Shown in pieces: positions 1 to 64,000 of a DNA stretch of 64,000 nt (position 1 is its first letter; every line of letters begins with the position of its first letter). Where the stretch lies: positions 186,001-250,000 of the forward strand of contig NZ_FOJP01000005.1 in NCBI RefSeq assembly GCF_900111835.1. Direction: 5' to 3'. The translations under genes and the position numbers were made by a program. This DNA is from Metapseudomonas otitidis (GTDB lineage: Bacteria; Pseudomonadota; Gammaproteobacteria; Pseudomonadales; Pseudomonadaceae). A model generated the notes under the pieces. It had not been told where the DNA came from and ran no database searches. It saw only the letters and a list, made by a program, of their open reading frames with translations.

Positions 1-37
1 ACTGGCGTAGAAAGCGCGTCCCAGGGCGGTTTGTGAA

Positions 38-70
38 CCCTCGCACACTGCCGGGCGGCAGGTGCGAGGG
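38..70 (-). terminator. Strong hairpin downstream of fadD2
   Basis: Two nested perfect arms: positions 38-46 pair with 62-70 (9 bp) and 48-52 pair with 57-61 (5 bp) around a GGGC loop, with one unpaired A at 47. It starts 14 bp beyond the fadD2 stop codon. No long U tract follows on the minus strand, so it may stall transcription or protect the 3' end instead of being a classic intrinsic terminator. Confidence 0.45.
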
Positions 71-84
71 TCGGAGGGGATGGA

Positions 85-1773
85 TCAGGCGATGTCGCGC
101 AGCTCGCGACGGAGGATCTTGCCGACCGGCGTCATGGGCAGGGCGTCCTTGAGGACGATGTGCTTGGGCACCTTGTAGCCGGTGAAGTTTTCCTTGCAGT
201 AGGCCTTCAGCTCCTCGACGGAAACGCCGCCCTCGCGGGGGACGACGAACAGCTTCACCGCCTCGCCGGACTTCTCGTCGGGCACACCGATGGCGGCGCA
301 GCTGGCCACCTTCGGGTGGGCCATGACCACGTCCTCGATCTCGTTGGGGTAGACGTTGAAGCCGGAGACGATGATCAGGTCCTTCTTGCGGTCGACGATG
401 CGCACGTAGCCGTCCGGGTCGATCACGGCGATGTCGCCGGTCTTCAGCCAGCCCTCGGCGTCCAGCACCTCGGCGGTGGCTTCGGGGCGGTTCCAGTAGC
501 CCTTCATCACCTGCGGGCCCTGGATGCACAGCTCGCCGCGCTCGCCCAGGGGCAGCTCGTTACCGTCGTCGTCGATCACCTTGAAGGCGGTGCCGGGCAC
601 CGGGATGCCTACGGTGCCCAGGCGGGCCTGGGCACCGTAGGGGTTGGCGCTGGCCACCGGGGAGGTTTCGGTGAGGCCGTAGCCCTCCACCACGGTGCAG
701 CCGGTGACGGCCTGCCAGCGCTCGGCGGTGGCCTTGACCAGGGCGGTGCCGCCGGAGTTGGTGACCTTGAGGTTGGAGAAGTCCAGGTCCTTGAAGTCGG
801 GGTTGTCCATCAACGCGACGAACAGGGTGTTGAGGCCCAGCAGCGCGGAGAAGCGCCACTTCTTCAGCTCCTTGACGAAGCCGGGAATGTCGCGCGGGTT
901 GGTGATCAGCACGTTGAGGTTGCCGTTGACCATCATGCACATGCAGTTCGCGGTGAAGGCGTAGATGTGGTAGAGCGGCAGCGGCGCGATCATGATCTCC
1001 TGGCCCTGCTTCATCAGCGGCTGGCCATCCGGGCCCAGCTGCGACAGGCAGGCGTTGACCTGCTGCATGTTGGCCACGAGGTTGCCGTGGGTGAGCATCG
1101 CGCCCTTGGCCACGCCCGTGGTGCCGCCGGTGTACTGCAGCACGGCAAGGTCTTCCAGGCCGACACTGACCGGCTTGAGGCCATGGCCCCGGCCCTGGCG
1201 CAGGGCGTCCTTGAAGGAGACGGCCTGGGGCAGGTGGTAATCCGGCACCATCTTCTTGACCTTCTTCACCACGGTGTTGACCAGCCAGCCCTTGATGCTG
1301 GGCAGCATGTCACCCATGCGGGCCTCGATCAGGTGCTCGATCTCGGTGTCGGGCAGCACTTCCTGCACCAGCTTGCCGAACAGGTTGATGTACACCAGGG
1401 CCCGCACGCCGGCGTCCTTGAACTGGTGGCGCATCTCGCGGGCGGTGTAGAGGGGGTTGGTGTTGACCACCACCAGGCCGGCGCGCAGGGCGCCGAACAC
1501 GGCGATGGGGTATTGCAGGACGTTGGGCATCTGCACGGCGATGCGGTCGCCGGGCTTGAGGTCCGTGTGCTTCTGCAGGTAGGCGGCGAAGGCGGCGGAA
1601 AGGCGGTCCAGCTCGGCGTAGGTCAGGGTCACGCCCAGGTTATGGAAGGCCGGGCGGTCGGCGAATTTCTTGCAGGAACGCTCGAACACCTCGACCACGG
1701 AACGGTAGGCCGCCAGGTCGATCTGGTCCGGTACGCCGGCAGGGCGTTTGTCGCTCCAGAAATCAGGTTGCAT
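85..1773 (-). CDS. fadD2: Long-chain-fatty-acid--CoA ligase FadD2
   Basis: Activates long-chain fatty acids to acyl-CoA with ATP at the inner face of the membrane, the entry step of beta-oxidation. The 562-residue product has the AMP-binding loop YTGGTTGVAKGA (about residues 214-225), the GYGLTETSP motif, and the fatty-acyl-CoA synthetase signature around DRKKDLIIVSGFNVYP near the C-terminus. The N-terminus MQPDFWSDKRPAGVP matches Pseudomonas FadD2 as I remember it. I chose the ATG at 1773 because GAGGA lies 9 bases upstream; an extension to 1857 has no ribosome site. In Pseudomonas a paralogue, fadD1, normally follows directly, which would lie left of this window. It is divergent from a lipase-like hydrolase and phaJ1, also lipid genes. 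Confidence 0.95.
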   Translation of the reverse strand: MQPDFWSDKRPAGVPDQIDLAAYRSVVEVFERSCKKFADRPAFHNLGVTLTYAELDRLSAAFAAYLQKHTDLKPGDRIAVQMPNVLQYPIAVFGALRAGLVVVNTNPLYTAREMRHQFKDAGVRALVYINLFGKLVQEVLPDTEIEHLIEARMGDMLPSIKGWLVNTVVKKVKKMVPDYHLPQAVSFKDALRQGRGHGLKPVSVGLEDLAVLQYTGGTTGVAKGAMLTHGNLVANMQQVNACLSQLGPDGQPLMKQGQEIMIAPLPLYHIYAFTANCMCMMVNGNLNVLITNPRDIPGFVKELKKWRFSALLGLNTLFVALMDNPDFKDLDFSNLKVTNSGGTALVKATAERWQAVTGCTVVEGYGLTETSPVASANPYGAQARLGTVGIPVPGTAFKVIDDDGNELPLGERGELCIQGPQVMKGYWNRPEATAEVLDAEGWLKTGDIAVIDPDGYVRIVDRKKDLIIVSGFNVYPNEIEDVVMAHPKVASCAAIGVPDEKSGEAVKLFVVPREGGVSVEELKAYCKENFTGYKVPKHIVLKDALPMTPVGKILRRELRDIA

Positions 1774-2041
1774 TGTTGTTGTCCTCATTTGCCCTGAATG
1801 TGTCTGGCCCGCGCTGCGGGACTGCCCGGAAAGTAGCAGGTCCACCCGCGTGCGCAAATACGCGAAGCGCCCTCATTGATCCCGTGAATCTCGCCGCAAC
1901 AGCCCGTGCCTGAGCGGCTGAACAAAGGCTGTCGAAACGGTCCGCGCAGGACCGACCGGTCACGCAGCGCAGCCCCTTTGCGCCGCCCCGGCCCCCGTGC
2001 ACAATGCGCCGATCACTCCACTCCCGCCAAAAGGATTGGCC

Positions 2042-2998
2042 ATGCGCCACGACGCTTTCTGGCTCACCGCCAGCGATGCCGCCCCGCTCTACGTGAACCG
2101 CTGGAGCGGCGAGGAGCCACCCCGGGCGGTGGTGATGATCGCCCACGGCATGGCCGAGCACAGCGGCCGCTACGCGCGGCTGGCAGCGGCGCTGGTGGCG
2201 GCGGGCGTCGAGGTCTACGCCCACGACCAGCGCGGCCACGGGCGCACCGCCCAGCACGGCATCCTCGGCCTGTACGCCGAGCACGACGGCTGGAACAAGG
2301 TGATCGCCGACCTCGCGGCCCTCAACCACCACATCCGCCAGCAACACCCGCAGACGCCGATCATCCTGCTCGGCCACAGCATGGGCAGCTACATCGCCCA
2401 GGGCTACCTGATGCGGCACAGCTGCAGCTTGCAGGGGGCCATCCTTTCCGGCTCCAACTACCAGCCGGTGGGGCTGTACCGCGCGGCTGCCGTGGTGGCG
2501 CGACTGGAACGCTGGCGCCAGGGCCCGAACGGCCGCAGCGCGCTGATCGAGTTCCTCTCCTTCGGCTCGTTCAACAAGGCCTTCAAACCCAACCGCACGC
2601 CCTTCGACTGGCTCAGCCGCGACCCGGACGAGGTGGACAAGTACGTCAACGACAGCCTCTGCGGCTTCCGCTGCACCAACCAGTTGTGGCTCGACCTGCT
2701 CGGCGGGCTTCAGAACATCACGCCCATCGGCCACCTGGCGCAGATCGACCCGGACCTGCCCCTGCTGGTGATCGGCGGCGCGTGCGACCCGGTCAGCGAC
2801 GGCAAGCGCCTGGAGGACCTGGCCAATGCCCTGCGCTCGGCTGGTGTGCGCGACGTGCAACTGAGGATCTACCCCGACGCCCGCCACGAGTTGTTCAACG
2901 AGACCAACCGCGACGAGGTGACGAATCATCTGCTCGACTGGCTGGGGCACGCCCTCGCCCAGGGTCGAGCCTGCCAACCGAACAAGGAGACGCCATGA
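2042..2998 (+). CDS. Alpha/beta hydrolase, monoacylglycerol-lipase-like
   Basis: A 318-residue serine hydrolase of the Hydrolase_4 / serine aminopeptidase S33 type. The nucleophile elbow GHSMG places Ser113 as nucleophile; an oxyanion-hole HG (HGMAEHSGRY) lies near residue 35, and Asp (ACDPVSDGK) and His (DARHELFNE) complete a plausible triad. Start ATG at 2042 has AAAAGGA upstream. Its stop overlaps the phaJ1 start (ATGA), so the two are translationally coupled. Next to fadD2 and phaJ1, release of fatty acids from monoacylglycerols or other esters is a reasonable role, but the substrate is not shown by sequence. Confidence 0.85.
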   Translation: MRHDAFWLTASDAAPLYVNRWSGEEPPRAVVMIAHGMAEHSGRYARLAAALVAAGVEVYAHDQRGHGRTAQHGILGLYAEHDGWNKVIADLAALNHHIRQQHPQTPIILLGHSMGSYIAQGYLMRHSCSLQGAILSGSNYQPVGLYRAAAVVARLERWRQGPNGRSALIEFLSFGSFNKAFKPNRTPFDWLSRDPDEVDKYVNDSLCGFRCTNQLWLDLLGGLQNITPIGHLAQIDPDLPLLVIGGACDPVSDGKRLEDLANALRSAGVRDVQLRIYPDARHELFNETNRDEVTNHLLDWLGHALAQGRACQPNKETP

Positions 2999-3465
2999 GC
3001 CAGGTAACCAACTTCACCTACGACGCCCTCGAAGTCGGCCAGAAGGCCAGCTACGCGAAGCAGGTGGAGGAGCGTGACATCCAGTTGTTCGCTGCCCTGT
3101 CCGGCGACCGCAACCCGGTGCACCTGGATGCCGAGTACGCGGCCGGTACGGTCTTCAAGGAACGCATCGCCCACGGCATGTTCAGCGGCGCCCTGATCAG
3201 CGCGGCCATCGCCTGCGAGCTGCCCGGGCCGGGCACCATCTACCTGGGCCAGCAACTGAAGTTCACCCGCCCGGTGAAGCTGGGCGACAGCCTGACCGTG
3301 GAACTGGAGATCCTCGAGAAGCTGCCGAAGAACCGCGTGCGCATCGCCACCCGCGTGTTCAACCAGAACGCCGAGCAGGTGGTGGACGGCGAGGCCGAAG
3401 TACTGGCGCCCAAGCAATCGCTCGCCATCGAGCTGCCGGAGCTGCCGCCGATCACCATCGGCTGA
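2995..3465 (+). CDS. phaJ1: R-specific enoyl-CoA hydratase PhaJ1 (MaoC family)
   Basis: Hydrates trans-2-enoyl-CoA from beta-oxidation to (R)-3-hydroxyacyl-CoA, the monomer for polyhydroxyalkanoate synthesis. The 156-residue length and whole sequence match Pseudomonas PhaJ1. The hydratase-2 motif SGDRNPVHLD is present, with the Asp38/His43 catalytic pair at the spacing known from the family, in a single hot-dog fold. Start ATG at 2995 overlaps the upstream hydrolase stop and follows AAGGAG. It is the last gene of a two-gene unit ended by the terminator at 3487. Confidence 0.95.
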   Translation: MSQVTNFTYDALEVGQKASYAKQVEERDIQLFAALSGDRNPVHLDAEYAAGTVFKERIAHGMFSGALISAAIACELPGPGTIYLGQQLKFTRPVKLGDSLTVELEILEKLPKNRVRIATRVFNQNAEQVVDGEAEVLAPKQSLAIELPELPPITIG

Positions 3466-3486
3466 ACCCCGCAGCCCTGATGAGAG

Positions 3487-3512
3487 AAGCCCGGCAATCG
3501 CCGGGCTTTTTC
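3487..3512 (+). terminator. Intrinsic terminator after phaJ1
   Basis: A perfect 9-bp stem (3487-3495 with 3500-3508), AATC loop and a run of five T. It could also work in reverse for the convergent efflux operon that ends at 3532, but the T run favours the plus strand. Confidence 0.9.
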
Positions 3513-3531
3513 GTTCCGGGGGAGCTTCCGG

Positions 3532-4404
3532 CTAGTCCTGCGCCTGCGGCTGATCCCCGACCGTGACGCTGGCGGTCATCCCCGCACTGAGCTGTATGTC
3601 ATCCGGCACCGGGTCGAGTTTGATCCGTACCGGGATGCGCTGGGCCAGGCGTACCCAGTTGAACGTGGGCTCGACGTTGGCGAGCAGTTGCCCGTCCGGG
3701 CTGGCGTTGCGGTCGGTGATGCCGCGGCTGACGCTTTCCACCGTGCCCTTGAGCGGCTGGCCGGCGCTCATCAGCCAGATGTCCACCGGTGCGCCGACAC
3801 GGATGCCGGGCAGCTTGGTCTCCTCGAAGTACGCCTGCACGTAGAAGGACTGGTCGTCCACCAGTGCCATCACCGGCTGCCCGGCGCTGGCGTAGTTGCC
3901 CTGGGCCAGGCGCAGGTTGGTGACCTGGCCGCTGCGCGGGGCACGGACTTCGCTGCGGGCCAGGTTCAACTCGGCGACCTTCACGTCGGCCTGGGCCTGG
4001 CGGTATTCGCCCCGGGCGATGTCGGCGGTGATCTGGGCGTTCTCCCGCAGCTCCGCGCTGATGGCCTGGGGGCCGAGGCTGGCGCGGCGCGAGGCCTCGT
4101 GCTCACGCAGGCGCAGTTGCTGCTGGCGGGTTTCGGCGACGGCGCGGGCCTTTTCCAGGGCGGCCTCGTAGCGGTCGCGGTCGATGGTCATCAGCAGGTC
4201 CCCGGCCTTCACCTGCTGGTTGTCGCGGACCTTCAGGTCCACCACCCAGCCGGACACGTCCGGTGCTATCACCACCACGTCGGCGCGGATGCGCGCGTCC
4301 CGCGTCCAGGGCGCGAGCATGTAGTGCTGCCAGAGGCTGTAGCCCCCCACAACGGCTGCGGCGACCAGCGCCAGGGTGACAACGACACGCAAGGTGGAAC
4401 CCAT
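3532..4404 (-). CDS. HlyD/EmrA-type periplasmic membrane fusion protein (AaeA-like)
   Basis: A 290-residue adaptor that joins an inner-membrane FUSC permease to an outer-membrane channel for efflux of organic acids or aromatics. An N-terminal transmembrane anchor (about residues 5-27) is followed by a biotinyl-lipoyl half (VVIAPDVSGWV), a short coiled-coil hairpin rich in Arg/Glu/Gln (about 85-150), the second lipoyl half (VRAPRSGQVTNLRL) and a beta-barrel. The ATG at 4404 begins a proper membrane anchor; the longer frame upstream lacks this logic. It is the last gene of a FUSC-DUF1656-HlyD operon, the same three-part layout as E. coli aaeB-aaeX-aaeA. Confidence 0.85.
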   Translation of the reverse strand: MGSTLRVVVTLALVAAAVVGGYSLWQHYMLAPWTRDARIRADVVVIAPDVSGWVVDLKVRDNQQVKAGDLLMTIDRDRYEAALEKARAVAETRQQQLRLREHEASRRASLGPQAISAELRENAQITADIARGEYRQAQADVKVAELNLARSEVRAPRSGQVTNLRLAQGNYASAGQPVMALVDDQSFYVQAYFEETKLPGIRVGAPVDIWLMSAGQPLKGTVESVSRGITDRNASPDGQLLANVEPTFNWVRLAQRIPVRIKLDPVPDDIQLSAGMTASVTVGDQPQAQD

Positions 4405-4415
4405 GGTTTTCTCCT

Positions 4416-4622
4416 TCACCAGTGCCCGAAGATGGCGACCAGCACCGACAGTACACAGACATAGAGAGCGGTATCGAACAGCGCCTCGTGCCAGATCCAG
4501 CGCGCCAGGCCCAGCCGCTGCAGCGCCAGGCGCAGCACGCCGGTCACCAGCAGCGCCGCCAGGGCGTAGATCAGCAGCGGGCTGAGCAATACGCCGCCCA
4601 GTGACCATTCACGCAAGCCCAT
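4416..4622 (-). CDS. DUF1656 (AaeX-like) small membrane protein
   Basis: A 68-residue protein with two predicted transmembrane helices (about 7-32 and 45-65) and the DUF1656 pattern WSLGGVLLSPLLIYAL near the N-terminus. The ATG at 4622 follows a perfect AGGAGG by 7 bases, favouring it over an upstream start 7 codons earlier. It overlaps the 3' end of the FUSC gene by 14 bp and is followed by the fusion protein gene after 11 bp. AaeX proteins always travel with FUSC exporters; their biochemical role is unknown. Confidence 0.85.
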   Translation of the reverse strand: MGLREWSLGGVLLSPLLIYALAALLVTGVLRLALQRLGLARWIWHEALFDTALYVCVLSVLVAIFGHW

Positions 4623-6597
4623 AGCTCGCCTCCTGTTGTTCACACCACTGCCGCCAGCTCTGCCGCAACTGCAGCAAGGCCGCCAGGGCCAGCCGCCGGT
4701 CGATGCTGTTGCCGGCCTCGCGCAGGGCCTGGATCAGTTGTTCGGACGGCGCGTCCATCGCATCCGCCCGCTCCGGCGCCGGCCCCTGCTCCAGCAGTGG
4801 CTCGATCCGTTCGAGAAAGCGCGCCTCGGAGGCGCCGAGGGAGCGCTCCCCCACGGCCAGGCAACGGCGCAGGTGCAGCAGTTCGTCACCGATGTCGAGA
4901 CTGGTGATGCCGTCGTCCCAACGGTTGCGAGACTGGCTGGGCAGCGCCGGGTAGTGTCGGGCCAGCTGCAGCAGGCGGTCGGCCATGCGCCCGCCGAACC
5001 AGTTCTCCGCCCCCGCCAGGGTGCGGTGGGTGAGCCGGCCCAGGTCGCTGAAGGTGGCCCGCAGCAGCCGCCGGCCATGCCAGCCGGGGTGGGTCAGCAC
5101 GATGAGGCGGAACACCAGCACGGCGAAACCGACCCCAAGCAGGATGGACAGGGCTTCGTTGAGGAACACCGCAACGTCGAAGTGCATGGTGTTCTGCGGT
5201 GCGCACAGCACGATGAAGTGCAGGCAGAACGAGGTGGCCGTGCCGCTCAGGGCCGGCCGCGCCATGCCCAGGGTGCCGAAGAACAGCGGCACGCCGAGGG
5301 CCATGCAGAGCAGCGGGAAGCCGCTGAACTGGGGCAGCACCACCTGGCCGATGAAGAAGGCCACCGGCAGCGCATAGAGGATGCCACGCAGGAACATCAG
5401 GCCGATCTGCGCAGCGTTCTCGCGGCTGGCAAAGAGGCTGCAGACCACGCAGGTGAGGGTCAGCGCGCCGATGGAGGAGGTCCAGGCGGTGGCCATCCAG
5501 AAGGTCGCCAGCCCGAGGAAGGCCAGCCCGCTGCGGGAGCCGTAGAGCAAGGCCGTGGGCAGGTCGTGGTGCCAGGACAGGGGCGCCGAACTGTCCTCGG
5601 TGGGAGCGCCACGCTCAACGGCCTCCAGCGCTGCGGCGGCGGCCCGCACCTGGCGGAGGGTGACCGCCAGGCGCCCCAGGCAGTATTGCTGCACTACGCT
5701 CAGTTCGGGGGATTCGGCCGCCTCCAGCAGGCGCTGCCCCAGGGCTTCGAGGCGTGCCGGATCGGGTGACTCCAGCGCCTGTCGCACAGCCTCCAGCCAG
5801 GGGGCCAGACGCTCAGCCTCGTCGTCCGACAACTGCCGCCACTGGCGTGCCACCCCACGCGCCAGCCGCAGCACGCTGAGCAGGTCGCGGCTGAGCACCC
5901 GCAAGGCAGCGGCACGACGCCGGCCGCGCGCACCTTCGAACCAGGCGTGCTCGCGCTGGGCATCCACGGCCACCAGGCGCCCCAGGACACCCAGCAGCCC
6001 CTGGCGCTCGTAGGGCGCACCGTCCAGGGCCGAGCGGGCCGCACGGATGCCGCTCTCCCAGGCCTCGGTGGCCTGGCGCACCAGCTGGCGCTCCACACGC
6101 TGCGGCCAGATCAGCGCGCTGGTGGCGGTGGCACAGAGGATGCCGAGGCAGATCTCGGTGCAGCGGGCCACGGCCTGGTCGAAGACATTGAGCGGGTGGG
6201 CGATGGCCGGCAGGCCGATGATGGCCACCGTGTAGCCGGCCAGGACGAAGGCGTACGACCAGGCACTGCGCAGCATGGTGGAGGCCGCCGTGCACAGCGC
6301 CAGCCAGGTGGCCAGGACGAAGAGGAACAGCCAGGGCGTCTGGGCGAACAGCGCCATGATCACAACGGCCATGGTGGTCCCTACCAGGGTGCCGAGCAGC
6401 CGCGCCAGGCCCTTCTGCACCACCATCCCGGACAGCGGCTGGGCCACGATGAAGGCCGTCATCAGCGCCCATTGCGGCTGCTCCAGGCCGAAGCGCAGCG
6501 CACACCAGAGCGCCAGGCCGCCCCCGAGCAATGTCTTGATGGCGAACTGCAGGGCCGGGAGGTCGGGGGCGAGGAAGGCCTTCAGGGTTTCACGCAC
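4609..6597 (-). CDS. FUSC family aromatic-acid / fusaric-acid-type efflux permease (AaeB-like)
   Basis: A 662-residue inner-membrane exporter of the FUSC/PF04632 family. Two blocks of about five to six hydrophobic helices (about 15-160 and 345-500) are each followed by a long soluble region, the classic AaeB layout. GTG at 6597, preceded by AAGG, makes VRETLKAFLAPDLPAL the N-terminus, typical of the family; an ATG-like start 19 codons upstream is possible but less natural. It is first in an operon with DUF1656 and HlyD genes. Substrates of such pumps include fusaric acid and p-hydroxybenzoic acid; which one is used here cannot be told. Confidence 0.83.
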   Translation of the reverse strand: MRETLKAFLAPDLPALQFAIKTLLGGGLALWCALRFGLEQPQWALMTAFIVAQPLSGMVVQKGLARLLGTLVGTTMAVVIMALFAQTPWLFLFVLATWLALCTAASTMLRSAWSYAFVLAGYTVAIIGLPAIAHPLNVFDQAVARCTEICLGILCATATSALIWPQRVERQLVRQATEAWESGIRAARSALDGAPYERQGLLGVLGRLVAVDAQREHAWFEGARGRRRAAALRVLSRDLLSVLRLARGVARQWRQLSDDEAERLAPWLEAVRQALESPDPARLEALGQRLLEAAESPELSVVQQYCLGRLAVTLRQVRAAAAALEAVERGAPTEDSSAPLSWHHDLPTALLYGSRSGLAFLGLATFWMATAWTSSIGALTLTCVVCSLFASRENAAQIGLMFLRGILYALPVAFFIGQVVLPQFSGFPLLCMALGVPLFFGTLGMARPALSGTATSFCLHFIVLCAPQNTMHFDVAVFLNEALSILLGVGFAVLVFRLIVLTHPGWHGRRLLRATFSDLGRLTHRTLAGAENWFGGRMADRLLQLARHYPALPSQSRNRWDDGITSLDIGDELLHLRRCLAVGERSLGASEARFLERIEPLLEQGPAPERADAMDAPSEQLIQALREAGNSIDRRLALAALLQLRQSWRQWCEQQEASYGLA

Positions 6598-6745
6598 GTC
6601 GGGAACCTTGGAAGAGGTGCGGCAAGCATAGGCGGCCGCCCGCCTGTACGGCACGGCCCTGGATTCGTCTGATCATCTCCCCCCTCTCCTTCCCTGTCGA
6701 AAGGCTCTGAAATGCCCCATCCGGCGCAGGGGACCCCCTGGAAAA

Positions 6746-6759
6746 TTGACCTGGATCAG
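6746..6759. promoter_or_regulatory. Degenerate second FNR/Anr-like site
   Basis: TTGACCTGGATCAG keeps 8 of 10 defined bases of TTGAT-N4-ATCAA. Its centre is exactly 50 bp upstream of the perfect box at 6796. It could be an auxiliary site for the ccoM promoter or serve the divergent FUSC operon. Weak on its own. Confidence 0.35.
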
Positions 6760-6795
6760 TTACCCGCAGACCTTGCGGGACGGGCCCTGCGGCCA

Positions 6796-6837
6796 TTGAT
6801 CCAGATCAATTTCGGCCCCCTGGCCCGGGTCTACCTT
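6796..6837 (+). promoter_or_regulatory. Anr/FNR box and class II promoter of ccoM
   Basis: TTGATCCAGATCAA at 6796-6809 is a perfect FNR-family palindrome (TTGAT-N4-ATCAA). A -10-like TACCTT lies at 6832-6837, which puts the box centre at about -41.5 from a start near 6844, the canonical class II activator position. This predicts induction at low oxygen by Anr (the Pseudomonas FNR). The perfect site and spacing are seen; the regulation is inferred. Confidence 0.8.
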
Positions 6838-6876
6838 TGACCCATCGAAACAAGACGCCAGACGCAGGAGGCCCTT

Positions 6877-6996
6877 ATGTTCGTCGATGTTGTGGTTCTA
6901 GCCGGTATCGGCACTGTTGGCCTGATGCTCGCCTTCTTCGGTGGCGTCGGATACTTCATCTGGAAGGACTCTCACAAGCGCGACAAGAAAGCGTAA
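6877..6996 (+). CDS. ccoM: CcoM-like small subunit of cbb3-type cytochrome c oxidase
   Basis: A 39-residue protein, easily missed by gene callers. It has a short periplasmic start MFVDVVVLAG, one transmembrane helix (about 5-29) ending GVGYFIWKDSH, and a lysine-rich cytoplasmic tail KRDKKA. This closely resembles the single-helix CcoM subunit found in the P. stutzeri cbb3 oxidase structure, which stabilises the complex. ATG at 6877 follows a perfect AGGAGG by 5 bases and the gene ends 38 bp before a strong terminator, so it is monocistronic. The Anr box upstream fits a gene for a high-affinity oxidase used in microaerobic growth. The ccoNOQP genes are not in this window. Assignment rests on remembered similarity. 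Confidence 0.8.
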   Translation: MFVDVVVLAGIGTVGLMLAFFGGVGYFIWKDSHKRDKKA

Positions 6997-7034
6997 GTCG
7001 AGTTCTCCAGGTACACAGGCACGCAAGGCACCTC

Positions 7035-7060
7035 GGGCGACTTCGGTCGCCCTTTTTTTC
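7035..7060 (+). terminator. Intrinsic terminator after ccoM
   Basis: A perfect 7-bp GC stem (7035-7041 with 7046-7052) closed by a TTCG tetraloop and followed by seven T. A textbook rho-independent terminator. Confidence 0.95.
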
Positions 7061-7135
7061 GTCCGTCGAAAATATCCCAGCCGGCACCGGGCGACACTCT
7101 GACCGCAGCCCATGACGGGCCGTTCAGGTTGGCGT

Positions 7136-7294
7136 TCAGCGCTTCTTCGGTTTGCTGCGGTTCTTCTTCGCCTTGCCCAGCGGCAGCGCCTTTTCGAAGG
7201 CCTGGCGCATGTCCACCAGCCGTTTCTCGTGCAGGTCATGGATGCGCTTGTCGCGCTCGGCGCCGAAATCGATCAGCTTGTCGTCATTGCTCAT
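7136..7294 (-). CDS. Small conserved Lys/Arg-rich protein of unknown function
   Basis: A 52-residue protein beginning MSNDDKLIDFGAERDKRIHD and ending in a very basic tail (KAKKNRSKPKKR). No signal peptide or membrane segment; a central charged helix is likely. The ATG at 7294 overlaps the stop of the alkB-like gene (ATGA), so the two are coupled. The basic tail could bind nucleic acid, which would fit a repair partner, but this is only inference. Confidence 0.7.
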   Translation of the reverse strand: MSNDDKLIDFGAERDKRIHDLHEKRLVDMRQAFEKALPLGKAKKNRSKPKKR

Positions 7295-7887
7295 GGGCGG
7301 ATCCAGCGGAAGGTGAGGTTGAGGCGTGGCTGGCAGGCGGCCCGGGTCTTGGCCACCTGGTGTTGCCAATGATGCTGCGTCGGCCCGCTCATGACCAGCA
7401 GCGCACCGTGTGCCAGTTCCAGCGAATGCTCGATGCGCCCGCTGCCCTTGCGGCGCAGGTCGAAGCGCCGGGTGCCACCGAGGTTCACCGACGCCACGGT
7501 GGGATCGGGCCCCAGTTCCGGCTCGTCGTCGCTGTGCCAGCCCATGGAGTCCTGGCCGTCCCGGTAGAGGTTCAGCAGCACGCCGTTGAAGGGCTGCCCC
7601 ACTTCTTCCTGCACGCGCTGGCGGATTTTCGCCAGCAGGGGCGTCCAGGGCAGCGGGCGGTGAACCAGGCCGGAATAGCGGTAGCTCGCCTCGGGGTCGC
7701 CGTACCAGGCCACCTGCCGGGGCACCCGGTAGTCCTGGCCGTGCAGGTGCACGACCGGCTGCTCCCAGGGCGTCTCCGCCAGCAGCCCGGCCAGCCATTC
7801 GTCGGCTTCCTCCACCGCCAGCCAGTGGCGCTCATGGCGCAGGCAGGCGTCCGGCAGCTCAAGGGGCAGGTCGTCGAACAGGCTCAT
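7291..7887 (-). CDS. AlkB-like 2-oxoglutarate/Fe(II) dioxygenase
   Basis: A 198-residue 2OG-Fe(II) oxygenase of the AlkB superfamily, which oxidatively removes alkyl groups from DNA or RNA bases. Visible residues: the iron ligands in WHSDDE (HxD) and the distal His in the TQHHWQHQV segment, followed by RLNLTFRWI, where Arg binds 2-oxoglutarate. The pattern NLYRDGQDSMGWHSDDE is typical of AlkB2/AlkB3-like proteins. I chose ATG at 7887 (MSLFDDLPLEL); the ribosome site is poor. Its stop overlaps the small basic protein gene downstream. Substrate (DNA, RNA or protein) not determined. Confidence 0.85.
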   Translation of the reverse strand: MSLFDDLPLELPDACLRHERHWLAVEEADEWLAGLLAETPWEQPVVHLHGQDYRVPRQVAWYGDPEASYRYSGLVHRPLPWTPLLAKIRQRVQEEVGQPFNGVLLNLYRDGQDSMGWHSDDEPELGPDPTVASVNLGGTRRFDLRRKGSGRIEHSLELAHGALLVMSGPTQHHWQHQVAKTRAACQPRLNLTFRWIRP

Positions 7888-7932
7888 GGGATGACCGATT
7901 GCGCAAACAGGGGGACACATTCTCCCACGACG

Positions 7933-8247
7933 TCAGACCTCGACGTCTACCCAGAGGCCCTGGCGCGGAAGGGTGTCGATCACCTCCTCGTCCGCCGGCT
8001 TCACCTCGCCCTCGGCCAGTTGCTCGGGGGTGTAGCCCCGGCGCTGGCGGCGGCGCTGCTCCTCGCGGAGCATCTCCTCGGCCTCCTGCGGGTGACGGCG
8101 GTCCAGCCCGACTTCGCTTTCGTGCTGGCTTTCCTGGGCTGGCGCCACGGGGGGAATGTCGGGACGTGGCTTGGCCACGTCCTGCTGGGCGGTCACGGGA
8201 ACCAGGCTGTGGGGGATCGGCGGCAACATGGTCAGACCCTCTGTCAT
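7933..8247 (-). CDS. Conserved hypothetical protein, charged C-terminal half
   Basis: A 104-residue soluble protein with no recognised domain. The N-terminus is proline-rich ([12 protein letters not shown]) and the rest is acidic/basic with a likely helix at [26 protein letters not shown]. It starts at 8247 after AGGTTGA, or alternatively at the Met of MLPPIP (8229). It sits between rapA (divergent) and the alkB-like gene in the same relative place as a hypothetical gene in P. aeruginosa, so it is likely real. Confidence 0.6.
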
Positions 8248-8383
8248 TCAACCTGTCGGCAACACAGGCCACACCTTTAGCGACCTCGCTACACTTCTAC
8301 CGCAAACGGGAACGCAAGTTCCGTCGCTCTTGGCCACGCGTTCCGCTAAACTAGCCGGCTTTTTTGCATGGCGGGAGACACGC

Positions 8384-11233
8384 ATGGCGCAGCAGTATGA
8401 ACCGGGGCAACGCTGGATCAGTGACAGCGAGGCTGAACTGGGCCTCGGAACCATCCTGACATCCGACGGGCGGCTGCTCACCGTGCTCTACCCGGCGACC
8501 GGCGAGACGCGCCAGTATGCCCTGCGCAACGCCCCGCTGACCCGCGTGCGCTTCGCTCCGGGTGACGAGATCACCCACTTCGAGGGCTGGAAGCTCACCG
8601 TGCAGGAAGTCGACGACGTCGACGGCCTGCTGGTCTACCACGGCATCACGGCCCAGAACGAAGCCCGCACCCTGCCGGAAACCCAGCTGTCCAACTTCAT
8701 CCAGTTCCGCCTGGCCAGCGACCGCCTGTTCGCCGGGCAGATCGACCCGCTGAACTGGTTCGGCCTGCGCTACCACACCCTGCAACACCAGAGCCGCCTG
8801 CTGCAATCCTCGCTGTGGGGCCTGTCCGGCGCCCGCGCCCAGCCCATCGCCCACCAGCTGCACATCGCCCGCGAAGTGGCCGACCGCATCGCGCCCCGCG
8901 TCCTGCTGGCCGACGAAGTGGGCCTGGGCAAGACCATCGAGGCCGGCCTGGTGATCCACCGCCAGCTGCTCTCCGGGCGCGCCAGCCGGGTGCTGATCCT
9001 GGTCCCGGAGAACCTCCAGCACCAGTGGCTGGTGGAGATGCGCCGCCGCTTCAACCTGCAGGTTGCGCTGTTCGACGCCGAGCGCTTCGCCGAGAGCGAT
9101 GCCAGCAACCCCTTCGAGGATGCCCAGCTCGCCCTGGTGTCCCTGGAATGGCTGAAGGACAGCGAGCGCGCCCAGGATGCCGCCTTCGCCGCCGGCTGGG
9201 ACCTGCTGGTGGTGGACGAAGCCCACCACCTGGTCTGGCACCCCGAGCACGCCAGCGACGAGTACCGCCTGGTGGAGCAACTGGCCGAGGTCATCCCCGG
9301 CGTCCTGCTGCTGACCGCGACCCCGGAGCAACTGGGGCAGGAAAGCCACTTCGCGCGCCTGCGCCTGCTGGACCGCAACCGCTTCCATGACCTAGAAGCC
9401 TTCCGTGCCGAGAGCGCCCACTATCGCCCCATCGCCGAAGCGGTGCAGGAGCTGCTGGACGAGGGCCGCCTGTCCGCCGAAGCGCGGGCCACCATCGCCA
9501 ACTTCCTCGGCAGCGAAGGCGAAACCCTTCTGGCCGCCGTCGCCGAAGGCGACAGCGACGCCTCCGCACGCCTGGTGCGCGAGCTGCTGGACCGCCACGG
9601 CACCGGTCGCCTGCTGTTCCGCAACACCCGCGCCGCCGTCCAGGGCTTCCCCGAGCGCCAGCTGCACCCCTACCCGCTGCCCAACCCCAGCGAATACATG
9701 GAGCTGCCGGTGGGCGACCACCCGGACCTGTACCCCGAGGTCAGCTTCCAGGCCCAGCAGGGCGAGGTCGACGACAGCGAGCGCTGGTGGCGCTTCGACC
9801 CCCGTGTCGAGTGGCTGATCGACACCCTGAAGATGCTGAAGAAGTTCAAGGTGCTGGTGATCTGCGCCCATGCCGAGACCGCCCTCGACCTGGAAGACGC
9901 CCTGCGCGTGCGCTCCGGCATTCCCGCCACCGTGTTCCACGAAGGCATGAGCATCCTCGAGCGCGACCGCGCCGCGGCCTACTTCGCCGACGAGGAATTC
10001 GGCGCCCAGGTGCTGATCTGCTCCGAGATCGGCTCCGAAGGCCGCAACTTCCAGTTCGCCCACCACCTGGTGCTGTTCGACCTGCCGGCCCACCCGGACC
10101 TGCTGGAACAGCGCATCGGCCGCCTCGACCGGATCGGCCAGAAGCACACCATCCAGCTGCACGTGCCCTACCTGGAGAACAGCCCCCAGGAGCGCCTGTT
10201 CCAGTGGTACGACCGCGCGCTGAACGCCTTCCTCGCCACCTGCCCCACCGGCAACGCCCTGCAGCACCAGTTCGGCCCGCGCCTGCTGCCGCTGCTGGAA
10301 GACGCCGACGAAGACACCTGGGGTGCGCTGCTGAGCGAAGCCGAAGCCGAGCGCAAGCGCCTGGAAAGCGAGATGCATTCCGGCCGCGACCGCCTGCTGG
10401 AGCTGAACTCCAACGGCGGCGGTGAAGGCCGTGCGCTGGTCGAGGCCATCCTCGAGCAGGACGACGAGTTCGCCCTGCCGATCTACATGGAGTCCCTGCT
10501 CGACGCCTTCGGCATCGACAGTGAGGACCACTCCGAGAACGCCCTGGTGCTCAAGCCCGGCGAGAAGATGCTCGACGCCGGCTTCCCCCTGGGCGACGAC
10601 GAAGGCGTGACCATCACCTACGACCGCAACCAGGCCCTGTCCCGCGAGGACATGCAGTTCCTCACCTGGGAGCACCCCATGGTCCAGGGCGGCATGGACC
10701 TGGTGCTGTCCGGCTCCATGGGCAACACCGCCGTCGCGCTGATCAAGAACAAGGCCCTCAAGCCCGGCACCGTGCTGCTGGAGCTGCTCTACGTGAGCGA
10801 GGTGGTGGCGCCGCGCAGCCTGCAGCTGAGCCGCTTCCTGCCGCCGGCCGCGCTGCGCTGCCTGCTGGACGCCAACGGCAACGACCTGGCCTCCAAGGTG
10901 GCCTTCGACACCCTCAACGACCAGCTGGAAAGCGTGCCGCGCGGCAGTGCCAACAAGTTCGTCCAGGCCCAGCGCGACGTGCTCGCGGCACAGATCCAGG
11001 TCGCCGAAACCAAGATCCGCCCGCGCCACGACGCCCGCGTGGCCGAGGCCACCAAGCGCCTCGCGGCCGAGCTGGAGGAAGAACTGGCGCGCCTGGAAGC
11101 GCTCAAGGCGGTCAACCCCAGCGTCCGCGACAGCGAGATCGAGGCCCTGCGCCGTCAGCGCGAAGAAGGCCTGGCGCTGATGGAGAAGGCCGCGCTGCGG
11201 CTGGAGTCCATCCGGGTACTGGTCGCCGGCTAA
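8384..11233 (+). CDS. rapA: RNA polymerase-associated SWI2/SNF2 ATPase RapA (HepA)
   Basis: Binds RNA polymerase and uses ATP to recycle it after transcription. The 949-residue length matches the family (about 950-968). N-terminal Tudor-like domains (about 1-110) precede the Snf2 ATPase: motif [12 protein letters not shown] near residue 185, DEAHHL near 280, [12 protein letters not shown] near 310. The helicase C lobe has [13 protein letters not shown] and motif [13 protein letters not shown] near 580, followed by the Rap-specific C-terminal region. ATG at 8384 ([13 protein letters not shown]) follows GGGAG; the open frame upstream is not used. Called hepA in P. aeruginosa. Confidence 0.96.
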
Positions 11234-11246
11234 GCAAACCCCGCCC

Positions 11247-11278
11247 ACGAAAAAGCGCGCCTCGGCGCGCTTTTTCGT
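11247..11278. terminator. Bidirectional terminator between rapA and MFS gene
   Basis: A perfect 14-bp stem (11247-11260 with 11265-11278) with a CTCG loop and five A on one side, five T on the other, so it can end transcription in both directions. It lies between convergent genes. Confidence 0.93.
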
Positions 11279-11288
11279 TTCTGCGGTA

Positions 11289-12626
11289 TCAGGCCAGCGC
11301 GGCCTGCCCCGCCGGCTGCTGCCCCTCGCGCATGCGCCGGGCGTCCCGCCCGAAGCAGCGCGCTGCCTGGAACAGGGCCAGGGTGGTCAGCCCCAGGGCT
11401 ACCGGGATCAGGTACATGGCATCGTGCAGGCCCACGGCCTTGAAGGCCTCGGTCATCTCGCTGGCACCGGCGGCATACATCGCCGCATGGGCGAAGTGGT
11501 CCGACAGCAGCCCCACCACCACCGGCCCCAGGCCACCGCCCAGCAGGTAGAGGCCGGCGAAGAACAGCGCCATGGCCGTGGCCCGCAGGCGCGGCTCCAC
11601 CACGTCCTGGATGGCGGTGTAGACGCAGGTGTAGAAGGTGTAGGCGAACAGCCAGCCGATGCTGAACACGCCCACGAACACCCCCACCTCGATGCGCCCG
11701 GAGAACAGCGCGAAGCCGGTGGCCAGGGTCGCCACCAGCAGGCTGCCGGTGGCCAGCAGCAGGCGGCCGCGCTCGGACTTCTCGTGGGCCTTGTCCGCCA
11801 GCCAGCCGCCCAGGGTCAAACCGACCAGCCCGGTGAGGCCGGCGATGATGCCGGTGGCGACGGCAGCCCCCTGCAGGGACATCAGGAAGTAGCGCTGCAG
11901 CATCGGCACCATGAACGAGTTGCAGGCGTAGGTGGCGAAGTTGAAGGTCAGCCCCGCCAGGGTCAGCCACCAGAAGGTGCGGATCGACAGCACCCGGCGC
12001 AGCGGGCGGTCCAGCGGCGTCTGGTCCTGGGTGCGGTTGTCGGCGGCGCCGCGCTGCGGCTCCTTGATGAAGAACATGAACACCGCGAGGATCAGCCCCG
12101 GAATCGCCGCGATGACGAAGGGCGCCCGCCAGCTGCCGAAGGCCTGCACCATCGCACCGATGGTGAAGAAGGCCAGCAGCAGCCCCAGCGGCAGGCCGAG
12201 CATGAACAGGCCCATGGCGCGGGCGCGCTTGTTCGGCGGGAACAGGTCGCCGATCAGCGAGTTGGCCGCCGGGGCATAACTGGCTTCGCCGATGCCGATC
12301 CCCATGCGGATCAGCAGGAAGCTCCAGAAATTCCACGCCAGGGCGTTCACCGCCGTCAGCCCGCTCCACACCGCCAGGCCCCAGCCCATGATCTTCTTCC
12401 GCGAGCCGGTGTCGGCCATGCGCCCGAGGGGCAGGCCGGCCACGGCGTAGACCAGGGTGAAGGCGGTGCCGATCAGCCCCAGCTGGAAGTCACTCAGGCT
12501 CCACTCGTGGCGCACCGGCTCGATGATGATCGCGGGGATGGTGCGATCGAAGAAGTTGAACAGGTTGGCCAGGAACAACAGGAACAGCACGCGCCAGGCA
12601 TTGGCCGCTTGCGGAGAAGGCTGCAT
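11289..12626 (-). CDS. MFS transporter
   Basis: A 445-residue inner-membrane permease with 12 predicted helices in two bundles. The major facilitator signature between helices 2 and 3 is visible as LPLGRMADTGSRKKIMGWG, and the second-half equivalent as GGWLADKAHEKSERGRLLL. The N-terminus NLFNFFDRTIPAIIIEPV resembles the spinster-like/ACS-type branch, whose substrates include lipids, dicarboxylates and aromatic acids; none is indicated here. ATG at 12626 starts just before helix 1; longer frames upstream would add an unlikely charged leader. It is divergent from nbdA. Confidence 0.85.
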   Translation of the reverse strand: MQPSPQAANAWRVLFLLFLANLFNFFDRTIPAIIIEPVRHEWSLSDFQLGLIGTAFTLVYAVAGLPLGRMADTGSRKKIMGWGLAVWSGLTAVNALAWNFWSFLLIRMGIGIGEASYAPAANSLIGDLFPPNKRARAMGLFMLGLPLGLLLAFFTIGAMVQAFGSWRAPFVIAAIPGLILAVFMFFIKEPQRGAADNRTQDQTPLDRPLRRVLSIRTFWWLTLAGLTFNFATYACNSFMVPMLQRYFLMSLQGAAVATGIIAGLTGLVGLTLGGWLADKAHEKSERGRLLLATGSLLVATLATGFALFSGRIEVGVFVGVFSIGWLFAYTFYTCVYTAIQDVVEPRLRATAMALFFAGLYLLGGGLGPVVVGLLSDHFAHAAMYAAGASEMTEAFKAVGLHDAMYLIPVALGLTTLALFQAARCFGRDARRMREGQQPAGQAALA

Positions 12627-12852
12627 GGGTCGGTCTCTTTGTTGTTGGTGACCCGGCAGACCGCCTGCCGGGCTTGTAAGGCCGAATCTAGAGGCTCGCC
12701 TTGCGGCTGTCTGCGAACATTCGCGCTGGTTATGGCGAACGATGGCGCCCTCCCCGACCACTCGTCGTCCGGCGCCCGGCAGCCGTGGCGGGTGGATGGG
12801 GCTGGCCGATACTCAAACGGATCGGCACGCCCCGTCGCGGAGGCAACAGGCA

Positions 12853-15018
12853 ATGGAATGGCTCGGGTTGCGCATCAGCAACGAACTCCCCGAGGGACAG
12901 GTGCGCCTGCTGGACTGCACCCACAACGGCTGGCTGGTGCTGCTGGCCTTCCTGGTGGCGAGCGCCGCCGCCTACACCGCGCTGAGCATGGGCGAGCGCG
13001 TGGCCAACGTGGCCGACCCGGCAGCCCGACGACGCTGGTACTGGATCGGCGCGCTGTGCCTGGGCGGCGGCATATGGTCCATGCACTTCATCGCCATGCT
13101 CGCCTTCGAAGCGCCGGTGGTGCTGCATTACGACGCCCTGGTGACTGCCCTCTCCCTGCTGGTGGTGATCGGCGTCTCCCTGGCGACGATGCGCACCCTG
13201 GGTCACCCGCAACTGGGGCCCCGGCACTACCTGGCCGGCTCGCTGACCCTGGGCCTGGGCATCGCCTGCATGCATTACACCGGCATGGCGGCGATCCGCT
13301 CGGAAGCCACCCAGACCTACCGCCCCGAGCTGTTCATGCTCTCCATCGACGTGGCCGTGGTCACCAGCCTGGTGGCGCTGATGCTGGCGGTGTTCTTCCG
13401 TGGCCGCGACGACAGCCTCAACCACCGCCTGCGCATCCCGGCCAGCTTGGTGATGGGCGGGGCCATCGTTTCCATGCATTTCACCGGCATGTGGGCGCTG
13501 GAGCTGACCGTGCCCCCCGGCATCGAACTGCACCTGCAGCCCCCCGCGCAGAACCTGGCGATGGCCGTGAGCGTCGGACTGATCGCCTTCCTCAGCCTGT
13601 TCTTCGGCCTCGGCGCCGCCTGGGCCGATCGCCAGTTGCAGCGCCGCGACCAGGACCTGGAGCGCGTCGGCAGCCTGCTCAAGCAACTGGACCAGGCCAA
13701 GGCGGTGTTGCAGAAAGTCGCCCATGTCGACCCGCTGACCAACCTGCCCAACCGCCGGGCCTTCAACGAGGTGTTCGCCGAGCGGCTGGCGATCCACGGC
13801 CGCACCCGGCAGTCGCTGGCGGTGATGTTCCTCGACATCGACCACTTCAAGCGGATCAACGACAGCCTCGGCCACGATGCCGGCGATGCCCTGCTCAAGG
13901 CCGTGGCCGAGCGCATTGCCGCGATGCTGCGGGACGAGGACCTGATCGCCCGGCTGGGCGGCGACGAGTTCTGCATCCTCGCCGGCCTGCACCGCCCGGA
14001 AGAGGCACGGGTGCTGGCCCAGCGGGTGATGCAGGCGCTCAAGGAGCCCATCGAGCTGGCCGGACGGAAGATGGTGATGACCACCAGCATCGGCATCAGC
14101 CTGTTCCCCGAGGACGGCGAGAGCTGCGAGGAACTGCTCAAGCACGCGGACCTGGCGCTGTACCAATCCAAGGGCAGCGGCCGCAACAACCTGCACTTCT
14201 TCAGCCGCCACCTGAAGCACAAGGCCACCGTCGAGTTGCAGCTGGAGGAAGAGCTGCGCCGCGCCCTGGCCGAAGACCGTGAGCTGGAGCTGCATTACCA
14301 GCCCATCCTCGCCCTGGCCGGCAACCGCCTGGGCAAGCTGGAGGCCCTGGTGCGCTGGCGTCATCCGCAGCATGGCCTGCTGACGCCGGACCGGTTCGTC
14401 GGCATTGCCGAGGCCAACGGCTTCATCACCGAGCTGGACGCCTGGGTGCTGCGCCGTGCCTGCCGCGAGCTGGCAGAGCTGGGGCACGACGGCCTGCGGG
14501 TGGCGGTCAACTGCTCGGCCCTGAACCTGTGCCAGGACGAACTCGCAGACCGCGTGGCCGAGGCCCTGGCCTTGTCGGGGCTGGCCGCCAACCGGCTGGA
14601 ACTGGAGGTGACCGAGAACGCGCTGATGAGCAACGTCAACCAGGCCTTGCGCCTGCTGCAGCGCATCCGCGACCAGGGGGTGGCCGTCTCCATCGACGAC
14701 TTCGGCACCGGCTATTCGTCCCTGGCCTACCTCAAGCGCCTGCCGCTGGACACGCTGAAGATCGACCGCTGCTTCATCCAGGACCTGCCCCACGCCCACG
14801 CGGACATGGAGATCGTCCAGGCCATCATCGGCATGGCCCGCACCCTGCGCCTGCAGGTGGTGGCCGAAGGGGTGGAAAGCGAGGCGCAGCTGGAGTTGCT
14901 GCGCGGGCTGGGCTGCGACTTCATCCAGGGCTACCTGCTGAGTCGCCCCCGATTGCTGGCGGACCTGCGTCCGCTGCTGGAGGAGTGGGGCGAGGGGCCG
15001 GCCCTCAACTTCGCCTGA
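12853..15018 (+). CDS. nbdA: MHYT-GGDEF-EAL cyclic-di-GMP signalling protein (NbdA-like)
   Basis: A membrane-bound cyclic-di-GMP enzyme. The N-terminal MHYT sensor (seven helices, about 25-260) carries the three His motifs MHFIAM (77), MHYTGM (140) and MHFTGM (208), thought to bind copper and sense NO/O2. The GGDEF domain (about 295-455) has an intact GGDEF at 369 and an inhibitory I-site RDED five residues before it. The EAL domain (about 475-715) keeps EALVRW (497), the TEN, DDFGTG and EGVE motifs needed for phosphodiesterase activity. ATG at 12853 has GGAGG upstream; two earlier ATGs at 12742 and 12796 lack one. Position after rapA matches nbdA of P. aeruginosa, whose GGDEF is degenerate (AGDEF) as I recall. 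Confidence 0.88.
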   Translation: MEWLGLRISNELPEGQVRLLDCTHNGWLVLLAFLVASAAAYTALSMGERVANVADPAARRRWYWIGALCLGGGIWSMHFIAMLAFEAPVVLHYDALVTALSLLVVIGVSLATMRTLGHPQLGPRHYLAGSLTLGLGIACMHYTGMAAIRSEATQTYRPELFMLSIDVAVVTSLVALMLAVFFRGRDDSLNHRLRIPASLVMGGAIVSMHFTGMWALELTVPPGIELHLQPPAQNLAMAVSVGLIAFLSLFFGLGAAWADRQLQRRDQDLERVGSLLKQLDQAKAVLQKVAHVDPLTNLPNRRAFNEVFAERLAIHGRTRQSLAVMFLDIDHFKRINDSLGHDAGDALLKAVAERIAAMLRDEDLIARLGGDEFCILAGLHRPEEARVLAQRVMQALKEPIELAGRKMVMTTSIGISLFPEDGESCEELLKHADLALYQSKGSGRNNLHFFSRHLKHKATVELQLEEELRRALAEDRELELHYQPILALAGNRLGKLEALVRWRHPQHGLLTPDRFVGIAEANGFITELDAWVLRRACRELAELGHDGLRVAVNCSALNLCQDELADRVAEALALSGLAANRLELEVTENALMSNVNQALRLLQRIRDQGVAVSIDDFGTGYSSLAYLKRLPLDTLKIDRCFIQDLPHAHADMEIVQAIIGMARTLRLQVVAEGVESEAQLELLRGLGCDFIQGYLLSRPRLLADLRPLLEEWGEGPALNFA

Positions 15019-15033
15019 GGCCGGCCCATTCGG

Positions 15034-15813
15034 TCACGCGGCCTTGAAGCGCGGCAACCAGTCGAGCCCGTCGCGGGTCGACCCGCCGGGGCGATACTCG
15101 GCGCCCAACCAGCCGGCGTATCCCACCTCGGCCAGGGCGGCGAGCGCCGGGGCGAAATCCAGCTCACCACTGCCAGGGGCGCCGCGTCCGGGGTGGTCGG
15201 CGAACTGCACATGGCCGATGGCGTCGCCCAGCAGGCGGATGGCCACGACCGGGTCCAGTTGCTGGCGGGCCAGGTGATAGAGGTCCAGCTGGGCGGCGAA
15301 GTTGGGGCTTTCCACCGAGCGCACCAGCTCCAGCAACTGCTCGGGGGTGTTGATGAGGAAGCCCGGCATGTCGAAGGGGTTGATCGCCTCGGCCAGCACC
15401 TGGATGCCCAGCGGGTGGAAGGTGTCGGCGGCCTTGCGCAGGTTGGCCACCAGCGTGGCCAGCGCCTCGGGTCGCGACACGCCATTGGCCAGGCGCCCGG
15501 GCAGTACGTTGACGCACTGCGGCTGCACCAGCGCGGCGTAGGTGTAGGCATGGCGCAGGGCGGCGTCTAAGGCGTCCTGGTGGGCCGGCACGGCAGCCAG
15601 CCCGGCGCCGCCCTGCATCAGGTCGCCGGCGGGCAGGTTGATGAGCACCAGCGGCAGGCCGGCCTGGTCCAGGGCGGCCTTCAGCTCGCCGGCAGGCAGC
15701 TCGTAGGGGAACTGGATCTCCACGCCGTCGAAACCCGCCTCGGCGGCAGCGCCGATGCGTTCGATCAGGGGCAGCTCGGTGAACAGCAGCGACAGGTTGG
15801 CGGAAACCTTCAT
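15034..15813 (-). CDS. Hydroxypyruvate isomerase family TIM-barrel protein
   Basis: A 259-residue TIM-barrel enzyme of the Hyi/OtnI family, which interconverts hydroxypyruvate with tartronate semialdehyde, or 2-oxo-tetronates. Family features: MKVSANLSLLFTELPLIERI start, EAGFDGVEIQFPYE (metal/substrate Glu on strand 2), and QLDLYHLAR and HVQFADHPGR in the second half. The start at 15813 overlaps the stop of the upstream dehydrogenase (ATGA), so both work together. With no glyoxylate carboligase gene nearby, an OtnI-type role in tetronate use is as likely as Hyi. Confidence 0.8.
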   Translation of the reverse strand: MKVSANLSLLFTELPLIERIGAAAEAGFDGVEIQFPYELPAGELKAALDQAGLPLVLINLPAGDLMQGGAGLAAVPAHQDALDAALRHAYTYAALVQPQCVNVLPGRLANGVSRPEALATLVANLRKAADTFHPLGIQVLAEAINPFDMPGFLINTPEQLLELVRSVESPNFAAQLDLYHLARQQLDPVVAIRLLGDAIGHVQFADHPGRGAPGSGELDFAPALAALAEVGYAGWLGAEYRPGGSTRDGLDWLPRFKAA

Positions 15814-16694
15814 GGGTGCTCCTCTCGGTAGAGTTCGATCAGGGTCGCGGGGTCGCGCTCCAGGTTGCCCTGGCTGCCATGCAGGCGCATGAGCTGCGCG
15901 GCGAGCCCGCTCATGGGGGTGGCGCTGCCCTCCTCGCGGGACAGGCGGGTGGCGGTGTCCAGGTCCTTGAGCAAAGTGCGGACATGCCATTTGACCGGCT
16001 CGAAGCAGCTTTCGGCCATCTGCGGCGCCAGGATCTGCAAGGGCCGCGAGTCGGCGAAGCCGCCAGCCAGTGCCGGTGCCAGCAGGCTGGCATCGACCCC
16101 GGCCTTCTCCGCCAGGGCCACCACCTCGGCAATCACCAGGGCATTGCAGGCGACGATCATCTGGTTGCAGACCTTGGTCACCTGGCCGGCACCGACCTCG
16201 CCCATACGCGTCAGACGCTGCCCCAGGTGCGCGAGCACGGGGCGCACCCGCTCCACATCCTCCTCGCGGCCACCGGCCATGATCGCCAGGGTGCCGGCCT
16301 CGGCACCCGGGGTGCCACCGGAAACCGGTGCATCGATCCAGTGCACGCCGGTACGTCGCTCCAGTTCGGCGGCCATCTCGCGGGTCGCCGCCGGTTCGAG
16401 GCTGGAGAAGTCCACCAGCACCTGCCCGGCCCGCGCCCCTTCCACCACGCCGCCCGGCCCGAACACCACCTCACGCACCACGGCCGTGTCGGCCAGGCAG
16501 AGCATGAGAATGTCGGCCTCGGTACACAGCTCGGCCGGGGTTTCGGCACGGCGTGCACCGAGCTCCAGCAGGGGTGTGCATTTGTCGGGAGTCCGGTTCC
16601 AGACCGTGAGGGGGAAGCCGGCGGCCAGCAGGCGGCGGGTCATCGGCAGGCCCATGAGGCCGATGCCGGCGAAGGCGATGCGGGGTAACGACAT
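15810..16694 (-). CDS. Beta-hydroxyacid dehydrogenase, 2-hydroxy-3-oxopropionate reductase-like
   Basis: A 294-residue NAD(P)-dependent reductase of the 3-hydroxyisobutyrate dehydrogenase family. The Rossmann motif GIGLMGLPM is at about residue 10, the substrate motif DAPVSGGTPGAEAGTL at about 119, and the catalytic Lys lies in GAGQVTKVCNQMI at about 170. NRT after the second strand suggests NADP preference. ATG at 16694 follows GGAG. It is coupled to the isomerase downstream; together they would pass hydroxypyruvate/tartronate semialdehyde to glycerate, or act on L-threonate-type acids. Closest named type is GlxR/GarR, but LtnD-like activity cannot be excluded. Confidence 0.82.
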   Translation of the reverse strand: MSLPRIAFAGIGLMGLPMTRRLLAAGFPLTVWNRTPDKCTPLLELGARRAETPAELCTEADILMLCLADTAVVREVVFGPGGVVEGARAGQVLVDFSSLEPAATREMAAELERRTGVHWIDAPVSGGTPGAEAGTLAIMAGGREEDVERVRPVLAHLGQRLTRMGEVGAGQVTKVCNQMIVACNALVIAEVVALAEKAGVDASLLAPALAGGFADSRPLQILAPQMAESCFEPVKWHVRTLLKDLDTATRLSREEGSATPMSGLAAQLMRLHGSQGNLERDPATLIELYREEHP

Positions 16695-16781
16695 GCTGAG
16701 CTCCAGTCGGGCGGAAGCGCCTATCTTAACCGGCTGCCCAGGCCGTGCACCGCCCCGGAAATCGGTGTGTCACCCAGCAGG

Positions 16782-16802
16782 AAAAATGCACCTCAACGGT
16801 GC
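16782..16802 (-). terminator. Second of two tandem minus-strand hairpins
   Basis: Stem GCACC/GGTGC (16788-16792 with 16798-16802) followed on the minus strand by five consecutive T. It lies just beyond the larger hairpin at 16813 and would act as a back-up terminator for the DUF5064-like gene. Confidence 0.55.
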
Positions 16803-16812
16803 GAAAAGGTAA

Positions 16813-16837
16813 CGGTGCGCACCAGGAGTGCGCACCG
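16813..16837 (-). terminator. Hairpin terminator after DUF5064-like gene
   Basis: A perfect 10-bp stem (16813-16822 with 16828-16837), 5-base loop, starting 8 bp past the stop of the minus-strand gene; the run after it on that strand is TTACCTTTTC, moderately T-rich. Confidence 0.6.
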
Positions 16838-16844
16838 ATATGGG

Positions 16845-17213
16845 TCAGAGGCCGTCCTTCTGCAGGTGATCCAGGTTCACCGGCTCGCCGGGTTCCGCCC
16901 CCAGCTTCTGACGGATGTCCTCGAACATCGCATCGAACTCCTGGTGGTTGTGCACGATCGGCCCGACGCTGGTGTGCAGCCCGTGCTTGTTGGCAATGCG
17001 GGTGGCGACGCTGGCGAAGTTGAAGGCGGTGTCCCGGTGCAGCTCGAAGGTTTCCTCGAAGCTCACGCCATTGATCACGCCCACCATGCGGAAGTGCAGC
17101 ATGGTGCCTTCCTCCGCATCACGCCGGACCTCGTAATAGAGGTCGATGGAGAACTCCGGCTGGTTGGGCAGCCCGGGAATGCTGGCACGGTGCAGGTGGC
17201 CGGGTTCGAACAT
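16845..17213 (-). CDS. Small conserved Pseudomonas protein (DUF5064-like)
   Basis: A 122-residue soluble protein starting MFEPGHLHRASIPGLP. It looks like an alpha/beta domain: antiparallel strands (FSIDLYYEVR, TMLHFRMVGVING, VSFEETFEL) then a helix and a C-terminal charged end. No catalytic motif can be named. It resembles the Pseudomonas-restricted DUF5064 family as I remember it. ATG at 17213 follows AAGGAG by 8 bases. Transcribed alone and ended by two hairpins. Confidence 0.75.
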   Translation of the reverse strand: MFEPGHLHRASIPGLPNQPEFSIDLYYEVRRDAEEGTMLHFRMVGVINGVSFEETFELHRDTAFNFASVATRIANKHGLHTSVGPIVHNHQEFDAMFEDIRQKLGAEPGEPVNLDHLQKDGL

Positions 17214-17282
17214 GGTGAAGCTCCTTGAGAGACGAACGGGGTGGAAGGAGTCTAGACGGCCTTTGCCGGCAGGCCGCAGCCC

Positions 17283-17600
17283 TCAGTGACGGGCCGGTGC
17301 CTCCAGGCGCTCCTGCACCAGCACCCAGGGCGCCACCACCACGGCCCAGAGGGTGGGGTCACGCTCCAGCAGGTCGCGTGCCCGGGCCTCTTCCACGCGC
17401 TCCAGCTTGCCGGCCTGCAGCAGCGCCGCGACCTGGGGCTTGTCGTCCTCGGCCACGGCCAGGGCGACGCCGACCAGATCCTCCTGACCCTCGACCCAGA
17501 GCAGTTGCCCACGGGCGAAGAAGGGCTGCAGCTCCTCCCAGGTGATGGCGGCGGTTTCGCCGAGCAGCTTGGCATAGAGGGTGCTTGAGGATTCGTTCAT
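17283..17600 (-). CDS. DUF2288 family protein
   Basis: A 105-residue soluble protein with the family landmarks LYAKLLGETAAITWEEL, FFARGQLLWV, AEDDKPQVAALL and LWAVVVAPWVLVQERLE. Likely all-helical. Function unknown; found in many proteobacteria and cyanobacteria. ATG at 17600 gives the usual family N-terminus; the frame is open 14 codons further upstream but without a better ribosome site. Divergent from braC across a 309-bp region. Confidence 0.8.
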   Translation of the reverse strand: MNESSSTLYAKLLGETAAITWEELQPFFARGQLLWVEGQEDLVGVALAVAEDDKPQVAALLQAGKLERVEEARARDLLERDPTLWAVVVAPWVLVQERLEAPARH

Positions 17601-17909
17601 GGCTTGCTCTGAGTGGGAAAGTAACGGTTGCAGGGCGGGCAATGATAACCAACGCCCGTCATCTTGTTCACAAGTGCAGCCAGACGCTTCCTGCGTCCTT
17701 CAGGGCACGCCGTATTTCTATACGTTTGTTGCGATTAGGCGACATAGGAACATTCCGCACCCTCCTGTCGGCTTTTCAAGCCGCAAATCGGCACTCTACA
17801 CTGTACCGGTACAGTTGCCGCAGGACTCGGCGGGGTGACAAAAAGGACCCTGTCCTCTGCTTTCAGGCAACCAGGACAACAACAACGATAAACATACGAG
17901 TGGAGCACT
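17601..17909 (+). promoter_or_regulatory. braC upstream region with perfect 16-bp palindrome
   Basis: This 309-bp gap holds no gene. ACTGTACCGGTACAGT at 17800-17815 is a perfect palindrome, typical of an operator for a dimeric repressor. It overlaps a -10-like TACACT (17797-17802), with a weak TTTCAA 17 bp upstream as the -35. This would place the operator over the promoter of braC, with a leader of about 100 nt. It is not a LexA box (those are CTG-N10-CAG; here the interval is 8). The regulator is unknown. Confidence 0.55.
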
Positions 17910-19028
17910 ATGAACAAGGCTACCAAGCAGCTTTCCAAACTGTTCGCCGCCATGGCCCTCGCCGGTGCCGCCAGCTACTCCGTAGCGGCCGACACCATCA
18001 AGATCGCCCTGGCCGGCCCGGTGACCGGTGCGGTCGCCCAGTACGGTGAAATGCAGTTCATCGGCGCCAAGATGGCGATCGAGCAGATCAACAAGGCCGG
18101 CGGGGTGAACGGCGCTCAACTCGAAGGCGTGGTCTACGACGACGCGTGCGATCCGAAGCAAGCGGTCGCCGTAGCCAACAAGATCGTCAACGATGGCGTG
18201 AAGTACGTCGTTGGCCACCTGTGCTCCAGCTCCACCCAGCCTGCGTCCGATATCTACGAAGACGAAGGCATCCTGATGATCACTGCGGCCTCCACCAGCC
18301 CCGAGATCACCGCCCGTGGCTACCAGCTGGTGTTCCGCACCATCGGCCTGGACAGCCTGCAAGGCCCGACCGCCGGCAACTTCATCGCTGACCACATCAA
18401 GCCGAAAAACGTCGCCGTCATCCACGACAAGCAGCAGTACGGCGAAGGCATCGCCACGGCCGTGAAGCAGACCCTGGAAGCCAAGGGCGGCAAGGTGGCC
18501 CTGTTCGAAGGCATCAACGCCGGCGACAAGGACTTCTCCGCCCTGATCGCCAAGCTGAAGCAGGCCAATGTCGACTTCGTCTACTACGGCGGCTACCACC
18601 CCGAGCTGGGCCTGCTGCTGCGCCAGGCTTCCGAAAAAGGCCTGAGCGCTCGCTTCATGGGTCCGGAAGGTGTCGGCAACAAGGAAATCTCCGCCATCGC
18701 CGGCCCGGCTTCCGAAGGCCTGCTGGTGACCCTGCCGAAGTCCTTCGACCAGGATCCGAAGAACCAGGCCCTGGTAGAGGCCTTCAAGGCCAAGAACGAA
18801 GACCCCACCGGTCCGTTCGTGTTCCCGGCCTACGCCGCCGTGCAAGTCATTGCCGAAGGCATCAAGAAGGCTGGCGACGACACCGCCAAGGTGGCTGAAG
18901 CCCTGCGCTCCAACTCTTTCGAAACCCCGACCGGCACCCTCTCCTTCGACAAGAAGGGCGATCTGAAGGACTTCAGCTTCGTGGTGTACGAGTGGCACAA
19001 GGACGGCACCAAGACCGAAGCCAAATAA
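17910..19028 (+). CDS. braC: Branched-chain amino acid-binding protein BraC
   Basis: Periplasmic receptor of the high-affinity leucine/isoleucine/valine (and alanine/threonine) ABC importer. The 372-residue product starts with a Sec signal peptide (MNKATKQLSKLFAAMALAG, likely cut after SVAA), then a type I two-lobed binding fold: IKIALAGPVTGAVAQYG, GVVYDDACDPKQAVAVANK, a Cys pair (CDP..HLCSSS) that is disulfide-bonded in LivJ homologues, and FVFPAYAAVQVIAEGI. A ribosome site GGAG precedes ATG at 17910. It has its own terminator at 19049 before braD, so binding protein can be made in excess of the permease. Confidence 0.96.
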   Translation: MNKATKQLSKLFAAMALAGAASYSVAADTIKIALAGPVTGAVAQYGEMQFIGAKMAIEQINKAGGVNGAQLEGVVYDDACDPKQAVAVANKIVNDGVKYVVGHLCSSSTQPASDIYEDEGILMITAASTSPEITARGYQLVFRTIGLDSLQGPTAGNFIADHIKPKNVAVIHDKQQYGEGIATAVKQTLEAKGGKVALFEGINAGDKDFSALIAKLKQANVDFVYYGGYHPELGLLLRQASEKGLSARFMGPEGVGNKEISAIAGPASEGLLVTLPKSFDQDPKNQALVEAFKAKNEDPTGPFVFPAYAAVQVIAEGIKKAGDDTAKVAEALRSNSFETPTGTLSFDKKGDLKDFSFVVYEWHKDGTKTEAK

Positions 19029-19048
19029 GCTTCCCGCCTTAAGCCCAG

Positions 19049-19079
19049 AGCCCACTGCATCCGCAGTGGGCTTTGTTTA
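19049..19079 (+). terminator. Terminator/attenuator between braC and braD
   Basis: A 10-bp stem (19049-19058 with 19063-19072), 4-base loop and TTTGTTT. Partial read-through here would set a higher level of BraC than of BraDEFG, as is common in binding-protein operons. Confidence 0.85.
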
Positions 19080-19144
19080 TCCGAGTTTTACGGGCTCCGC
19101 TGCGCCACAAGCGCCGCTTTACGTGATGCCCGAGGAGTTGGGGA

Positions 19145-20064
<920 letters not shown>

Positions 20065-20068
<4 letters not shown>

Positions 20069-21327
20069 ACACCGCCAAGAACCTCAAGACCGCCCTCTTC
20101 AGCGCCCTGCTGGTCGTCGCGGTCGCCTACCCGGTGCTGGGCCTGAAGCTCACCACCGTGGGCATCAGCCTGCAGGTGCAGGGCGGCAGCCCCGCCGTGC
20201 TCTGGACCATCGCCGGCTGTGCCATCGCCATGTTCTTCTGGCAGCTGTTCCGCAACCAGCTGACCGAAGCCTGGAGCAAGGCCCCGAGTCGGCCGAAGCT
20301 GTCGGACAAGGCCACCAACTTCCTCACCCTGCCCTCCACCCAGCGCTGGATCATCCTCGGCCTGATCGTGGTCGCCCTCGCCTGGCCGTTCTTCGGCTCG
20401 CGCGGTGCGGTGGACATCGCCACGCTGATCCTGATCTACGTGATGCTCGGCCTCGGCCTGAACATCGTGGTCGGCCTCGCCGGCCTGCTGGACCTGGGCT
20501 ATGTCGGCTTTTACGCCGTGGGCGCCTACAGCTATGCGCTGCTGTCGCACTACTACGGCCTGGGCTTTTGGGTGTGCCTGCCGATCGCCGGCATGATGGC
20601 CGCGCTGTTCGGCTTCCTGCTGGGCTTCCCGGTGTTGCGCCTGCGCGGTGACTACCTGGCCATCGTGACCCTCGGCTTCGGCGAGATCATCCGCATCCTG
20701 CTGCGCAACCTCACAGAGATCACCGGCGGCCCCAACGGCATCAGCAACATCGAGAAGCCCAGCCTGTTCGGCCTCACCTTCGAGCGTCGCGCGGCCGAGG
20801 GCATGCAGACCTTCCACGAGTACTTCGGGATTGCCTACAACTCCCAGTACAAGGTGGTGTTCCTCTACCTGGTGGCGCTGCTGCTGGTGCTGCTGACCCT
20901 GTTCGTGATCAACCGCCTCCTGCGCATGCCCATCGGCCGTGCCTGGGAAGCGCTGCGCGAAGACGAGATCGCCTGCCGCGCGCTGGGGATGAACCCCACC
21001 GTGATCAAGCTCTCGGCCTTTACCCTGGGCGCCTGCTTCGCCGGTTTCGCCGGCAGCTTCTTCGCCGCGCGCCAGGGCCTGGTGACCCCTGAGTCCTTCA
21101 CCTTCATCGAGTCGGCGATCATCCTCGCCATCGTGGTGCTGGGCGGCATGGGCTCGCAGCTGGGGGTGATCCTCGCTGCGGTGGTGATGATCCTGCTGCC
21201 GGAACTCGCCCGTGAATTCAACGAGTACCGCATGCTGATGTTCGGCGCCCTGATGGTGCTGATGATGATCTGGCGTCCGCAGGGCCTCCTGCCCATGCAG
21301 CGTCCCCACCTGGAGCTGAAGCAATGA
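20065..21327 (+). CDS. braE: Branched-chain amino acid permease BraE (LivM)
   Basis: Second permease subunit, 420 residues. As in Pseudomonas BraE and E. coli LivM, there is an N-terminal extension with extra helices (about 1-125) before the conserved core, which contains [23 protein letters not shown], the [17 protein letters not shown] segment, the coupling loop [17 protein letters not shown], and [14 protein letters not shown]. Overlaps braD and braF by 4 bp each (ATGA), so the four genes are translationally coupled. Confidence 0.96.
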
Positions 21328-22091
21328 GCCGCACCATCCTCGAAGTAAGCGGCCTCTCCATGCGCTTCGGCGGCCTGCTGGCCGTCAATGGTGTGGCCCT
21401 GAACGTCAAAGAAAAGCAGGTGGTCTCGATGATCGGCCCCAACGGCGCCGGCAAGACCACCGTGTTCAACTGCCTCACCGGCTTCTACCAGCCGACCGGG
21501 GGCAGCATCCTGCTGGACGGCGAGCAGATCGCCGGCCTGCCGGGCCACAAGATCGCCCGCAAGGGCGTGGTCCGCACCTTCCAGAACGTCCGCCTGTTCA
21601 AGGAAATGACGGCGGTGGAGAACCTGCTGGTCGCCCAGCACCGCCACCTCAACACCAACTTCCTGGCCGGCCTGTTCAAGACCCCGGGCTTCCGCAAGAG
21701 CGAACGCGAGGCCATGGACCTGGCGGCGCACTGGCTGGAGCAGGTCAACCTCACCGACGTGGCCAACCGCCCCGCCGGCACCCTCGCCTACGGCCAGCAG
21801 CGCCGGCTGGAGATCGCCCGCTGCATGATGACGCGCCCGCGCATCCTCATGCTCGACGAGCCCGCCGCCGGCCTGAACCCGCGCGAGACCGAGGACCTGA
21901 AGGCGCTGATCGCCCTGCTGCGCAACGAGCACAACGTCACCGTGCTGCTGATCGAGCACGACATGCACCTGGTGATGAGCATTTCCGACCACATCTACGT
22001 GATCAACCAGGGCACGCCCCTGGCCGACGGTACGCCGGAGCAGATCCGCAGCAACCCGGATGTGATCAAAGCCTATCTGGGGGAGGCCTGA
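21324..22091 (+). CDS. braF: Branched-chain amino acid ABC ATPase BraF (LivG)
   Basis: First ATPase of the importer, 255 residues. Walker [10 protein letters not shown] with Lys44, the LivG-type signature [13 protein letters not shown] in place of LSGGQ, Walker [12 protein letters not shown] and the switch His in LIEHDMHLV. Located at the cytoplasmic face with BraG. Start overlaps the braE stop. Confidence 0.96.
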
Positions 22092-22094
22092 GTC

Positions 22095-22796
22095 ATGCTG
22101 AGTTTCGACAAGGTTTCCACCTTCTACGGCAAGGTCCAGGCGCTGCACGACGTCAGCATGGAAGTCAGCCGTGGCGAGATCGTCACCCTGATCGGTGCCA
22201 ACGGTGCCGGCAAGTCCACCCTGCTGATGACCCTCTGCGGCTCGCCGCGTGCGGCCAGCGGCAGCATCCGCTACCTCGGCGAGGAGCTGGTGGGCCAGGA
22301 GTCCAGCGACATCATGCGCAAGAGCATCGCGGTGGTGCCGGAAGGCCGCCGTGTGTTCGCCCGCCTGACCGTCGAGGAGAACCTGGCCATGGGCGGTTTC
22401 TTCACGCCCAAGGGTGACTACCAGGAGCAGCTGGACAAGATCCTGCACCTGTTCCCGCGCCTCAAGGAACGCTATGCCCAGCGCGCCGGCACCATGTCCG
22501 GCGGCGAACAGCAGATGCTCGCCATCGGCCGCGCTCTGATGAGCAAGCCCCAGCTGCTGCTGCTGGACGAGCCGTCCCTGGGCCTGGCGCCGATCATCAT
22601 CCAGCAGATCTTCGACATCATCGAACAGCTGCGCCGTGATGGCGTGACCGTGTTCCTTGTCGAGCAGAACGCCAACCAGGCGCTCAAGCTGGCGGATCGC
22701 GGCTACGTGCTGGAGAACGGACGGATCGTCATGCAGGGCACCGGTGAAGCCCTGCTGACCGACCCCAAGGTGCGCGACGCGTACCTGGGCGGCTGA
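22095..22796 (+). CDS. braG: Branched-chain amino acid ABC ATPase BraG (LivF)
   Basis: Second ATPase, 233 residues. Walker A GANGAGKST, signature MSGGEQQMLAIGRAL, Walker B LLLLDEPSLGL and His switch replaced by the LivF-typical VEQN (FLVEQNANQAL). Starts 3 bp after the braF stop and is followed by a strong terminator, closing the operon. Confidence 0.96.
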   Translation: MLSFDKVSTFYGKVQALHDVSMEVSRGEIVTLIGANGAGKSTLLMTLCGSPRAASGSIRYLGEELVGQESSDIMRKSIAVVPEGRRVFARLTVEENLAMGGFFTPKGDYQEQLDKILHLFPRLKERYAQRAGTMSGGEQQMLAIGRALMSKPQLLLLDEPSLGLAPIIIQQIFDIIEQLRRDGVTVFLVEQNANQALKLADRGYVLENGRIVMQGTGEALLTDPKVRDAYLGG

Positions 22797-22813
22797 TCCC
22801 ACAGCGACACGAC

Positions 22814-22840
22814 AACGGCCCCGAAAGGGGCCGTTTTCGT
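22814..22840 (+). terminator. Terminator of the bra operon
   Basis: A perfect 9-bp stem (22814-22822 with 22827-22835), GAAA tetraloop and TTTTCGTTT. Confidence 0.93.
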
Positions 22841-22938
22841 TTGTGTCGCCAGAGCCCCGGAGCCTGGCTGGACGCACGACGATGGACCGATGACGCGCGA
22901 TCCACCCTGCGGCATTTAGCCGGTAATCGCCTGGACAC

Positions 22939-23003
22939 GATGGGCTTCGCCCATCCCACGGGCGACATCGGCTCGTAGGATGCGCTGAGGCACGAAGCGC
23001 ATC
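22939..23003. repeat. REP-like pair of palindromes
   Basis: Two short inverted repeats: GATGGGC-TTC-GCCCATC (22939-22955), and GATGCGCT/AGCGCATC arms at 22979-22986 and 22996-23003. Such units preceded by CGTAGGATG are common between genes in several Pseudomonas. The rest of the gap from 22841 to 23058 shows nothing coding. Confidence 0.6.
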
Positions 23004-23058
23004 ACACCGGGGCAGCTCCCACCGAGCCTGCGCCCATGGCATTGCAGATGACTCCGCC

Positions 23059-23979
23059 CTATGCCCCGAGCTCCAGCCGGTCGAGGGCCTGGCGGCTGCG
23101 CTCGAACCAGTCCAGCAGGTAGTCCACCAGCACCTGGGTACGGCGGGGCAGGCCGCTCTGGTAGGGATGCACGAGGAACACCGGCGACTGCCGGGTACGG
23201 TACCCACGCAGCAGCCACACCAGGCGGCCATCCGCCAGTTCGTCGTGCAGCATGTAGGACGGCAGCCGGGCGATGCCGGCGCCGGCCAGGGCGGCCTTCT
23301 TCAGCAGGCTGTAGTGGTTGCTGGCGAGGTTGCCCGCCACCTGCACCCGCTCCAGCTGGTGCTGGCGGTGGTAGAGCCACTCCTCGTAGCCGGCGTAGTG
23401 GGTGTTGAGCAGGCACTGGTGGCCGGCCAACTCCGCCGGGGCGTGGGGCTCTCCGTGGCGAGCCAGGTAGTCCGGGGCGGCGCAGGTGATCTCCTCCAGG
23501 GAGAACAGCGGCCGGGCCACCAGCCGCTCGTCCTGGTGCGGGCCGCTGCGCACGCCCAGGTCGAAGCCCTCGGCAATCAGGTCGCGGTAGGCATTGCTCA
23601 GATCCAGCTCCACCCGCACCGCCGGGTACTGGCGGGTGAAGTCCAGCAGTAGCGCATCGAAGAAGGTCTCCCCCAGGGACACCGGCACGCTGATCCGCAC
23701 CCGTCCGGCCACCTCCTCCTGCAGGCGCTTCACCGCCTGCCGTGCCACCTCCGCCTGGGCCACCAGGGCGCGGGCCTGGGGCAACAGCGCGGCGCCGGCC
23801 GCCGTGAGGTCCAGGCGCCGGGTGGTGCGGTGCAACAGCGTCGTGCCCAGCCCCTCCTCCAGATGACGGATGCGCTTGGACAACTGCCCCTTGCTGCACC
23901 CCAGCCGTTCGGCCGCGCGGGTAAAGCTGCCCGCTTCCAGCAAGACGGCGAACGCCGCCAGGTCGTCGAGTTCGCTCAC
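23059..23979 (-). CDS. LysR-family transcriptional regulator
   Basis: A 306-residue regulator. N-terminal winged helix-turn-helix (about 1-65): FAVLLEAGSFTRAAERLGCSKGQLSKRIRHLEEGLG is the typical HTH and wing entry, followed by the linker helix and a periplasmic-binding-like effector domain (about 90-300). GTG at 23979 gives VSELDDLAAF and the normal family length; the frame is open further up but would include the operator region. It is divergent from an SDR-family gene and shares with it a 113-bp control region with clear inverted repeats, so it most likely controls that gene and itself. Effector unknown. Confidence 0.88.
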   Translation of the reverse strand: MSELDDLAAFAVLLEAGSFTRAAERLGCSKGQLSKRIRHLEEGLGTTLLHRTTRRLDLTAAGAALLPQARALVAQAEVARQAVKRLQEEVAGRVRISVPVSLGETFFDALLLDFTRQYPAVRVELDLSNAYRDLIAEGFDLGVRSGPHQDERLVARPLFSLEEITCAAPDYLARHGEPHAPAELAGHQCLLNTHYAGYEEWLYHRQHQLERVQVAGNLASNHYSLLKKAALAGAGIARLPSYMLHDELADGRLVWLLRGYRTRQSPVFLVHPYQSGLPRRTQVLVDYLLDWFERSRQALDRLELGA

Positions 23980-23991
23980 GCGCCCCTCACT

Positions 23992-24057
23992 GTTTCCAAA
24001 TGAAAACCCAAGGTTTCCGATTACCCTGCTTATCGGAAACAAAAGCGACTCTACACT
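23992..24057 (+). promoter_or_regulatory. LysR operator half sites and SDR promoter
   Basis: GTTTCC occurs at 23992 and 24013, and its complement GGAAAC at 24035, at spacings of about 21-22 bp (two helical turns). The last two are part of a perfect inverted repeat GTTTCCGAT-N10-ATCGGAAAC (24013-24040). A -10-like TACACT lies at 24052-24057 with no good -35, so the promoter probably needs the activator bound at about -50. Layout fits a LysR recognition site plus activation site. Confidence 0.6.
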
Positions 24058-24092
24058 GGATTCCGTCATCCCTCAGCCACAGGAATCCCTTC

Positions 24093-24692
24093 ATGAAGAT
24101 CCTTCTCATCGGCGCCAGCGGCACCATCGGCCAAGCCATCGACAACGAGCTCAAGGAGCGCCACGAGATCGTCCGCGTCGGCCACAGCAGCGGCGACTTC
24201 CAGGTGGACATCCGCGATGCCGCCTCGATCCGCCGCCTGTTCGAACAGACCGGGCGCTTCGACGCGCTGATCAGCGCCACCGGCAAGGTGCACTTCGGCG
24301 CCCTGGCGGAAATGGGCGAAGCGGAATTCGCCAAGGGCCTGGCGGACAAGCTGATGGGCCAGGTGAACCTGGTGCTGATCGGCCGCGAGTTCATCAACGA
24401 CGGCGGCTCCTTCACCCTCACCTCCGGGGTGCTGAGCGACGACCCGATCCGCGCCGGCGCCTCGGCCAGCATGGTCAACGGCGCCATCGACAGCTTCGTG
24501 AAAAGCGCCGCCATCGAACTGCCCCGCGGCCTGCGCATCAACAGCGTCAGCCCCACGGTGATCGAAGAAGCCCTGCCGTCCTACGGCCCGTTCTTCCGCG
24601 GCTTCAAGGCCGTGCCGGCAGCCGTCGCAGCCCTGGCCTATGCCAAGAGCGCCGAAGGCGGCCAGACCGGCCAGGTGTACCGCGTCTGGTAA
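24093..24692 (+). CDS. Atypical short-chain dehydrogenase (SDR) family protein
   Basis: A 199-residue Rossmann-fold protein. The dinucleotide-binding glycine motif is GASGTIG (about residues 7-13), followed by DIRD and SATG (the NNAG equivalent). At the usual YxxxK position the sequence reads SMVNGAIDSF, so the catalytic Tyr and Lys are missing. The C-terminus GQTGQVYRVW is normal for the family. It may be a divergent oxidoreductase or bind NAD(P)H as a sensor. ATG at 24093 follows AGGA. Controlled, by inference, by the divergent LysR gene. Confidence 0.8.
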   Translation: MKILLIGASGTIGQAIDNELKERHEIVRVGHSSGDFQVDIRDAASIRRLFEQTGRFDALISATGKVHFGALAEMGEAEFAKGLADKLMGQVNLVLIGREFINDGGSFTLTSGVLSDDPIRAGASASMVNGAIDSFVKSAAIELPRGLRINSVSPTVIEEALPSYGPFFRGFKAVPAAVAALAYAKSAEGGQTGQVYRVW

Positions 24693-24696
24693 GCCG

Positions 24697-25092
24697 CTAC
24701 ACCTCGCCGGCGTAGCACACCGGGGAGCTGGACGGCCCTTCGCGGTCCAGCTCCTCCTCGAGGAACTCGGCCAGCACCCGGGCGTTGTTGGCCTGCTCGT
24801 CGCGGGCTGCGTAGAGCAGGGTCAGCGTCCCTTCCCGCGCCATCTGCAGCAGCCCCTGCCAGTGCTCCGGGTGCGCCGCCAGCTCGCCCCGGTAGCGCAG
24901 GCGGAATTCATCGAAGCGCTCGGGGTCGTGGCAGAAGTCGCGGCGCAGCGCATCCGAAGGCGCCACCGCCTTCTGCCAGAGCGCCAGCCCCAGCGCCTCC
25001 TTGCGGCAACCGCGCGGCCACAGCCGGTCCACCAGCACCCGCTGGCCATCGCGTTCATCCCAGGGTTCATAAACCCGTTTGCACTGGATCAT
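24697..25092 (-). CDS. DUF488 family protein (YeaO-like)
   Basis: A 131-residue soluble protein with the DUF488 hallmarks RVYEPWDERDGQRVLVDRLWPRG near the start, LRRDFCHDPERFDEFRLRYRGEL in the middle and LTLLYAARDEQANNARVLAEFL near the end. Function unknown. ATG at 25092 follows GAGGAGGA. Its stop is 2 bp from the end of the convergent SDR gene, with no terminator between. Confidence 0.85.
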   Translation of the reverse strand: MIQCKRVYEPWDERDGQRVLVDRLWPRGCRKEALGLALWQKAVAPSDALRRDFCHDPERFDEFRLRYRGELAAHPEHWQGLLQMAREGTLTLLYAARDEQANNARVLAEFLEEELDREGPSSSPVCYAGEV

Positions 25093-25159
25093 CCGTCCTC
25101 CTCGCCCTTGAGCTAGCCGAGGCGCCCCGGTAACGTGGCCGCTTCCCAAGGAGGCCCCC

Positions 25160-25828
25160 ATGCGCATCGTTCGTCCCCTGCTGTTCAGTCTGATCCCCCT
25201 GTTCGCCGGCTGCCAGGTGTTCACCGGCCCGGAGAAGGCGCCGCAACTCCCGCAGCAGCGGATGCAGGGCGAACTGGAGGCCAGCGAAGGACGCCTGGTG
25301 TTCCGCCCCTGCCAGGAGCAGCGCCGCTTCGTGATTACCGACGTGGGCGCCACCGGCATCCTGCAGGAAGCCGCCACCCTCCTGGACGACGGGCCGGGCC
25401 CGCTGTTCGCCGACCTCGGCGGCCAGCTGGGTGCGAGCAAGGCCGGTGCCGATGGCCAGCTGGACGTGCGCCGCCTGTACCGCTTGCAGCGCGAGGGCCA
25501 TGGCTGCGACGACCCGAACTTCCGCCGCCTGCTGCTGCGTGCCAGCGGCAACGAGCCGTCCTGGAACGTCAACGTCAGCAACGCCGGCCTGGTGCTGGAA
25601 CAGCCGGAGCAGCCGCCGCTGGCCATCCCCTACATGGAAGAACAACTGCCCGACGGCCGCTTCAACCTCACCAGCGAAGCCAACGGCCGCCGGGTGGAGC
25701 TGTGGATCGCCCCGAAACGCTGCGTCGACAGCATGAGCGGCGCCGTCGAACACCTCTCCGCCGAACTGCGCCTGGACGGCAAGACCCTGCGCGGCTGTGC
25801 GGCCTTCGGCGGCGCCCGCAACGACTGA
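25160..25828 (+). CDS. Exported lipoprotein (COG3650-like)
   Basis: A 222-residue predicted lipoprotein: signal MRIVRPLLFSLIPLFAGC with lipobox FAGC, Cys18 lipidated. The mature part has a short domain with GRLVFRPCQEQRRFVITD (about 44-62) and a C-terminal beta-rich domain including ASGNEPSWNVNVSNAGLVL, typical of COG3650 proteins, and two late Cys (CVDSMSG and LRGCAAFG) that could form a disulfide. Function unknown. Confidence 0.75.
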   Translation: MRIVRPLLFSLIPLFAGCQVFTGPEKAPQLPQQRMQGELEASEGRLVFRPCQEQRRFVITDVGATGILQEAATLLDDGPGPLFADLGGQLGASKAGADGQLDVRRLYRLQREGHGCDDPNFRRLLLRASGNEPSWNVNVSNAGLVLEQPEQPPLAIPYMEEQLPDGRFNLTSEANGRRVELWIAPKRCVDSMSGAVEHLSAELRLDGKTLRGCAAFGGARND

Positions 25829-25935
25829 ACCGTTGTTTCCCTCCCCCGCCTCGGCCCGTTCCCCGGGCCGGAGCGGCCCCCGTTCGCCGATGACCTCCTA
25901 AGCTTGCAGGCAGGACACGCAAGAAGGAGAACGTC

Positions 25936-26955
25936 ATGCTGCGCATCGCATTGAACGGGTATGGACGCATCGGCCGGGCCATTGTCCGCGCCGTGTTCGA
26001 ACGGGGCCTCGACCAGCAGGTGCGGATCGAAGCCATCAACGACCTCGGCGATTTCGCCACCCTCGCCCACCTCACCCGCTTCGACTCCACCTTCGGCCGC
26101 TTCGCCGGCCCCCTCGAACTGCGCCAGGACCACCTGCACGTCGGCACCCAGGCGATCCGCCTGCTGGCCGAGCCGGAACCCGGCAACCTGCCCTGGGCGG
26201 ACCTGGGGGTGGACCTGGTGCTGGAATGCTCCGGGCGGATGAAGAAGCGCGAACAGGTGGAACGGCACCTGGCCGCCGGGGCCTCCCACGTGCTGCTGTC
26301 CCACCCGCTGGACAGCGCCGACCTGACGGTGGTGTACGGGGTCAACCACGACCAGCTGGGCGACCAGCGCATCGTCTCCAACGCCTCCTGCACCACCAAC
26401 TGCCTGGCGCCCCTGGCCAAGGTGCTGCATGCCGCCGTGGGCATCCGCAGCGGCCTGGTGACCACAGTGCACGCCTACACCAACGACCAGAACCTGCTGG
26501 ACAAGACCCACGACGACCTCTACCGCGCGCGGGCCGCCGCCCTCTCGATGATTCCCACCAGCACCGGCGCGGCACGGGCCATCGGCCTGGTGCTGCCGGA
26601 GCTGGCCGGGCGCCTCGACGGCCTGGCGGTCAGGGTGCCGACCCCCAACGTCTCGCTGGTGGACCTGAGCTTCATCGCCGAGCGCCCCACCACCCGCGAG
26701 GCGGTCAACGCCGCGCTGCGCGAAGGCGCCTTCCGCCTGCCGGAGGGAGTGATGAGCTGCAACGAGCTGCCGCTGGTATCGGTGGACTTCAACGGCTACC
26801 CGGTGTCCTGCGTCGCCGACCTGACCCAGACGCGGGTGCAGGACGAGCTGGTGAAGGTGCTCGCTTGGTACGACAACGAATGGGCCTTCGCCCACCGCAT
26901 GCTGGATGTGGCCCTCGCCTGGCGAGGGGGCGAGGCCCGGCACGCCGTTGAATGA
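25936..26955 (+). CDS. GAPDH / erythrose-4-phosphate dehydrogenase-like enzyme
   Basis: A 339-residue phosphorylating aldehyde dehydrogenase of the GAPDH family. NAD-binding motif NGYGRIGR at 7-14, an Asp at the end of strand 2 (INDLGD) indicating NAD, catalytic Cys152 in SNASCTTNC and catalytic His in TTVHAYTNDQ. The core (HAYTNDQNLLD, RARAAALSMIPTSTGAA) reads as GAPDH, but flanks such as LPWADLGVDLVLECSG, VVYGVNHDQL, ELPLVSVDFN and TQTRV resemble Epd, which makes 4-phosphoerythronate for vitamin B6. pdxH lies 9 kb away but not in the same unit. ATG at 25936 follows AAGGAG. Substrate not settled. Confidence 0.85.
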   Translation: MLRIALNGYGRIGRAIVRAVFERGLDQQVRIEAINDLGDFATLAHLTRFDSTFGRFAGPLELRQDHLHVGTQAIRLLAEPEPGNLPWADLGVDLVLECSGRMKKREQVERHLAAGASHVLLSHPLDSADLTVVYGVNHDQLGDQRIVSNASCTTNCLAPLAKVLHAAVGIRSGLVTTVHAYTNDQNLLDKTHDDLYRARAAALSMIPTSTGAARAIGLVLPELAGRLDGLAVRVPTPNVSLVDLSFIAERPTTREAVNAALREGAFRLPEGVMSCNELPLVSVDFNGYPVSCVADLTQTRVQDELVKVLAWYDNEWAFAHRMLDVALAWRGGEARHAVE

Positions 26956-26999
26956 CGCACACGGCGCCGCGGCAGCGCTGTGAGCGTTTCAACAGCCTG

Positions 27000-28097
27000 T
27001 CAGAGCCCGGCCACCGCCAGCGAATCCGGCAGGGGTGCGCCCTGCTCGGCGCAGGCGGCGATCTGCGCGACCAGGGGTTCGAGGTCGAACCCCTGGCTCG
27101 CCAGCCAGGCCGGATCGTAGTAGGTGGTCGCGTAGCGCTCGCCGCCATCGCAGAGGATCGCCACCACCGAGCCCTGTTCCCCCTTGGCCGCCATGTCTGC
27201 GGCCACCCGCAAGGCCCCCACCAGGTTGGTCCCGCTGGAGCCACCGACCCGCCGCCCCAGGCGCTGCGCCAGGTAGTGCATGGCCGCCAGGGACAGCGCA
27301 TCCGGCACCTTGGCCATCGCATCGATCACCTGGGGCAGGAAGGACGCCTCGACCCGAGGCCGGCCAATGCCCTCGATGCGTGACCCGCAGCCCAGGGTCA
27401 GGTTGCGGTCGCCACTCACGTAGGCATCGAAGAACACCGAACGCTCGGCGTCGGCACACAGCACCCGGGTCGGGTGCTGGCGGTAGCGCACGTAGCGCCC
27501 GAGGGTGGCCAGGGTGCCGCCCGTGCCGGGGCTGGACACCAGCCAGCTCGGTTCCGGGTGCGGCTCGTGGCGCATCTGCTGGAAGATCGACTCGGCGATG
27601 TTGTTGTTCGCCCGCCAGTCGGTGGCGCGCTCGGCGTAGGTGAACTGGTCCATGAAGTGGCCGCCGCTCTCCCGCGCCAGTCGTTCGGACTCGGCATAGA
27701 TCTGCGTCGGGTCGCTCACTAGGTGGCTGCGGCCGCCATAGAAGGCGATCTGGGCGATCTTCTCCGGGGAGGTGCTGGCCGGCATCACGGCGATGAACGG
27801 CAGCCCCAGCAGGCGCGCGAAGTAGGCCTCGGACACCGCCGTGGAGCCGCTGGAGGCCTCGATCACCGGCGCCCCCGGCCCCAGCCAGCCGTTGCACAGG
27901 GCATAGAGGAACAGCGAACGGGCCAGGCGGTGCTTGAGGCTGCCGGTGGGGTGGCTGGACTCGTCCTTGAAATACAGGTCGACACCCGGGAAACCCGGCA
28001 GCGCGAGGGGGATCAGGTGGGTATCGGCGCTGCGCTGGAAGTCGGCCTCGATGAGGCGGATGGCGTCGCGGGTCCAACGGCGGAAATCAGCGGGCAT
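27000..28097 (-). CDS. PLP-dependent L-cysteine desulfhydrase (Cds1-like)
   Basis: A 365-residue fold-type II PLP enzyme of the cysteine synthase superfamily. The PLP lysine is Lys55 in [12 protein letters not shown], the substrate loop is [15 protein letters not shown], and the phosphate-binding glycine motif is [15 protein letters not shown]. The long shared segment [18 protein letters not shown] matches, as I recall, the actinobacterial Cds1 enzymes that split cysteine into H2S, pyruvate and ammonia. Longer than O-acetylserine sulfhydrylase (about 310-320). It starts 9 bp after an EamA exporter gene, which supports a role in cysteine removal. Confidence 0.8.
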
Positions 28098-28106
28098 GGT
28101 GTGTAC

Positions 28107-29012
28107 TCAATCGAGGATGCCGGCCGGGGCCGGCGGGGCGCTGCGCCACTGGCTGAGGGCCACCCCGGCGAACACCAGGGCAGCGGCGCAGAACTGGGCA
28201 GGGCTGAGGCGTTCGTCCAGCAGCAGCATGGCGAAGATCAGGGTGAACACCGGGATCAGGTTGATGAAGCCGGTGGCCTGGCTGGCCGGCAGGCGCCCCA
28301 CGCCGAAATTGTAGAGGCCATAGGCGCCGACGGTGACCACGATGCCGAGGTAGACCATCGACCCCAGCGCCAGCGGGCTGATGACGGCGGGCAAGGGCTC
28401 GCCCAGCAGCGCCACCGGCAGGAAGAACCCGGCCCCGATGAACGCCTGCAAGGCCGTCAGGTGGAAGGCCGAGTAGCGCGACGACAGGTGCTTGAGCAGC
28501 AGCGTGTAGCCGGTAGCGCAGAGCATCGCGAGGAATTCATAGAAGTTGCCCAGCAGGGGCGCGCGGGCATGGGCGTCCGACTCGCTGGCCAGGCTCAGCC
28601 ACACTGCACCGAGCACCGCCAGCAGGAAGCCGGCCAGGGTGGTGCGGGTGATGCGCTCCCGGAGGAACAGGTAGGCCCCCACCGCTACCAGCAGCGGCAA
28701 CAGCGCCGTGATCATCCCCGCCTGGGAGGCGCTGGTGTGCTCCAGCGCCAGGGCTTCGAAGATGAAATAGAGGCAGGGCTCGCAGGCGCCCAGGGCCAGG
28801 AAGTACTTCCAGTCGCCGCGCCGGGGTTCAGCCCTCCCCCGCCAGCGCCAGGCCAGCAGGAACACCAGGCTGCCGAGGGCCATGCGGGCGAAGATCACCC
28901 ACATCGACGGCACCTCGCGGAAGGCGAACTTGAGGGCGATGAACGAGCTGCCCCACAGCGCCATGGCCAGCACCAGGCAGACCACTGCCACCCACCGAGC
29001 CTGCTGCGCCAT
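28107..29012 (-). CDS. EamA/DMT-superfamily exporter
   Basis: A 301-residue inner-membrane protein with ten predicted helices made of two EamA repeats (about 8-140 and 155-290). Landmarks: ALWGSSFIALKFAF in helix 1, GSLVYLGIVVTVGAYGLYNFGV and SQATGFINLIPVFTLIFAMLLLDERLS in the second repeat. EamA proteins export metabolites; E. coli EamA/YdeD exports cysteine and O-acetylserine. Next to a cysteine desulfhydrase, cysteine export is an attractive guess. ATG at 29012 follows GGAGA. It starts 75 bp after shaG on the same strand. Confidence 0.85.
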   Translation of the reverse strand: MAQQARWVAVVCLVLAMALWGSSFIALKFAFREVPSMWVIFARMALGSLVFLLAWRWRGRAEPRRGDWKYFLALGACEPCLYFIFEALALEHTSASQAGMITALLPLLVAVGAYLFLRERITRTTLAGFLLAVLGAVWLSLASESDAHARAPLLGNFYEFLAMLCATGYTLLLKHLSSRYSAFHLTALQAFIGAGFFLPVALLGEPLPAVISPLALGSMVYLGIVVTVGAYGLYNFGVGRLPASQATGFINLIPVFTLIFAMLLLDERLSPAQFCAAALVFAGVALSQWRSAPPAPAGILD

Positions 29013-29087
29013 GCCCCATCTCCGGAAAAATCGACAGTCTAGGGGGCGGCAGGCGCCCCCGACAGGCACAGCCGCCCGGCAAAACTG

Positions 29088-29435
29088 TTACTGCTGCCAA
29101 GGTTTGCCGCGGGTCCGCGACGTGAGCGGCAGTTGCTGCAGCACAGCGGCCTTGGCCAGCATGTAGGCACTGACCGGGGCGCTGATGAAGAGGAACAGGC
29201 TGATCAGCAGCTCGTGGAAGCTGAGCGTGCCGGACACCCAGGAGAAGTACACCAGCGACCCCATCACCAGGCTGCCCACACCCAGGGTGGTGGCCTTGGT
29301 CGGCCCGTGCAGGCGCATGAAGAAGTCCGGCAGGCGATAGAGGCCGATGGCACCGATCAGCACGAACAGCGCCCCCAGCAGCAGCAGCAGGGAAACCAGG
29401 ATCTCGGCCCACAGGGGCAGGTCGGCGATATTCAT
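29088..29435 (-). CDS. shaG: Mrp-type Na+/H+ antiporter subunit G
   Basis: A 115-residue membrane protein with three helices; PhaG/MnhG landmarks LFVLIGAIGLYRLPDFFMRLHGPTKATTLGVG. Last subunit of the seven-function Mrp antiporter, which exports Na+ (and K+) in exchange for H+ and needs all subunits. ATG at 29435 overlaps the shaF stop by 4 bp (ATGA). Confidence 0.95.
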   Translation of the reverse strand: MNIADLPLWAEILVSLLLLLGALFVLIGAIGLYRLPDFFMRLHGPTKATTLGVGSLVMGSLVYFSWVSGTLSFHELLISLFLFISAPVSAYMLAKAAVLQQLPLTSRTRGKPWQQ

Positions 29436-29701
29436 TCGATGATGTCTCCGCGCAGCATGTACTTGGCCACCGCCACCGTGCCGACGAACCCCAGCACGGC
29501 GATCAGCAGCGCCACCTCGAAATACAGGTTGGTGCCCTGCCAGATGCCCAGCAGGATCAGCATGGCGATGGCATTGACGTAGAGGGTATCCAGCGCCAGC
29601 ACCCGGTCGGGCAGGCAGGGCCCGCGCACCAGGCGGGCCAGGGTCAGCAGCATGGCCACCACCAGCAGCCCCAGGCAGACGGGAATCACGTACGCGAGCA
29701 T
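29432..29701 (-). CDS. shaF: Mrp-type Na+/H+ antiporter subunit F
   Basis: An 89-residue membrane protein with three helices, MnhF/PhaF type: RLVRGPCLPDRVLALDTLYVNA and LLIAVLGFVGTVAVAKYM. ATG at 29701 follows AAGGAGG and lies inside shaE (16-bp overlap), so the two are coupled. Confidence 0.95.
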   Translation of the reverse strand: MLAYVIPVCLGLLVVAMLLTLARLVRGPCLPDRVLALDTLYVNAIAMLILLGIWQGTNLYFEVALLIAVLGFVGTVAVAKYMLRGDIIE

Positions 29702-30186
29702 GGGAACACCTCCTTGAGGGGCGCTTCGTAGCGCTGCTTGATCTCCGCCACCAGCGCGTCGGCATCGGGCACGTCCAGGGCGTGGACCAGCAGGATGCGG
29801 CGGTCGCCGCTGAGGTCGGCGGACACCGAGCCCGGGGTCAGGGACACCACGCACACCAGCAGGCTGATGGCCATTTCGTTGTCCAGGTCGATCGGCACCT
29901 CGACGAACCCCGGCTGCAGGCGCCGGATCGGGCCGAGGGTCTGGCGGGCCACCAGGAAGTTGGCCACCAGGATGTCCCACAGCACCAGCAGGATGAACCG
30001 GGCCAGGCGGGCCGGGCGCCAGGCGCGCGGGTGCTCCAGCATCAGCGGGTTGCACAGCAGCGGGATGAGCACGGCCAGCGCGCCCCCCAGCAGCCACTGG
30101 CCGAAGGACAGGGAATCCACCAGCAGCAGCCAGGTGACCAGCAGCAGCAGGCTGGTGGCCGGATGGGGCAAGAGACGACGGATCAT
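29686..30186 (-). CDS. shaE: Mrp-type Na+/H+ antiporter subunit E
   Basis: A 166-residue protein with N-terminal helices and a soluble C-terminal half; MnhE landmarks WDILVANFLVARQTLGP, PGFVEVPIDLDNEMAISLLVCVVSLTPGSVSADL and LLVHALDVPD. Overlaps shaD by 4 bp. Confidence 0.95.
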   Translation of the reverse strand: MIRRLLPHPATSLLLLVTWLLLVDSLSFGQWLLGGALAVLIPLLCNPLMLEHPRAWRPARLARFILLVLWDILVANFLVARQTLGPIRRLQPGFVEVPIDLDNEMAISLLVCVVSLTPGSVSADLSGDRRILLVHALDVPDADALVAEIKQRYEAPLKEVFPCSRT

Positions 30187-31688
30187 GCGCCCGCTCCTGG
30201 CAGGACGGCCTGCCGGTAGAGATCGACATCGTGCAGCTGGGTGGCCGTGGCCTCCAGGTAGCTCATCAGCGGGCCCGCCAGCACCACCAGCAGCACCGCC
30301 AGGCCCAGCAGGGCAAGGGTGACGGCCAGGCGCACACCGTCAAGCCCCTCGCCACCGGGTGCATCAGCCCCGGTGGTGCGCCAGAACAGCGTGCTGCCGG
30401 CCCGGCTCAGGGCCACCAGGCACAGCAGGCTGCCGCCCAGCAGCACGCCCCACAGCAGGGCCGTCGGCAGGCCCGGCGTCGCGGCCTTGAGCAGCAGCAG
30501 CTTGCCGATGAAGCCGGACAACGGCGGCAGGCCGGCCACCGAGATGGCCGCGAAGAAGAAGGCGCCGCCCAGCAGGGCCGGGTGCTCCAGCAGCGGCCCC
30601 TGCACCAGCGCGCCCCGGCGTTCGCCACGCTCGCGGCTGATGAGGTCGGCCAGCAGGAACAACCCGGCCGCCGCCCAGGTGCTGTGCACCAGGTAGTACA
30701 GCGCCGCGCCCAGGGAGGCCGGCGTGCCAAGGGCCACGGCCGCCAGCAGGGTGCCGGCGGAGAGCAGCACCAGGTAGGCCACCAGCGCCTGAAGGCTGGC
30801 AGCAGCCAGGGCACCGAGTGCGGCCACCGCCATGGTCAGCAGCGCCAGCGGCCACAGCCAGTCGTTGCCCAGGTGGGCCAGCTCACCCGCCCCGGCACCG
30901 AACACCAGCAGGTAGACCCGCACGATGGAGTAGACGCCCACCTTGGTCATGATCGCGAACAGCGCCGCCACCGGCGCACTGGCCACGGTATAGGCACGCG
31001 GCAGCCAGAAGTGCAGCGGCAGCAACGCCGCCTTGAGGGCGAACACCACCAGCAGGAGCAGCCCGGCAGCCGCCAGCAACGGCGCATCGGCGGGTGCCAC
31101 GGCGGCCACCTTCACCGACAGGTCGGCCATGTTGAGGGTGCCGGTGATGCCGTAGAACACGCCCAGGGCGATCAGGAAGAACGCCGAGCCCACCAGGTTC
31201 AGCACCACGTAGTGCAAACCGGCGCGGGTCCGTTCGGCACCGCCACCATGGAACAGCAGCGCATAGGAGGCGATCAGCATCACCTCGAAGAACACGAAGA
31301 GGTTGAACAGGTCGCCGGTGGTGAAGGCACCGTTCAGGCCCAGCAACTGGAACTGCAGCAGCGCGTGGAAGCGCATGCCCCGGCGGTCATCACCCCGGGC
31401 CGCATAGATCGCCACGGCGGTGCCGAGCACGGCGGTGACCAGCAGCATCAGCGCGCTGAGGCGGTCCAGCATCAGCACGATGCCGAACGGTGCCTGCCAG
31501 CCGCCCAGTGCGTACACCTGCAGGTCGCCTTCCGCCGCCTGCCGCATCAGCAACAGGGCCACGGGAATCAGCGCCAGGCAGGCAAGGATCGACAGGGTGC
31601 GCTTGATGCGCTCCAGCGAGGGCAGCATCAGCAGCGCCGCCCCGGCGAACAGGGGCAGGAGGATCGGCAGGATGAGCAGGTGGTTCAT
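30183..31688 (-). CDS. shaD: Mrp-type Na+/H+ antiporter subunit D
   Basis: A 501-residue, about 14-helix proton-translocating subunit homologous to NuoM/NuoN. The Proton_antipo_M domain spans about 130-430; visible are the conserved Glu in FNLFVFFEVMLIASYALL and the Lys/His segments AALLPLHFWLPRAYTVA and IMTKVGVYSIVR. Overlaps shaC and shaE by 4 bp each. Confidence 0.95.
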   Translation of the reverse strand: MNHLLILPILLPLFAGAALLMLPSLERIKRTLSILACLALIPVALLLMRQAAEGDLQVYALGGWQAPFGIVLMLDRLSALMLLVTAVLGTAVAIYAARGDDRRGMRFHALLQFQLLGLNGAFTTGDLFNLFVFFEVMLIASYALLFHGGGAERTRAGLHYVVLNLVGSAFFLIALGVFYGITGTLNMADLSVKVAAVAPADAPLLAAAGLLLLVVFALKAALLPLHFWLPRAYTVASAPVAALFAIMTKVGVYSIVRVYLLVFGAGAGELAHLGNDWLWPLALLTMAVAALGALAAASLQALVAYLVLLSAGTLLAAVALGTPASLGAALYYLVHSTWAAAGLFLLADLISRERGERRGALVQGPLLEHPALLGGAFFFAAISVAGLPPLSGFIGKLLLLKAATPGLPTALLWGVLLGGSLLCLVALSRAGSTLFWRTTGADAPGGEGLDGVRLAVTLALLGLAVLLVVLAGPLMSYLEATATQLHDVDLYRQAVLPGAGA

Positions 31689-32017
31689 CGGCCCTCCCCG
31701 TCACGGCGGCCATCGACATGGTCGTTGCCCAGCTCGCCGACGCCCCGCAGGGCCAGGGCCACCACGAAGGCGGTCATGGCGAAGCCGATGACGATGGCGG
31801 TGAGCACAAGCGCCTGGGGCAGCGGGTCGGCCGGGGTGCCGCCCTGGCCGAGCACGGCGGCGTCGCCTGCCAGGCGCCCCATGGCGAAGAGGAACAGGTT
31901 GACCGCGTAGGACAACAGCGTCAGCCCGAGCACGACCGGGAAGGTGCGCGCCCGGAGCAGCAGGTACAGGCCGCTGGCGGTGAGCAGCCCGAGGGTGACG
32001 GCGAACAGGGCTTCCAT
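31685..32017 (-). CDS. shaC: Mrp-type Na+/H+ antiporter subunit C
   Basis: A 110-residue, three-helix subunit homologous to NuoK: GLLTASGLYLLLRARTFPVVLGLTLLSYAVNLFLF and DPLPQALVLTAIVIGFAMTAF are family hallmarks. Its start overlaps the shaA stop by one base. Confidence 0.95.
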   Translation of the reverse strand: MEALFAVTLGLLTASGLYLLLRARTFPVVLGLTLLSYAVNLFLFAMGRLAGDAAVLGQGGTPADPLPQALVLTAIVIGFAMTAFVVALALRGVGELGNDHVDGRRDGEGR

Positions 32018-34812
32018 CAGTGGACCTCCTCGGTCATGGGCGGGTGCAGGCTCAGCTTACCGAGCCCGGAGAGGATCAGCATCACGGCGCCGACCACGGC
32101 GAGGTAGACGCCCAGGTCGAAGGCCAGTGCCGTGGCCAGTTCGAACTCACCCACCAGCGGCAGGTGGAAGTGGTCGAAAGCCGAGGTCAGGAACGGGGCG
32201 CCGAAGGCCCAGCTGCCCAGCCCGGTAAGGCCGGCCAGCAGTACGCCGCAGCCGGCCATGCGCTGGTAGCGCAGCGGCAGCCGCGACTCGACGTAGGCTG
32301 AACCACTGGCGATGTATTGCAACACCAGGGCCACGGCAGTGATCAGGCCGGCGATGAAGCCGCCGCCCGGCAGGTTGTGCCCGCGCAGGAAGATGAAGGC
32401 CGACACCATCAGCGCCAGGGGCAGCAGTAGCCGCGACAGGGTTTCGAGGATCAGCGGGTGCTTGGCCCGTGCCCAGTTCCGGCCCTGGGGATCGCAGGTG
32501 GGGTTGCGCAGCAACAGCCCGGACAGCAGCGCATGCACGCCCACCGCAGCGATCGCCAGCACGGTGATCTCGCCCAGGGTGTCGAACCCGCGGAAGTCCA
32601 CGAGGATGACGTTGACCACGTTGTGCCCGCCGCCGCCGGGGATGGCGTTGGCGATGAAGTAGTCGGCGATGGTGGTGTACGGGCGGGTCATCACCGCGTA
32701 GGTCAGCAGGCCCACCAGGGTGCCGCCGGCGCCGGCCAGGCCGAGGTCGCGGAGGATGCGCAGGCTGGAGCTTTCCGCCGGGGTACGCGAGGGCAGGTAG
32801 TACATGGCGAGGATCAGCAACACCAGGGTCACCACCTCCACCGTCAGCTGGGTCAGTGCCAGGTCGGGCGCGGAGAAGCGGGCGAAGGCCAGGGCCACCA
32901 GCAGGCCGCCGACGCCCAGCACCAGCAGCGCCACCATGCGCTGGCGGTGCAGCAACGCCGTCAGCACACCGCTGGCGGCCAGCACCAGCATTCCCACCGC
33001 CGTCACGCCATCCAGCCCGGTGAGCGGCCGCGAGCCCGTCAGCGAGGTCAGCGGCGCCAGGGCCACGACCACCACGGCAACGGCCGCCAGCAGCAGCACC
33101 GCCATGTAGCGCTGCAGGGAGCCGTTCTCCAGCGCGGCGATAAAGCGCGCAGCCACGCCGATCACGCGCTGGACCGCAGCCTCGAAGATTTCCTTCGCGT
33201 CCGCGTCCGGCAGCCCTTCGTACCAACGGAACAGCGGCTTGCGGCCGATGTAGATCAGCACGCCGCCGACCAGTGCCAGGGTGCTCATCAGCAGCGGCAG
33301 GTTGAGTCCGTGCCAGATCGCCAGGCTGTATTCCGGCAGCGTGCCACCCATGCTCACCGAGGATGCGGCCGCCAACAGGGGCGCGACGCTGAAGTTCGGC
33401 GCCATGCCCACCAGCAGGCACAGGGCGACGAGCACCTCCACCGGCACCTTCATGTAGCGCGGCGGCTCGTGGGGCGGGAACTTGGGCAACTGGCGCGGCT
33501 CGCCGTTGAAGAACACGTCGTGGACGAAACGCAGCGAGTAGGCCACCGAGAACACGCCCGCCAGGGTCGCCCCGGCCGGGATCAACCAGCTGAAGCTGCC
33601 CAGCAGGTCCTGCCCGAGGGTCTCGCTGAAGAACATCTCCTTGCTGAGGAAGCCGTTGAGCAACGGCACCCCGGCCATGGCCAGGGAGGCGACCATCGCC
33701 AGCACAGCGGTGTGCGGCAGGTAGCGCCACATGCCGTTGATCTGCCGCATGTCGCGGCTGCCGGTCTCGTGGTCGATGATGCCGGCCGCCATGAACAGCG
33801 ACGCCTTGAAGGTGGCGTGGTTGATGATGTGGAACACCGCCGCGACGTTGGACAGCGGGGTATCCAGGCCGAACAGCAGGGTGATCAGGCCCAGGTGGCT
33901 GATGGTGGAATAGGCCAGCAGGCCCTTGAGGTCATGCTGGAACAGCGCCATCCCGGCGCCCAGCAGCAGGGTCGCCAGGCCGCTCAGGCCCACCAGGTAG
34001 AACCACAGGTCGGTGCCGGCCAGGGCCGGGTAGAGCCGCGCCAGGAGGAACACACCGGCCTTCACCATGGTTGCCGAGTGCAGGTAGGCGGACACCGGGG
34101 TCGGCGCGGCCATGGCGTGGGGCAGCCAGAAGTGGAAGGGGAACTGCGCCGACTTGGTCAGCGCCCCCAGCAGCACCAGGCACAGCATCACCGGATAGAG
34201 GCTGTGCTGGCGGATCAGCTCGCCCCGGGCCAGCACCTCGGTCAGCTCGAAGCTGCCGGCGATCTGCCCGAGCAGGAGGATGCCCGCCAGCAACGCCAGG
34301 CCACCGCCACCGGTGACCGCCAGCGCCATGCGCGCGCCCTTGCGGGCGTCGGAGCGGTGCCCCCAGAAACCGATCAGCAGGAACGACGACAGGCTGGTGG
34401 CCTCCCAGAACACCAGCATCAGCAGCAGGTTCTCGGACAGCACCACGCCGAGCATGGCGCCCATGAACAGCAGCAGGTAGGCGAAGAAGCGGCCACAGGG
34501 CTCGCGCTCGGAGAGGTAGTAGCGGGCGTAGAGGATCACCAGCAGGCCGATGCCGAGGATCATCAGTGCGAAGAGGAAGCCCAGCCCATCCAGGCGCAGG
34601 CTGAAGTTCAGCCCCAGCTGCGGCAACCAGGGGATGGACAGCTTCAGGACCTCCCCACCCAGCACGGTGCCGGCCTGGGCGAGCAGCAGGCCAAGGCCGA
34701 TGGCCGGCGCCACGGCGGCCGCCAGCGCGGCACGGGTGCGGCAATGGCGGCCGAACAGCAGCGGCAACAGGGTTCCCAGGAACGGCAGGGCGACGATCAG
34801 CGCCAGTAGCAT
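32017..34812 (-). CDS. shaA: Mrp-type Na+/H+ antiporter fused subunits A and B
   Basis: A 931-residue, over 20-helix protein joining MrpA and MrpB. Order: NADH-oxidoreductase N-terminal domain (about 60-110), Proton_antipo_M (about 120-400, with conserved Glu in LLLMLVFWEATSLSSF and SAQFPFHFWLPHAMAAPTPVSAYLHSAT), an MrpA-specific C-terminal block (about 600-760, VVTLVLLILAMYYLP) and the MnhB domain (about 790-925, LPGGGFIAGLITAVALVLQYIA). The A-B fusion is normal in Gram-negative bacteria. ATG at 34812 follows GAGGAGG by 6 bases. First gene of shaA-C-D-E-F-G, all overlapping. Confidence 0.95.
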   Translation of the reverse strand: MLLALIVALPFLGTLLPLLFGRHCRTRAALAAAVAPAIGLGLLLAQAGTVLGGEVLKLSIPWLPQLGLNFSLRLDGLGFLFALMILGIGLLVILYARYYLSEREPCGRFFAYLLLFMGAMLGVVLSENLLLMLVFWEATSLSSFLLIGFWGHRSDARKGARMALAVTGGGGLALLAGILLLGQIAGSFELTEVLARGELIRQHSLYPVMLCLVLLGALTKSAQFPFHFWLPHAMAAPTPVSAYLHSATMVKAGVFLLARLYPALAGTDLWFYLVGLSGLATLLLGAGMALFQHDLKGLLAYSTISHLGLITLLFGLDTPLSNVAAVFHIINHATFKASLFMAAGIIDHETGSRDMRQINGMWRYLPHTAVLAMVASLAMAGVPLLNGFLSKEMFFSETLGQDLLGSFSWLIPAGATLAGVFSVAYSLRFVHDVFFNGEPRQLPKFPPHEPPRYMKVPVEVLVALCLLVGMAPNFSVAPLLAAASSVSMGGTLPEYSLAIWHGLNLPLLMSTLALVGGVLIYIGRKPLFRWYEGLPDADAKEIFEAAVQRVIGVAARFIAALENGSLQRYMAVLLLAAVAVVVVALAPLTSLTGSRPLTGLDGVTAVGMLVLAASGVLTALLHRQRMVALLVLGVGGLLVALAFARFSAPDLALTQLTVEVVTLVLLILAMYYLPSRTPAESSSLRILRDLGLAGAGGTLVGLLTYAVMTRPYTTIADYFIANAIPGGGGHNVVNVILVDFRGFDTLGEITVLAIAAVGVHALLSGLLLRNPTCDPQGRNWARAKHPLILETLSRLLLPLALMVSAFIFLRGHNLPGGGFIAGLITAVALVLQYIASGSAYVESRLPLRYQRMAGCGVLLAGLTGLGSWAFGAPFLTSAFDHFHLPLVGEFELATALAFDLGVYLAVVGAVMLILSGLGKLSLHPPMTEEVH

Positions 34813-34861
34813 CGAAATCCTCCTCTTTCGGCCTGCCAGCGCTGAGCACGGCAATGGCGAT

Positions 34862-34896
34862 GCGGTGATCGATTATCCAGAACTATCGATCACCGC
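34862..34896. promoter_or_regulatory. 12-bp inverted repeat upstream of shaA
   Basis: GCGGTGATCGAT at 34862 and ATCGATCACCGC at 34885 form a perfect inverted repeat with an 11-base spacer, ending 49 bp before the shaA start codon. On the minus strand a -10-like GATAAT falls in the spacer. It may be an operator, or an RNA hairpin in the leader. Confidence 0.45.
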
Positions 34897-34927
34897 GCAT
34901 GCATGAATTATTTCAAAACCTAGCAAG

Positions 34928-34972
34928 CCGGAACAGGCGACCCGCTCTACAGAGCCATGAATCGCCTGCCGG
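34928..34972. other. Long hairpin in the shaA upstream region
   Basis: CAGGCGA (34934-34940) pairs with TCGCCTG (34962-34968), extended by CCGG (34928-34931) with CCGG (34969-34972) past a two-base bulge. It lies between the minus-strand lipoprotein gene and shaA; it could be a transcript end or leader structure. No T run. Confidence 0.35.
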
Positions 34973-35001
34973 TTGGCTGGTGAGATGAAGCGTAGGGGAC
35001 G

Positions 35002-35024
35002 AACCGGCGGAAAGCCCGCCGGTT
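35002..35024 (-). terminator. Hairpin after the SlyB-like gene
   Basis: A perfect 9-bp stem (35002-35010 with 35016-35024), 5-base loop, 13 bp past the stop on the minus strand. Only C/T-mixed sequence follows, so termination may be inefficient. Confidence 0.5.
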
Positions 35025-35037
35025 GCGGGGGGATGGA

Positions 35038-35502
35038 TCAGTGGGTCACGCGGCTGGTGCCATTGACGGTCATGATGCGAACACGTTCGCCGACACGGAA
35101 GATCTCGTTTTCCTGCACTTCCTGCACGTAGGCGCGCATGGAACCGTCATCCTCGCGCACGGTGATCTCCACGCCCTGGGTGCGGGTCAGGCCTTCTTCG
35201 GTCGCGGCGCCCAGCAGGCCACCGGCCACGGCGCCGATCACGGCGGCCACCACACTGCCACGGCCACCGCCGATGGCGCTGCCGCCGACACCGCCCACCA
35301 CCGCACCGGCACCGGCACCGATGGGGGTCTTGGTGCCCTCGATCTTCACCGGGCGCAGCGATTCGATGGTCCCCATGCGCACGGTCTGCACCTGGCGGGC
35401 CTCGGCGCGGGAGTAGGTGTCTCCGGTCAGGCTCGATTGACAGCCGCTCAGAACCATCGCCATCGAGGCGAACGAAGCGGCCAGCAGAACGGATTTACGC
35501 AT
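35038..35502 (-). CDS. Glycine-zipper outer-membrane lipoprotein (SlyB-like)
   Basis: A 154-residue lipoprotein: signal peptide MRKSVLLAASFASMAMVLSGC with lipobox LSGC, Cys21 lipidated. A glycine-zipper 2TM segment (GAGAGAVVGGVGGSAIGGG through GAVAGGLLGAATEEG, about 62-104) spans the membrane, and a C-terminal SH3-like tail VEITVREDDGSMRAYVQE follows. SlyB/Pcp proteins support outer-membrane integrity and are often under PhoP control in relatives; no such box was sought successfully here. Confidence 0.85.
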   Translation of the reverse strand: MRKSVLLAASFASMAMVLSGCQSSLTGDTYSRAEARQVQTVRMGTIESLRPVKIEGTKTPIGAGAGAVVGGVGGSAIGGGRGSVVAAVIGAVAGGLLGAATEEGLTRTQGVEITVREDDGSMRAYVQEVQENEIFRVGERVRIMTVNGTSRVTH

Positions 35503-35659
35503 GATTTTTCCTCCAGATTGGATGCGCCTCCATTAGACTGCGCGGCACCTTCAACTGTCACTCGACGCTCGGCCAAAGTGCAGACTCGTTCAGTTTCCGT
35601 ACAGCCACGGCCATCGGACAACGAAACGACGCCAGGGTGCCGAGCAGCAAGGTTAGTCC

Positions 35660-35908
35660 ATGGATTACTTCATCATCGTCGTCACCACCGTCGCGGGCCT
35701 GTACTTCCACTGGTGGATCTACGTGCGTATCAAGCGCTGGGTGGACCGCGACCTGGCCCTGTCGATGGCGGGGGATGACCCGCAGCGCCGCGCCTACATG
35801 CTGGAGCAACTGGAGGCGGCGAAGGCTGCGGGGATCAAGCGCAAGGCGCTGCAGGCCTGGCTGGAGCAGGCGGCCAGCCGTTACCCGCAGCCGCCCCAGG
35901 CGTCCTAG
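35660..35908 (+). CDS. Small conserved membrane-anchored protein
   Basis: An 82-residue protein with one N-terminal membrane helix (about 2-24, [20 protein letters not shown]) and a cytoplasmic helical tail with [33 protein letters not shown]. No named family. ATG at 35660 follows AAGG. It is convergent with pdxH, overlapping its 3' end by 4 bp. Confidence 0.7.
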
Positions 35909-36552
35909 GGTGCGAGGCGCTCGCGCTGCCAACGCCCATCTACCAGGCGGTAGTTGAGGCGGTCGTGCAGCCGGCTGGGGCGCCCCTGCCAGAATTCGAC
36001 GCGCTCCGGCAGCAGCCGGTAGCCGCCCCAGTGCGGCGGGCAGGTGGGGGACTGGTTGAGGAAACGCCGCTCGGTGTCGGCCAGCAAGGCCTCCAGTTCG
36101 GCACGATCGGCGATCACCCGGCTCTGCGGTGAGGCCCAGGCGCCAATGCGGCTGCCCAGCGGGCGGACCTGGAAGTAGGCGTCCGACTCCGCCGGAGTCA
36201 CCCGCTCCACGCGCCCCTCGATGCGCACCTGGCGCTCCAGGCTGGGCCAGAAGAAGGTCATGGCCGCGAACGGCCGCGCCGCCAGTTGCTCGCCCTTGGC
36301 ACTGTCGTAGTTGCTGAAGAAGGTGAAGCCACGCTCATCCAGCCCCTTGAGCAGCAGCACCCGGCAATGGGGGCGCCCATCGGCGTCCACCGTGGCCAGG
36401 GTCATGGCGTTGGGTTCGACGGGCAATTGCTCGGTCTTCACCGCCTCGTCGAACCAGCGGTGGAACAGCGCGAGCGGCTCCTGGGGGGCCTGCTCCTCGC
36501 TGAGTCCGTCGCGGGTGTAGTCGCGGCGCATATCGGCCAGGGTCTGGGTCAT
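35905..36552 (-). CDS. pdxH: Pyridoxamine 5'-phosphate oxidase
   Basis: FMN-dependent oxidase making pyridoxal 5'-phosphate from PNP or PMP with O2, the last step of vitamin B6 synthesis and salvage. The 215-residue protein has [23 protein letters not shown] (N-terminal motif), [24 protein letters not shown] (FMN site), [13 protein letters not shown], and the C-terminal signature [17 protein letters not shown]. Start ATG at 36552. Lies 45 bp downstream of an OmpA-like gene on the same strand. Confidence 0.96.
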
Positions 36553-36597
36553 GGGGGCTCTCCGGAAAGGGAAAACGCTAGCCTATCCGAGGATCGC

Positions 36598-37302
36598 TCA
36601 CTTGCCTTGATCTGCCGCAACCGCCTGCTGGGCGACCTTGGGCGGCTGGTTGTAACGCGCCAGCAGGGCCACCAGGGTGTCCTGCGGGGTGAGGACGATT
36701 TCCACACGGCGGTTCAGGGCGCGGCCGTCCTTGCTGTCGTTGGCGGCGCGCGGCATGTCGGAGCCCACGCCCTTCAGCGACAGGCGGTCACGCTGCAGCC
36801 CGCTGAGGCGGAAGATGGCAGCCACGGCCTGGGCCCGTTCCTGGCTGAGCTGGCGGTTCTTGGCGTCGTCGCCGGACGGATCGGCATGGCCGAGCACCAG
36901 CACGCCGGTCTTGGCATCACCCTCCACCAGCTTGGCAACGCGGGACACCGGCCCGAGGGAGATCGGCAGCAGCATGCTCGGGCGGTCCGGGTTGAAGGAA
37001 CCGTCCACCGGCGCGGTGACCACCAGCACGTTGTCGCGGCGCTCCACTTCCATGCGCGAGCCCTTCACCGCTTCACGCAGGCGCGGCTCGTACTGGTCGA
37101 GCCAGGCCTGGGTGGCCTGGGTGTCGATCTTGGCGACCTTGGCCGGCTCGGCCTTCTGCTCGCCCCCACCGAACGGCCACCACCAGTGGTGGGTGCCGCT
37201 GTTCTGCGCCTGGGCCTCCGCCGGCTGCTTGTCATGGCTGAAGGTGCTGCAACCAGCAACGGTCATGCAGAGGATCAAGGTGGAGTACTTGAACAGCTTC
37301 AT
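36598..37302 (-). CDS. OmpA-family lipoprotein
   Basis: A 234-residue lipoprotein: signal MKLFKYSTLILCMTVAGC with lipobox VAGC. A short linker with HHWWWPFGGG precedes a region ending in the OmpA C-terminal peptidoglycan-binding domain (about 120-215): GVLVLGHADPSGDDAKNRQLSQERAQAV contains the Asp and the later NRRVEIVL contains the Arg that bind diaminopimelate. ATG at 37302 gives the signal peptide; the ribosome site is weak. It probably ties the outer membrane to the cell wall. Confidence 0.85.
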   Translation of the reverse strand: MKLFKYSTLILCMTVAGCSTFSHDKQPAEAQAQNSGTHHWWWPFGGGEQKAEPAKVAKIDTQATQAWLDQYEPRLREAVKGSRMEVERRDNVLVVTAPVDGSFNPDRPSMLLPISLGPVSRVAKLVEGDAKTGVLVLGHADPSGDDAKNRQLSQERAQAVAAIFRLSGLQRDRLSLKGVGSDMPRAANDSKDGRALNRRVEIVLTPQDTLVALLARYNQPPKVAQQAVAADQGK

Positions 37303-37441
37303 GGAAAGGACCCGTGACAGGAGGGGTGAAGAAAGCCGATGCGCCATCGCGTGATGGCGCATCAATCTCAGATTCAGGCTGAAATTCTGGACGCAACCCA
37401 TTAATCCGAAAAGGGATATTCGTTCCAGCTGACGAGTGGCG

Positions 37442-38590
37442 CTACAGGCAGCTGGCCAGGGTGCGTGCCAGGTGCTGGGCGCGGGGGTCCATCAGCACGT
37501 AGGGACCGAGGGTGTTGGTGACGAAGCCGAAGGCCACGTCGCGCTCCGGATCGGCGAAACCGATGGAACCGCCCGCACCCGGATGGCCGAACGCCAGGCG
37601 CCCCATGCCGTAGGTGGCATTGGGCACATCGGGCTGCTCCAGCATGCAGCCCAGGCCGAAACGGGTCTGGGTGAGCAGGGTGCGGTCGTCACCCAGGCTG
37701 TGTTCGCGGGTCAGCTCGGCCAGCAGTGCCGAGTCCAGCAGGCTGCCATCCAGCAGGCCGGCATAGAAGCCGGCCAGGCTGCGGGCATTGCCGTGGCCGT
37801 TGGCAGCCGGCTGTTGCATGCGCCGCCATTCGGGCTTGTTGGTGCTGGTCATGATCGACGGCGGGTTGGTGAAGGCACGGGTACTGAGGGCGGTGGGCTC
37901 GCTCATCATGCACTTGAGCAAGCGCTGGGCCGCCGCATCCCCCAGGTTGCCCTTGCCCCGGGCGATGTGGGCGACACGGTGGAATTCGGCATCGTCCAGG
38001 CCGACGTGGAAGTCCAGCCCCAGGGGCCGGGCCACGCGGGCCACGATGGATTCACCGGGGCCACGACCATCGGCACGGCGGATCAGTTCGCCCACCAGCC
38101 AGCCGTAGGTGATGGGCGCGTAGCCATGGCCCTCGCCCGGCGTCCACCAGGGCTGCTCGGCGGCCAGGGCGGTCGTCATGGCGTCCCAGTCGTAGAGCGC
38201 CTCGGCCGGCAATGGCTCGCGGATCGCCGGCAAGCCGGCACGATGGCTGAGCAGGTGGCGCAGGGTGATGCGCTCCTTGCCGGCGGCAGCGAACTCCGGC
38301 CACAGGCGGGCGACCGGCGCATCGAGGTCGAGCTTGCCCTCCCCCACCAGCTGCAGGGCGGTGACGGCGGCATAGGTCTTGGTGCAGGAGAAGAGGTTCA
38401 GCAGGGTGTCGCTGTGCCAGGCCTGCTGGCCGTCCTTGTCGGCGGTGCCGGCCCACAGGTCGAGCACGGTCTCCCCGCCCACCTGCACGCACAGCGCGGC
38501 CCCGCGCTCCTGGGAGCCCTCGAACAGGGCGGCGAACTGGTCGCGCACCGCTTCGAAACGCAAGTCGAAGTAACCCTGGATCTGCACCAT
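37442..38590 (-). CDS. Serine hydrolase with beta-lactamase fold (EstB-like)
   Basis: A 382-residue enzyme of the class C beta-lactamase/penicillin-binding-protein fold. The nucleophile motif SxxK is Ser68-Cys-Thr-Lys71 in NLFSCTKTYA. The base Tyr is likely in APITYGWLVGEL and the third motif is GHPGAGGSIGF (HPG in place of KTG), typical of esterases of family VIII and not of true beta-lactamases. No signal peptide, so cytoplasmic. ATG at 38590 is preferred over a GTG one codon earlier. Likely an esterase; substrate unknown. Confidence 0.83.
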   Translation of the reverse strand: MVQIQGYFDLRFEAVRDQFAALFEGSQERGAALCVQVGGETVLDLWAGTADKDGQQAWHSDTLLNLFSCTKTYAAVTALQLVGEGKLDLDAPVARLWPEFAAAGKERITLRHLLSHRAGLPAIREPLPAEALYDWDAMTTALAAEQPWWTPGEGHGYAPITYGWLVGELIRRADGRGPGESIVARVARPLGLDFHVGLDDAEFHRVAHIARGKGNLGDAAAQRLLKCMMSEPTALSTRAFTNPPSIMTSTNKPEWRRMQQPAANGHGNARSLAGFYAGLLDGSLLDSALLAELTREHSLGDDRTLLTQTRFGLGCMLEQPDVPNATYGMGRLAFGHPGAGGSIGFADPERDVAFGFVTNTLGPYVLMDPRAQHLARTLASCL

Positions 38591-38601
38591 CACTCTCCTT
38601 C

Positions 38602-38640
38602 AAAAAAGACGACGGCGGCATTGTTGCCATGCCGCCGTCT
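38602..38640 (-). terminator. Terminator of the GH50-like gene
   Basis: A 10-bp stem (38611-38620 with 38630-38639), 9-base loop, followed on the minus strand by GTC and six T. It overlaps the leader of the downstream serine hydrolase gene. Confidence 0.85.
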
Positions 38641-38675
38641 GCTGTGAACCCCGCTGAAGTTCGGCGCGGGTGGCC

Positions 38676-41108
38676 TCAGTTCGCAGCGGGTTGTGCCGGC
38701 GCTGCATCCTTGGCTTCGGGTGCAGGCTGGGTCGGCGCAGGGCTGGACGCCTCGGGCTTCGGCGCTTCGCTGGCCTCAGGCTCGGCCTTGGGTGCCTCGG
38801 CTTTCGGCGCCTCGGGCTTCGGGGCTTCCGGCTTGGCGGCTTCAGGCTTGGGTGCCTGGGCCTTCGGCGTCTCGGGCTTGGCGGGCGCTGCCTTCGGTGC
38901 GCTGGCCGGCTGCTTGGCCGACTCGTTCGCTGCCGGAGCGGGAGCGGCCAGTTGCGCGGCGATGTCGAGGTTGGTCTTGCGCACCGACTTGACGAAGCCC
39001 TCGTAGGGGCGGTCAGTAATGGCCACCAGGCCGAGGTGGCCGTTCTCGCCATCCAGCAGGCGGCCGCTGGCGGGCTGGTCGAGGTACTGGAACCAGTGGG
39101 CACCGACGATCAGCGGTTCCTCCAGGGCCTTCTTCAGGAAGTTGGCGTAGGCCGGGCCACGCTCCTCTTCCTTGTAGACCTCGGAGACACCGCCCCAGAA
39201 CGGGCCCCGGTCGCGGGAACCGAAGTGGAACTCGGTGACCAGCAGCGGCTTGTCCAGCTTGCGCAGGAACTCGAAGTCATGCCCCTGCTGCGGCTCGCGG
39301 GTGTAGAAGTTGAAGCTGAGCACGTCGCAATACTGGGCGCATGACTCCACGGCCTCCGGCACGGTGGCGGCGAAGCGTCCGCCCAGCAGCAGGTGGTTCG
39401 GTGCGTGCCACTTCATCGACTCGGCGATGGTCTTGAAGTAGGTGTCGGCGAAGAAGCGCTGGAAGCGCTTGAGGTCTTCCTCGATGGCCGGGTGCTCGGG
39501 ATTGGGCAGCGGTGCCTCGAAGCCCGGGTCCTCCATCAGCTCCCAGGCCGGCAGCTCGATGCCCCAGGCCTGGGACAGGCCCTGCTGGTTGCGGTACTTG
39601 TCGCGCAGCTGCTTGAGGAAGGCACGCTTGGCCGGCACGTCGGTGGTCAGGCGCAGGGTGCCGTAGGCCAGGGCGTAGCGGGACTTGGGATCGCTGCCGG
39701 GGCCGGCCCAGGCCAGCTCGTTGTCGGCGAAGTAGCCGATCAGCCAGGGGTCGTCGCGGTGGTCACGGGCGGCAATGGCAATCGCCCGCTCGGCCGCCAT
39801 GGCGAAGCGCGGGTCGAACGGGTCGGGCATGCCGCCCCACCAGTCGAGGCCGGTGCTGATGGTGGCGAAATCGCCATGGATCGACAGCGGCAGGGTGTAG
39901 GGCATGCGCTGGGCGGTGCCGAATTCGCCGGCGCTCCAGTTGCCCACGGTGTTGAAGCCCCAGGCTTTCAGGCGATCCAGGCTGTGTTCGACCCAGCGCG
40001 CAGGCTCCTGCGGGCCGTAGGTGCGCTCCAGGTTGGCCCGGTAGAAGTCGTACCAGCGACCATGGTCGAAGGCCCGCCCCTTGTTGGAGCCGGTCTCGCG
40101 GCGGCTGTCGCCGTTGCCGTACCAGTTGGCGAGGGGTTCACCGTCCTTGGGCAGCGCGGTGAACATGCCCTCGCGGCCTTCGACGTAGGTCTGGCTGTTG
40201 TCCGGGGTGACGGTGTTGACACCCAGGGAGAAGAACGGGTGGCCTTCGGGAGAGACCAGGTACCAGCGCCCCTCACGCTTCTCGGTGCGGAAGAACCCGC
40301 TGGCCTCGAAGCTCGGGCCACCGAGCCAACCACCGTAGGCGTCCTGCTCGGGCAGCTTGGCCTTCCATTCCTCCAGTTGCTTGCGCTCCTTCTCGGCGGC
40401 CGCCTTGAGCTGCTCGTCGCTCTTGACCTTCTCCGGCCAGTCGGCGCGGGTGTACTGGCCGTAGGCATCGATCAGGCCGGCGTAGAAATCAGCCTGGGGG
40501 TTCTTGTCCTCGGTGCCGAAGCGGCCCAGCAGGATGTTCTGCGCCGCGTCCGGGTGCTCCAGGGAAAGGGTCACGGCGGTGACCTTGGACAGGTCCAGCT
40601 CGCCTTCCACCTCGGTGGCCAGCAGGTAGCGCTTGCCATCCTTCACCCAGGGCTGGGGCGGCGCGGCGCGCATGCCCTGGGCACGGGGCGAGGTGGCGGC
40701 CAGGGGCAGCAGCAGGGTCTGGGCAGGGCCGGCCGGCAGGGCGATGCGGCTGCGCAAGGTCTTGCCGTCGGCGCTTTCGACGGTGACGTCGAGGGTGATG
40801 GCCCAGTCCTGGGCACTTTGCAGGCGCAGGCTCATGACACCGGCCTGGCTCCAGTCCCAGGTGCCGTTCTGCGGCGCCAGGCGCAGGCTGGGCTTCTCGG
40901 CCGGGTTGAAGGTCAGGCGACGTAGCACCTCGCCCTCGGGCGTGGTTTCCGCGGTGACGCTGGGCAGGGCAGCGTCCTGGGTGGTGACGGTGACAGCGTC
41001 CAGCGGACGCACGAAATTGAACAGCGTGTCGGCCTGGACGGAGGCGCTCATGCCGGCCAGGGCCAGCACGATGGGCAGCAGGCGTGCCGATTTTGGTGTC
41101 GAGAACAT
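38676..41108 (-). CDS. Secreted GH50/GH42-like glycoside hydrolase with Pro/Ala/Lys/Glu tail
   Basis: An 810-residue exported protein. A Sec signal (MFSTPKSARLLPIVLALAG, cut after SVQA) is followed by a beta-sandwich-like N-terminal part (about 30-230) and a (beta/alpha)8 catalytic region (about 240-690) as in GH50 beta-agarases. Probable acid/base Glu in GYFADNELAW and nucleophile Glu in LLVTEFHFGSRDRGPFWGG; FQYLDQP closes the barrel. The last 95 residues are low-complexity, repeats of KPEAAKPEAPKAEAP, a flexible spacer like those crossing the periplasm or binding surfaces. Substrate is not known; a Pseudomonas exopolysaccharide is more likely than agar. ATG at 41108; a TTG five codons earlier is possible. 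Confidence 0.8.
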   Translation of the reverse strand: MFSTPKSARLLPIVLALAGMSASVQADTLFNFVRPLDAVTVTTQDAALPSVTAETTPEGEVLRRLTFNPAEKPSLRLAPQNGTWDWSQAGVMSLRLQSAQDWAITLDVTVESADGKTLRSRIALPAGPAQTLLLPLAATSPRAQGMRAAPPQPWVKDGKRYLLATEVEGELDLSKVTAVTLSLEHPDAAQNILLGRFGTEDKNPQADFYAGLIDAYGQYTRADWPEKVKSDEQLKAAAEKERKQLEEWKAKLPEQDAYGGWLGGPSFEASGFFRTEKREGRWYLVSPEGHPFFSLGVNTVTPDNSQTYVEGREGMFTALPKDGEPLANWYGNGDSRRETGSNKGRAFDHGRWYDFYRANLERTYGPQEPARWVEHSLDRLKAWGFNTVGNWSAGEFGTAQRMPYTLPLSIHGDFATISTGLDWWGGMPDPFDPRFAMAAERAIAIAARDHRDDPWLIGYFADNELAWAGPGSDPKSRYALAYGTLRLTTDVPAKRAFLKQLRDKYRNQQGLSQAWGIELPAWELMEDPGFEAPLPNPEHPAIEEDLKRFQRFFADTYFKTIAESMKWHAPNHLLLGGRFAATVPEAVESCAQYCDVLSFNFYTREPQQGHDFEFLRKLDKPLLVTEFHFGSRDRGPFWGGVSEVYKEEERGPAYANFLKKALEEPLIVGAHWFQYLDQPASGRLLDGENGHLGLVAITDRPYEGFVKSVRKTNLDIAAQLAAPAPAANESAKQPASAPKAAPAKPETPKAQAPKPEAAKPEAPKPEAPKAEAPKAEPEASEAPKPEASSPAPTQPAPEAKDAAPAQPAAN

Positions 41109-41216
41109 CAAGCCGATCCCCAAGAAAAGTCAGTGCATAGACAACGGATCCGGCGAATGTTGCCGCTGATCGAGCGATCCGTGTCCGCGCGAGCGGGCAA
41201 TGATCGCAGAGGCAAG

Positions 41217-41235
41217 CCCGGCGTCAAGCGCCGGG
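41217..41235 (-). terminator. Hairpin after dinG
   Basis: Stem CCCGGCG/CGCCGGG (41217-41223 with 41229-41235) around TCAAG, 10 bp past the dinG stop on the minus strand, with only a weak T content afterwards. Confidence 0.4.
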
Positions 41236-41245
41236 GACCGTCCGG

Positions 41246-43390
41246 TCATTCGATCTCGCGTCGGAAGGGGGGGAGCGCGTTGAGGATGGCCTTGCCATAA
41301 CGCTGGGTGACCACCCGGCGATCCAGCAGGGTGATGGTGCCGCGGTCGCTTTCAGTACGCAGCAGGCGACCACAGGCCTGCACCAGGCGCAGGGAGGCAT
41401 CGGGCACGGCGATCTCCATGAAGGGGTTGCCGCCACGGGCCTCGATCCACTCGGCCAGGGCCGCTTCCACCGGGTCATCCGGCACCGCGAAGGGGATCTT
41501 GGCGATCACCACGTGCTCGCAGTAGGCACCCGGCAGGTCCACACCCTCGGCGAAGGACGCCAGACCGAACAGCACGCTGGGCTCGCCGTCGTCCACCCGG
41601 GCCTTGTGCTTGTTGAGGGTCTCCTGCTTGGACAGGTTGCCCTGGATCAGCACCCGCTTGCGCCAGTCGCGCTCCAGCCCGTCGAACACGTCCTGCATCT
41701 GCCGGCGCGAGGCGAACAGCACCAGGGTGCCCCGGGCGCCGTCCACCAGGCGTGGCAGCTCGCGGGTGATGGCGGCGGTGTGGGCGGCGGCGTCACGGGG
41801 GTCGGCCTTGAGGTCCGGCACTCGCAGCAGGCCGGCATCGGCATGGTGGAAGGGGCTGGGCACCACGGCCGTGACCGACTGCCGCGGCAGGCCGGCGCGC
41901 ATGCGATAGCGGTCGAAGGTGCCGAGCGCGGTGAGGGTCGCCGAGGTCACCAGGGCGCCGTGGGCAACGTTCCACAGGTTCCGCCGCAGGGTCTCGGCGG
42001 CGAGGATCGGGCTGGCGTTGACCTCGATGTCGTAGGCCGCGCCGAACTCGGCGAGGGTCAGCCAGCGCGCCATGGGCGGGCTTTCCTCCGGGTCCTCGGT
42101 GGTGAAGGCGGTCCACAGCTCCCAGTTGTTCTGGGCGCGGGTCTGCAGGCTGCCGAACAGCGGGTACCACTCCTCGGCCTGCTGGCTGGAGAGGCCGTTG
42201 GCACCCTCCCCGTCCATGGCTTCCTTGAGCAGTTCGGCCAGGCGGGTGAACAGGTCGTTGAGCTTGGCGAAGCCTTTCTTCAGCTCGATGCCCATCTCCA
42301 CCAGGTGCTCCGGCACCACGCCGCCCTCGAAGCGGTGGCGCGGGCGCTCGCGGCCTTCCATGTCTTCGCCGGCCCGGAAGTCGGCCAGCTCTTCGCAAGC
42401 GGTGAACATGAATTGCTGCTGGGCCCGGATCTCCCGCGCCAGCTCGGGCACGTTCTCGATCAGGCGGCCCATGTCCCCCGGCAGCGGGTGCTGGGCCAGC
42501 AGCTTGGTGAGGTTCTTGGCCACCGTCTCCAGCCAGTCGGCGGTGGAGCGCAGGCGGGTGTAGTGGGCGAAGTGGCCGATGGCCTTGTCCGGAAGGTGGT
42601 GGCCCTCGTCGAACACGTAGAGGGTTTCGCGCGGGTCGGGCAGCACAGCGCCACCGCCCAGGGCGAGGTCGGCCAGGACCATGTCGTGGTTGGTGACGAT
42701 CACGTCCACCTTGGTCATGCCCTCGCGCGCCTTGTAGAAGGCACATTGCTGGAAGTTGGGGCAATGGCGCTTGGTGCACTGGCTGTGGTCGGTGGTGACG
42801 CGGGCCCAGTCCTGGTCCTCGATGGCCTCGGGCCAGGAATCACGGTCGCCGTCCCAGCGGTTGCCGGCCAGGCGCTCGATCATCTGGTTGAGCAGCTTCT
42901 GGCTGCTCTCGTCGACGTCGATGCGGAAGCCTTCCTCGGCGAACAGCTGCGCGGTGGCGCTCTGCGCCTGGCCGTCCTGCAGCAGCATGTCGAGCTTGGA
43001 CAAGCACAGGTAGCGGCCGCGCCCCTTGGCCAGGGCGAAGCTGAAATTCAGCCCGCTGTTGCGGATCAGGTCGGGCAGGTCCTTGTGGACGATCTGCTCC
43101 TGCAGGGCCACGGTGGCCGTGGCGATCACCAGCCGCTTGCCCGCCGCCTTGGCCGAGGGAATCGCCGCCAGGCTGTAGGCCACGGTCTTGCCGGTACCGG
43201 TGCCGGCCTCCACCGCCACCACCGCCGGCTCGCCCTGGCGGTGCCCTTCGTCATCCTGGGGGATGGCGCCGAGCACCTTGGCCACCTCGGCGATCATCAG
43301 GCGCTGCCCATAGCGGGCCTTGAGCCCCTTGGCTTCGAGGAAACGGGAGTAGGCCCCCTGGATCTGGGACTTGAGTTCGGTGCTGAGCAT
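41246..43390 (-). CDS. dinG: ATP-dependent DNA helicase DinG
   Basis: A 714-residue superfamily 2 iron-sulfur helicase (XPD-like) that unwinds R-loops, D-loops and G-quadruplex in DNA repair. Walker A EAGTGTGKT (Lys68); four Cys for the 4Fe-4S cluster in RYLCLSK and QCTKRHCPNFQQC; DEAH-type box FDEGHHL; motif VI VQACGRLLRTESDRG near the end. ATG at 43390 at the start of MLSTELKSQIQGAY. Divergent from a CopD-like membrane gene. No convincing LexA box was seen in the short upstream region. Confidence 0.95.
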   Translation of the reverse strand: MLSTELKSQIQGAYSRFLEAKGLKARYGQRLMIAEVAKVLGAIPQDDEGHRQGEPAVVAVEAGTGTGKTVAYSLAAIPSAKAAGKRLVIATATVALQEQIVHKDLPDLIRNSGLNFSFALAKGRGRYLCLSKLDMLLQDGQAQSATAQLFAEEGFRIDVDESSQKLLNQMIERLAGNRWDGDRDSWPEAIEDQDWARVTTDHSQCTKRHCPNFQQCAFYKAREGMTKVDVIVTNHDMVLADLALGGGAVLPDPRETLYVFDEGHHLPDKAIGHFAHYTRLRSTADWLETVAKNLTKLLAQHPLPGDMGRLIENVPELAREIRAQQQFMFTACEELADFRAGEDMEGRERPRHRFEGGVVPEHLVEMGIELKKGFAKLNDLFTRLAELLKEAMDGEGANGLSSQQAEEWYPLFGSLQTRAQNNWELWTAFTTEDPEESPPMARWLTLAEFGAAYDIEVNASPILAAETLRRNLWNVAHGALVTSATLTALGTFDRYRMRAGLPRQSVTAVVPSPFHHADAGLLRVPDLKADPRDAAAHTAAITRELPRLVDGARGTLVLFASRRQMQDVFDGLERDWRKRVLIQGNLSKQETLNKHKARVDDGEPSVLFGLASFAEGVDLPGAYCEHVVIAKIPFAVPDDPVEAALAEWIEARGGNPFMEIAVPDASLRLVQACGRLLRTESDRGTITLLDRRVVTQRYGKAILNALPPFRREIE

Positions 43391-43484
43391 GGGGAGGTTG
43401 CGGACGCCGGAGAGCTGGATAAATTTTCAGTACTTTAACAGGGCGGCTATCATACCGCGCCCTGTTTCCGACTGGAGAAACCCG

Positions 43485-43949
43485 ATGACGCCCTTCGCCG
43501 CGCTCTACGCTGCCCACGTCCTCGCCGCCCTGGTGTGGGTCGGCGGCATGTTCTTCGCCTGGATGGTGCTGCGCCCGGCGGCCGTGACCACGCTGCAACC
43601 GCCAGAGCGCCTGAAGCTGTGGATCGAGGTGTTCCGCCGATTCTTCGTCTGGGTCTGGGTCGCCGTGCTGGCGCTGCCGCTGAGCGGAGTGGGGATGATG
43701 CACCTGCGCTTCGCCGGCTTCGACGGCTCGCCGCGCTACGTGCACATCATGGTGGGCCTGTACCTGGCGATGCTGGCGCTGTTCCTGCGGGTCAGCCTGC
43801 TGCAGCTACCGGAACTGAAGCGCGCCGTGGCGGCGGAAGACTGGCCAGCCGGCGGCGCAGCCCTGGGGCGCATCCGTCGGCTGGTGGGGATCAACCTGCT
43901 GCTGGGGCTGCTGCTGGTGGCCATCGCCGCCGCCCGCCCCAGCTTCTGA
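43485..43949 (+). CDS. CopD-family integral membrane protein
   Basis: A 154-residue protein with four predicted helices (about 3-27, 45-68, 77-100, 125-148). AAHVLAALVWVGGMFFAWMVLRP and HIMVGLYLAMLALFLRV are typical of CopD/YhhN-like conserved membrane proteins; the His in helix 1 and the helix 3 His may bind heme or metal. ATG at 43485 follows GGAGA. Function unknown. Confidence 0.8.
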   Translation: MTPFAALYAAHVLAALVWVGGMFFAWMVLRPAAVTTLQPPERLKLWIEVFRRFFVWVWVAVLALPLSGVGMMHLRFAGFDGSPRYVHIMVGLYLAMLALFLRVSLLQLPELKRAVAAEDWPAGGAALGRIRRLVGINLLLGLLLVAIAAARPSF

Positions 43950-43951
43950 GG

Positions 43952-44713
43952 TCAGTAGCGCACCACGTCCATGCGACCGTTCGTGCCGGCCGGGCCTGCC
44001 TGCCCCGGCTGGCCGGCGCGGCCTTTCTGGCCACGGTCGGTGCTGTAGACCAGGCAGCCCTTGGCGGCACCACCCGCACCGGGGGCACCGGCCTCACCGG
44101 CCGGCCCACCGGCACCGCCCTCGACCCGGGCCCGCACCTGCTCCAGCGGGAAGTCCTGGGCCACTTCCAGGCGAATGTGCCCGCCCTTGCCCCCTTCCCC
44201 GCCGTTGCCGCCGTTCTGGCCATCGTGGCCCCGGCTGGCCTGGCCCCAGAGGCAGCCACCGGGCTTGCCATCGGCACCGGCCAGGCCGCTGTAGCCCGGT
44301 GCACCGATGCCGCCGCGTACATCCACGGTGAGCTCGTCGACGGCGACGGTGCCGAGGCGCAGGGTCAGGTCGCGGCCGTCGCTGGCCGGCTTCTTCATGC
44401 TGCCGGCTGCGCCGGAGGCGGTGATGTGGCCGCCGGTGGCGATCTCGCCCTGGGTGACTTCCAGGCGGAAGGGCTGATCAGCCGAGGCAATGCCGATGCG
44501 CGCATCACGCCCCATGCGCAACTCGCCCACCTTGAGTTCGGTGATGCTGGCGGGCACCACGAGGGTGCCGTGGTCGGCAATCACCACGCGATCGAGGCTG
44601 AGGGTGCCGGTCAGGGCCGGCAGCTTGATGAAGCTGTTGGTGTCGACGGTCACGCTGGTTTCAGCGAGGGCCAGCGGGCTGGCCAGCAGGGCGAGGAGAC
44701 AGAGTCTACGCAT
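43952..44713 (-). CDS. Exported collagen-like protein
   Basis: A 253-residue protein with signal peptide MRRLCLLALLASPLALA. The first half (about 20-125) is a beta-rich, possibly beta-helical region (LSLDRVVIADHGTLVVPASITELKVGELRMG). The second half (about 130-250) is rich in Gly-X-Y triplets such as GLAGADGKPGG, GHDGQNGGNGGEGGKGG and GQKGRAGQPGQAGPAGTNG. It contains two Cys (GGCLWG, KGCLVY). A cell-surface or periplasmic structural role is inferred. Its start overlaps the DUF1145 gene stop. Confidence 0.75.
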   Translation of the reverse strand: MRRLCLLALLASPLALAETSVTVDTNSFIKLPALTGTLSLDRVVIADHGTLVVPASITELKVGELRMGRDARIGIASADQPFRLEVTQGEIATGGHITASGAAGSMKKPASDGRDLTLRLGTVAVDELTVDVRGGIGAPGYSGLAGADGKPGGCLWGQASRGHDGQNGGNGGEGGKGGHIRLEVAQDFPLEQVRARVEGGAGGPAGEAGAPGAGGAAKGCLVYSTDRGQKGRAGQPGQAGPAGTNGRMDVVRY

Positions 44714-44975
44714 GGCTGGCCTCCTGCTTCGGCAGTCCGGCCAGGTGGAACACGCCGAAGAGCATCAGTTGCAGGCGGTCCCGCCAGGGGTGCGGCCGTG
44801 CCCGGAGCTGGGCGTTGTAGAGCAGCGCTTCCAGCACATGCAGCCCGAGCACCAGCAGGGCGAGGCCATTGAGCAGTGTGGAGAAGGGTCGAGCGAAGGG
44901 TTCGAACAGATTGGCCAGCACCGCCAGCCAGAACAGCAGGGCAACGGACTTGCCCACCCCCAGGAATAATTTCAT
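44706..44975 (-). CDS. DUF1145 family membrane protein (YhhL-like)
   Basis: An 89-residue membrane protein with two to three helices (about 8-27, 33-55, 68-80). Family pattern KSVALLFWLAVLANLFEPFARPFSTLLNGLALLVLGLHVLEALLY. ATG at 44975 follows AGGGGGTG. It overlaps the collagen-like gene by 8 bp, so both are co-translated. Function unknown. Confidence 0.8.
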   Translation of the reverse strand: MKLFLGVGKSVALLFWLAVLANLFEPFARPFSTLLNGLALLVLGLHVLEALLYNAQLRARPHPWRDRLQLMLFGVFHLAGLPKQEASHA

Positions 44976-45129
44976 GTCACCCCCTTTGTTTTTCTAGTGG
45001 GGCGACCTTACCCCTAACGTCGCCGCAGCCAAATACCCCCGCCGAAATAAAGTTGCAGCGACGGACCTCCTGTCCTGGCGACCTTTGCGCCTCCCTTCAT
45101 AAGCCAGATACCGGCGGTTGATAACAGGC

Positions 45130-45156
45130 AAAAAGAAGGGGCCTGCCGGCCCCTTC
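45130..45156 (-). terminator. Terminator of the first tandem OmpA-like gene
   Basis: A perfect 9-bp stem (45135-45143 with 45148-45156), TGCC loop, and five T on the minus strand, 17 bp past the stop. The remainder of the gap to 44976 is AT-richer than average and shows no gene. Confidence 0.9.
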
Positions 45157-45172
45157 GATGGTCTGACATGTT

Positions 45173-45907
45173 TCAACGGTCGACGTGGATCTCCACCCGC
45201 CGGTTCTGCGCACGGCCTGCGTCGGTGCCGTTGTCCGCCACCGGCTGGCTTTCGCCGAACCCTTCGGTGGTGACCTTGCCCGAGGGCACGCCCTGGCTGA
45301 TCAGGTAGTCCGCCGCGCTGCGGGCCCGGCGCTCGGAAAGCCGCTGGTTGTAGCCATCGGCACCCACGCTGTCGGTATGCCCGACCACCTTCACCGACAC
45401 CATCGAGGCGCCGTTCAGGCGGGTCGCGATGGTGGCCAGCTCCTGCTTGGCGGCCGCCGTGAGCTCGGCCGAGTCGAAGGCGAACAGCACCTTGCCCTGG
45501 TCGCTCAGCACGATGACTTCGTCCTCGGCGGGCGGCGGGGGTGGTGGCGGCTCGTTGCGCACCGTGTCGGGGTAGCTCGGCTGCGGGCAACCGTTGTGGT
45601 TGACCTTCATGCCGGCCGGGGTGTTGGGGCAGGTATCGCGGCGGTCGAAGACACCGTCACCGTCCGCGTCACCGTCCTGGGCATAGCAGATGAGGCCGCC
45701 GACCACCGCACCCGCGACGGCCCCGCCCCCAGCCCAGGCTGAACTCTCGATCGCCCCCAGCCCACCGCCGGCCAGGGCACCGATCGCACTGCAGATTGGC
45801 CAGTTCCCCTGGTTGAGCGGCGCGTCGCCCGTACTGGACGTCGAGGCGCAACCGGAAAGAACACTGCCGACCAGAAGAAAGAGAGCCACCCGTGGAAAGG
45901 TACTCAT
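45173..45907 (-). CDS. OmpA-family lipoprotein with thrombospondin type-3 repeat
   Basis: A 244-residue lipoprotein: signal MSTFPRVALFLLVGSVLSGC, lipobox LSGC. Then a glycine-rich segment (GALAGGGLGAIESSAWAGGG) that may insert in the membrane, a Ca-binding type-3 motif DADGDGVFDRRDTCPNTPAG, a Pro-rich hinge (PPPPPPP) and the OmpA C-terminal domain (about 140-240) with KVVGHTDSVGADGYNQRLSERRA and NRRVEIHV, the peptidoglycan-binding residues. Paralogue of the next gene upstream. Confidence 0.88.
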   Translation of the reverse strand: MSTFPRVALFLLVGSVLSGCASTSSTGDAPLNQGNWPICSAIGALAGGGLGAIESSAWAGGGAVAGAVVGGLICYAQDGDADGDGVFDRRDTCPNTPAGMKVNHNGCPQPSYPDTVRNEPPPPPPPAEDEVIVLSDQGKVLFAFDSAELTAAAKQELATIATRLNGASMVSVKVVGHTDSVGADGYNQRLSERRARSAADYLISQGVPSGKVTTEGFGESQPVADNGTDAGRAQNRRVEIHVDR

Positions 45908-45985
45908 GATGAAGTTCTCCTGTGTCACCGACCGAATGCCGGCAACACAGGAGTAAAGACCCCGGCGCTGCGCTTGCCAAGCCGC

Positions 45986-46006
45986 AGGCCACGTGGGCCG
46001 TGGCCT
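45986..46006 (-). other. Hairpin at the end of the second OmpA-like gene
   Basis: Stem AGGCCACG/CGTGGCCT (45986-45993 with 45999-46006) overlaps the last two bases of the stop codon at 46005. No T run, so it may shield the mRNA end or pause transcription between the paralogues. Confidence 0.4.
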
Positions 46007-46703
46007 AGCGGTGGATGACGATCTCCACGCGGCGGTTCAGCGCACGGCCTTCAGCAGTCTTGTTGTCGGCCACCGGCTCGCTCTCGCCCGCCCCGCCGAC
46101 CGACTGCACGCTGTCCGCCGGAATCCCCGAGGCCACCAGGTAGTCCGCCACCGACTGGGCGCGCTTCTCCGACAGTTTGAGGTTGTATGCATCGCTGCCG
46201 ACGCTGTCGGTGTGCCCGGTCACGCTCAGGCGAGCGCTGGGGGCCTCGTTGCGCAGCCGCGCGACGATGGTGTCCAGCTTGATCTTGTCGGCCGGATCGA
46301 GCTTGGCCGAATCGAAGGCGAACAGCAGGTCACGGACCACGATGGTTTCTTCCTTGACCACCACCACCTCTTCCACCTGCTCCACCACCGGGGCCGCCGG
46401 CGGGCAGCCGTTGGCGTCCACCACGGTACCGGGCGGCGTGCCGGGGCACTTGTCGCGGCTGTCCGGTACACCGTCGCCATCCTCGTCGCCGTCGCCGTGC
46501 GACCAGCAGTAGCCGGCCGCCAGGCCGCCACCGAGCAACGCCCCCCAACCCGCCCAGGAACTGCTCTCGATCGCACCCAACGCCGCACCGCCTACACCGC
46601 CTACTGCTGCGCACTTGGGCCAGTCGGTCTTCTGCAGGCCGGCGCAGCCGGTCAGCAGAGTCGACACAAGTAGCAAGGGTATTGCTGTCCTTGTGATGCT
46701 CAT
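46005..46703 (-). CDS. OmpA-family lipoprotein with thrombospondin type-3 repeat (paralogue)
   Basis: A 232-residue lipoprotein: signal MSITRTAIPLLLVSTLLTGC, lipobox LTGC. It shares with its neighbour the GAIESSSWAG glycine segment, an acidic Ca-binding repeat DGDEDGDGVPDSRDKCPGTPPG, and the OmpA domain (about 125-230) with VTGHTDSVGSDAYNLKLSEKRAQSV and NRRVEIVI. ATG at 46703 follows GAGGAG. The two genes are 97 bp apart and clearly arose by tandem duplication. Confidence 0.88.
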   Translation of the reverse strand: MSITRTAIPLLLVSTLLTGCAGLQKTDWPKCAAVGGVGGAALGAIESSSWAGWGALLGGGLAAGYCWSHGDGDEDGDGVPDSRDKCPGTPPGTVVDANGCPPAAPVVEQVEEVVVVKEETIVVRDLLFAFDSAKLDPADKIKLDTIVARLRNEAPSARLSVTGHTDSVGSDAYNLKLSEKRAQSVADYLVASGIPADSVQSVGGAGESEPVADNKTAEGRALNRRVEIVIHR

Positions 46704-46852
46704 ATGCCTGTCTCCTCGTGGTTGTCGGCCCGGAAAGCCGATCCCTGGGGAGTAAAGACGCGGCCCCTGCAAACTGCCAGCCAGGCACCCGGCAGAACTA
46801 GGCCTGGCCCCACGGGCAAGCTAGTCTTCGCACACCTGTCCGAGGAACCACG

Positions 46853-47350
46853 ATGACCCAGAGCTTTTCCACCCGCACTCCGCAGCAGGCCGTCGCCGCC
46901 CTGCTCGACCGCTATGCCCCGGCCCGCCTGCTGCTGGTGGGCAATACCCCGCTGCCGGCGGCCGAAGCCTTTGCCGCCGCCCACCCCGACAGCCAGGTGG
47001 AACATGCCCCCGCCGCCCCGCTGCCCAGCGCCCAGGCAGCCCAGCGCTATGACCTGGCCCTGCTGGCCGACTGCCTGGAGCACCTGCCCAAGCGCACCGG
47101 CCTGGAACTGCTGGGCGGCATCCGCAACCTGAACGCCAGCCGCATCGCCGTGCTGGTGGACCTCGCGGCCTGCGACTGGCAGGACACCGACTTCTTCGCC
47201 CTGGCCCTCCAGGCCACCGAAACCTTCCAGCGCGAAGGCCAGGTGCTGCACCTGTTCACCTACGACCTGCACGAATACAAGCAGGTGCCCGACTGGCTGA
47301 ACGCGAAGTTCTGGGCCAACCCGGAAAACTTCGGCAAATACTGGTGGTGA
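46853..47350 (+). CDS. Conserved hypothetical protein (DUF6231-like)
   Basis: A 165-residue soluble protein. The layout ([21 protein letters not shown], then [28 protein letters not shown] and [22 protein letters not shown]) looks like a reduced Rossmann fold resembling a methyltransferase without the SAM glycine loop. C-terminus is aromatic ([16 protein letters not shown]). ATG at 46853. Followed by the ychJ-like gene 2 bp later. Confidence 0.7.
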
Positions 47351-47352
47351 CC

Positions 47353-47823
47353 ATGAGCGCAACCCCTTGTGCCTGCGGCAGCGGCAACCTTCTCGACCAA
47401 TGCTGCGGCCGCTACCACGCCGGCCAGCCGGCCCCCAGCGCCGAGGCGCTGATGCGCTCGCGCTACTGCGCCTACGTACTGGGCCGGGTGGACTACCTGG
47501 TCGCCACCACCCTGCCGAGCCAGCAGGCGGGCCTGGACCAGGAGTCGATCAAGGCCTGGAGCCTGGGCAGTACGTGGCTGGGCCTGGAGGTGGAGGCCAG
47601 CGAAGTCCTCGGCGGCGCCCCCGAACACGCCCGCGTCACCTTCACCGCCCGCTGGCACGACAGCCAGGGTGAGCACGCTCACCGCGAGCGCTCGTCCTTC
47701 GTCCAACGCGATGGGCGCTGGTACTTCATCGACCCCACCGTGCCGGTGAAGGCGGGCCGCAACGACCCCTGCATCTGTGGCAGCGGGCAGAAATTCAAGA
47801 AATGCTGCGCGGGGTATCTCTAG
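47353..47823 (+). CDS. YchJ-family (UPF0225) SEC-C zinc-motif protein
   Basis: A 156-residue protein with two SEC-C type zinc-binding segments: [17 protein letters not shown] at the N-terminus and [13 protein letters not shown] at the C-terminus, joined by an NTF2-like domain (about 28-125, [25 protein letters not shown]). The ATG at 47353 is used through coupling to the upstream stop; an in-frame GTG at 47344 is less likely. Function unknown, possibly a metal-dependent partner of the translation or secretion machinery. Confidence 0.85.
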
Positions 47824-47874
47824 ACACGGCTGCGCAGCGAAAGGAATCCACGCCAACCCAAGAAGGAGACACCC

Positions 47875-48975
47875 ATGGCCAAGCGCCATTTGCTCATCCC
47901 CCTGCTCGCCGCCATGGCCTGCGCCAGCCAGGCCGCCGAAGTCCACCTCGGACTCGGCAGCGCCGAGCGGGTCACCCGCCTGTTCGCCTACCCCAACAAC
48001 TGCAACGTCATCTGCTACCGCGACTGGAGCCTGGAGCAGACGGTCGAGCACTACCTCAAGCAGAGCCTGGCCCGCGACGGCCTGGCCAAGGCCTCGGTGA
48101 AGGTCCACCGCGACAAGGACGGCGTCTACGCCAACTTCTCCGGCGTGCCGGCCGACTACGGCAAGCCGCTGATGAAGCTGCTGGATGCCGGCGACAGCGC
48201 CTACGAAGGCGCCAAGCGCCTGAACCATGACAAGCAGTGGCAGTACAACTGGTACTTCTTCCTGCCGCTGGGCATGGCCCTGGAAAACCGCCGCAGCGTC
48301 GAGCTGCTGCACTTCCCGCCGGACTACTCCCTGACCAAGGCGCAGGACTACCTCGAGTCGTCCACCACCAACCGCTGGGCCAGCCTGCTGGTGGTCAACG
48401 GCGTGGCCGCCGACGCGACTCCGGGCTACCAGACCATCCTCGACATCGCCCCCATCGCCGCCCCGGCCGACGCGGGCAGCACCCTGGAAACCGTCTACGA
48501 CTACTTCACCCCCTACCAGACGCGGATGGTCCAGGAGCTCACCGCCGGCAAGCCGGCGCTGCCCATGGTGGCGTTCGGCAAGCCGGTCCGGGACTGGGTG
48601 AAGAAGCAGTACAACGTCAGCATCGGCGTGCTCGGCCTCGGGCAGATCGATCTCGGCAAGGACCAGAAGGTCCCGGTGCTGGGCAGCAACCACCCGAGCT
48701 ACATCTGGTACGCCGCCAACCCGGACAACTACGACGGCGACGAAGCCAAGGCGAACGCCGCCGGCCTCAAGGTGATGGGCCAGGACCTCAGCGCCGCCTG
48801 CTGGCAGGCCAAGCTGGGCAGCAACCCCAGTGCCGACCCGTCCACCACACTTTCCAGCTGCAAGCAGACCTGGCAGGTGACCAACAAGGTGCAGACCTGC
48901 GAGCTGTTCTACACCTCCATCCGCAAATACGACGCCGACAAGGCCAAGCAGACCTGCACCGCCCCGCAAGGCTGA
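47875..48975 (+). CDS. Exported protein of unknown function
   Basis: A 366-residue protein with a clear Sec signal (MAKRHLLIPLLAAMACASQA, cut before AEVHLG). Mature protein has six Cys, including a close pair in NNCNVICYRDW and three near the C-terminus (AACWQAK, LSSCKQTW, QTCELFY, QTCTAPQ), suggesting disulfides. PNNCNVICYRDWSLEQTVEHYLKQSL and GNHPSYIWYAANPDNYDGDEAKANAAG-type segments do not match a family I can name. ATG at 47875 follows AAGGAG. Ends at a bidirectional terminator. Confidence 0.7.
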   Translation: MAKRHLLIPLLAAMACASQAAEVHLGLGSAERVTRLFAYPNNCNVICYRDWSLEQTVEHYLKQSLARDGLAKASVKVHRDKDGVYANFSGVPADYGKPLMKLLDAGDSAYEGAKRLNHDKQWQYNWYFFLPLGMALENRRSVELLHFPPDYSLTKAQDYLESSTTNRWASLLVVNGVAADATPGYQTILDIAPIAAPADAGSTLETVYDYFTPYQTRMVQELTAGKPALPMVAFGKPVRDWVKKQYNVSIGVLGLGQIDLGKDQKVPVLGSNHPSYIWYAANPDNYDGDEAKANAAGLKVMGQDLSAACWQAKLGSNPSADPSTTLSSCKQTWQVTNKVQTCELFYTSIRKYDADKAKQTCTAPQG

Positions 48976-48997
48976 GGCAGGGCGCAACGGCCGGAAC

Positions 48998-49028
48998 GAA
49001 AGAGCCCGCCAGATCGGCGGGCTCTTTC
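48998..49028. terminator. Bidirectional terminator
   Basis: A perfect 13-bp stem (48998-49010 with 49016-49028) with loop AGATC; A-rich before and T-rich after. It lies between two convergent genes. Confidence 0.92.
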
Positions 49029-49030
49029 AT

Positions 49031-49603
49031 TCATTCCTGCAGCTTCAGGTGCGAGATGTCCGGCGGCGGGCCTGCCGGCACCGCCTTGGCCTGGCCCATG
49101 TCACTGCCCACCGGCGCCAGGCTGAACTGGCTGAGGTCCACCTTCGGCGCCACCGGCTCGGCCTTGGCGTCCTGCAGGTCCGCCCCCACCGGCGCGATGC
49201 CGAAGTCCGGCGCGTCGACGTCCATGAAGGCCGCCATGTACTCGTCCCGCGGCGCCACCTTGAGGCGTCCGGCCGGTGCGGCTGCGGGGGCCGCAGCAGC
49301 GGGCACCGGTGCCACGCCAGGCGCCGCCGGCTCGGCGGGTGGCGGGGGCGCCAGCTCCACCTCCTCGATCTCCACGTCCATGTCGCGCACATCCACCCGC
49401 GCCCCGGCCCGCTCCAGCGTCACCCGGTATTTTTCCGCCCCGGCCGCATCAAGATTGTTCTTGATCACGATGCGCCGGCCGGAAAACAGCAAGGCTATGC
49501 GCTGTGCGTCGGCCTGGAACAGCTTGGCGAGGTTGGCCTTCACCTGGTCGGCATCCGCACCGGGAACCAGTTGGCCGGAGAAGGCGATCTCGTAGCGGCT
49601 CAT
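49031..49603 (-). CDS. Conserved hypothetical protein with Pro/Ala linker and short C-terminal repeats
   Basis: A 190-residue cytoplasmic protein. The N-terminal domain (about 1-80, YEIAFSGQLVPGADADQVKANLAKLF and FSGRRIVIKNNLDAAGAEKYRVTLERAGA) is a small alpha/beta module seen at the front of several Pseudomonas and Shewanella proteins. A Pro/Ala-rich linker follows (about 85-112), then two related repeats, FGIAPVGADLQDAKAEP and FSLAPVGSDMGQAKAVP. No known function. ATG at 49603. Confidence 0.72.
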   Translation of the reverse strand: MSRYEIAFSGQLVPGADADQVKANLAKLFQADAQRIALLFSGRRIVIKNNLDAAGAEKYRVTLERAGARVDVRDMDVEIEEVELAPPPPAEPAAPGVAPVPAAAAPAAAPAGRLKVAPRDEYMAAFMDVDAPDFGIAPVGADLQDAKAEPVAPKVDLSQFSLAPVGSDMGQAKAVPAGPPPDISHLKLQE

Positions 49604-49716
49604 CGGTCACACTCCTGTCCAAAACAGCCCGCAGTATGGCGCAGGTTTTTTTCTGCCAACAACAAGTTGCAGCCGAGCAGTTGCTTGTTACACTTGAGCG
49701 TCTTCGGAGTATCGCG

Positions 49717-50217
49717 ATGTTTTATCAGGCGCAAACGATAAGAATTCTCAGCCTACTGGTTTTGCTGACCCTCTCTGCCTCGGGCCTTTCCGGTTGTTCC
49801 ACCTGGCTGACCGGGGGCTTTCGCGATCCCGACGTGCAACTGGTCAAGGTCGACGTGATCAAGGCCCGTCTCCTCGAACAACAGTTTCTGCTGCGCTTTC
49901 GCGTGGACAACCCCAACGACGTCAGCCTGCCCATCCGTGGCCTGGCCTACACCGTCTACCTCAACGACGTGAAGCTCGCCACCGGCGAGTCCGACACCTG
50001 GTTCACCGTCCCCGCCCTGGGCCGCGAGACCTTCGAAGTGCCGGTGCGCACCAACCTGTGGCGCCACATGAAGTACATCGTCAAGCTGCTGGAGAAGCCC
50101 AACGAGGTCATCCGCTACCGCCTCGAAGGCGAAGTGAAGACAGGCCTCATGTTCGGCAAGAGCGTGCACCTCGCCCGCAATGGCGAGATAATCCCGGGCA
50201 ACTACATCCCGGAGTGA
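49717..50217 (+). CDS. LEA type 2 (WHy domain) lipoprotein
   Basis: A 166-residue lipoprotein: signal peptide to LSGC (lipobox, Cys27) then a LEA14/WHy domain (about 40-160) with [36 protein letters not shown], the family's NPN motif. Such domains protect proteins or membranes during drying or stress, and are common as exported lipoproteins in Pseudomonas. ATG at 49717 follows CGGAG by 8 bases; the frame is open earlier but lacks a signal peptide. Confidence 0.83.
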
Positions 50218-50225
50218 TCCACCCC

Positions 50226-50417
50226 ATGAGCCAGCACGAACACGTCCATGGTCCCGACTGCAACCACGACCATGACCACGATCACCACCACGTCCACGGC
50301 CCGCACTGCAACCACGGTCACCAGGAGCCCGTGCGCAACCCGCTGAAGGAAGTGGGCCGCAACGACCCCTGCCCCTGCGGCAGCCAGAAGAAGTTCAAGA
50401 AGTGCCACGGTGCCTGA
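50226..50417 (+). CDS. His-rich small protein with SEC-C zinc motif
   Basis: A 63-residue protein. The first half is a metal-binding stretch with about 15 His among Asp and Cys ([28 protein letters not shown]); GPxCNH occurs twice. The second half is a SEC-C motif, [18 protein letters not shown], as at the end of SecA where it binds zinc. Starts 8 bp after the LEA lipoprotein stop and ends 17 bp before a terminator, so it is likely co-transcribed. Could store or deliver zinc, or act as a SecA/ribosome partner; inference only. Confidence 0.8.
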
Positions 50418-50434
50418 TCCGCATCCGCACAACG

Positions 50435-50458
50435 AGGCCCGTCTAGTACGGGCCTTTT
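50435..50458 (+). terminator. Terminator after the His-rich gene
   Basis: An 8-bp stem (50435-50442 with 50448-50455), CTAGT loop, TTTT. Confidence 0.88.
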
Positions 50459-50522
50459 CGTATCTGCCGGGTTTCCTTTAGGCTGACCGCCCCATTCCAG
50501 CGCTGTTCCGAGGAGTCCCGCC

Positions 50523-51176
50523 ATGATCGACCTGTATTACTGGACCACCCCCAACGGCCACAAGATCACCCTGTTCCTCGAGGAGACCGGCCTCCCCTAC
50601 CGGATCCACCCCATCAACATCGGCAAGGACGAACAGTTCCAGCCGCATTTCCTCAAGATCGCCCCCAACAACCGCATCCCCGCCATAGTCGACAACGAGC
50701 CGGCGGACGGCGGCGAACCGCTCTCGCTGTTCGAGTCCGGGGCCATCCTGCTCTACCTCGCCGAGAAGACCGGGCGCTTCATCCCCCAGGACCTGCGCGG
50801 CCGCCAGGAAGCCCTGCAGTGGCTGTTCTGGCAGATGGGCGGCCTCGGCCCGATGGCCGGGCAGAACCACCACTTCAACCGCTTCGCCCCGGAGAAGGTG
50901 CCCTACGCCATTCAGCGCTACGTCAAGGAAACCGCCCGCCTCTACGGCGTGCTCGACCGCCGCCTGGCCGACCGCGCCTTCGTCGCCGGCGACGACTACA
51001 GCATCGCCGACATGGCCATCTACCCCTGGATCGTGCCCCACGCCTACCAGGAGCAGGACCTGGACGACTTCCCCCACGTCAAGCGCTGGTTCCAGGCCAT
51101 CCAGGCGCGCCCGGCCACCGTCCGCGCCTACGACCTGGTGGAACGCATCAACCCCGCCGCAGCCGTCCGGAAGTAA
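50523..51176 (+). CDS. Glutathione S-transferase, Nu class (YfcG-like)
   Basis: A 217-residue GST with thioredoxin-like N-terminal domain (1-85) and helical C-terminal domain (90-205). The TTPNGHKITLFLEETGL start carries the Thr-Pro-Asn triad typical of YfcG/YghU, which bind two glutathiones and reduce disulfides. NNRIPAIVD (cis-Pro), LFESGAILLYLAEKTG (Glu-Ser GSH site) and GDDYSIADMAIYPWI (N-capping Asp) are all present. ATG at 50523 follows GAGGAG. Confidence 0.9.
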   Translation: MIDLYYWTTPNGHKITLFLEETGLPYRIHPINIGKDEQFQPHFLKIAPNNRIPAIVDNEPADGGEPLSLFESGAILLYLAEKTGRFIPQDLRGRQEALQWLFWQMGGLGPMAGQNHHFNRFAPEKVPYAIQRYVKETARLYGVLDRRLADRAFVAGDDYSIADMAIYPWIVPHAYQEQDLDDFPHVKRWFQAIQARPATVRAYDLVERINPAAAVRK

Positions 51177-51332
51177 CCCCTGCACAGCGCCCGGCACCCG
51201 TGATGCAACGGGCGTCGGGCACTGCCCGGGCGCCCCCGTCGGAAGGCCGGTCATCCGGCCCTTGCGCAGTCCGAAGACGCTCTCTAACGTAGCGCGTTTC
51301 GAACCGCCGCCTTCCCCGGGAGACACCGCCCC

Positions 51333-53873
51333 ATGGCTTCGCCTGCGCCCAAGCGCCTCATCTCCACTTTCTGCCTGGGCGCCGCCCTCAGCGCCATGGT
51401 CGGCCTCACCGGCTGCCAGTCCTGGCTGGACAGCCGCTACGCCGACAGCCTGCCACCCACCTCCGGCTTCCAGCCGGTCAAGGGCCTGGCGCAGAGCGTC
51501 TCGATCCGCCGCAACCCGCTGGGCATGCCGCTGATCGAAACCACCACCTTCCACGACGCCCTCTTCGCCATGGGCTACGTGCATGCCTCCGACCGCCTCA
51601 GCCAGATGGTCGGCCTGCGCCTCATGGCCGAAGGCCGCCTGGCGGAGATGGCCGGCCCGGGTGTGCTGGAGATCGACCGCTTCATGCGCGCGGCCAACCT
51701 GCGCAAGAGCGCCGACCTCCTCTACAAGAACGCCTCCCCGCGCCTGAAGTCCTTCTTCGAGGTCTACGCCCGGGGCGTCAACGCCTACCTCTACCGCTAC
51801 CGCGACAAGCTGCCGATGGACCTGGCCGAATCCGGCTACCGGCCCGCCTACTGGAAGCCCGAGGACTCGGTGCTGGTCTTCACCCTGCTCAACTTCGGCC
51901 TGGCGGTGAACCTGCAGGAAGAAATCGCCTCCCTGGTCATGGCGCAGAAGGTCGGTGCCGACAAGGTGGCCTGGCTGCTGCCGATCTACCCCGACGAGAA
52001 CCTGCCCTTCGACGAAGCCGAAAAGCTCAAGGGCCTCAACCTCGGCGGGCAGATCCCCGGCCTGGCCAGCATCGACCAGGCCGCCGGCCAGGTGGCCGGC
52101 CTCGGCATGCTCGGCGTCGCCGCCTCCAACAACTGGGCCATCGCCCCGCAGCGCGCGCGCAATGGCAAGAGCATCCTCGCCAACGACACCCACCTGCCGC
52201 TGTCCATGCCCTCCATCTGGAACTTCGTGCAGATCCGCTCGCCGAAATTCCAGGCCGCCGGCGTCTCGGTGGCGGGTGTCCCGGCCATCGTCGCCGGCTT
52301 CAACGGCAAGCTCGCCTGGGGCATGACCATGGTCATGGCCGACAACCAGGACCTCTACCTGGAGAAGGTCAAGCGCGAAGGCAACCGCCTCTACTACCTG
52401 GCCGACGGCAAGTGGCAGCCGGCCATCGAGCGCAACGAGACCTTCTTCATCAAGGGCGAGCGCCCGATCCGCGAGACCCTCTACGAAACCCGCCACGGCC
52501 CGCTGCTCAATTCCGTGCTCGGCCAGCGCAAGCACCCGCTGCAGCCGGTGGAGCTGAAGAGCGGCCTGGGCATCGCCCTGAAGACCGCCCAGTTCGAGCA
52601 GGACACCACCCTCGACGCCTTCTTCGACCTGTCCCGCGCCCAGTCCGTGGAGCAGGCCGCCGAAGCCACCCGCGCCATCCGCGCCATCGGCCTCAACCTG
52701 CTCACCGCCGACGCCCAGCACATCGCCTGGCAGGTCACCGGCCGCTACCCGAACCGCCGTGAAGGCCGGGGCCTGATGCCCTCTCCCGGCTGGGACAGCC
52801 GCTACGACTGGGACGGCTACGCCGACCCGATGCTCCACCCCTACGACCAGGACCCGCCCCAGGGCTGGCTCGGCACCGCCAACCAGCGCACCGTCCAGGG
52901 CGGCTATGGCGTGCAGCTGTCCAACTCCTGGTTCTACCCCGAGCGGGCCGAGCGGATCGCCCAGCTGGCCGGCAGCGGCAAGCACGACACCCGCAGCATG
53001 ATCGCCATGCAGTACGACCAGACCACTCCCTTCGCCGCCAAGCTCAAGGCCATGTTCGAAGACCCGGCCATGGCCCAGCCGCTCAAGCAGGCCATCGACG
53101 CCCTGCCCGGCGCCGAGCGTGACCGTGCCCGCGAAGCCCTGAGCCGCCTGCTGGCCTTAGACGGCAACCTCGCCCCCACCTCAGCCGACGCCGTCTACTA
53201 CGAAGCCTTCCTCCACGAGAGTGCGCGGCAGATCTTCCTCGACGAACTGGGCCCGGACACCAGCCCCGCCTGGCAGGCCCTGGTGGAGACCGCCAACCTC
53301 TCCTACTCCGCCCAGGCCGACCACCTGCTGGGCCGCGCCGACAGCCCCTTCTGGGACGACGTGCGCACCCCGCAGAAGGAAGACAAGCCCGCCATCCTCG
53401 CCCGCAGCCTCGCCGCCGCCGTCAGCTTCGCCGAAGGCAAGCTCGGCGCCGACCGCCGCAGCTGGCAGTGGGGCAAGCTGCACACCTACACCTGGGCCAC
53501 CGACACCACCCGCCTCGCGCCCTACATGAGCGCCAGCCAGCGCACCAGCATCAACGCCATCAAGGGTTACCTGGACCGCGGCCCCTACCCCGCCGGCGGC
53601 GACATGAACACCCTCAACGTCTCCGGCTACAACTGGGGCAACGACTTCGACACCTGGCTGATCCCGGCCATGCGCATCATCGTCGACTTCGGCCAGCCGG
53701 AACCCATGATCGGCCTCAACAGCTCCGGCCAGTCCGGCAACCCCGCCAGCCCGCACTACGCCGACGGCATCGACGCCTGGCTCAAGGCCCGCTACCTGAG
53801 CTTCCCGTTCCAGTCGCAGAACCTCGACGGCGTCTACGGCACCAAGCGGCTGATGCTCACCCCGCAAAAATGA
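51333..53873 (+). CDS. quiP: Acyl-homoserine lactone acylase QuiP
   Basis: An 846-residue Ntn hydrolase (penicillin acylase family) that cleaves the acyl chain from long-chain acyl-homoserine lactones, quenching quorum signals or using them as carbon source. Signal peptide with a lipobox-like LTGC (Cys28), alpha chain, spacer, and autoproteolytic site GVAA-SNNW with Ser265 as the new N-terminal nucleophile of the beta chain. Asn and Arg of the active site are likely in YGVQLSNSW and nearby. Best match from memory is P. aeruginosa QuiP. Start ATG at 51333. Confidence 0.92.
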
Positions 53874-53944
53874 TCACCACCACGCGGAACTCCCCGCGCG
53901 GTGGCTGTCTATGTAAACGGACTTACTCCATAGATCACATCTTC

Positions 53945-53973
53945 AGGGCGCCCTCACCGGCGCCCTTTCTTTT
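53945..53973 (+). terminator. Terminator after quiP
   Basis: An 8-bp stem (53945-53952 with 53959-53966), CTCACC loop, TTTCTTTT. It lies 71 bp past the stop. Confidence 0.85.
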
Positions 53974-54058
53974 GCCCGTGAAAAGCCTCACGGCCGATCC
54001 AGACGCCCAACGCCGGGCATCGCGAGCTCGGCGCCAACCTGCGGAAAAATGCACGGAC

Positions 54059-54080
54059 GTAGCCCGGGCTTCAGCCCGGG
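54059..54080. repeat. REP-like palindrome
   Basis: CCCGGGCT-TC-AGCCCGGG (54063-54080) preceded by CGTAG. The motif GTAGCCCGGGCTTCAGCCCGGG is a common intergenic repeat in Pseudomonas. Nothing coding is seen in 53974-54143. Confidence 0.6.
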
Positions 54081-54143
54081 AAATCGGCAAGAAGGGAAAA
54101 GCCAGGGAAAGCGGCCCCTGCATTGCACAGGGGCCGCCCGGGT

Positions 54144-55301
54144 TCAGGACGCCTTGGGCTTCACCGGCGCCTTGGGCTCCGGCTTCAGGAAGGGATACAG
54201 GTGCTGGCGCAGGATGCCGTCCGGCAGCGGCTTGCCGAACACCCCGTAGCGGGTCGGCCACTCCTTCGGCGGCAGCTTGAAGGTGCCGAACACCATGTCG
54301 ACGATCGGCAGGTGGATCGCATAGTTCTTGTAGATGTAGTCCGGGTGCCGGGCGTGGTGCCAGTGGTGGTAGCGCGGCAGCACCAGCAGGTAGTTCAGCC
54401 AGCCGCCATCGATGCGCACGTTGGCGTGGGCCAGCACCGCCTGCACGCCCACCAGGATCACGTAGGCGTTCATCGCCTGGGGCGAGAAGCCCATCAGCAT
54501 CAGCGGCACCAGCACCCCGGTACGGGTCAGCAGGATCTCCACGAAGTGGATGCGCGAGCCCGCCAGCCAGTCCATCGACGTGCTGGAGTGGTGCACCGCA
54601 TGGAAGCGCCACAGCCAGGGCACCACGTGGTACAGGCGGTGCAGCCAGTACTGGCCGAGGTCCGCCACCAGCACCGCGAGGATGAACTGCAGCCAGATCG
54701 GCATGGACTGCACGCCGGCCTGGAAGGTCGCCGAGACCGCCCAGCCCCCCAGCAGGGTGGAGGACGCGGTGACGAAGATCAGGATGAACTGCACCAGCAT
54801 GTGGCTGACGAAGAAGTACGCCAGGTCCGTGCGCCAGTGCGGCCGCAGGATGTTCTGCTCCGGGTCCTTCGCGTACAGCTTCTCCAGCGGGATGAAGACG
54901 ATGGCCGACACCAGCAGCGCCAGCACGAACCAGTCCAGCCCCAGGGAATAGGGCGTCTCGCCGATGGTCTCGAACTGGATGTTGGTCCCCCCCAGGAACA
55001 CCGCCAGCCCCGAGGCCGCGATGCCGGTGAAGCCCAGGCGCTTGCGCCGGTTAAGCAGGATGTTCAGCGTGCCCAGGCTGAACGACAGCACCAGGCCCAC
55101 CAGCAGCACCGTACGGGCGAACTGCTCGCTGTAGACCTTGCGGAACTCCGCGAAGGTCAGCCACTCGGGAAACAGGAAACACAGCACCGCGCAGAGGCTC
55201 AACAGGCCCAGTGCCGCAGACAGGTAACCACTGATGCGCCCTTCCCCGACCCGGAACGGGGCGTGGCCATGGCGCTGGAAATAGGCTTTGAGAGCCTCCA
55301 T
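54144..55301 (-). CDS. Sterol desaturase / fatty acid hydroxylase superfamily membrane protein
   Basis: A 385-residue di-iron membrane enzyme. About seven helices; the His boxes are HRLYH (HxxxH), FHAVHH and HHWHHARH, on the cytoplasmic side, binding the two irons that hydroxylate or desaturate a lipid. It has an extra N-terminal membrane domain (about 20-140) compared with minimal members. ATG at 55301 follows AAGGAGG by 7 bases. Lipid substrate unknown (sterols are unlikely in Pseudomonas; hydroxylation of fatty acyl or ornithine lipids is possible). Confidence 0.85.
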   Translation of the reverse strand: MEALKAYFQRHGHAPFRVGEGRISGYLSAALGLLSLCAVLCFLFPEWLTFAEFRKVYSEQFARTVLLVGLVLSFSLGTLNILLNRRKRLGFTGIAASGLAVFLGGTNIQFETIGETPYSLGLDWFVLALLVSAIVFIPLEKLYAKDPEQNILRPHWRTDLAYFFVSHMLVQFILIFVTASSTLLGGWAVSATFQAGVQSMPIWLQFILAVLVADLGQYWLHRLYHVVPWLWRFHAVHHSSTSMDWLAGSRIHFVEILLTRTGVLVPLMLMGFSPQAMNAYVILVGVQAVLAHANVRIDGGWLNYLLVLPRYHHWHHARHPDYIYKNYAIHLPIVDMVFGTFKLPPKEWPTRYGVFGKPLPDGILRQHLYPFLKPEPKAPVKPKAS

Positions 55302-55476
55302 CGGACATCCTCCTTGAAACCGGCCTTCTGGCCGTTCACGATCTTGACGCACCTGCCGCGCTCCAGGCCACCTCCGGCGACGAATGCCGCGTCCAACTGC
55401 GACGTCCATCGCGTTGAGGGCGAACCAACCGGCGCACGGCAGGGTCAGCAGACACGAACCCACAGCAAGGCATCCC

Positions 55477-56505
55477 ATGGACCTGGTCGTCGCCCGGCCG
55501 GAGGGCCTCTACTGCCCGCCCGGCGATTTCTACATCGATCCCTGGAAACCCGTCGCCCGCGCCGTCATCACCCACGGCCACGGCGACCATGCCCGCAGCG
55601 GCAACGGCCACTACCTCACCGCCACCCCCGGTGCCGGCGTGTTGCGCGCCCGCCTCGGCGACGTGCCCCTGCAGACCCTGGACTACGGCGAAGCCCTGCT
55701 GCACAACGGCGTGCGCATCAGCCTGCACCCCGCCGGCCACGTGCTCGGCTCCGCCCAGGTGCGCCTGGAACACCAGGGCCAGGTCTGGGTCGCCTCCGGT
55801 GACTACAAGACCGAAGCCGACGGCACCTGCGCCCCCTTCGAGCCGGTGCGCTGCCACTGCTTCATCACCGAATCCACCTTCGGCCTGCCCATCTACCGCT
55901 GGCAGCCCCAGGCCCAGGTCATGGACCAGGTGCGCCAGTGGTGGCAGGCCAACCGTGCCGCCGGGCGCGCCAGCGTGCTGTTCAGCTATGCCTTCGGCAA
56001 GGCCCAGCGGCTGCTCCACGGCCTGGCGGACGAACCCGGCCCGATCCTCGTCCACGGCGCCGTGGAGCCCCTCAACCGCGTCTACCGCGAAGCCGGCGTG
56101 CGCCTGGCCGCCACCCGCTACGCCGGCGAACTCAAGCGCAACGACCCGCTGCTGCGCGAAGCCCTGGTGATCGCCCCGCCCTCCGCCGCCGGCAGCACCT
56201 GGATGCGCCGCTTCGGCGACTACAGCGACGCCTTCGCCAGCGGCTGGATGCTCCTGCGCGGTGCCCGTCGCCGCCGGGGCGTGGACCGCGGCTTCGTGCT
56301 CTCCGACCACGCCGACTGGCCCGGCCTGCTCTGGGCCGTGCAGCAGAGCGGCGCGGAGCGGGTCTTCGTCACCCACGGCTCGGTCCCCGTGCTGGTGCGC
56401 TACCTGCGCGAACAGGGCCTCGACGCCCAGGGCTTCAGCACCGAATACGGCGACGAGGACGACACCCCCGACAGCGCCGACGCCACCCCGGAGGCCCCCG
56501 CATGA
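55477..56505 (+). CDS. Ligase-associated metallo-beta-lactamase-fold DNA exonuclease
   Basis: A 342-residue nuclease of the MBL/beta-CASP-like family (ligase-associated DNA exonuclease type). Metal motif HGHGDHA (His33, His35, Asp37, His38), further ligands in [15 protein letters not shown] and SGDYKTE, and C-terminal SDHADW and THGSVPV. The start ATG at 55477 follows CAAGG; the product starts [12 protein letters not shown]. Stop overlaps the ligase start (ATGA). First of a four-gene repair unit. Confidence 0.9.
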
Positions 56506-58166
56506 AGGCCTTCGCCGACCTCTACATGCGCCTCGACGCCAGCACCTCCAGCAACGCCAAGCTCGCCGCCCTGGAGGACTACTTCCGCCAGGCCAGCGCC
56601 GAAGACGCCGCCTGGGCCGTGTACTTCCTCAGCGGCGGCAAACCGCGCCAACTGGTGCCGGTGCGCCAGCTCAAGGCCAGTACCCTGGCCGTCACCGGCC
56701 TGCCCGAATGGCTCTTCGAAGAGAGCTACCAGAGCGTCGGCGACCTCGCCGAAACCATCGCCCTGCTGTTGCCCCCCGCCGCCAGCGACAGCCAGGAGGG
56801 CCTCGCCCAGTGGCTGGAAGAGCACCTGCTGCCCCTGCGCGGCCTGCCGCCGGCCGAACTCACCGAGCGCCTGTCGCGGCTCTGGGCGCGGCTCGATCGC
56901 GACGGCCTGCTGGTGTTCAACAAACTCATCACCGGCGCCTTCCGCGTCGGCGTCTCGCGCCTGCTGGTGACCCGCGCCCTGGCCAGCCTCAGCGGCCTGG
57001 ACCCCAAGCGCATCGCCCAGCGCATGGTCGGCTACACCGACATCAGCCGCGTCCCCAGCGCCGACGGCTACCGCCGGCTGATCGCCGCCGAAAGCCCCGA
57101 CGAGCACCGCGAACGTGGCGGCCAGCCCTACCCCTTCTTCCTCGCCCACCCGCTGCAGCTGGAGCCCGAGGCCTTCGACGAACGCCTCGGCCCGCCCAGC
57201 GACTGGCTGGCGGAATGGAAATGGGACGGCATCCGCGCGCAACTGGTACGCCGCGACGGCCAGCTGTGGATCTGGTCCCGGGGCGAAGAGCTGGTCACCG
57301 AGCGCTTCCCCGAGCTGCACGCCCTCTGCCGGCAATTGCCCGACGGCTGCGTGATCGACGGCGAACTGCTGGTCTGGAAGGACGGCCGCGCCCAGCCCTT
57401 CGCCCTGCTGCAACAGCGCATCGGCCGCAAGCGCCTGACCCGCCAGGTGCTGGAAGACGCCCCCGTGCGGGTGCTGGCCTACGACCTGCTGGAATGGCAG
57501 GGCGAAGACTGGCGCAGCCGCCCGCAACAGGCCCGCCGCGCCCAGCTCGAACAGCTGCTGGCGGGGCTGGACACCCCGTTGCTGGGGCTGTCCCCGGAAG
57601 TCACCGGCGCCACCTGGGAGGCCCTGGCCGCCGAACGCCAGCGCGCCCGCGAACAGGGCGTGGAAGGCCTGATGCTCAAGGCCCGCGACGCCCGCTACGG
57701 CGTCGGCCGCACCCGCGAGGACGGCACCTGGTGGAAATGGAAGCTCGACCCCTACAGCGTCGACGCCGTGCTCATCTACGCCCAGCGCGGCCACGGCCGC
57801 CGCGCCAGCCTCTACACCGACTTCACCTTCGCCGTCTGGGCCGAGGGCGAAGGCGACGCCCCGCGCAGCCTGGTGCCCTTCGCCAAGGCCTACTCCGGGC
57901 TCACCGACGAGGAGATGCGCCAGGTGGACGCCATCATCCGCCGCACCACCGTGGAGAAGTTCGGCCCGGTGCGCAGCGTCACCCCCAGCCTGGTGTTCGA
58001 ACTGGGCTTCGAAGGCATCGCCCGCTCGCGCCGGCACAAGAGCGGCGTCGCCGTGCGCTTCCCGCGCATGCTGCGCTGGCGCCGCGACAAACCCGTGGAG
58101 GACGCCGACACCCTGGCCAGCCTGCACGCCCTGCTGGGCGCTGCCCCGGCAGAGGACGATGCATGA
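56502..58166 (+). CDS. ATP-dependent DNA ligase (ligase-associated repair cassette)
   Basis: A 554-residue ligase. N-terminal DNA-binding domain (about 1-190), nucleotidyltransferase domain with adenylated Lys240 in [10 protein letters not shown] (motif I KxDG), motif [13 protein letters not shown], motif [12 protein letters not shown], motif [16 protein letters not shown], then an OB-fold domain. Seals nicks with ATP; the cell's main ligase is NAD-dependent LigA, so this is an accessory repair ligase. No polymerase or Ku, so not the LigD end-joining type. Overlaps both neighbours by 4 bp. Confidence 0.92.
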
Positions 58167-60634
58167 GCCGCCCCTCCGACGCCTGGTTCGACGCCCAGGG
58201 CTGGACGCCCTTCCCCTTCCAGCGCCAGCTCTGGGACGCCGCCCGCCAGCGCCGCTCCGGCCTGCTCCACGCCACCACCGGCTCCGGCAAGACCTACGCC
58301 GCCTGGTTCGCCGCCCTCGACGCCATCGCCCCCGGCACCGCCAGCCCCGCCAAGCCGCTGCCCCTCTCGGTGCTGTGGATCACCCCCATGCGTGCCCTGG
58401 CCGCCGACACCGCCCGCGCCCTGCAGGCGCCCCTGGACGCCCTCGGCCTGCCCTGGAGCCTCGGCCTGCGCACCGGCGACACTGGCAGCAGCGAGCGCGC
58501 CCGCCAGGCCCGGCGCCTGCCCAGCGCCCTGGTCACCACCCCGGAAAGCCTGACCCTGCTGCTGACCCGCGCCGACGCCGCCGAGGCCTTCGCCCACCTG
58601 CAGATGGTGGTGGTGGACGAATGGCACGAACTGCTCGGCAGCAAGCGCGGCGTGCAACTGCAGCTGGCCCTCGCACGCCTGCGCCGCTGGCACCCGCACC
58701 TGGTGACCTGGGGCCTCTCCGCCACCCTCGGCAACCTCGACCACGCCCTGGAGGTGCTGGTACCCGACGGCCAGGGCCTGCTGCTCGAAGGCCGCCAGGA
58801 CAAGGCCCTGGCGGTGGACACCCTGCTCCCCGACAGCGTCGAACGCTTCCCCTGGGCCGGCCACATGGGCCTGCGCATGCTGCCCAAGGTGGTCGCCGAA
58901 CTGGAGGCCAGCCCCAGCAGCCTGGTGTTCACCAACACCCGCTCCCAGGCCGAACTCTGGTACCAGGCCCTGCTGGAGGCGCGGCCCGACTGGGCCGGGC
59001 TGATCGCCCTGCACCACGCCTCGCTGTCCCGCGAGGTGCGCGAATGGGTCGAGGACGCCCTCAAGCACGGCCGGCTCAAGGCCGTGGTCTGCACCTCCAG
59101 CCTCGACCTGGGGGTGGACTTCCTGCCCGTCGAACGGGTCCTGCAGATCGGCACCGCCAAGGGCATCGCCCGCCTCATGCAGCGTGCCGGCCGCTCCGGG
59201 CACGCCCCCGGCCGCACCTCGCGGGTCACCCTGGTGCCCACCCACAGCCTGGAACTGGTGGAGGCCGTCGCCGCCCGCCAGGCCGTGGCCGAACGCCGCA
59301 TCGAAGCCCGGCAGAGCCCGGAAAAGCCCCTCGACGTCCTGGTGCAGCACCTGGTCAGCATGGCCCTGGGGGGTGGTTTCCAGCCCGACGCACTGCTGGC
59401 GGAAGTGCGCGGCGCCTGGGCCTACCGCCACCTCGACGCCGCCGACTGGGCCTGGTGCCTGACCTTCGTCCGCCACGGCGGCAGCTCCCTCAGCGCCTAC
59501 CCCGACTACCAGCGGGTGGAGCCCGACGAGCAGGGCCTCTGGCGGGTGCCCAACCGCGCCCTGGCCCGGCGCCACCGGCAGAGCGTCGGCACCATCGTCG
59601 GCGACGCCAGCCTGCAGGTGCGCTTCTGGGGCAAGGGCGGAGCCGCCGGCCACCTCGGCAGCATCGAAGAGAGCTTCATCGCCCGCCTGCGCCCCGGCGA
59701 GGTGTTCCTCTTCGCCGGCCGCCACCTGGAACTGGTGCGGGTGGAAGGCATGACCGCCTACGTACGCCGCTCCAGCGCCCGTAAGGCCGCCATCCCGCGC
59801 TGGAACGGCGGGCGCATGCCGCTCTCCAGCGAACTGGCCGCCGCCCTTGTGCACCAGCTCGGCGAGGCCGCCCAGGGCCGCTACGACAGCCCCGAACTGC
59901 AGCTCGTGCGCCCGTTGCTGAGCCTGCAGGCCGCCTGGTCCGCCCTGCCCGAGGACGACAACCTGCTGGTGGAGCGCCTGCACTCGCGGGAGGGCTGGCA
60001 CCTGTTCCTCTACCCCTTCGCCGGCCGCCACGTGCACCTGGGCCTCGCCAGCCTCCTGGCCTGGCGACTGGCCCGCCAGCGCCCCGGCACCTTCTCCATC
60101 GCCGTCAACGACTACGGCCTGGAGCTGCTGGCCGCCGAAGCCCCCGACTGGGACGACGCCCGCCTGCCCGCCCTGCTGGAGGACGGCGACCTGCTCAGCG
60201 AACTGCTGGACAGCCTCAACGCCAGCGAGCTGACCCGCCGCCGCTTCCGCGAGATCGCCCAGATCGCCGGCCTGCTCTACAGCGGCCCGCCGGGGGCGCA
60301 CAAAAGCACCCGCCAGCTGCAGGCCTCCAGCAGCCTGTTCTTCGACGTGTTCCGCCAGTACGACCCGGACAACCGCCTGCTGCACCAGGCCCGCGACGAA
60401 GCCCTGCGCCAGGAGCTGGACCTGCCACGCCTGGCCGACGCCCTCGCCCGCCTGCGCCAGCGGCGCCTGGTGGTGAAGGACGTCGAACGCGCCACCCCGC
60501 TGGCCTTCCCCCTGCTGGTGGAGCGCCTGCGCGAGGGCCTGAGCACCGAGAAGCTCGCCGACCGCATCGCCCGCATGGTGGCGCAACTGGAAAAAGCCGC
60601 CGACGCCCCGCCCAGGCGGAGGCGCCGCCCGTGA
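58163..60634 (+). CDS. Ligase-associated Lhr-like DEXH-box helicase
   Basis: An 823-residue superfamily 2 DNA helicase of the Lhr-core type. Walker A ATTGSGKT (Lys43), DEWH box in VVVDEWHEL, motif [11 protein letters not shown], motif [16 protein letters not shown], then winged-helix and Lhr beta-barrel core domains. Relatives translocate 3' to 5' and unwind RNA:DNA hybrids. The start overlaps the ligase stop (ATGA) and the stop overlaps the phosphoesterase GTG (GTGA). Confidence 0.92.
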
Positions 60635-61293
60635 ACACCCACCTCGACGTGGACCTGGCCGGCACCCGCCTGCGCCTGCTGGGGGACCGCGCCCTCTACT
60701 GGCCGGAACAGCACTGCCTGCTGATCGCCGACATCCACTTCGGCAAGGCCGCCAGCTTCCGCCGCCTCGGCCAACCGGTGCCCGCCGGCACCACCGCCGC
60801 CAACCTGGCACGGCTGGACCGCCTGCTGCACAGCCACGACACCCGGCGCCTGGTCTTCCTCGGCGACTTCCTGCACGCCCGCCACGGGCGCCACGACGGC
60901 CTCTGGCAGGCCCTGGCCGACTGGCGCGAACGGCATCCCACGCTGCACATCGACCTGGTGCGCGGCAACCACGACCGCCACGCCGGCGACCCACCCGCCA
61001 GCCTCGGCTTCGACCTGCACGAGGCCGAACTGCTGCTCGGCCCCTTTGCCCTGCGCCACGAGCCCGAACCCCACCCCGAGCGCCACGTCCTGGCCGGCCA
61101 CCTGCACCCCTGCCACCGCCTGCGCGGCCCCGGCCGGCAGAGCCTGCGCCTGCCCTGCTTCGCCCTCGGCCGCAGCGTCAGCCTGCTGCCGGCCTTCGGC
61201 GAATTCACCGGCGGGCTGGAACAACCGGGCACCCCGGGCACCCGCCTCTACCTCTGCGGCGACGGCGGCGTCTGGCCCGTGCCGGCGGCCTGA
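60631..61293 (+). CDS. Ligase-associated metallophosphoesterase PdeM-like
   Basis: A 220-residue calcineurin-like phosphoesterase. Motifs: [12 protein letters not shown] (Asp34, His36), [17 protein letters not shown] and AGHLHPCHR, the usual two-metal set. Starts with GTG at 60631, overlapping the helicase stop. In the cassette it would trim or remove 3'- or 2',3'-cyclic phosphate ends, making ends that the ligase can join; this is inference from family and context. Confidence 0.9.
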
Positions 61294-61896
61294 AACCACC
61301 GATCCGGGCCAACGACTGAACGTGTCGGCCCCGAGGGGGTCAGAACAAGGGCATTGTTCATTGCTCCCTGTGGCGCCCTCGTGGCGCCTGCTTTTTTTGG
61401 GGAGCAGTCCATCTGAAGCGCACTCCGAAATTGCATGTGGCTGAGACGTTGAGGCAGGGAACCTGCCCCTTCAGGAGGCCGAGCGCAGTTGTTGCGCAGG
61501 GGGACGAGCGGCATGGATGCCGCGAGAGGCGCGCCAGGCCATGGATGGCCCATCGCGCCGGCCCCCGAAGTAACGATGGAGCGAGGGGAGTCCCGCGAAG
61601 CGGGATCCGGATGCAGGGGCGAGCCTTTTTGGTTTCTTTTTTGTGGGCGGCATTCCGACGACTGAAAAAAGAAACTCGCCTGGGAAGGCGAAACAAAGAA
61701 CATCCGCAGAACTCGATATACAGCCAGACCTCGAGCAATCCACCGCTCATGACCTCCCCACCCGACGACTGAGACATTCCCCCACATCCGTGACCCAGCG
61801 GTTTTTGATAGACTCCGCCCCCAGCGCCGGCCCAGCCGGCGCTGTCGTTTCTGTCACCCGGTCCGCCCTTTGCGTGGGCGACCACTGGAGGTATTC
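61294..61896. repeat. 600-bp non-coding region with a chain of hairpins
   Basis: No credible gene. Successive short palindromes are seen: GGCGCC pair (61372-61388) followed by seven T (a possible terminator of the repair cassette), GCAGG-GAA-CCTGC, GCGCAG/TTGCGC, GCGGCATGGATGCCGC, GGCCATGGATGGCC, CCCGC-GAA-GCGGG. A long one joins GTTTCTTTTTT (61632-61642) to AAAAAAGAAAC (61665-61675), extended by GGCGAG (61618) with CTCGCC (61675-61680). It resembles dispersed Pseudomonas intergenic repeats and may also form a structured RNA. Confidence 0.6.
61823..61843 (+). promoter_or_regulatory. Hairpin in the trhO leader
   Basis: AGCGCCGGC (61823-61831) pairs with GCCGGCGCT (61835-61843), a perfect 9-bp stem with a 3-base loop, 53 bp before the trhO start. 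A -10-like TAGACT lies at 61809-61814, so the stem would sit at the very 5' end of the mRNA. Confidence 0.45.
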
Positions 61897-62832
61897 ATGT
61901 CCCGCATCGTTGTCGCGGCGCTCTACAAGTTCGTATCCCTGAAAGACTACGTCGCCCTGCGCGAGCCCCTGCTCAAGACCATGACCGAGCACGGCATCAA
62001 GGGCACCCTGCTGCTCGCCGAGGAAGGCATCAACGGCACCGTCTCCGGCACCCGCGAGGGCATCGACGCCCTGCTGGCCTGGCTCAAGGTCGACCCGCGA
62101 TTCGTCGACCTGGATCACAAGGAGTCCTACTGCGACGAGCAGCCCTTCTACCGCACCAAGGTCAAGCTGAAGAAAGAGATCGTCACCCTCGGCGTGCCGG
62201 GCGTGGACCCGAACCAGCAGGTGGGCACCTACGTCGAGCCGCAGGACTGGAACGCCCTGATCAGCGACCCCGAGGTGCTGCTGATCGACACCCGCAACGA
62301 CTACGAAGTGGCCATCGGCACCTTCGAAGGCGCGGTGGACCCGAAGACCAAGTCCTTCCGCGAGTTCCCCGAATACATCAAGGCCCACTACGACCCGGCG
62401 GTGCACAAGAAGGTGGCGATGTTCTGCACCGGCGGCATCCGTTGCGAGAAGGCCTCCAGCTACATGCTCAACCAGGGCTTCGAAGAGGTCTTCCACCTCA
62501 AGGGCGGCATCCTCAAGTACCTGGAGGACGTGCCCCAGGAGCAGAGCCTGTGGCGCGGCGACTGCTTCGTCTTCGACAACCGCGTGACCGTGCGCCACGA
62601 CCTCAGCGAAGGCGACTACGACCAGTGCCACGCCTGCCGCAACCCGATCTCCGTGGAAGACCGCCAGTCCCCGCACTACGCCCCCGGCATCAGCTGCCCC
62701 CACTGCTGGGACAGCCTCTCGGAGAAGACCCGCGCCAGCGCCCGTGAACGGCAGAAGCAGATCGAGCTGGCCAAGCAGCGTAACCAGCCCCACCCCATCG
62801 GCCGCGACCCGCGGCAGAATCCGGAACACTGA
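61897..62832 (+). CDS. trhO: tRNA uridine(34) hydroxylase TrhO (YceA)
   Basis: A 311-residue rhodanese-domain enzyme that uses O2 to hydroxylate U34 in the wobble position of tRNAs (first step of cmo5U/mcmo5U). Acylphosphatase-like N-terminal domain (about 1-95) with [13 protein letters not shown], rhodanese domain (about 115-215) with catalytic Cys177 in [12 protein letters not shown], and a C-terminal Zn-type Cys set ([15 protein letters not shown]). ATG at 61897 follows GGAGGT. Confidence 0.94.
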
Positions 62833-62851
62833 CCGACGACGAGGGATCGCC

Positions 62852-63490
62852 ATGGCCAACGCACGCCTGCTCTACGTGATGGACCCCATGTGCTCCTGGT
62901 GCTGGGGGTTCGCCCCGGTGGCCGGAGCGCTGATCGAGCAGGCGCGTGACGCCGGCGTGCCGCTGCGCCTGGTGGTCGGCGGCCTGCGCACCGGCCAGGG
63001 CGCGGCGCTGGAGCCGACCACGCGGCGCTACATCCTCGAACACTGGCACGCCGTCGAGCAGGCCACCGGCCAGCCGTTCCGCTTCGACGGCGCGCTGCCC
63101 GACGGCTTCGTCTACGACACCGAGCCGGCGTGCCGGGCCCTGGTGGCCGCGCGCGGACTCGACGAGGACGCCACCTGGGCGCTGGCCCGCGGCATCCAGC
63201 ACGCCTTCTATGCACAAGGCCAGGACGTGACCCAGGCCCAGCAACTGGTGGCCCTGGCCGAAACCGCCGGCATCCCGCGCATCGAGTTCGCCGAGGCCTT
63301 CGATGACCCGGCCACCCGCCAGGCCACCGCCGAGGACTTCACCTGGGTGCAGGACCTGGGCATCGCCGGCTTCCCCACCCTGCTGGCCGAACGCGATGGC
63401 CAGCTGGCCCTGCTGACCAACGGCTACCAGCCGCTGAGTGACCTGCAACCGCTGCTGGGCCGCTGGCTGGAGCGCATCGCCCATGGTTGA
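62852..63490 (+). CDS. DsbA-family (FrnE-like) thioredoxin-fold protein
   Basis: A 212-residue cytoplasmic protein with a thioredoxin fold interrupted by a helical insert, as in FrnE. The active site is MCSWCWGF (Cys14, Cys17) and the cis-Pro loop is GIAGFPTLL. No signal peptide, so it probably acts in the cytosol on disulfides or as a glutathione-type isomerase. ATG at 62852 follows GAGGGA. Its 3' end overlaps the ABC transporter start by 8 bp. Confidence 0.87.
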   Translation: MANARLLYVMDPMCSWCWGFAPVAGALIEQARDAGVPLRLVVGGLRTGQGAALEPTTRRYILEHWHAVEQATGQPFRFDGALPDGFVYDTEPACRALVAARGLDEDATWALARGIQHAFYAQGQDVTQAQQLVALAETAGIPRIEFAEAFDDPATRQATAEDFTWVQDLGIAGFPTLLAERDGQLALLTNGYQPLSDLQPLLGRWLERIAHG

Positions 63491-64000
63491 CCAGCTGAGC
63501 TGGGCGGAGATCCGCCGCCTCGCCCTGCGCCACCGCAAGGCCCTCTGGCTGGCCAACGGCGTGGCCATCCTCGCCGCGCTCTGCGCCGTGCCGATCCCGC
63601 TGCTGCTGCCGCTGCTGGTGGACGAAGTGCTGCTGGGCAAGGGCGACGCCGCCCTGCGCTTCATGGACGGTTTCCTGCCCGATGCCTGGCAGGGGCCGGT
63701 GGGCTACATCGGCCTGATGCTGGCCGTCACCCTGGTGCTGCGCAGCTGCGCCCTGGTGTTCAACGTGCTGCAGGCGCGCCTGTTCGCCCGCCTCTCCAAG
63801 GACGTGGTGTACCGCCTGCGGGTGCGCCTGATCGAACGCCTCAAGCGCATCTCCCTCGGCGAGTACGAAAGCCTCGGCGGCGGCACCGTCTCGGCCCACC
63901 TGGTGACCGACCTGGACACCCTGGACAAATTCATCGGCGAGACCCTCAGCCGCTTTCTGGTGGCCATGCTCAGCCTGGTGGGCACCGCCGGCATCCTGAT
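63483..64000 (+). CDS. ABC exporter, N-terminal membrane part (cut by window end)
   Basis: The first 172 codons of a gene running off the right edge. The product starts MVDQLSWAEIRRLALRHRKA and contains at least three helices (about 21-43, 78-100, 155-172) and VFNVLQARLFARLSKDVVYRLRVRLIERL, which is the coupling region of type IV ABC exporters (MsbA-like half transporters). The ATPase part would lie beyond the window. ATG at 63483 overlaps the preceding gene by 8 bp; a shared operon with the DsbA-like protein is likely. Confidence 0.85.
   Translation, partial: MVDQLSWAEIRRLALRHRKALWLANGVAILAALCAVPIPLLLPLLVDEVLLGKGDAALRFMDGFLPDAWQGPVGYIGLMLAVTLVLRSCALVFNVLQARLFARLSKDVVYRLRVRLIERLKRISLGEYESLGGGTVSAHLVTDLDTLDKFIGETLSRFLVAMLSLVGTAGIL

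Follow-up and report, generated by a model that had tools for sequence, protein, structure and literature searches.

Features of the locus

The window analysed here is a stretch of 64,000 nucleotides from Metapseudomonas otitidis (contig NZ_FOJP01000005.1), in which a short open reading frame (ORF) is preceded by an Anr-type promoter and followed by an intrinsic terminator (Table 1). The ORF begins with ATG, ends with TAA and encodes 39 amino acids, and its AGGAGG ends 5 nt before the start codon. The terminator is formed by the stem-loop GGGCGAC-TTCG-GTCGCCC (7035-7052) and the seven T residues behind it. An earlier reading of the sequence (the original prediction) had described a clean AGGAGG and a tetraloop terminator, both of which are present.

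Table 1 Coordinates of the features of the ccoM-PhrS locus within the window.
Feature	Position	Strand	Evidence
Second, weaker Anr-like site TTGACCTGGATCAG	6746..6759	+	2 mismatches to TTGATNNNNATCAA
Perfect Anr box TTGATCCAGATCAA (centre at -41.5 relative to predicted start)	6796..6809	+	sequence; genome-wide motif count
-10-like hexamer TACCTT	6832..6837	+	read in sequence
PhrS transcript (RF01673), predicted	6844..7061	+	Rfam 155.7 bits (gathering threshold 37), all 212 model positions
Shine-Dalgarno AGGAGG of ccoM	6866..6871	+	read in sequence
ccoM (39 codons + stop; putative cbb3 oxidase subunit CcoM, PhrS peptide)	6877..6996	+	NF041600 73.5 bits; PDB 5djq_N E 2.3e-13
creg pairing element GCACGCAAGGCA of PhrS	7019..7030	+	identical in 150/154 distinct loci
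Intrinsic terminator (7-bp stem, TTCG loop, 7 T)	7035..7059	+	read in sequence

The neighbouring genes of the window lie on the reverse strand at 4609-6654 and 7291-7920, together with a small gene ending at 7136 that encodes a short basic protein; homologues of these neighbours flank PhrS in several relatives. We take the gene at 4609-6654 to be inner-membrane transporter-like and that at 7291-7920 to be AlkB-like.

The ORF encodes CcoM

The product of the ORF was matched by the NCBIfam equivalog model NF041600 over its whole length (model positions 1-34 of 34) at 73.5 bits, against a cut-off of 40, with an E value of 1.3e-20. It also aligned over residues 1-35 with chain N of PDB entry 5DJQ (E 2.3e-13), 25 of these 35 residues being identical when counted on the alignment. 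The PDB entry names this chain "putative uncharacterized protein"; we take 5DJQ to be the P. stutzeri cbb3 oxidase and its chain N to be CcoM. No family was returned by a Pfam search of the product. CcoM is described as a 36-residue subunit of the P. stutzeri cbb3 oxidase (PMC10433244). From these matches, we identify the product of the ORF as CcoM. Like P. stutzeri CcoM it has one hydrophobic stretch and, here, no ccoN on the same contig; unlike it, it has 39 residues and is encoded within a small RNA.

The original prediction of a CcoM-like ORF was therefore correct, and the comparison with the P. stutzeri protein that it had called for showed similarity over residues 1-35. It had also placed the gene away from any ccoNOQP genes in the window. 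Three ccoN matches exceeded the cut-off in the M. otitidis genome (two on contig C13 and one on C5), so that, judged by ccoN, a cbb3 oxidase is encoded, and none of them was on the window's contig, in agreement with that placement. CcoM itself is present in a single copy in this genome, and a search of plasmid and phage records found no relatives of CcoM at E 0.1. Annotation, which according to the original prediction could easily lose the gene, need not do so now that an equivalog model exists in NCBIfam.

The transcript matches the small RNA PhrS

Contrary to the original prediction of a gene standing alone, the ORF is that of the small RNA PhrS, whose 3′ element is kept by some relatives without the ORF. 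PhrS occurs once in the M. otitidis genome. The full-length score is over threshold, creg lies 3′ of the ORF and the promoter is of the class II Anr type; we therefore assign the locus as an orthologue of phrS, a dual-function RNA gene, an assignment that forms part of an explanation in which, taken whole, we place high confidence.

In P. aeruginosa, PhrS is described as induced at low oxygen in an Anr-dependent manner, the kind of response that the original prediction had set as its test, and as stimulating pqsR through pairing (PMC8395346). According to the same 2021 review, the function of its conserved peptide of 37 residues "has so far remained elusive". The RNA is reported to sediment with Hfq (PMC8545117). 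Its creg element (nt 169-182) is reported to be required for the control of pqsR (PMC9308961) and for control of the CRISPR leader, on which the ORF alone had no effect (PMC6700203), and antR is a further reported target (PMC11949849). The M. otitidis locus resembles P. aeruginosa PhrS (RF01673) in matching the model from end to end and in having an Anr box, creg, a TTCG-loop terminator and an ORF of 37-39 codons, and differs in that the peptide, of elusive function in the published account, is here assigned to CcoM.

When translated, the Rfam PhrS consensus scored 67.2 bits with the CcoM model. In one relative (G353), PhrS has 213 nt and an ORF of 37 amino acids, which are the published P. 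aeruginosa sizes, and the ORF scored 77.6 bits with the same model. Across 198 Pseudomonadaceae genomes, PhrS was over the cut-off in 178 and CcoM in 173. The long-puzzling PhrS peptide is very probably CcoM. A word search of the literature, which would miss papers that name either one differently, returned no statement of this identity; CcoM is absent from the PhrS passages of PMC12491237, as is PhrS from the CcoM passages of PMC10433244 and PMC9264385. The identity is implicit in NCBI's CcoM model but is not spelled out there.

A conserved tandem Anr-type promoter

The Anr box is centred at 6802.5 and the TACCTT hexamer begins 29.5 bp further on. A start at +41.5 from the box centre would fall on base 6844, which is the first base of the Rfam PhrS match, and the perfect box in class II geometry that had been predicted was thus confirmed. 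Perfect TTGATNNNNATCAA sites occur eight times in the 6.34-Mb genome (the reversed control motif does not occur), so we estimate the chance of a perfect box at exactly such a place to be of the order of 1e-4.

Conservation was analysed in 154 loci differing over the 320 nt around the start codon, a set that, having been retrieved by score, favours loci with strong CcoM or PhrS matches. Every one of the 154 has a box 76-89 bp ahead of the start codon, which is perfect in 25 loci and has one mismatch in 102 and two in 27. Counted from the first base of the box, a TANNNT hexamer follows at 35-36 nt in 150 loci. The second Anr-like site of M. otitidis, 50 bp upstream of the main box, belongs to a conserved tandem arrangement that the original prediction had missed. 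Of the 150 loci whose sequence extends far enough, 122 carry such a site, with two mismatches or fewer, 48-52 bp upstream of the proximal box. At the remaining offsets between 14 and 114, none of the 150 has one.

The first ccoN of the genome has the identical 14-letter box upstream, 106 bp before its profile-match start. Such shared Anr-type control would be expected if the RNA served the peptide's own process in the style of SgrS/SgrT, with creg directly controlling the cbb3 oxidase mRNAs. We consider this unlikely. There is no perfect complement of creg in the M. otitidis genome, and around the three ccoN starts, as derived from the profile matches, creg finds at most six consecutive complementary nucleotides between -300 and +60 with G-U pairs allowed; a direct creg target at ccoN is therefore not supported. 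The RNA is moreover kept without ccoN in genus g201 and in G241 (g208), as described below.

Separate conservation of the ORF and creg

In the 154 loci, the mean major-base frequency was.864,.930 and.630 at codon positions 1, 2 and 3, respectively, and creg was exact in 150. The ORF is therefore held as a protein and creg is held outside the ORF; the one predicted transcript here carries an ORF with a coding signature and a near-invariant creg. creg was also exact in the further genera g205 (4/4), g211 (4), g210 (2), g203 (1), g212 (3), g206 (1), g204 (6), g2 (1) and g197 (1/2, the other being unparsed), and altered by 2-3 letters in g202 (3/3) and by 3 in g213 (1/1).

These data bear on whether the locus is a plain ccoM mRNA, with the PhrS match reflecting only the ORF and a common terminator and no regulatory RNA being made. 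The ORF does make up much of the PhrS model, and seven of 20 genomes read in genus g200 keep the box and ORF without creg and would be just such plain mRNAs. Against this stand the near-identity of creg outside the ORF, set against a mean of.630 at third codon positions, the 14 loci described below that keep creg and terminator without a CcoM-like ORF, and the report that P. aeruginosa PhrS acts as an RNA through creg (PMC6700203). We judge a plain mRNA to be very unlikely at the M. otitidis locus and retain the reading as an orthologue of phrS.

CcoM follows the cbb3 oxidase

Comparing ccoN with CcoM over the 198 genomes, we found both in 172, neither in 18, ccoN alone in six and CcoM alone in two (Fisher p 1.6e-18, a value that ignores shared ancestry and may stem from few independent losses, perhaps a handful). 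Six genomes whose ccoN matches were all weak (E about 1e-6 to 1e-8) were scored as lacking ccoN, and G266 (78% complete, ccoN E 9e-27) as having it; by this count all 13 sampled g201 genomes are without ccoN. The ORF is missing in 18 of the 20 ccoN-less genomes. In the two others (G326 and G340, both g201) it is diverged and scores near the cut-off (41 bits in G326). The genomes with ccoN and no CcoM match are G230, G254, G264 (87% complete), G281, G282 and G413. As these six show, CcoM can be absent, truncated or overlooked despite the presence of ccoN, so that it is not a universal requirement. Across these genomes CcoM appears mostly to be kept where the cbb3 oxidase is kept, and the RNA part to follow ccoN less.

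Shortened peptides were found in two genomes. G238 (g206), with only a weak ccoN match, has two tandem PhrS-like genes (L249 and L228) about 680 bp apart, each with creg, terminator, Anr box and its own, differing peptide of about 22 codons. G254, in which ccoN is present, has one copy with a peptide of about 22 amino acids and an intact creg.

The peptide of a regulatory RNA might instead do a job other than in the oxidase. The shortened peptides of G238 and G254 could be read in this way, as could the ORFs kept by two g201 genomes without ccoN. A homologue of the peptide is nevertheless solved as a chain of 5DJQ, which we take to be the P. stutzeri oxidase, the ORF is missing from nearly all ccoN-less genomes, and within g201 the two remaining ORFs are diverged while G318 has a 16-codon remnant only. 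In P. aeruginosa, restoring the ORF only is reported not to have restored transcription of the CRISPR locus (PMC6700203), as would suit another job, whereas CcoM is described as a cbb3 subunit (PMC10433244). We hold a different job for the peptide to be very unlikely and keep its assignment to the oxidase.

The RNA is kept without the ORF

Among the 18 genomes with neither ccoN nor CcoM, creg followed by a T run was found in 14: ten of g201, G318 (g201), G238 and G278 (g206) and G241 (g208). In 14 loci (the same ten of g201, G281, G230, G241 and G278) creg and terminator are present with no CcoM-like ORF; the box has one mismatch or none in 12 of these loci, two in G281 and three in G230. In the ten g201 loci the box, with 0-1 mismatch, stands so close to creg (76-81 bp before it) that an ORF would not fit in between, and the predicted RNA consists of a 5′ hairpin, creg and the terminator. 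G281 (g209), which keeps ccoN, has the same compact layout with a predicted RNA of 73 nt. The predicted RNAs of eleven ORF-less loci are 68-74 nt long. The others are longer: 184 nt in G241, 162 nt in G278 (70% complete) and 105 nt, with a long hairpin and a start set from a weak box, in G230 (g198; L232), which also keeps ccoN.

In 11 of the 14 loci, no more than 6 of 200 shuffles folded as well as the segment before creg; among these loci, L239, L240 and L241 share one RNA and L233 and L234 another. The segment did not stand out from the shuffles in L232 (with a forced start), L238 and L245. Covariation of the 5′ hairpin over six ORF-less RNAs was not significant: all cells were paired, with one double change, and 171 of 500 shuffles reached the same value.

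When the flanks of seven ORF-less loci were compared with the window, four adjoined the same immediate neighbour as PhrS. Three g201 loci (L233, L235 and L242) adjoin a homologue of the window gene at 4609-6654, an arrangement that PhrS also has in the window itself and in G353. In G281 the adjoining gene is a homologue of the short one that flanks PhrS on its opposite side. The loci of G230 and G278 are next to, or not far from, homologues of window genes slightly further off, and no window neighbour was found in the flanks of G241. This shared position argues that the ORF was probably lost in place in at least four of the loci.

Apparent stages of ccoM decay can be seen in the ccoN-less g201 genomes, from a diverged ORF (L224 in G326, L225 in G340) to a 16-codon remnant (L227 in G318) and none in ten others. 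creg stays exact throughout this series.

The ORF is kept without creg

CcoM was found in 31 genomes of g200, of which 20 were read. Thirteen of the 20 carry the creg variant GCTCGCAAGGC, as do three g200 loci in the 154-locus set. In the remaining seven (L267, L268, L272, L275, L278, L280 and L283), an Anr box with 1-2 mismatches and the CcoM ORF are present with no creg within 200 nt. Other inverted repeats lie downstream in some of these loci, and read-through is possible, since another frame may begin about 100 nt on. Together, the ORF-less RNA loci and the creg-less ccoM loci indicate that protein and RNA have therefore been lost in both directions.

Both halves can also be missing. Four g207 genomes lack ccoN and CcoM; the best PhrS match in each of three contained no creg, and G256 gave no match, so the RNA does not always outlive the oxidase. 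The three g207 loci (L236 in G268, L243 in G240 and L247 in G280) are in genomes of about 3 Mb, from which both halves seem to have been lost.

Search outside the Pseudomonadaceae

A class-wide search of 229 genomes from 196 genera returned PhrS and CcoM over the cut-off in the same two Pseudomonadaceae genomes. The additional weak matches, in G094 and G222, had the appearance of a terminator on its own and of part of a helix. With a 40-position model of creg and terminator, 82 of the 229 genomes were matched at E 0.05. Outside the family, the best match of each of seven genomes (L255-L261) was inspected and showed terminators or apparent coding sequence only; 73 more non-family genomes had weaker matches. 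In these 229 genomes no relative of either half was found outside the family, with seven weak model matches inspected.

Discussion

Four lines of evidence carry our explanation of this locus, namely the identity of the gene, the identity of the RNA, the conservation of the promoter and the separate loss of the two halves, and we are strongly confident in that explanation as a whole. The locus would thus consist of two separable modules under one Anr switch, an oxidase-subunit mRNA and a base-pairing RNA. As oxygen falls, Anr would bind the box centred at -41.5, possibly with help from the second site 50 bp upstream, and a transcript of about 218 nt would start. The 5′ two thirds would be translated into CcoM, a single-helix subunit that may join or stabilise the cbb3 oxidase made from distant ccoNOQP operons, while the 3′ third, with creg and the terminator, may act on other mRNAs as a base-pairing RNA. 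Anr control, Hfq association, creg pairing and oxidase membership are taken from published work in P. aeruginosa and P. stutzeri, and we infer that both outputs work in M. otitidis.

SgrS/SgrT and RNAIII are dual-function RNAs. Like these, and like VcdRP (PMC8672173), the locus combines a pairing element and a small ORF on one transcript; unlike them, its peptide is assigned as an enzyme subunit, and relatives show each half alone. These natural RNA-only and protein-only relatives would offer ready-made cases of separation of function.

The targets of the RNA cannot be the oxidase only, because the RNA is kept without ccoN and creg finds at most six nucleotides near ccoN here. A family-wide set of targets would explain the near-invariant creg. 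PhrS is reportedly the "keystone sRNA" of a P. aeruginosa interactome study, with hundreds of partners. That phrase appears, for an RNA from such a study, in a title in the reference list of PMC11949849.

The M. otitidis locus is an ordinary member of its family, and its value lies in the identity of PhrS with CcoM and in the two-way separation of the halves. Reading PhrS as CcoM joins two literatures, that of a well-studied P. aeruginosa sRNA and that of a cbb3 oxidase subunit. Deletion or overexpression of phrS may then alter a low-oxygen oxidase subunit together with the RNA; the phrS overexpression described in 2026 for ZoBell, the strain where CcoM was found, may likewise change the oxidase subunit (PMC13086519).

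On balance, we lean towards a broader view whose parts are to be taken jointly: PhrS may not be primarily a quorum-sensing RNA. It would be an old Pseudomonadaceae composite of an oxidase-subunit mRNA and an independent low-oxygen pairing RNA with family-wide, non-PQS targets, the RNA of about 70 nt outliving the loss of cbb3 in some genera and being droppable in others while CcoM stays. If this composite reading is true, controlling pqsR would be a role that an ancient creg took on late and locally.
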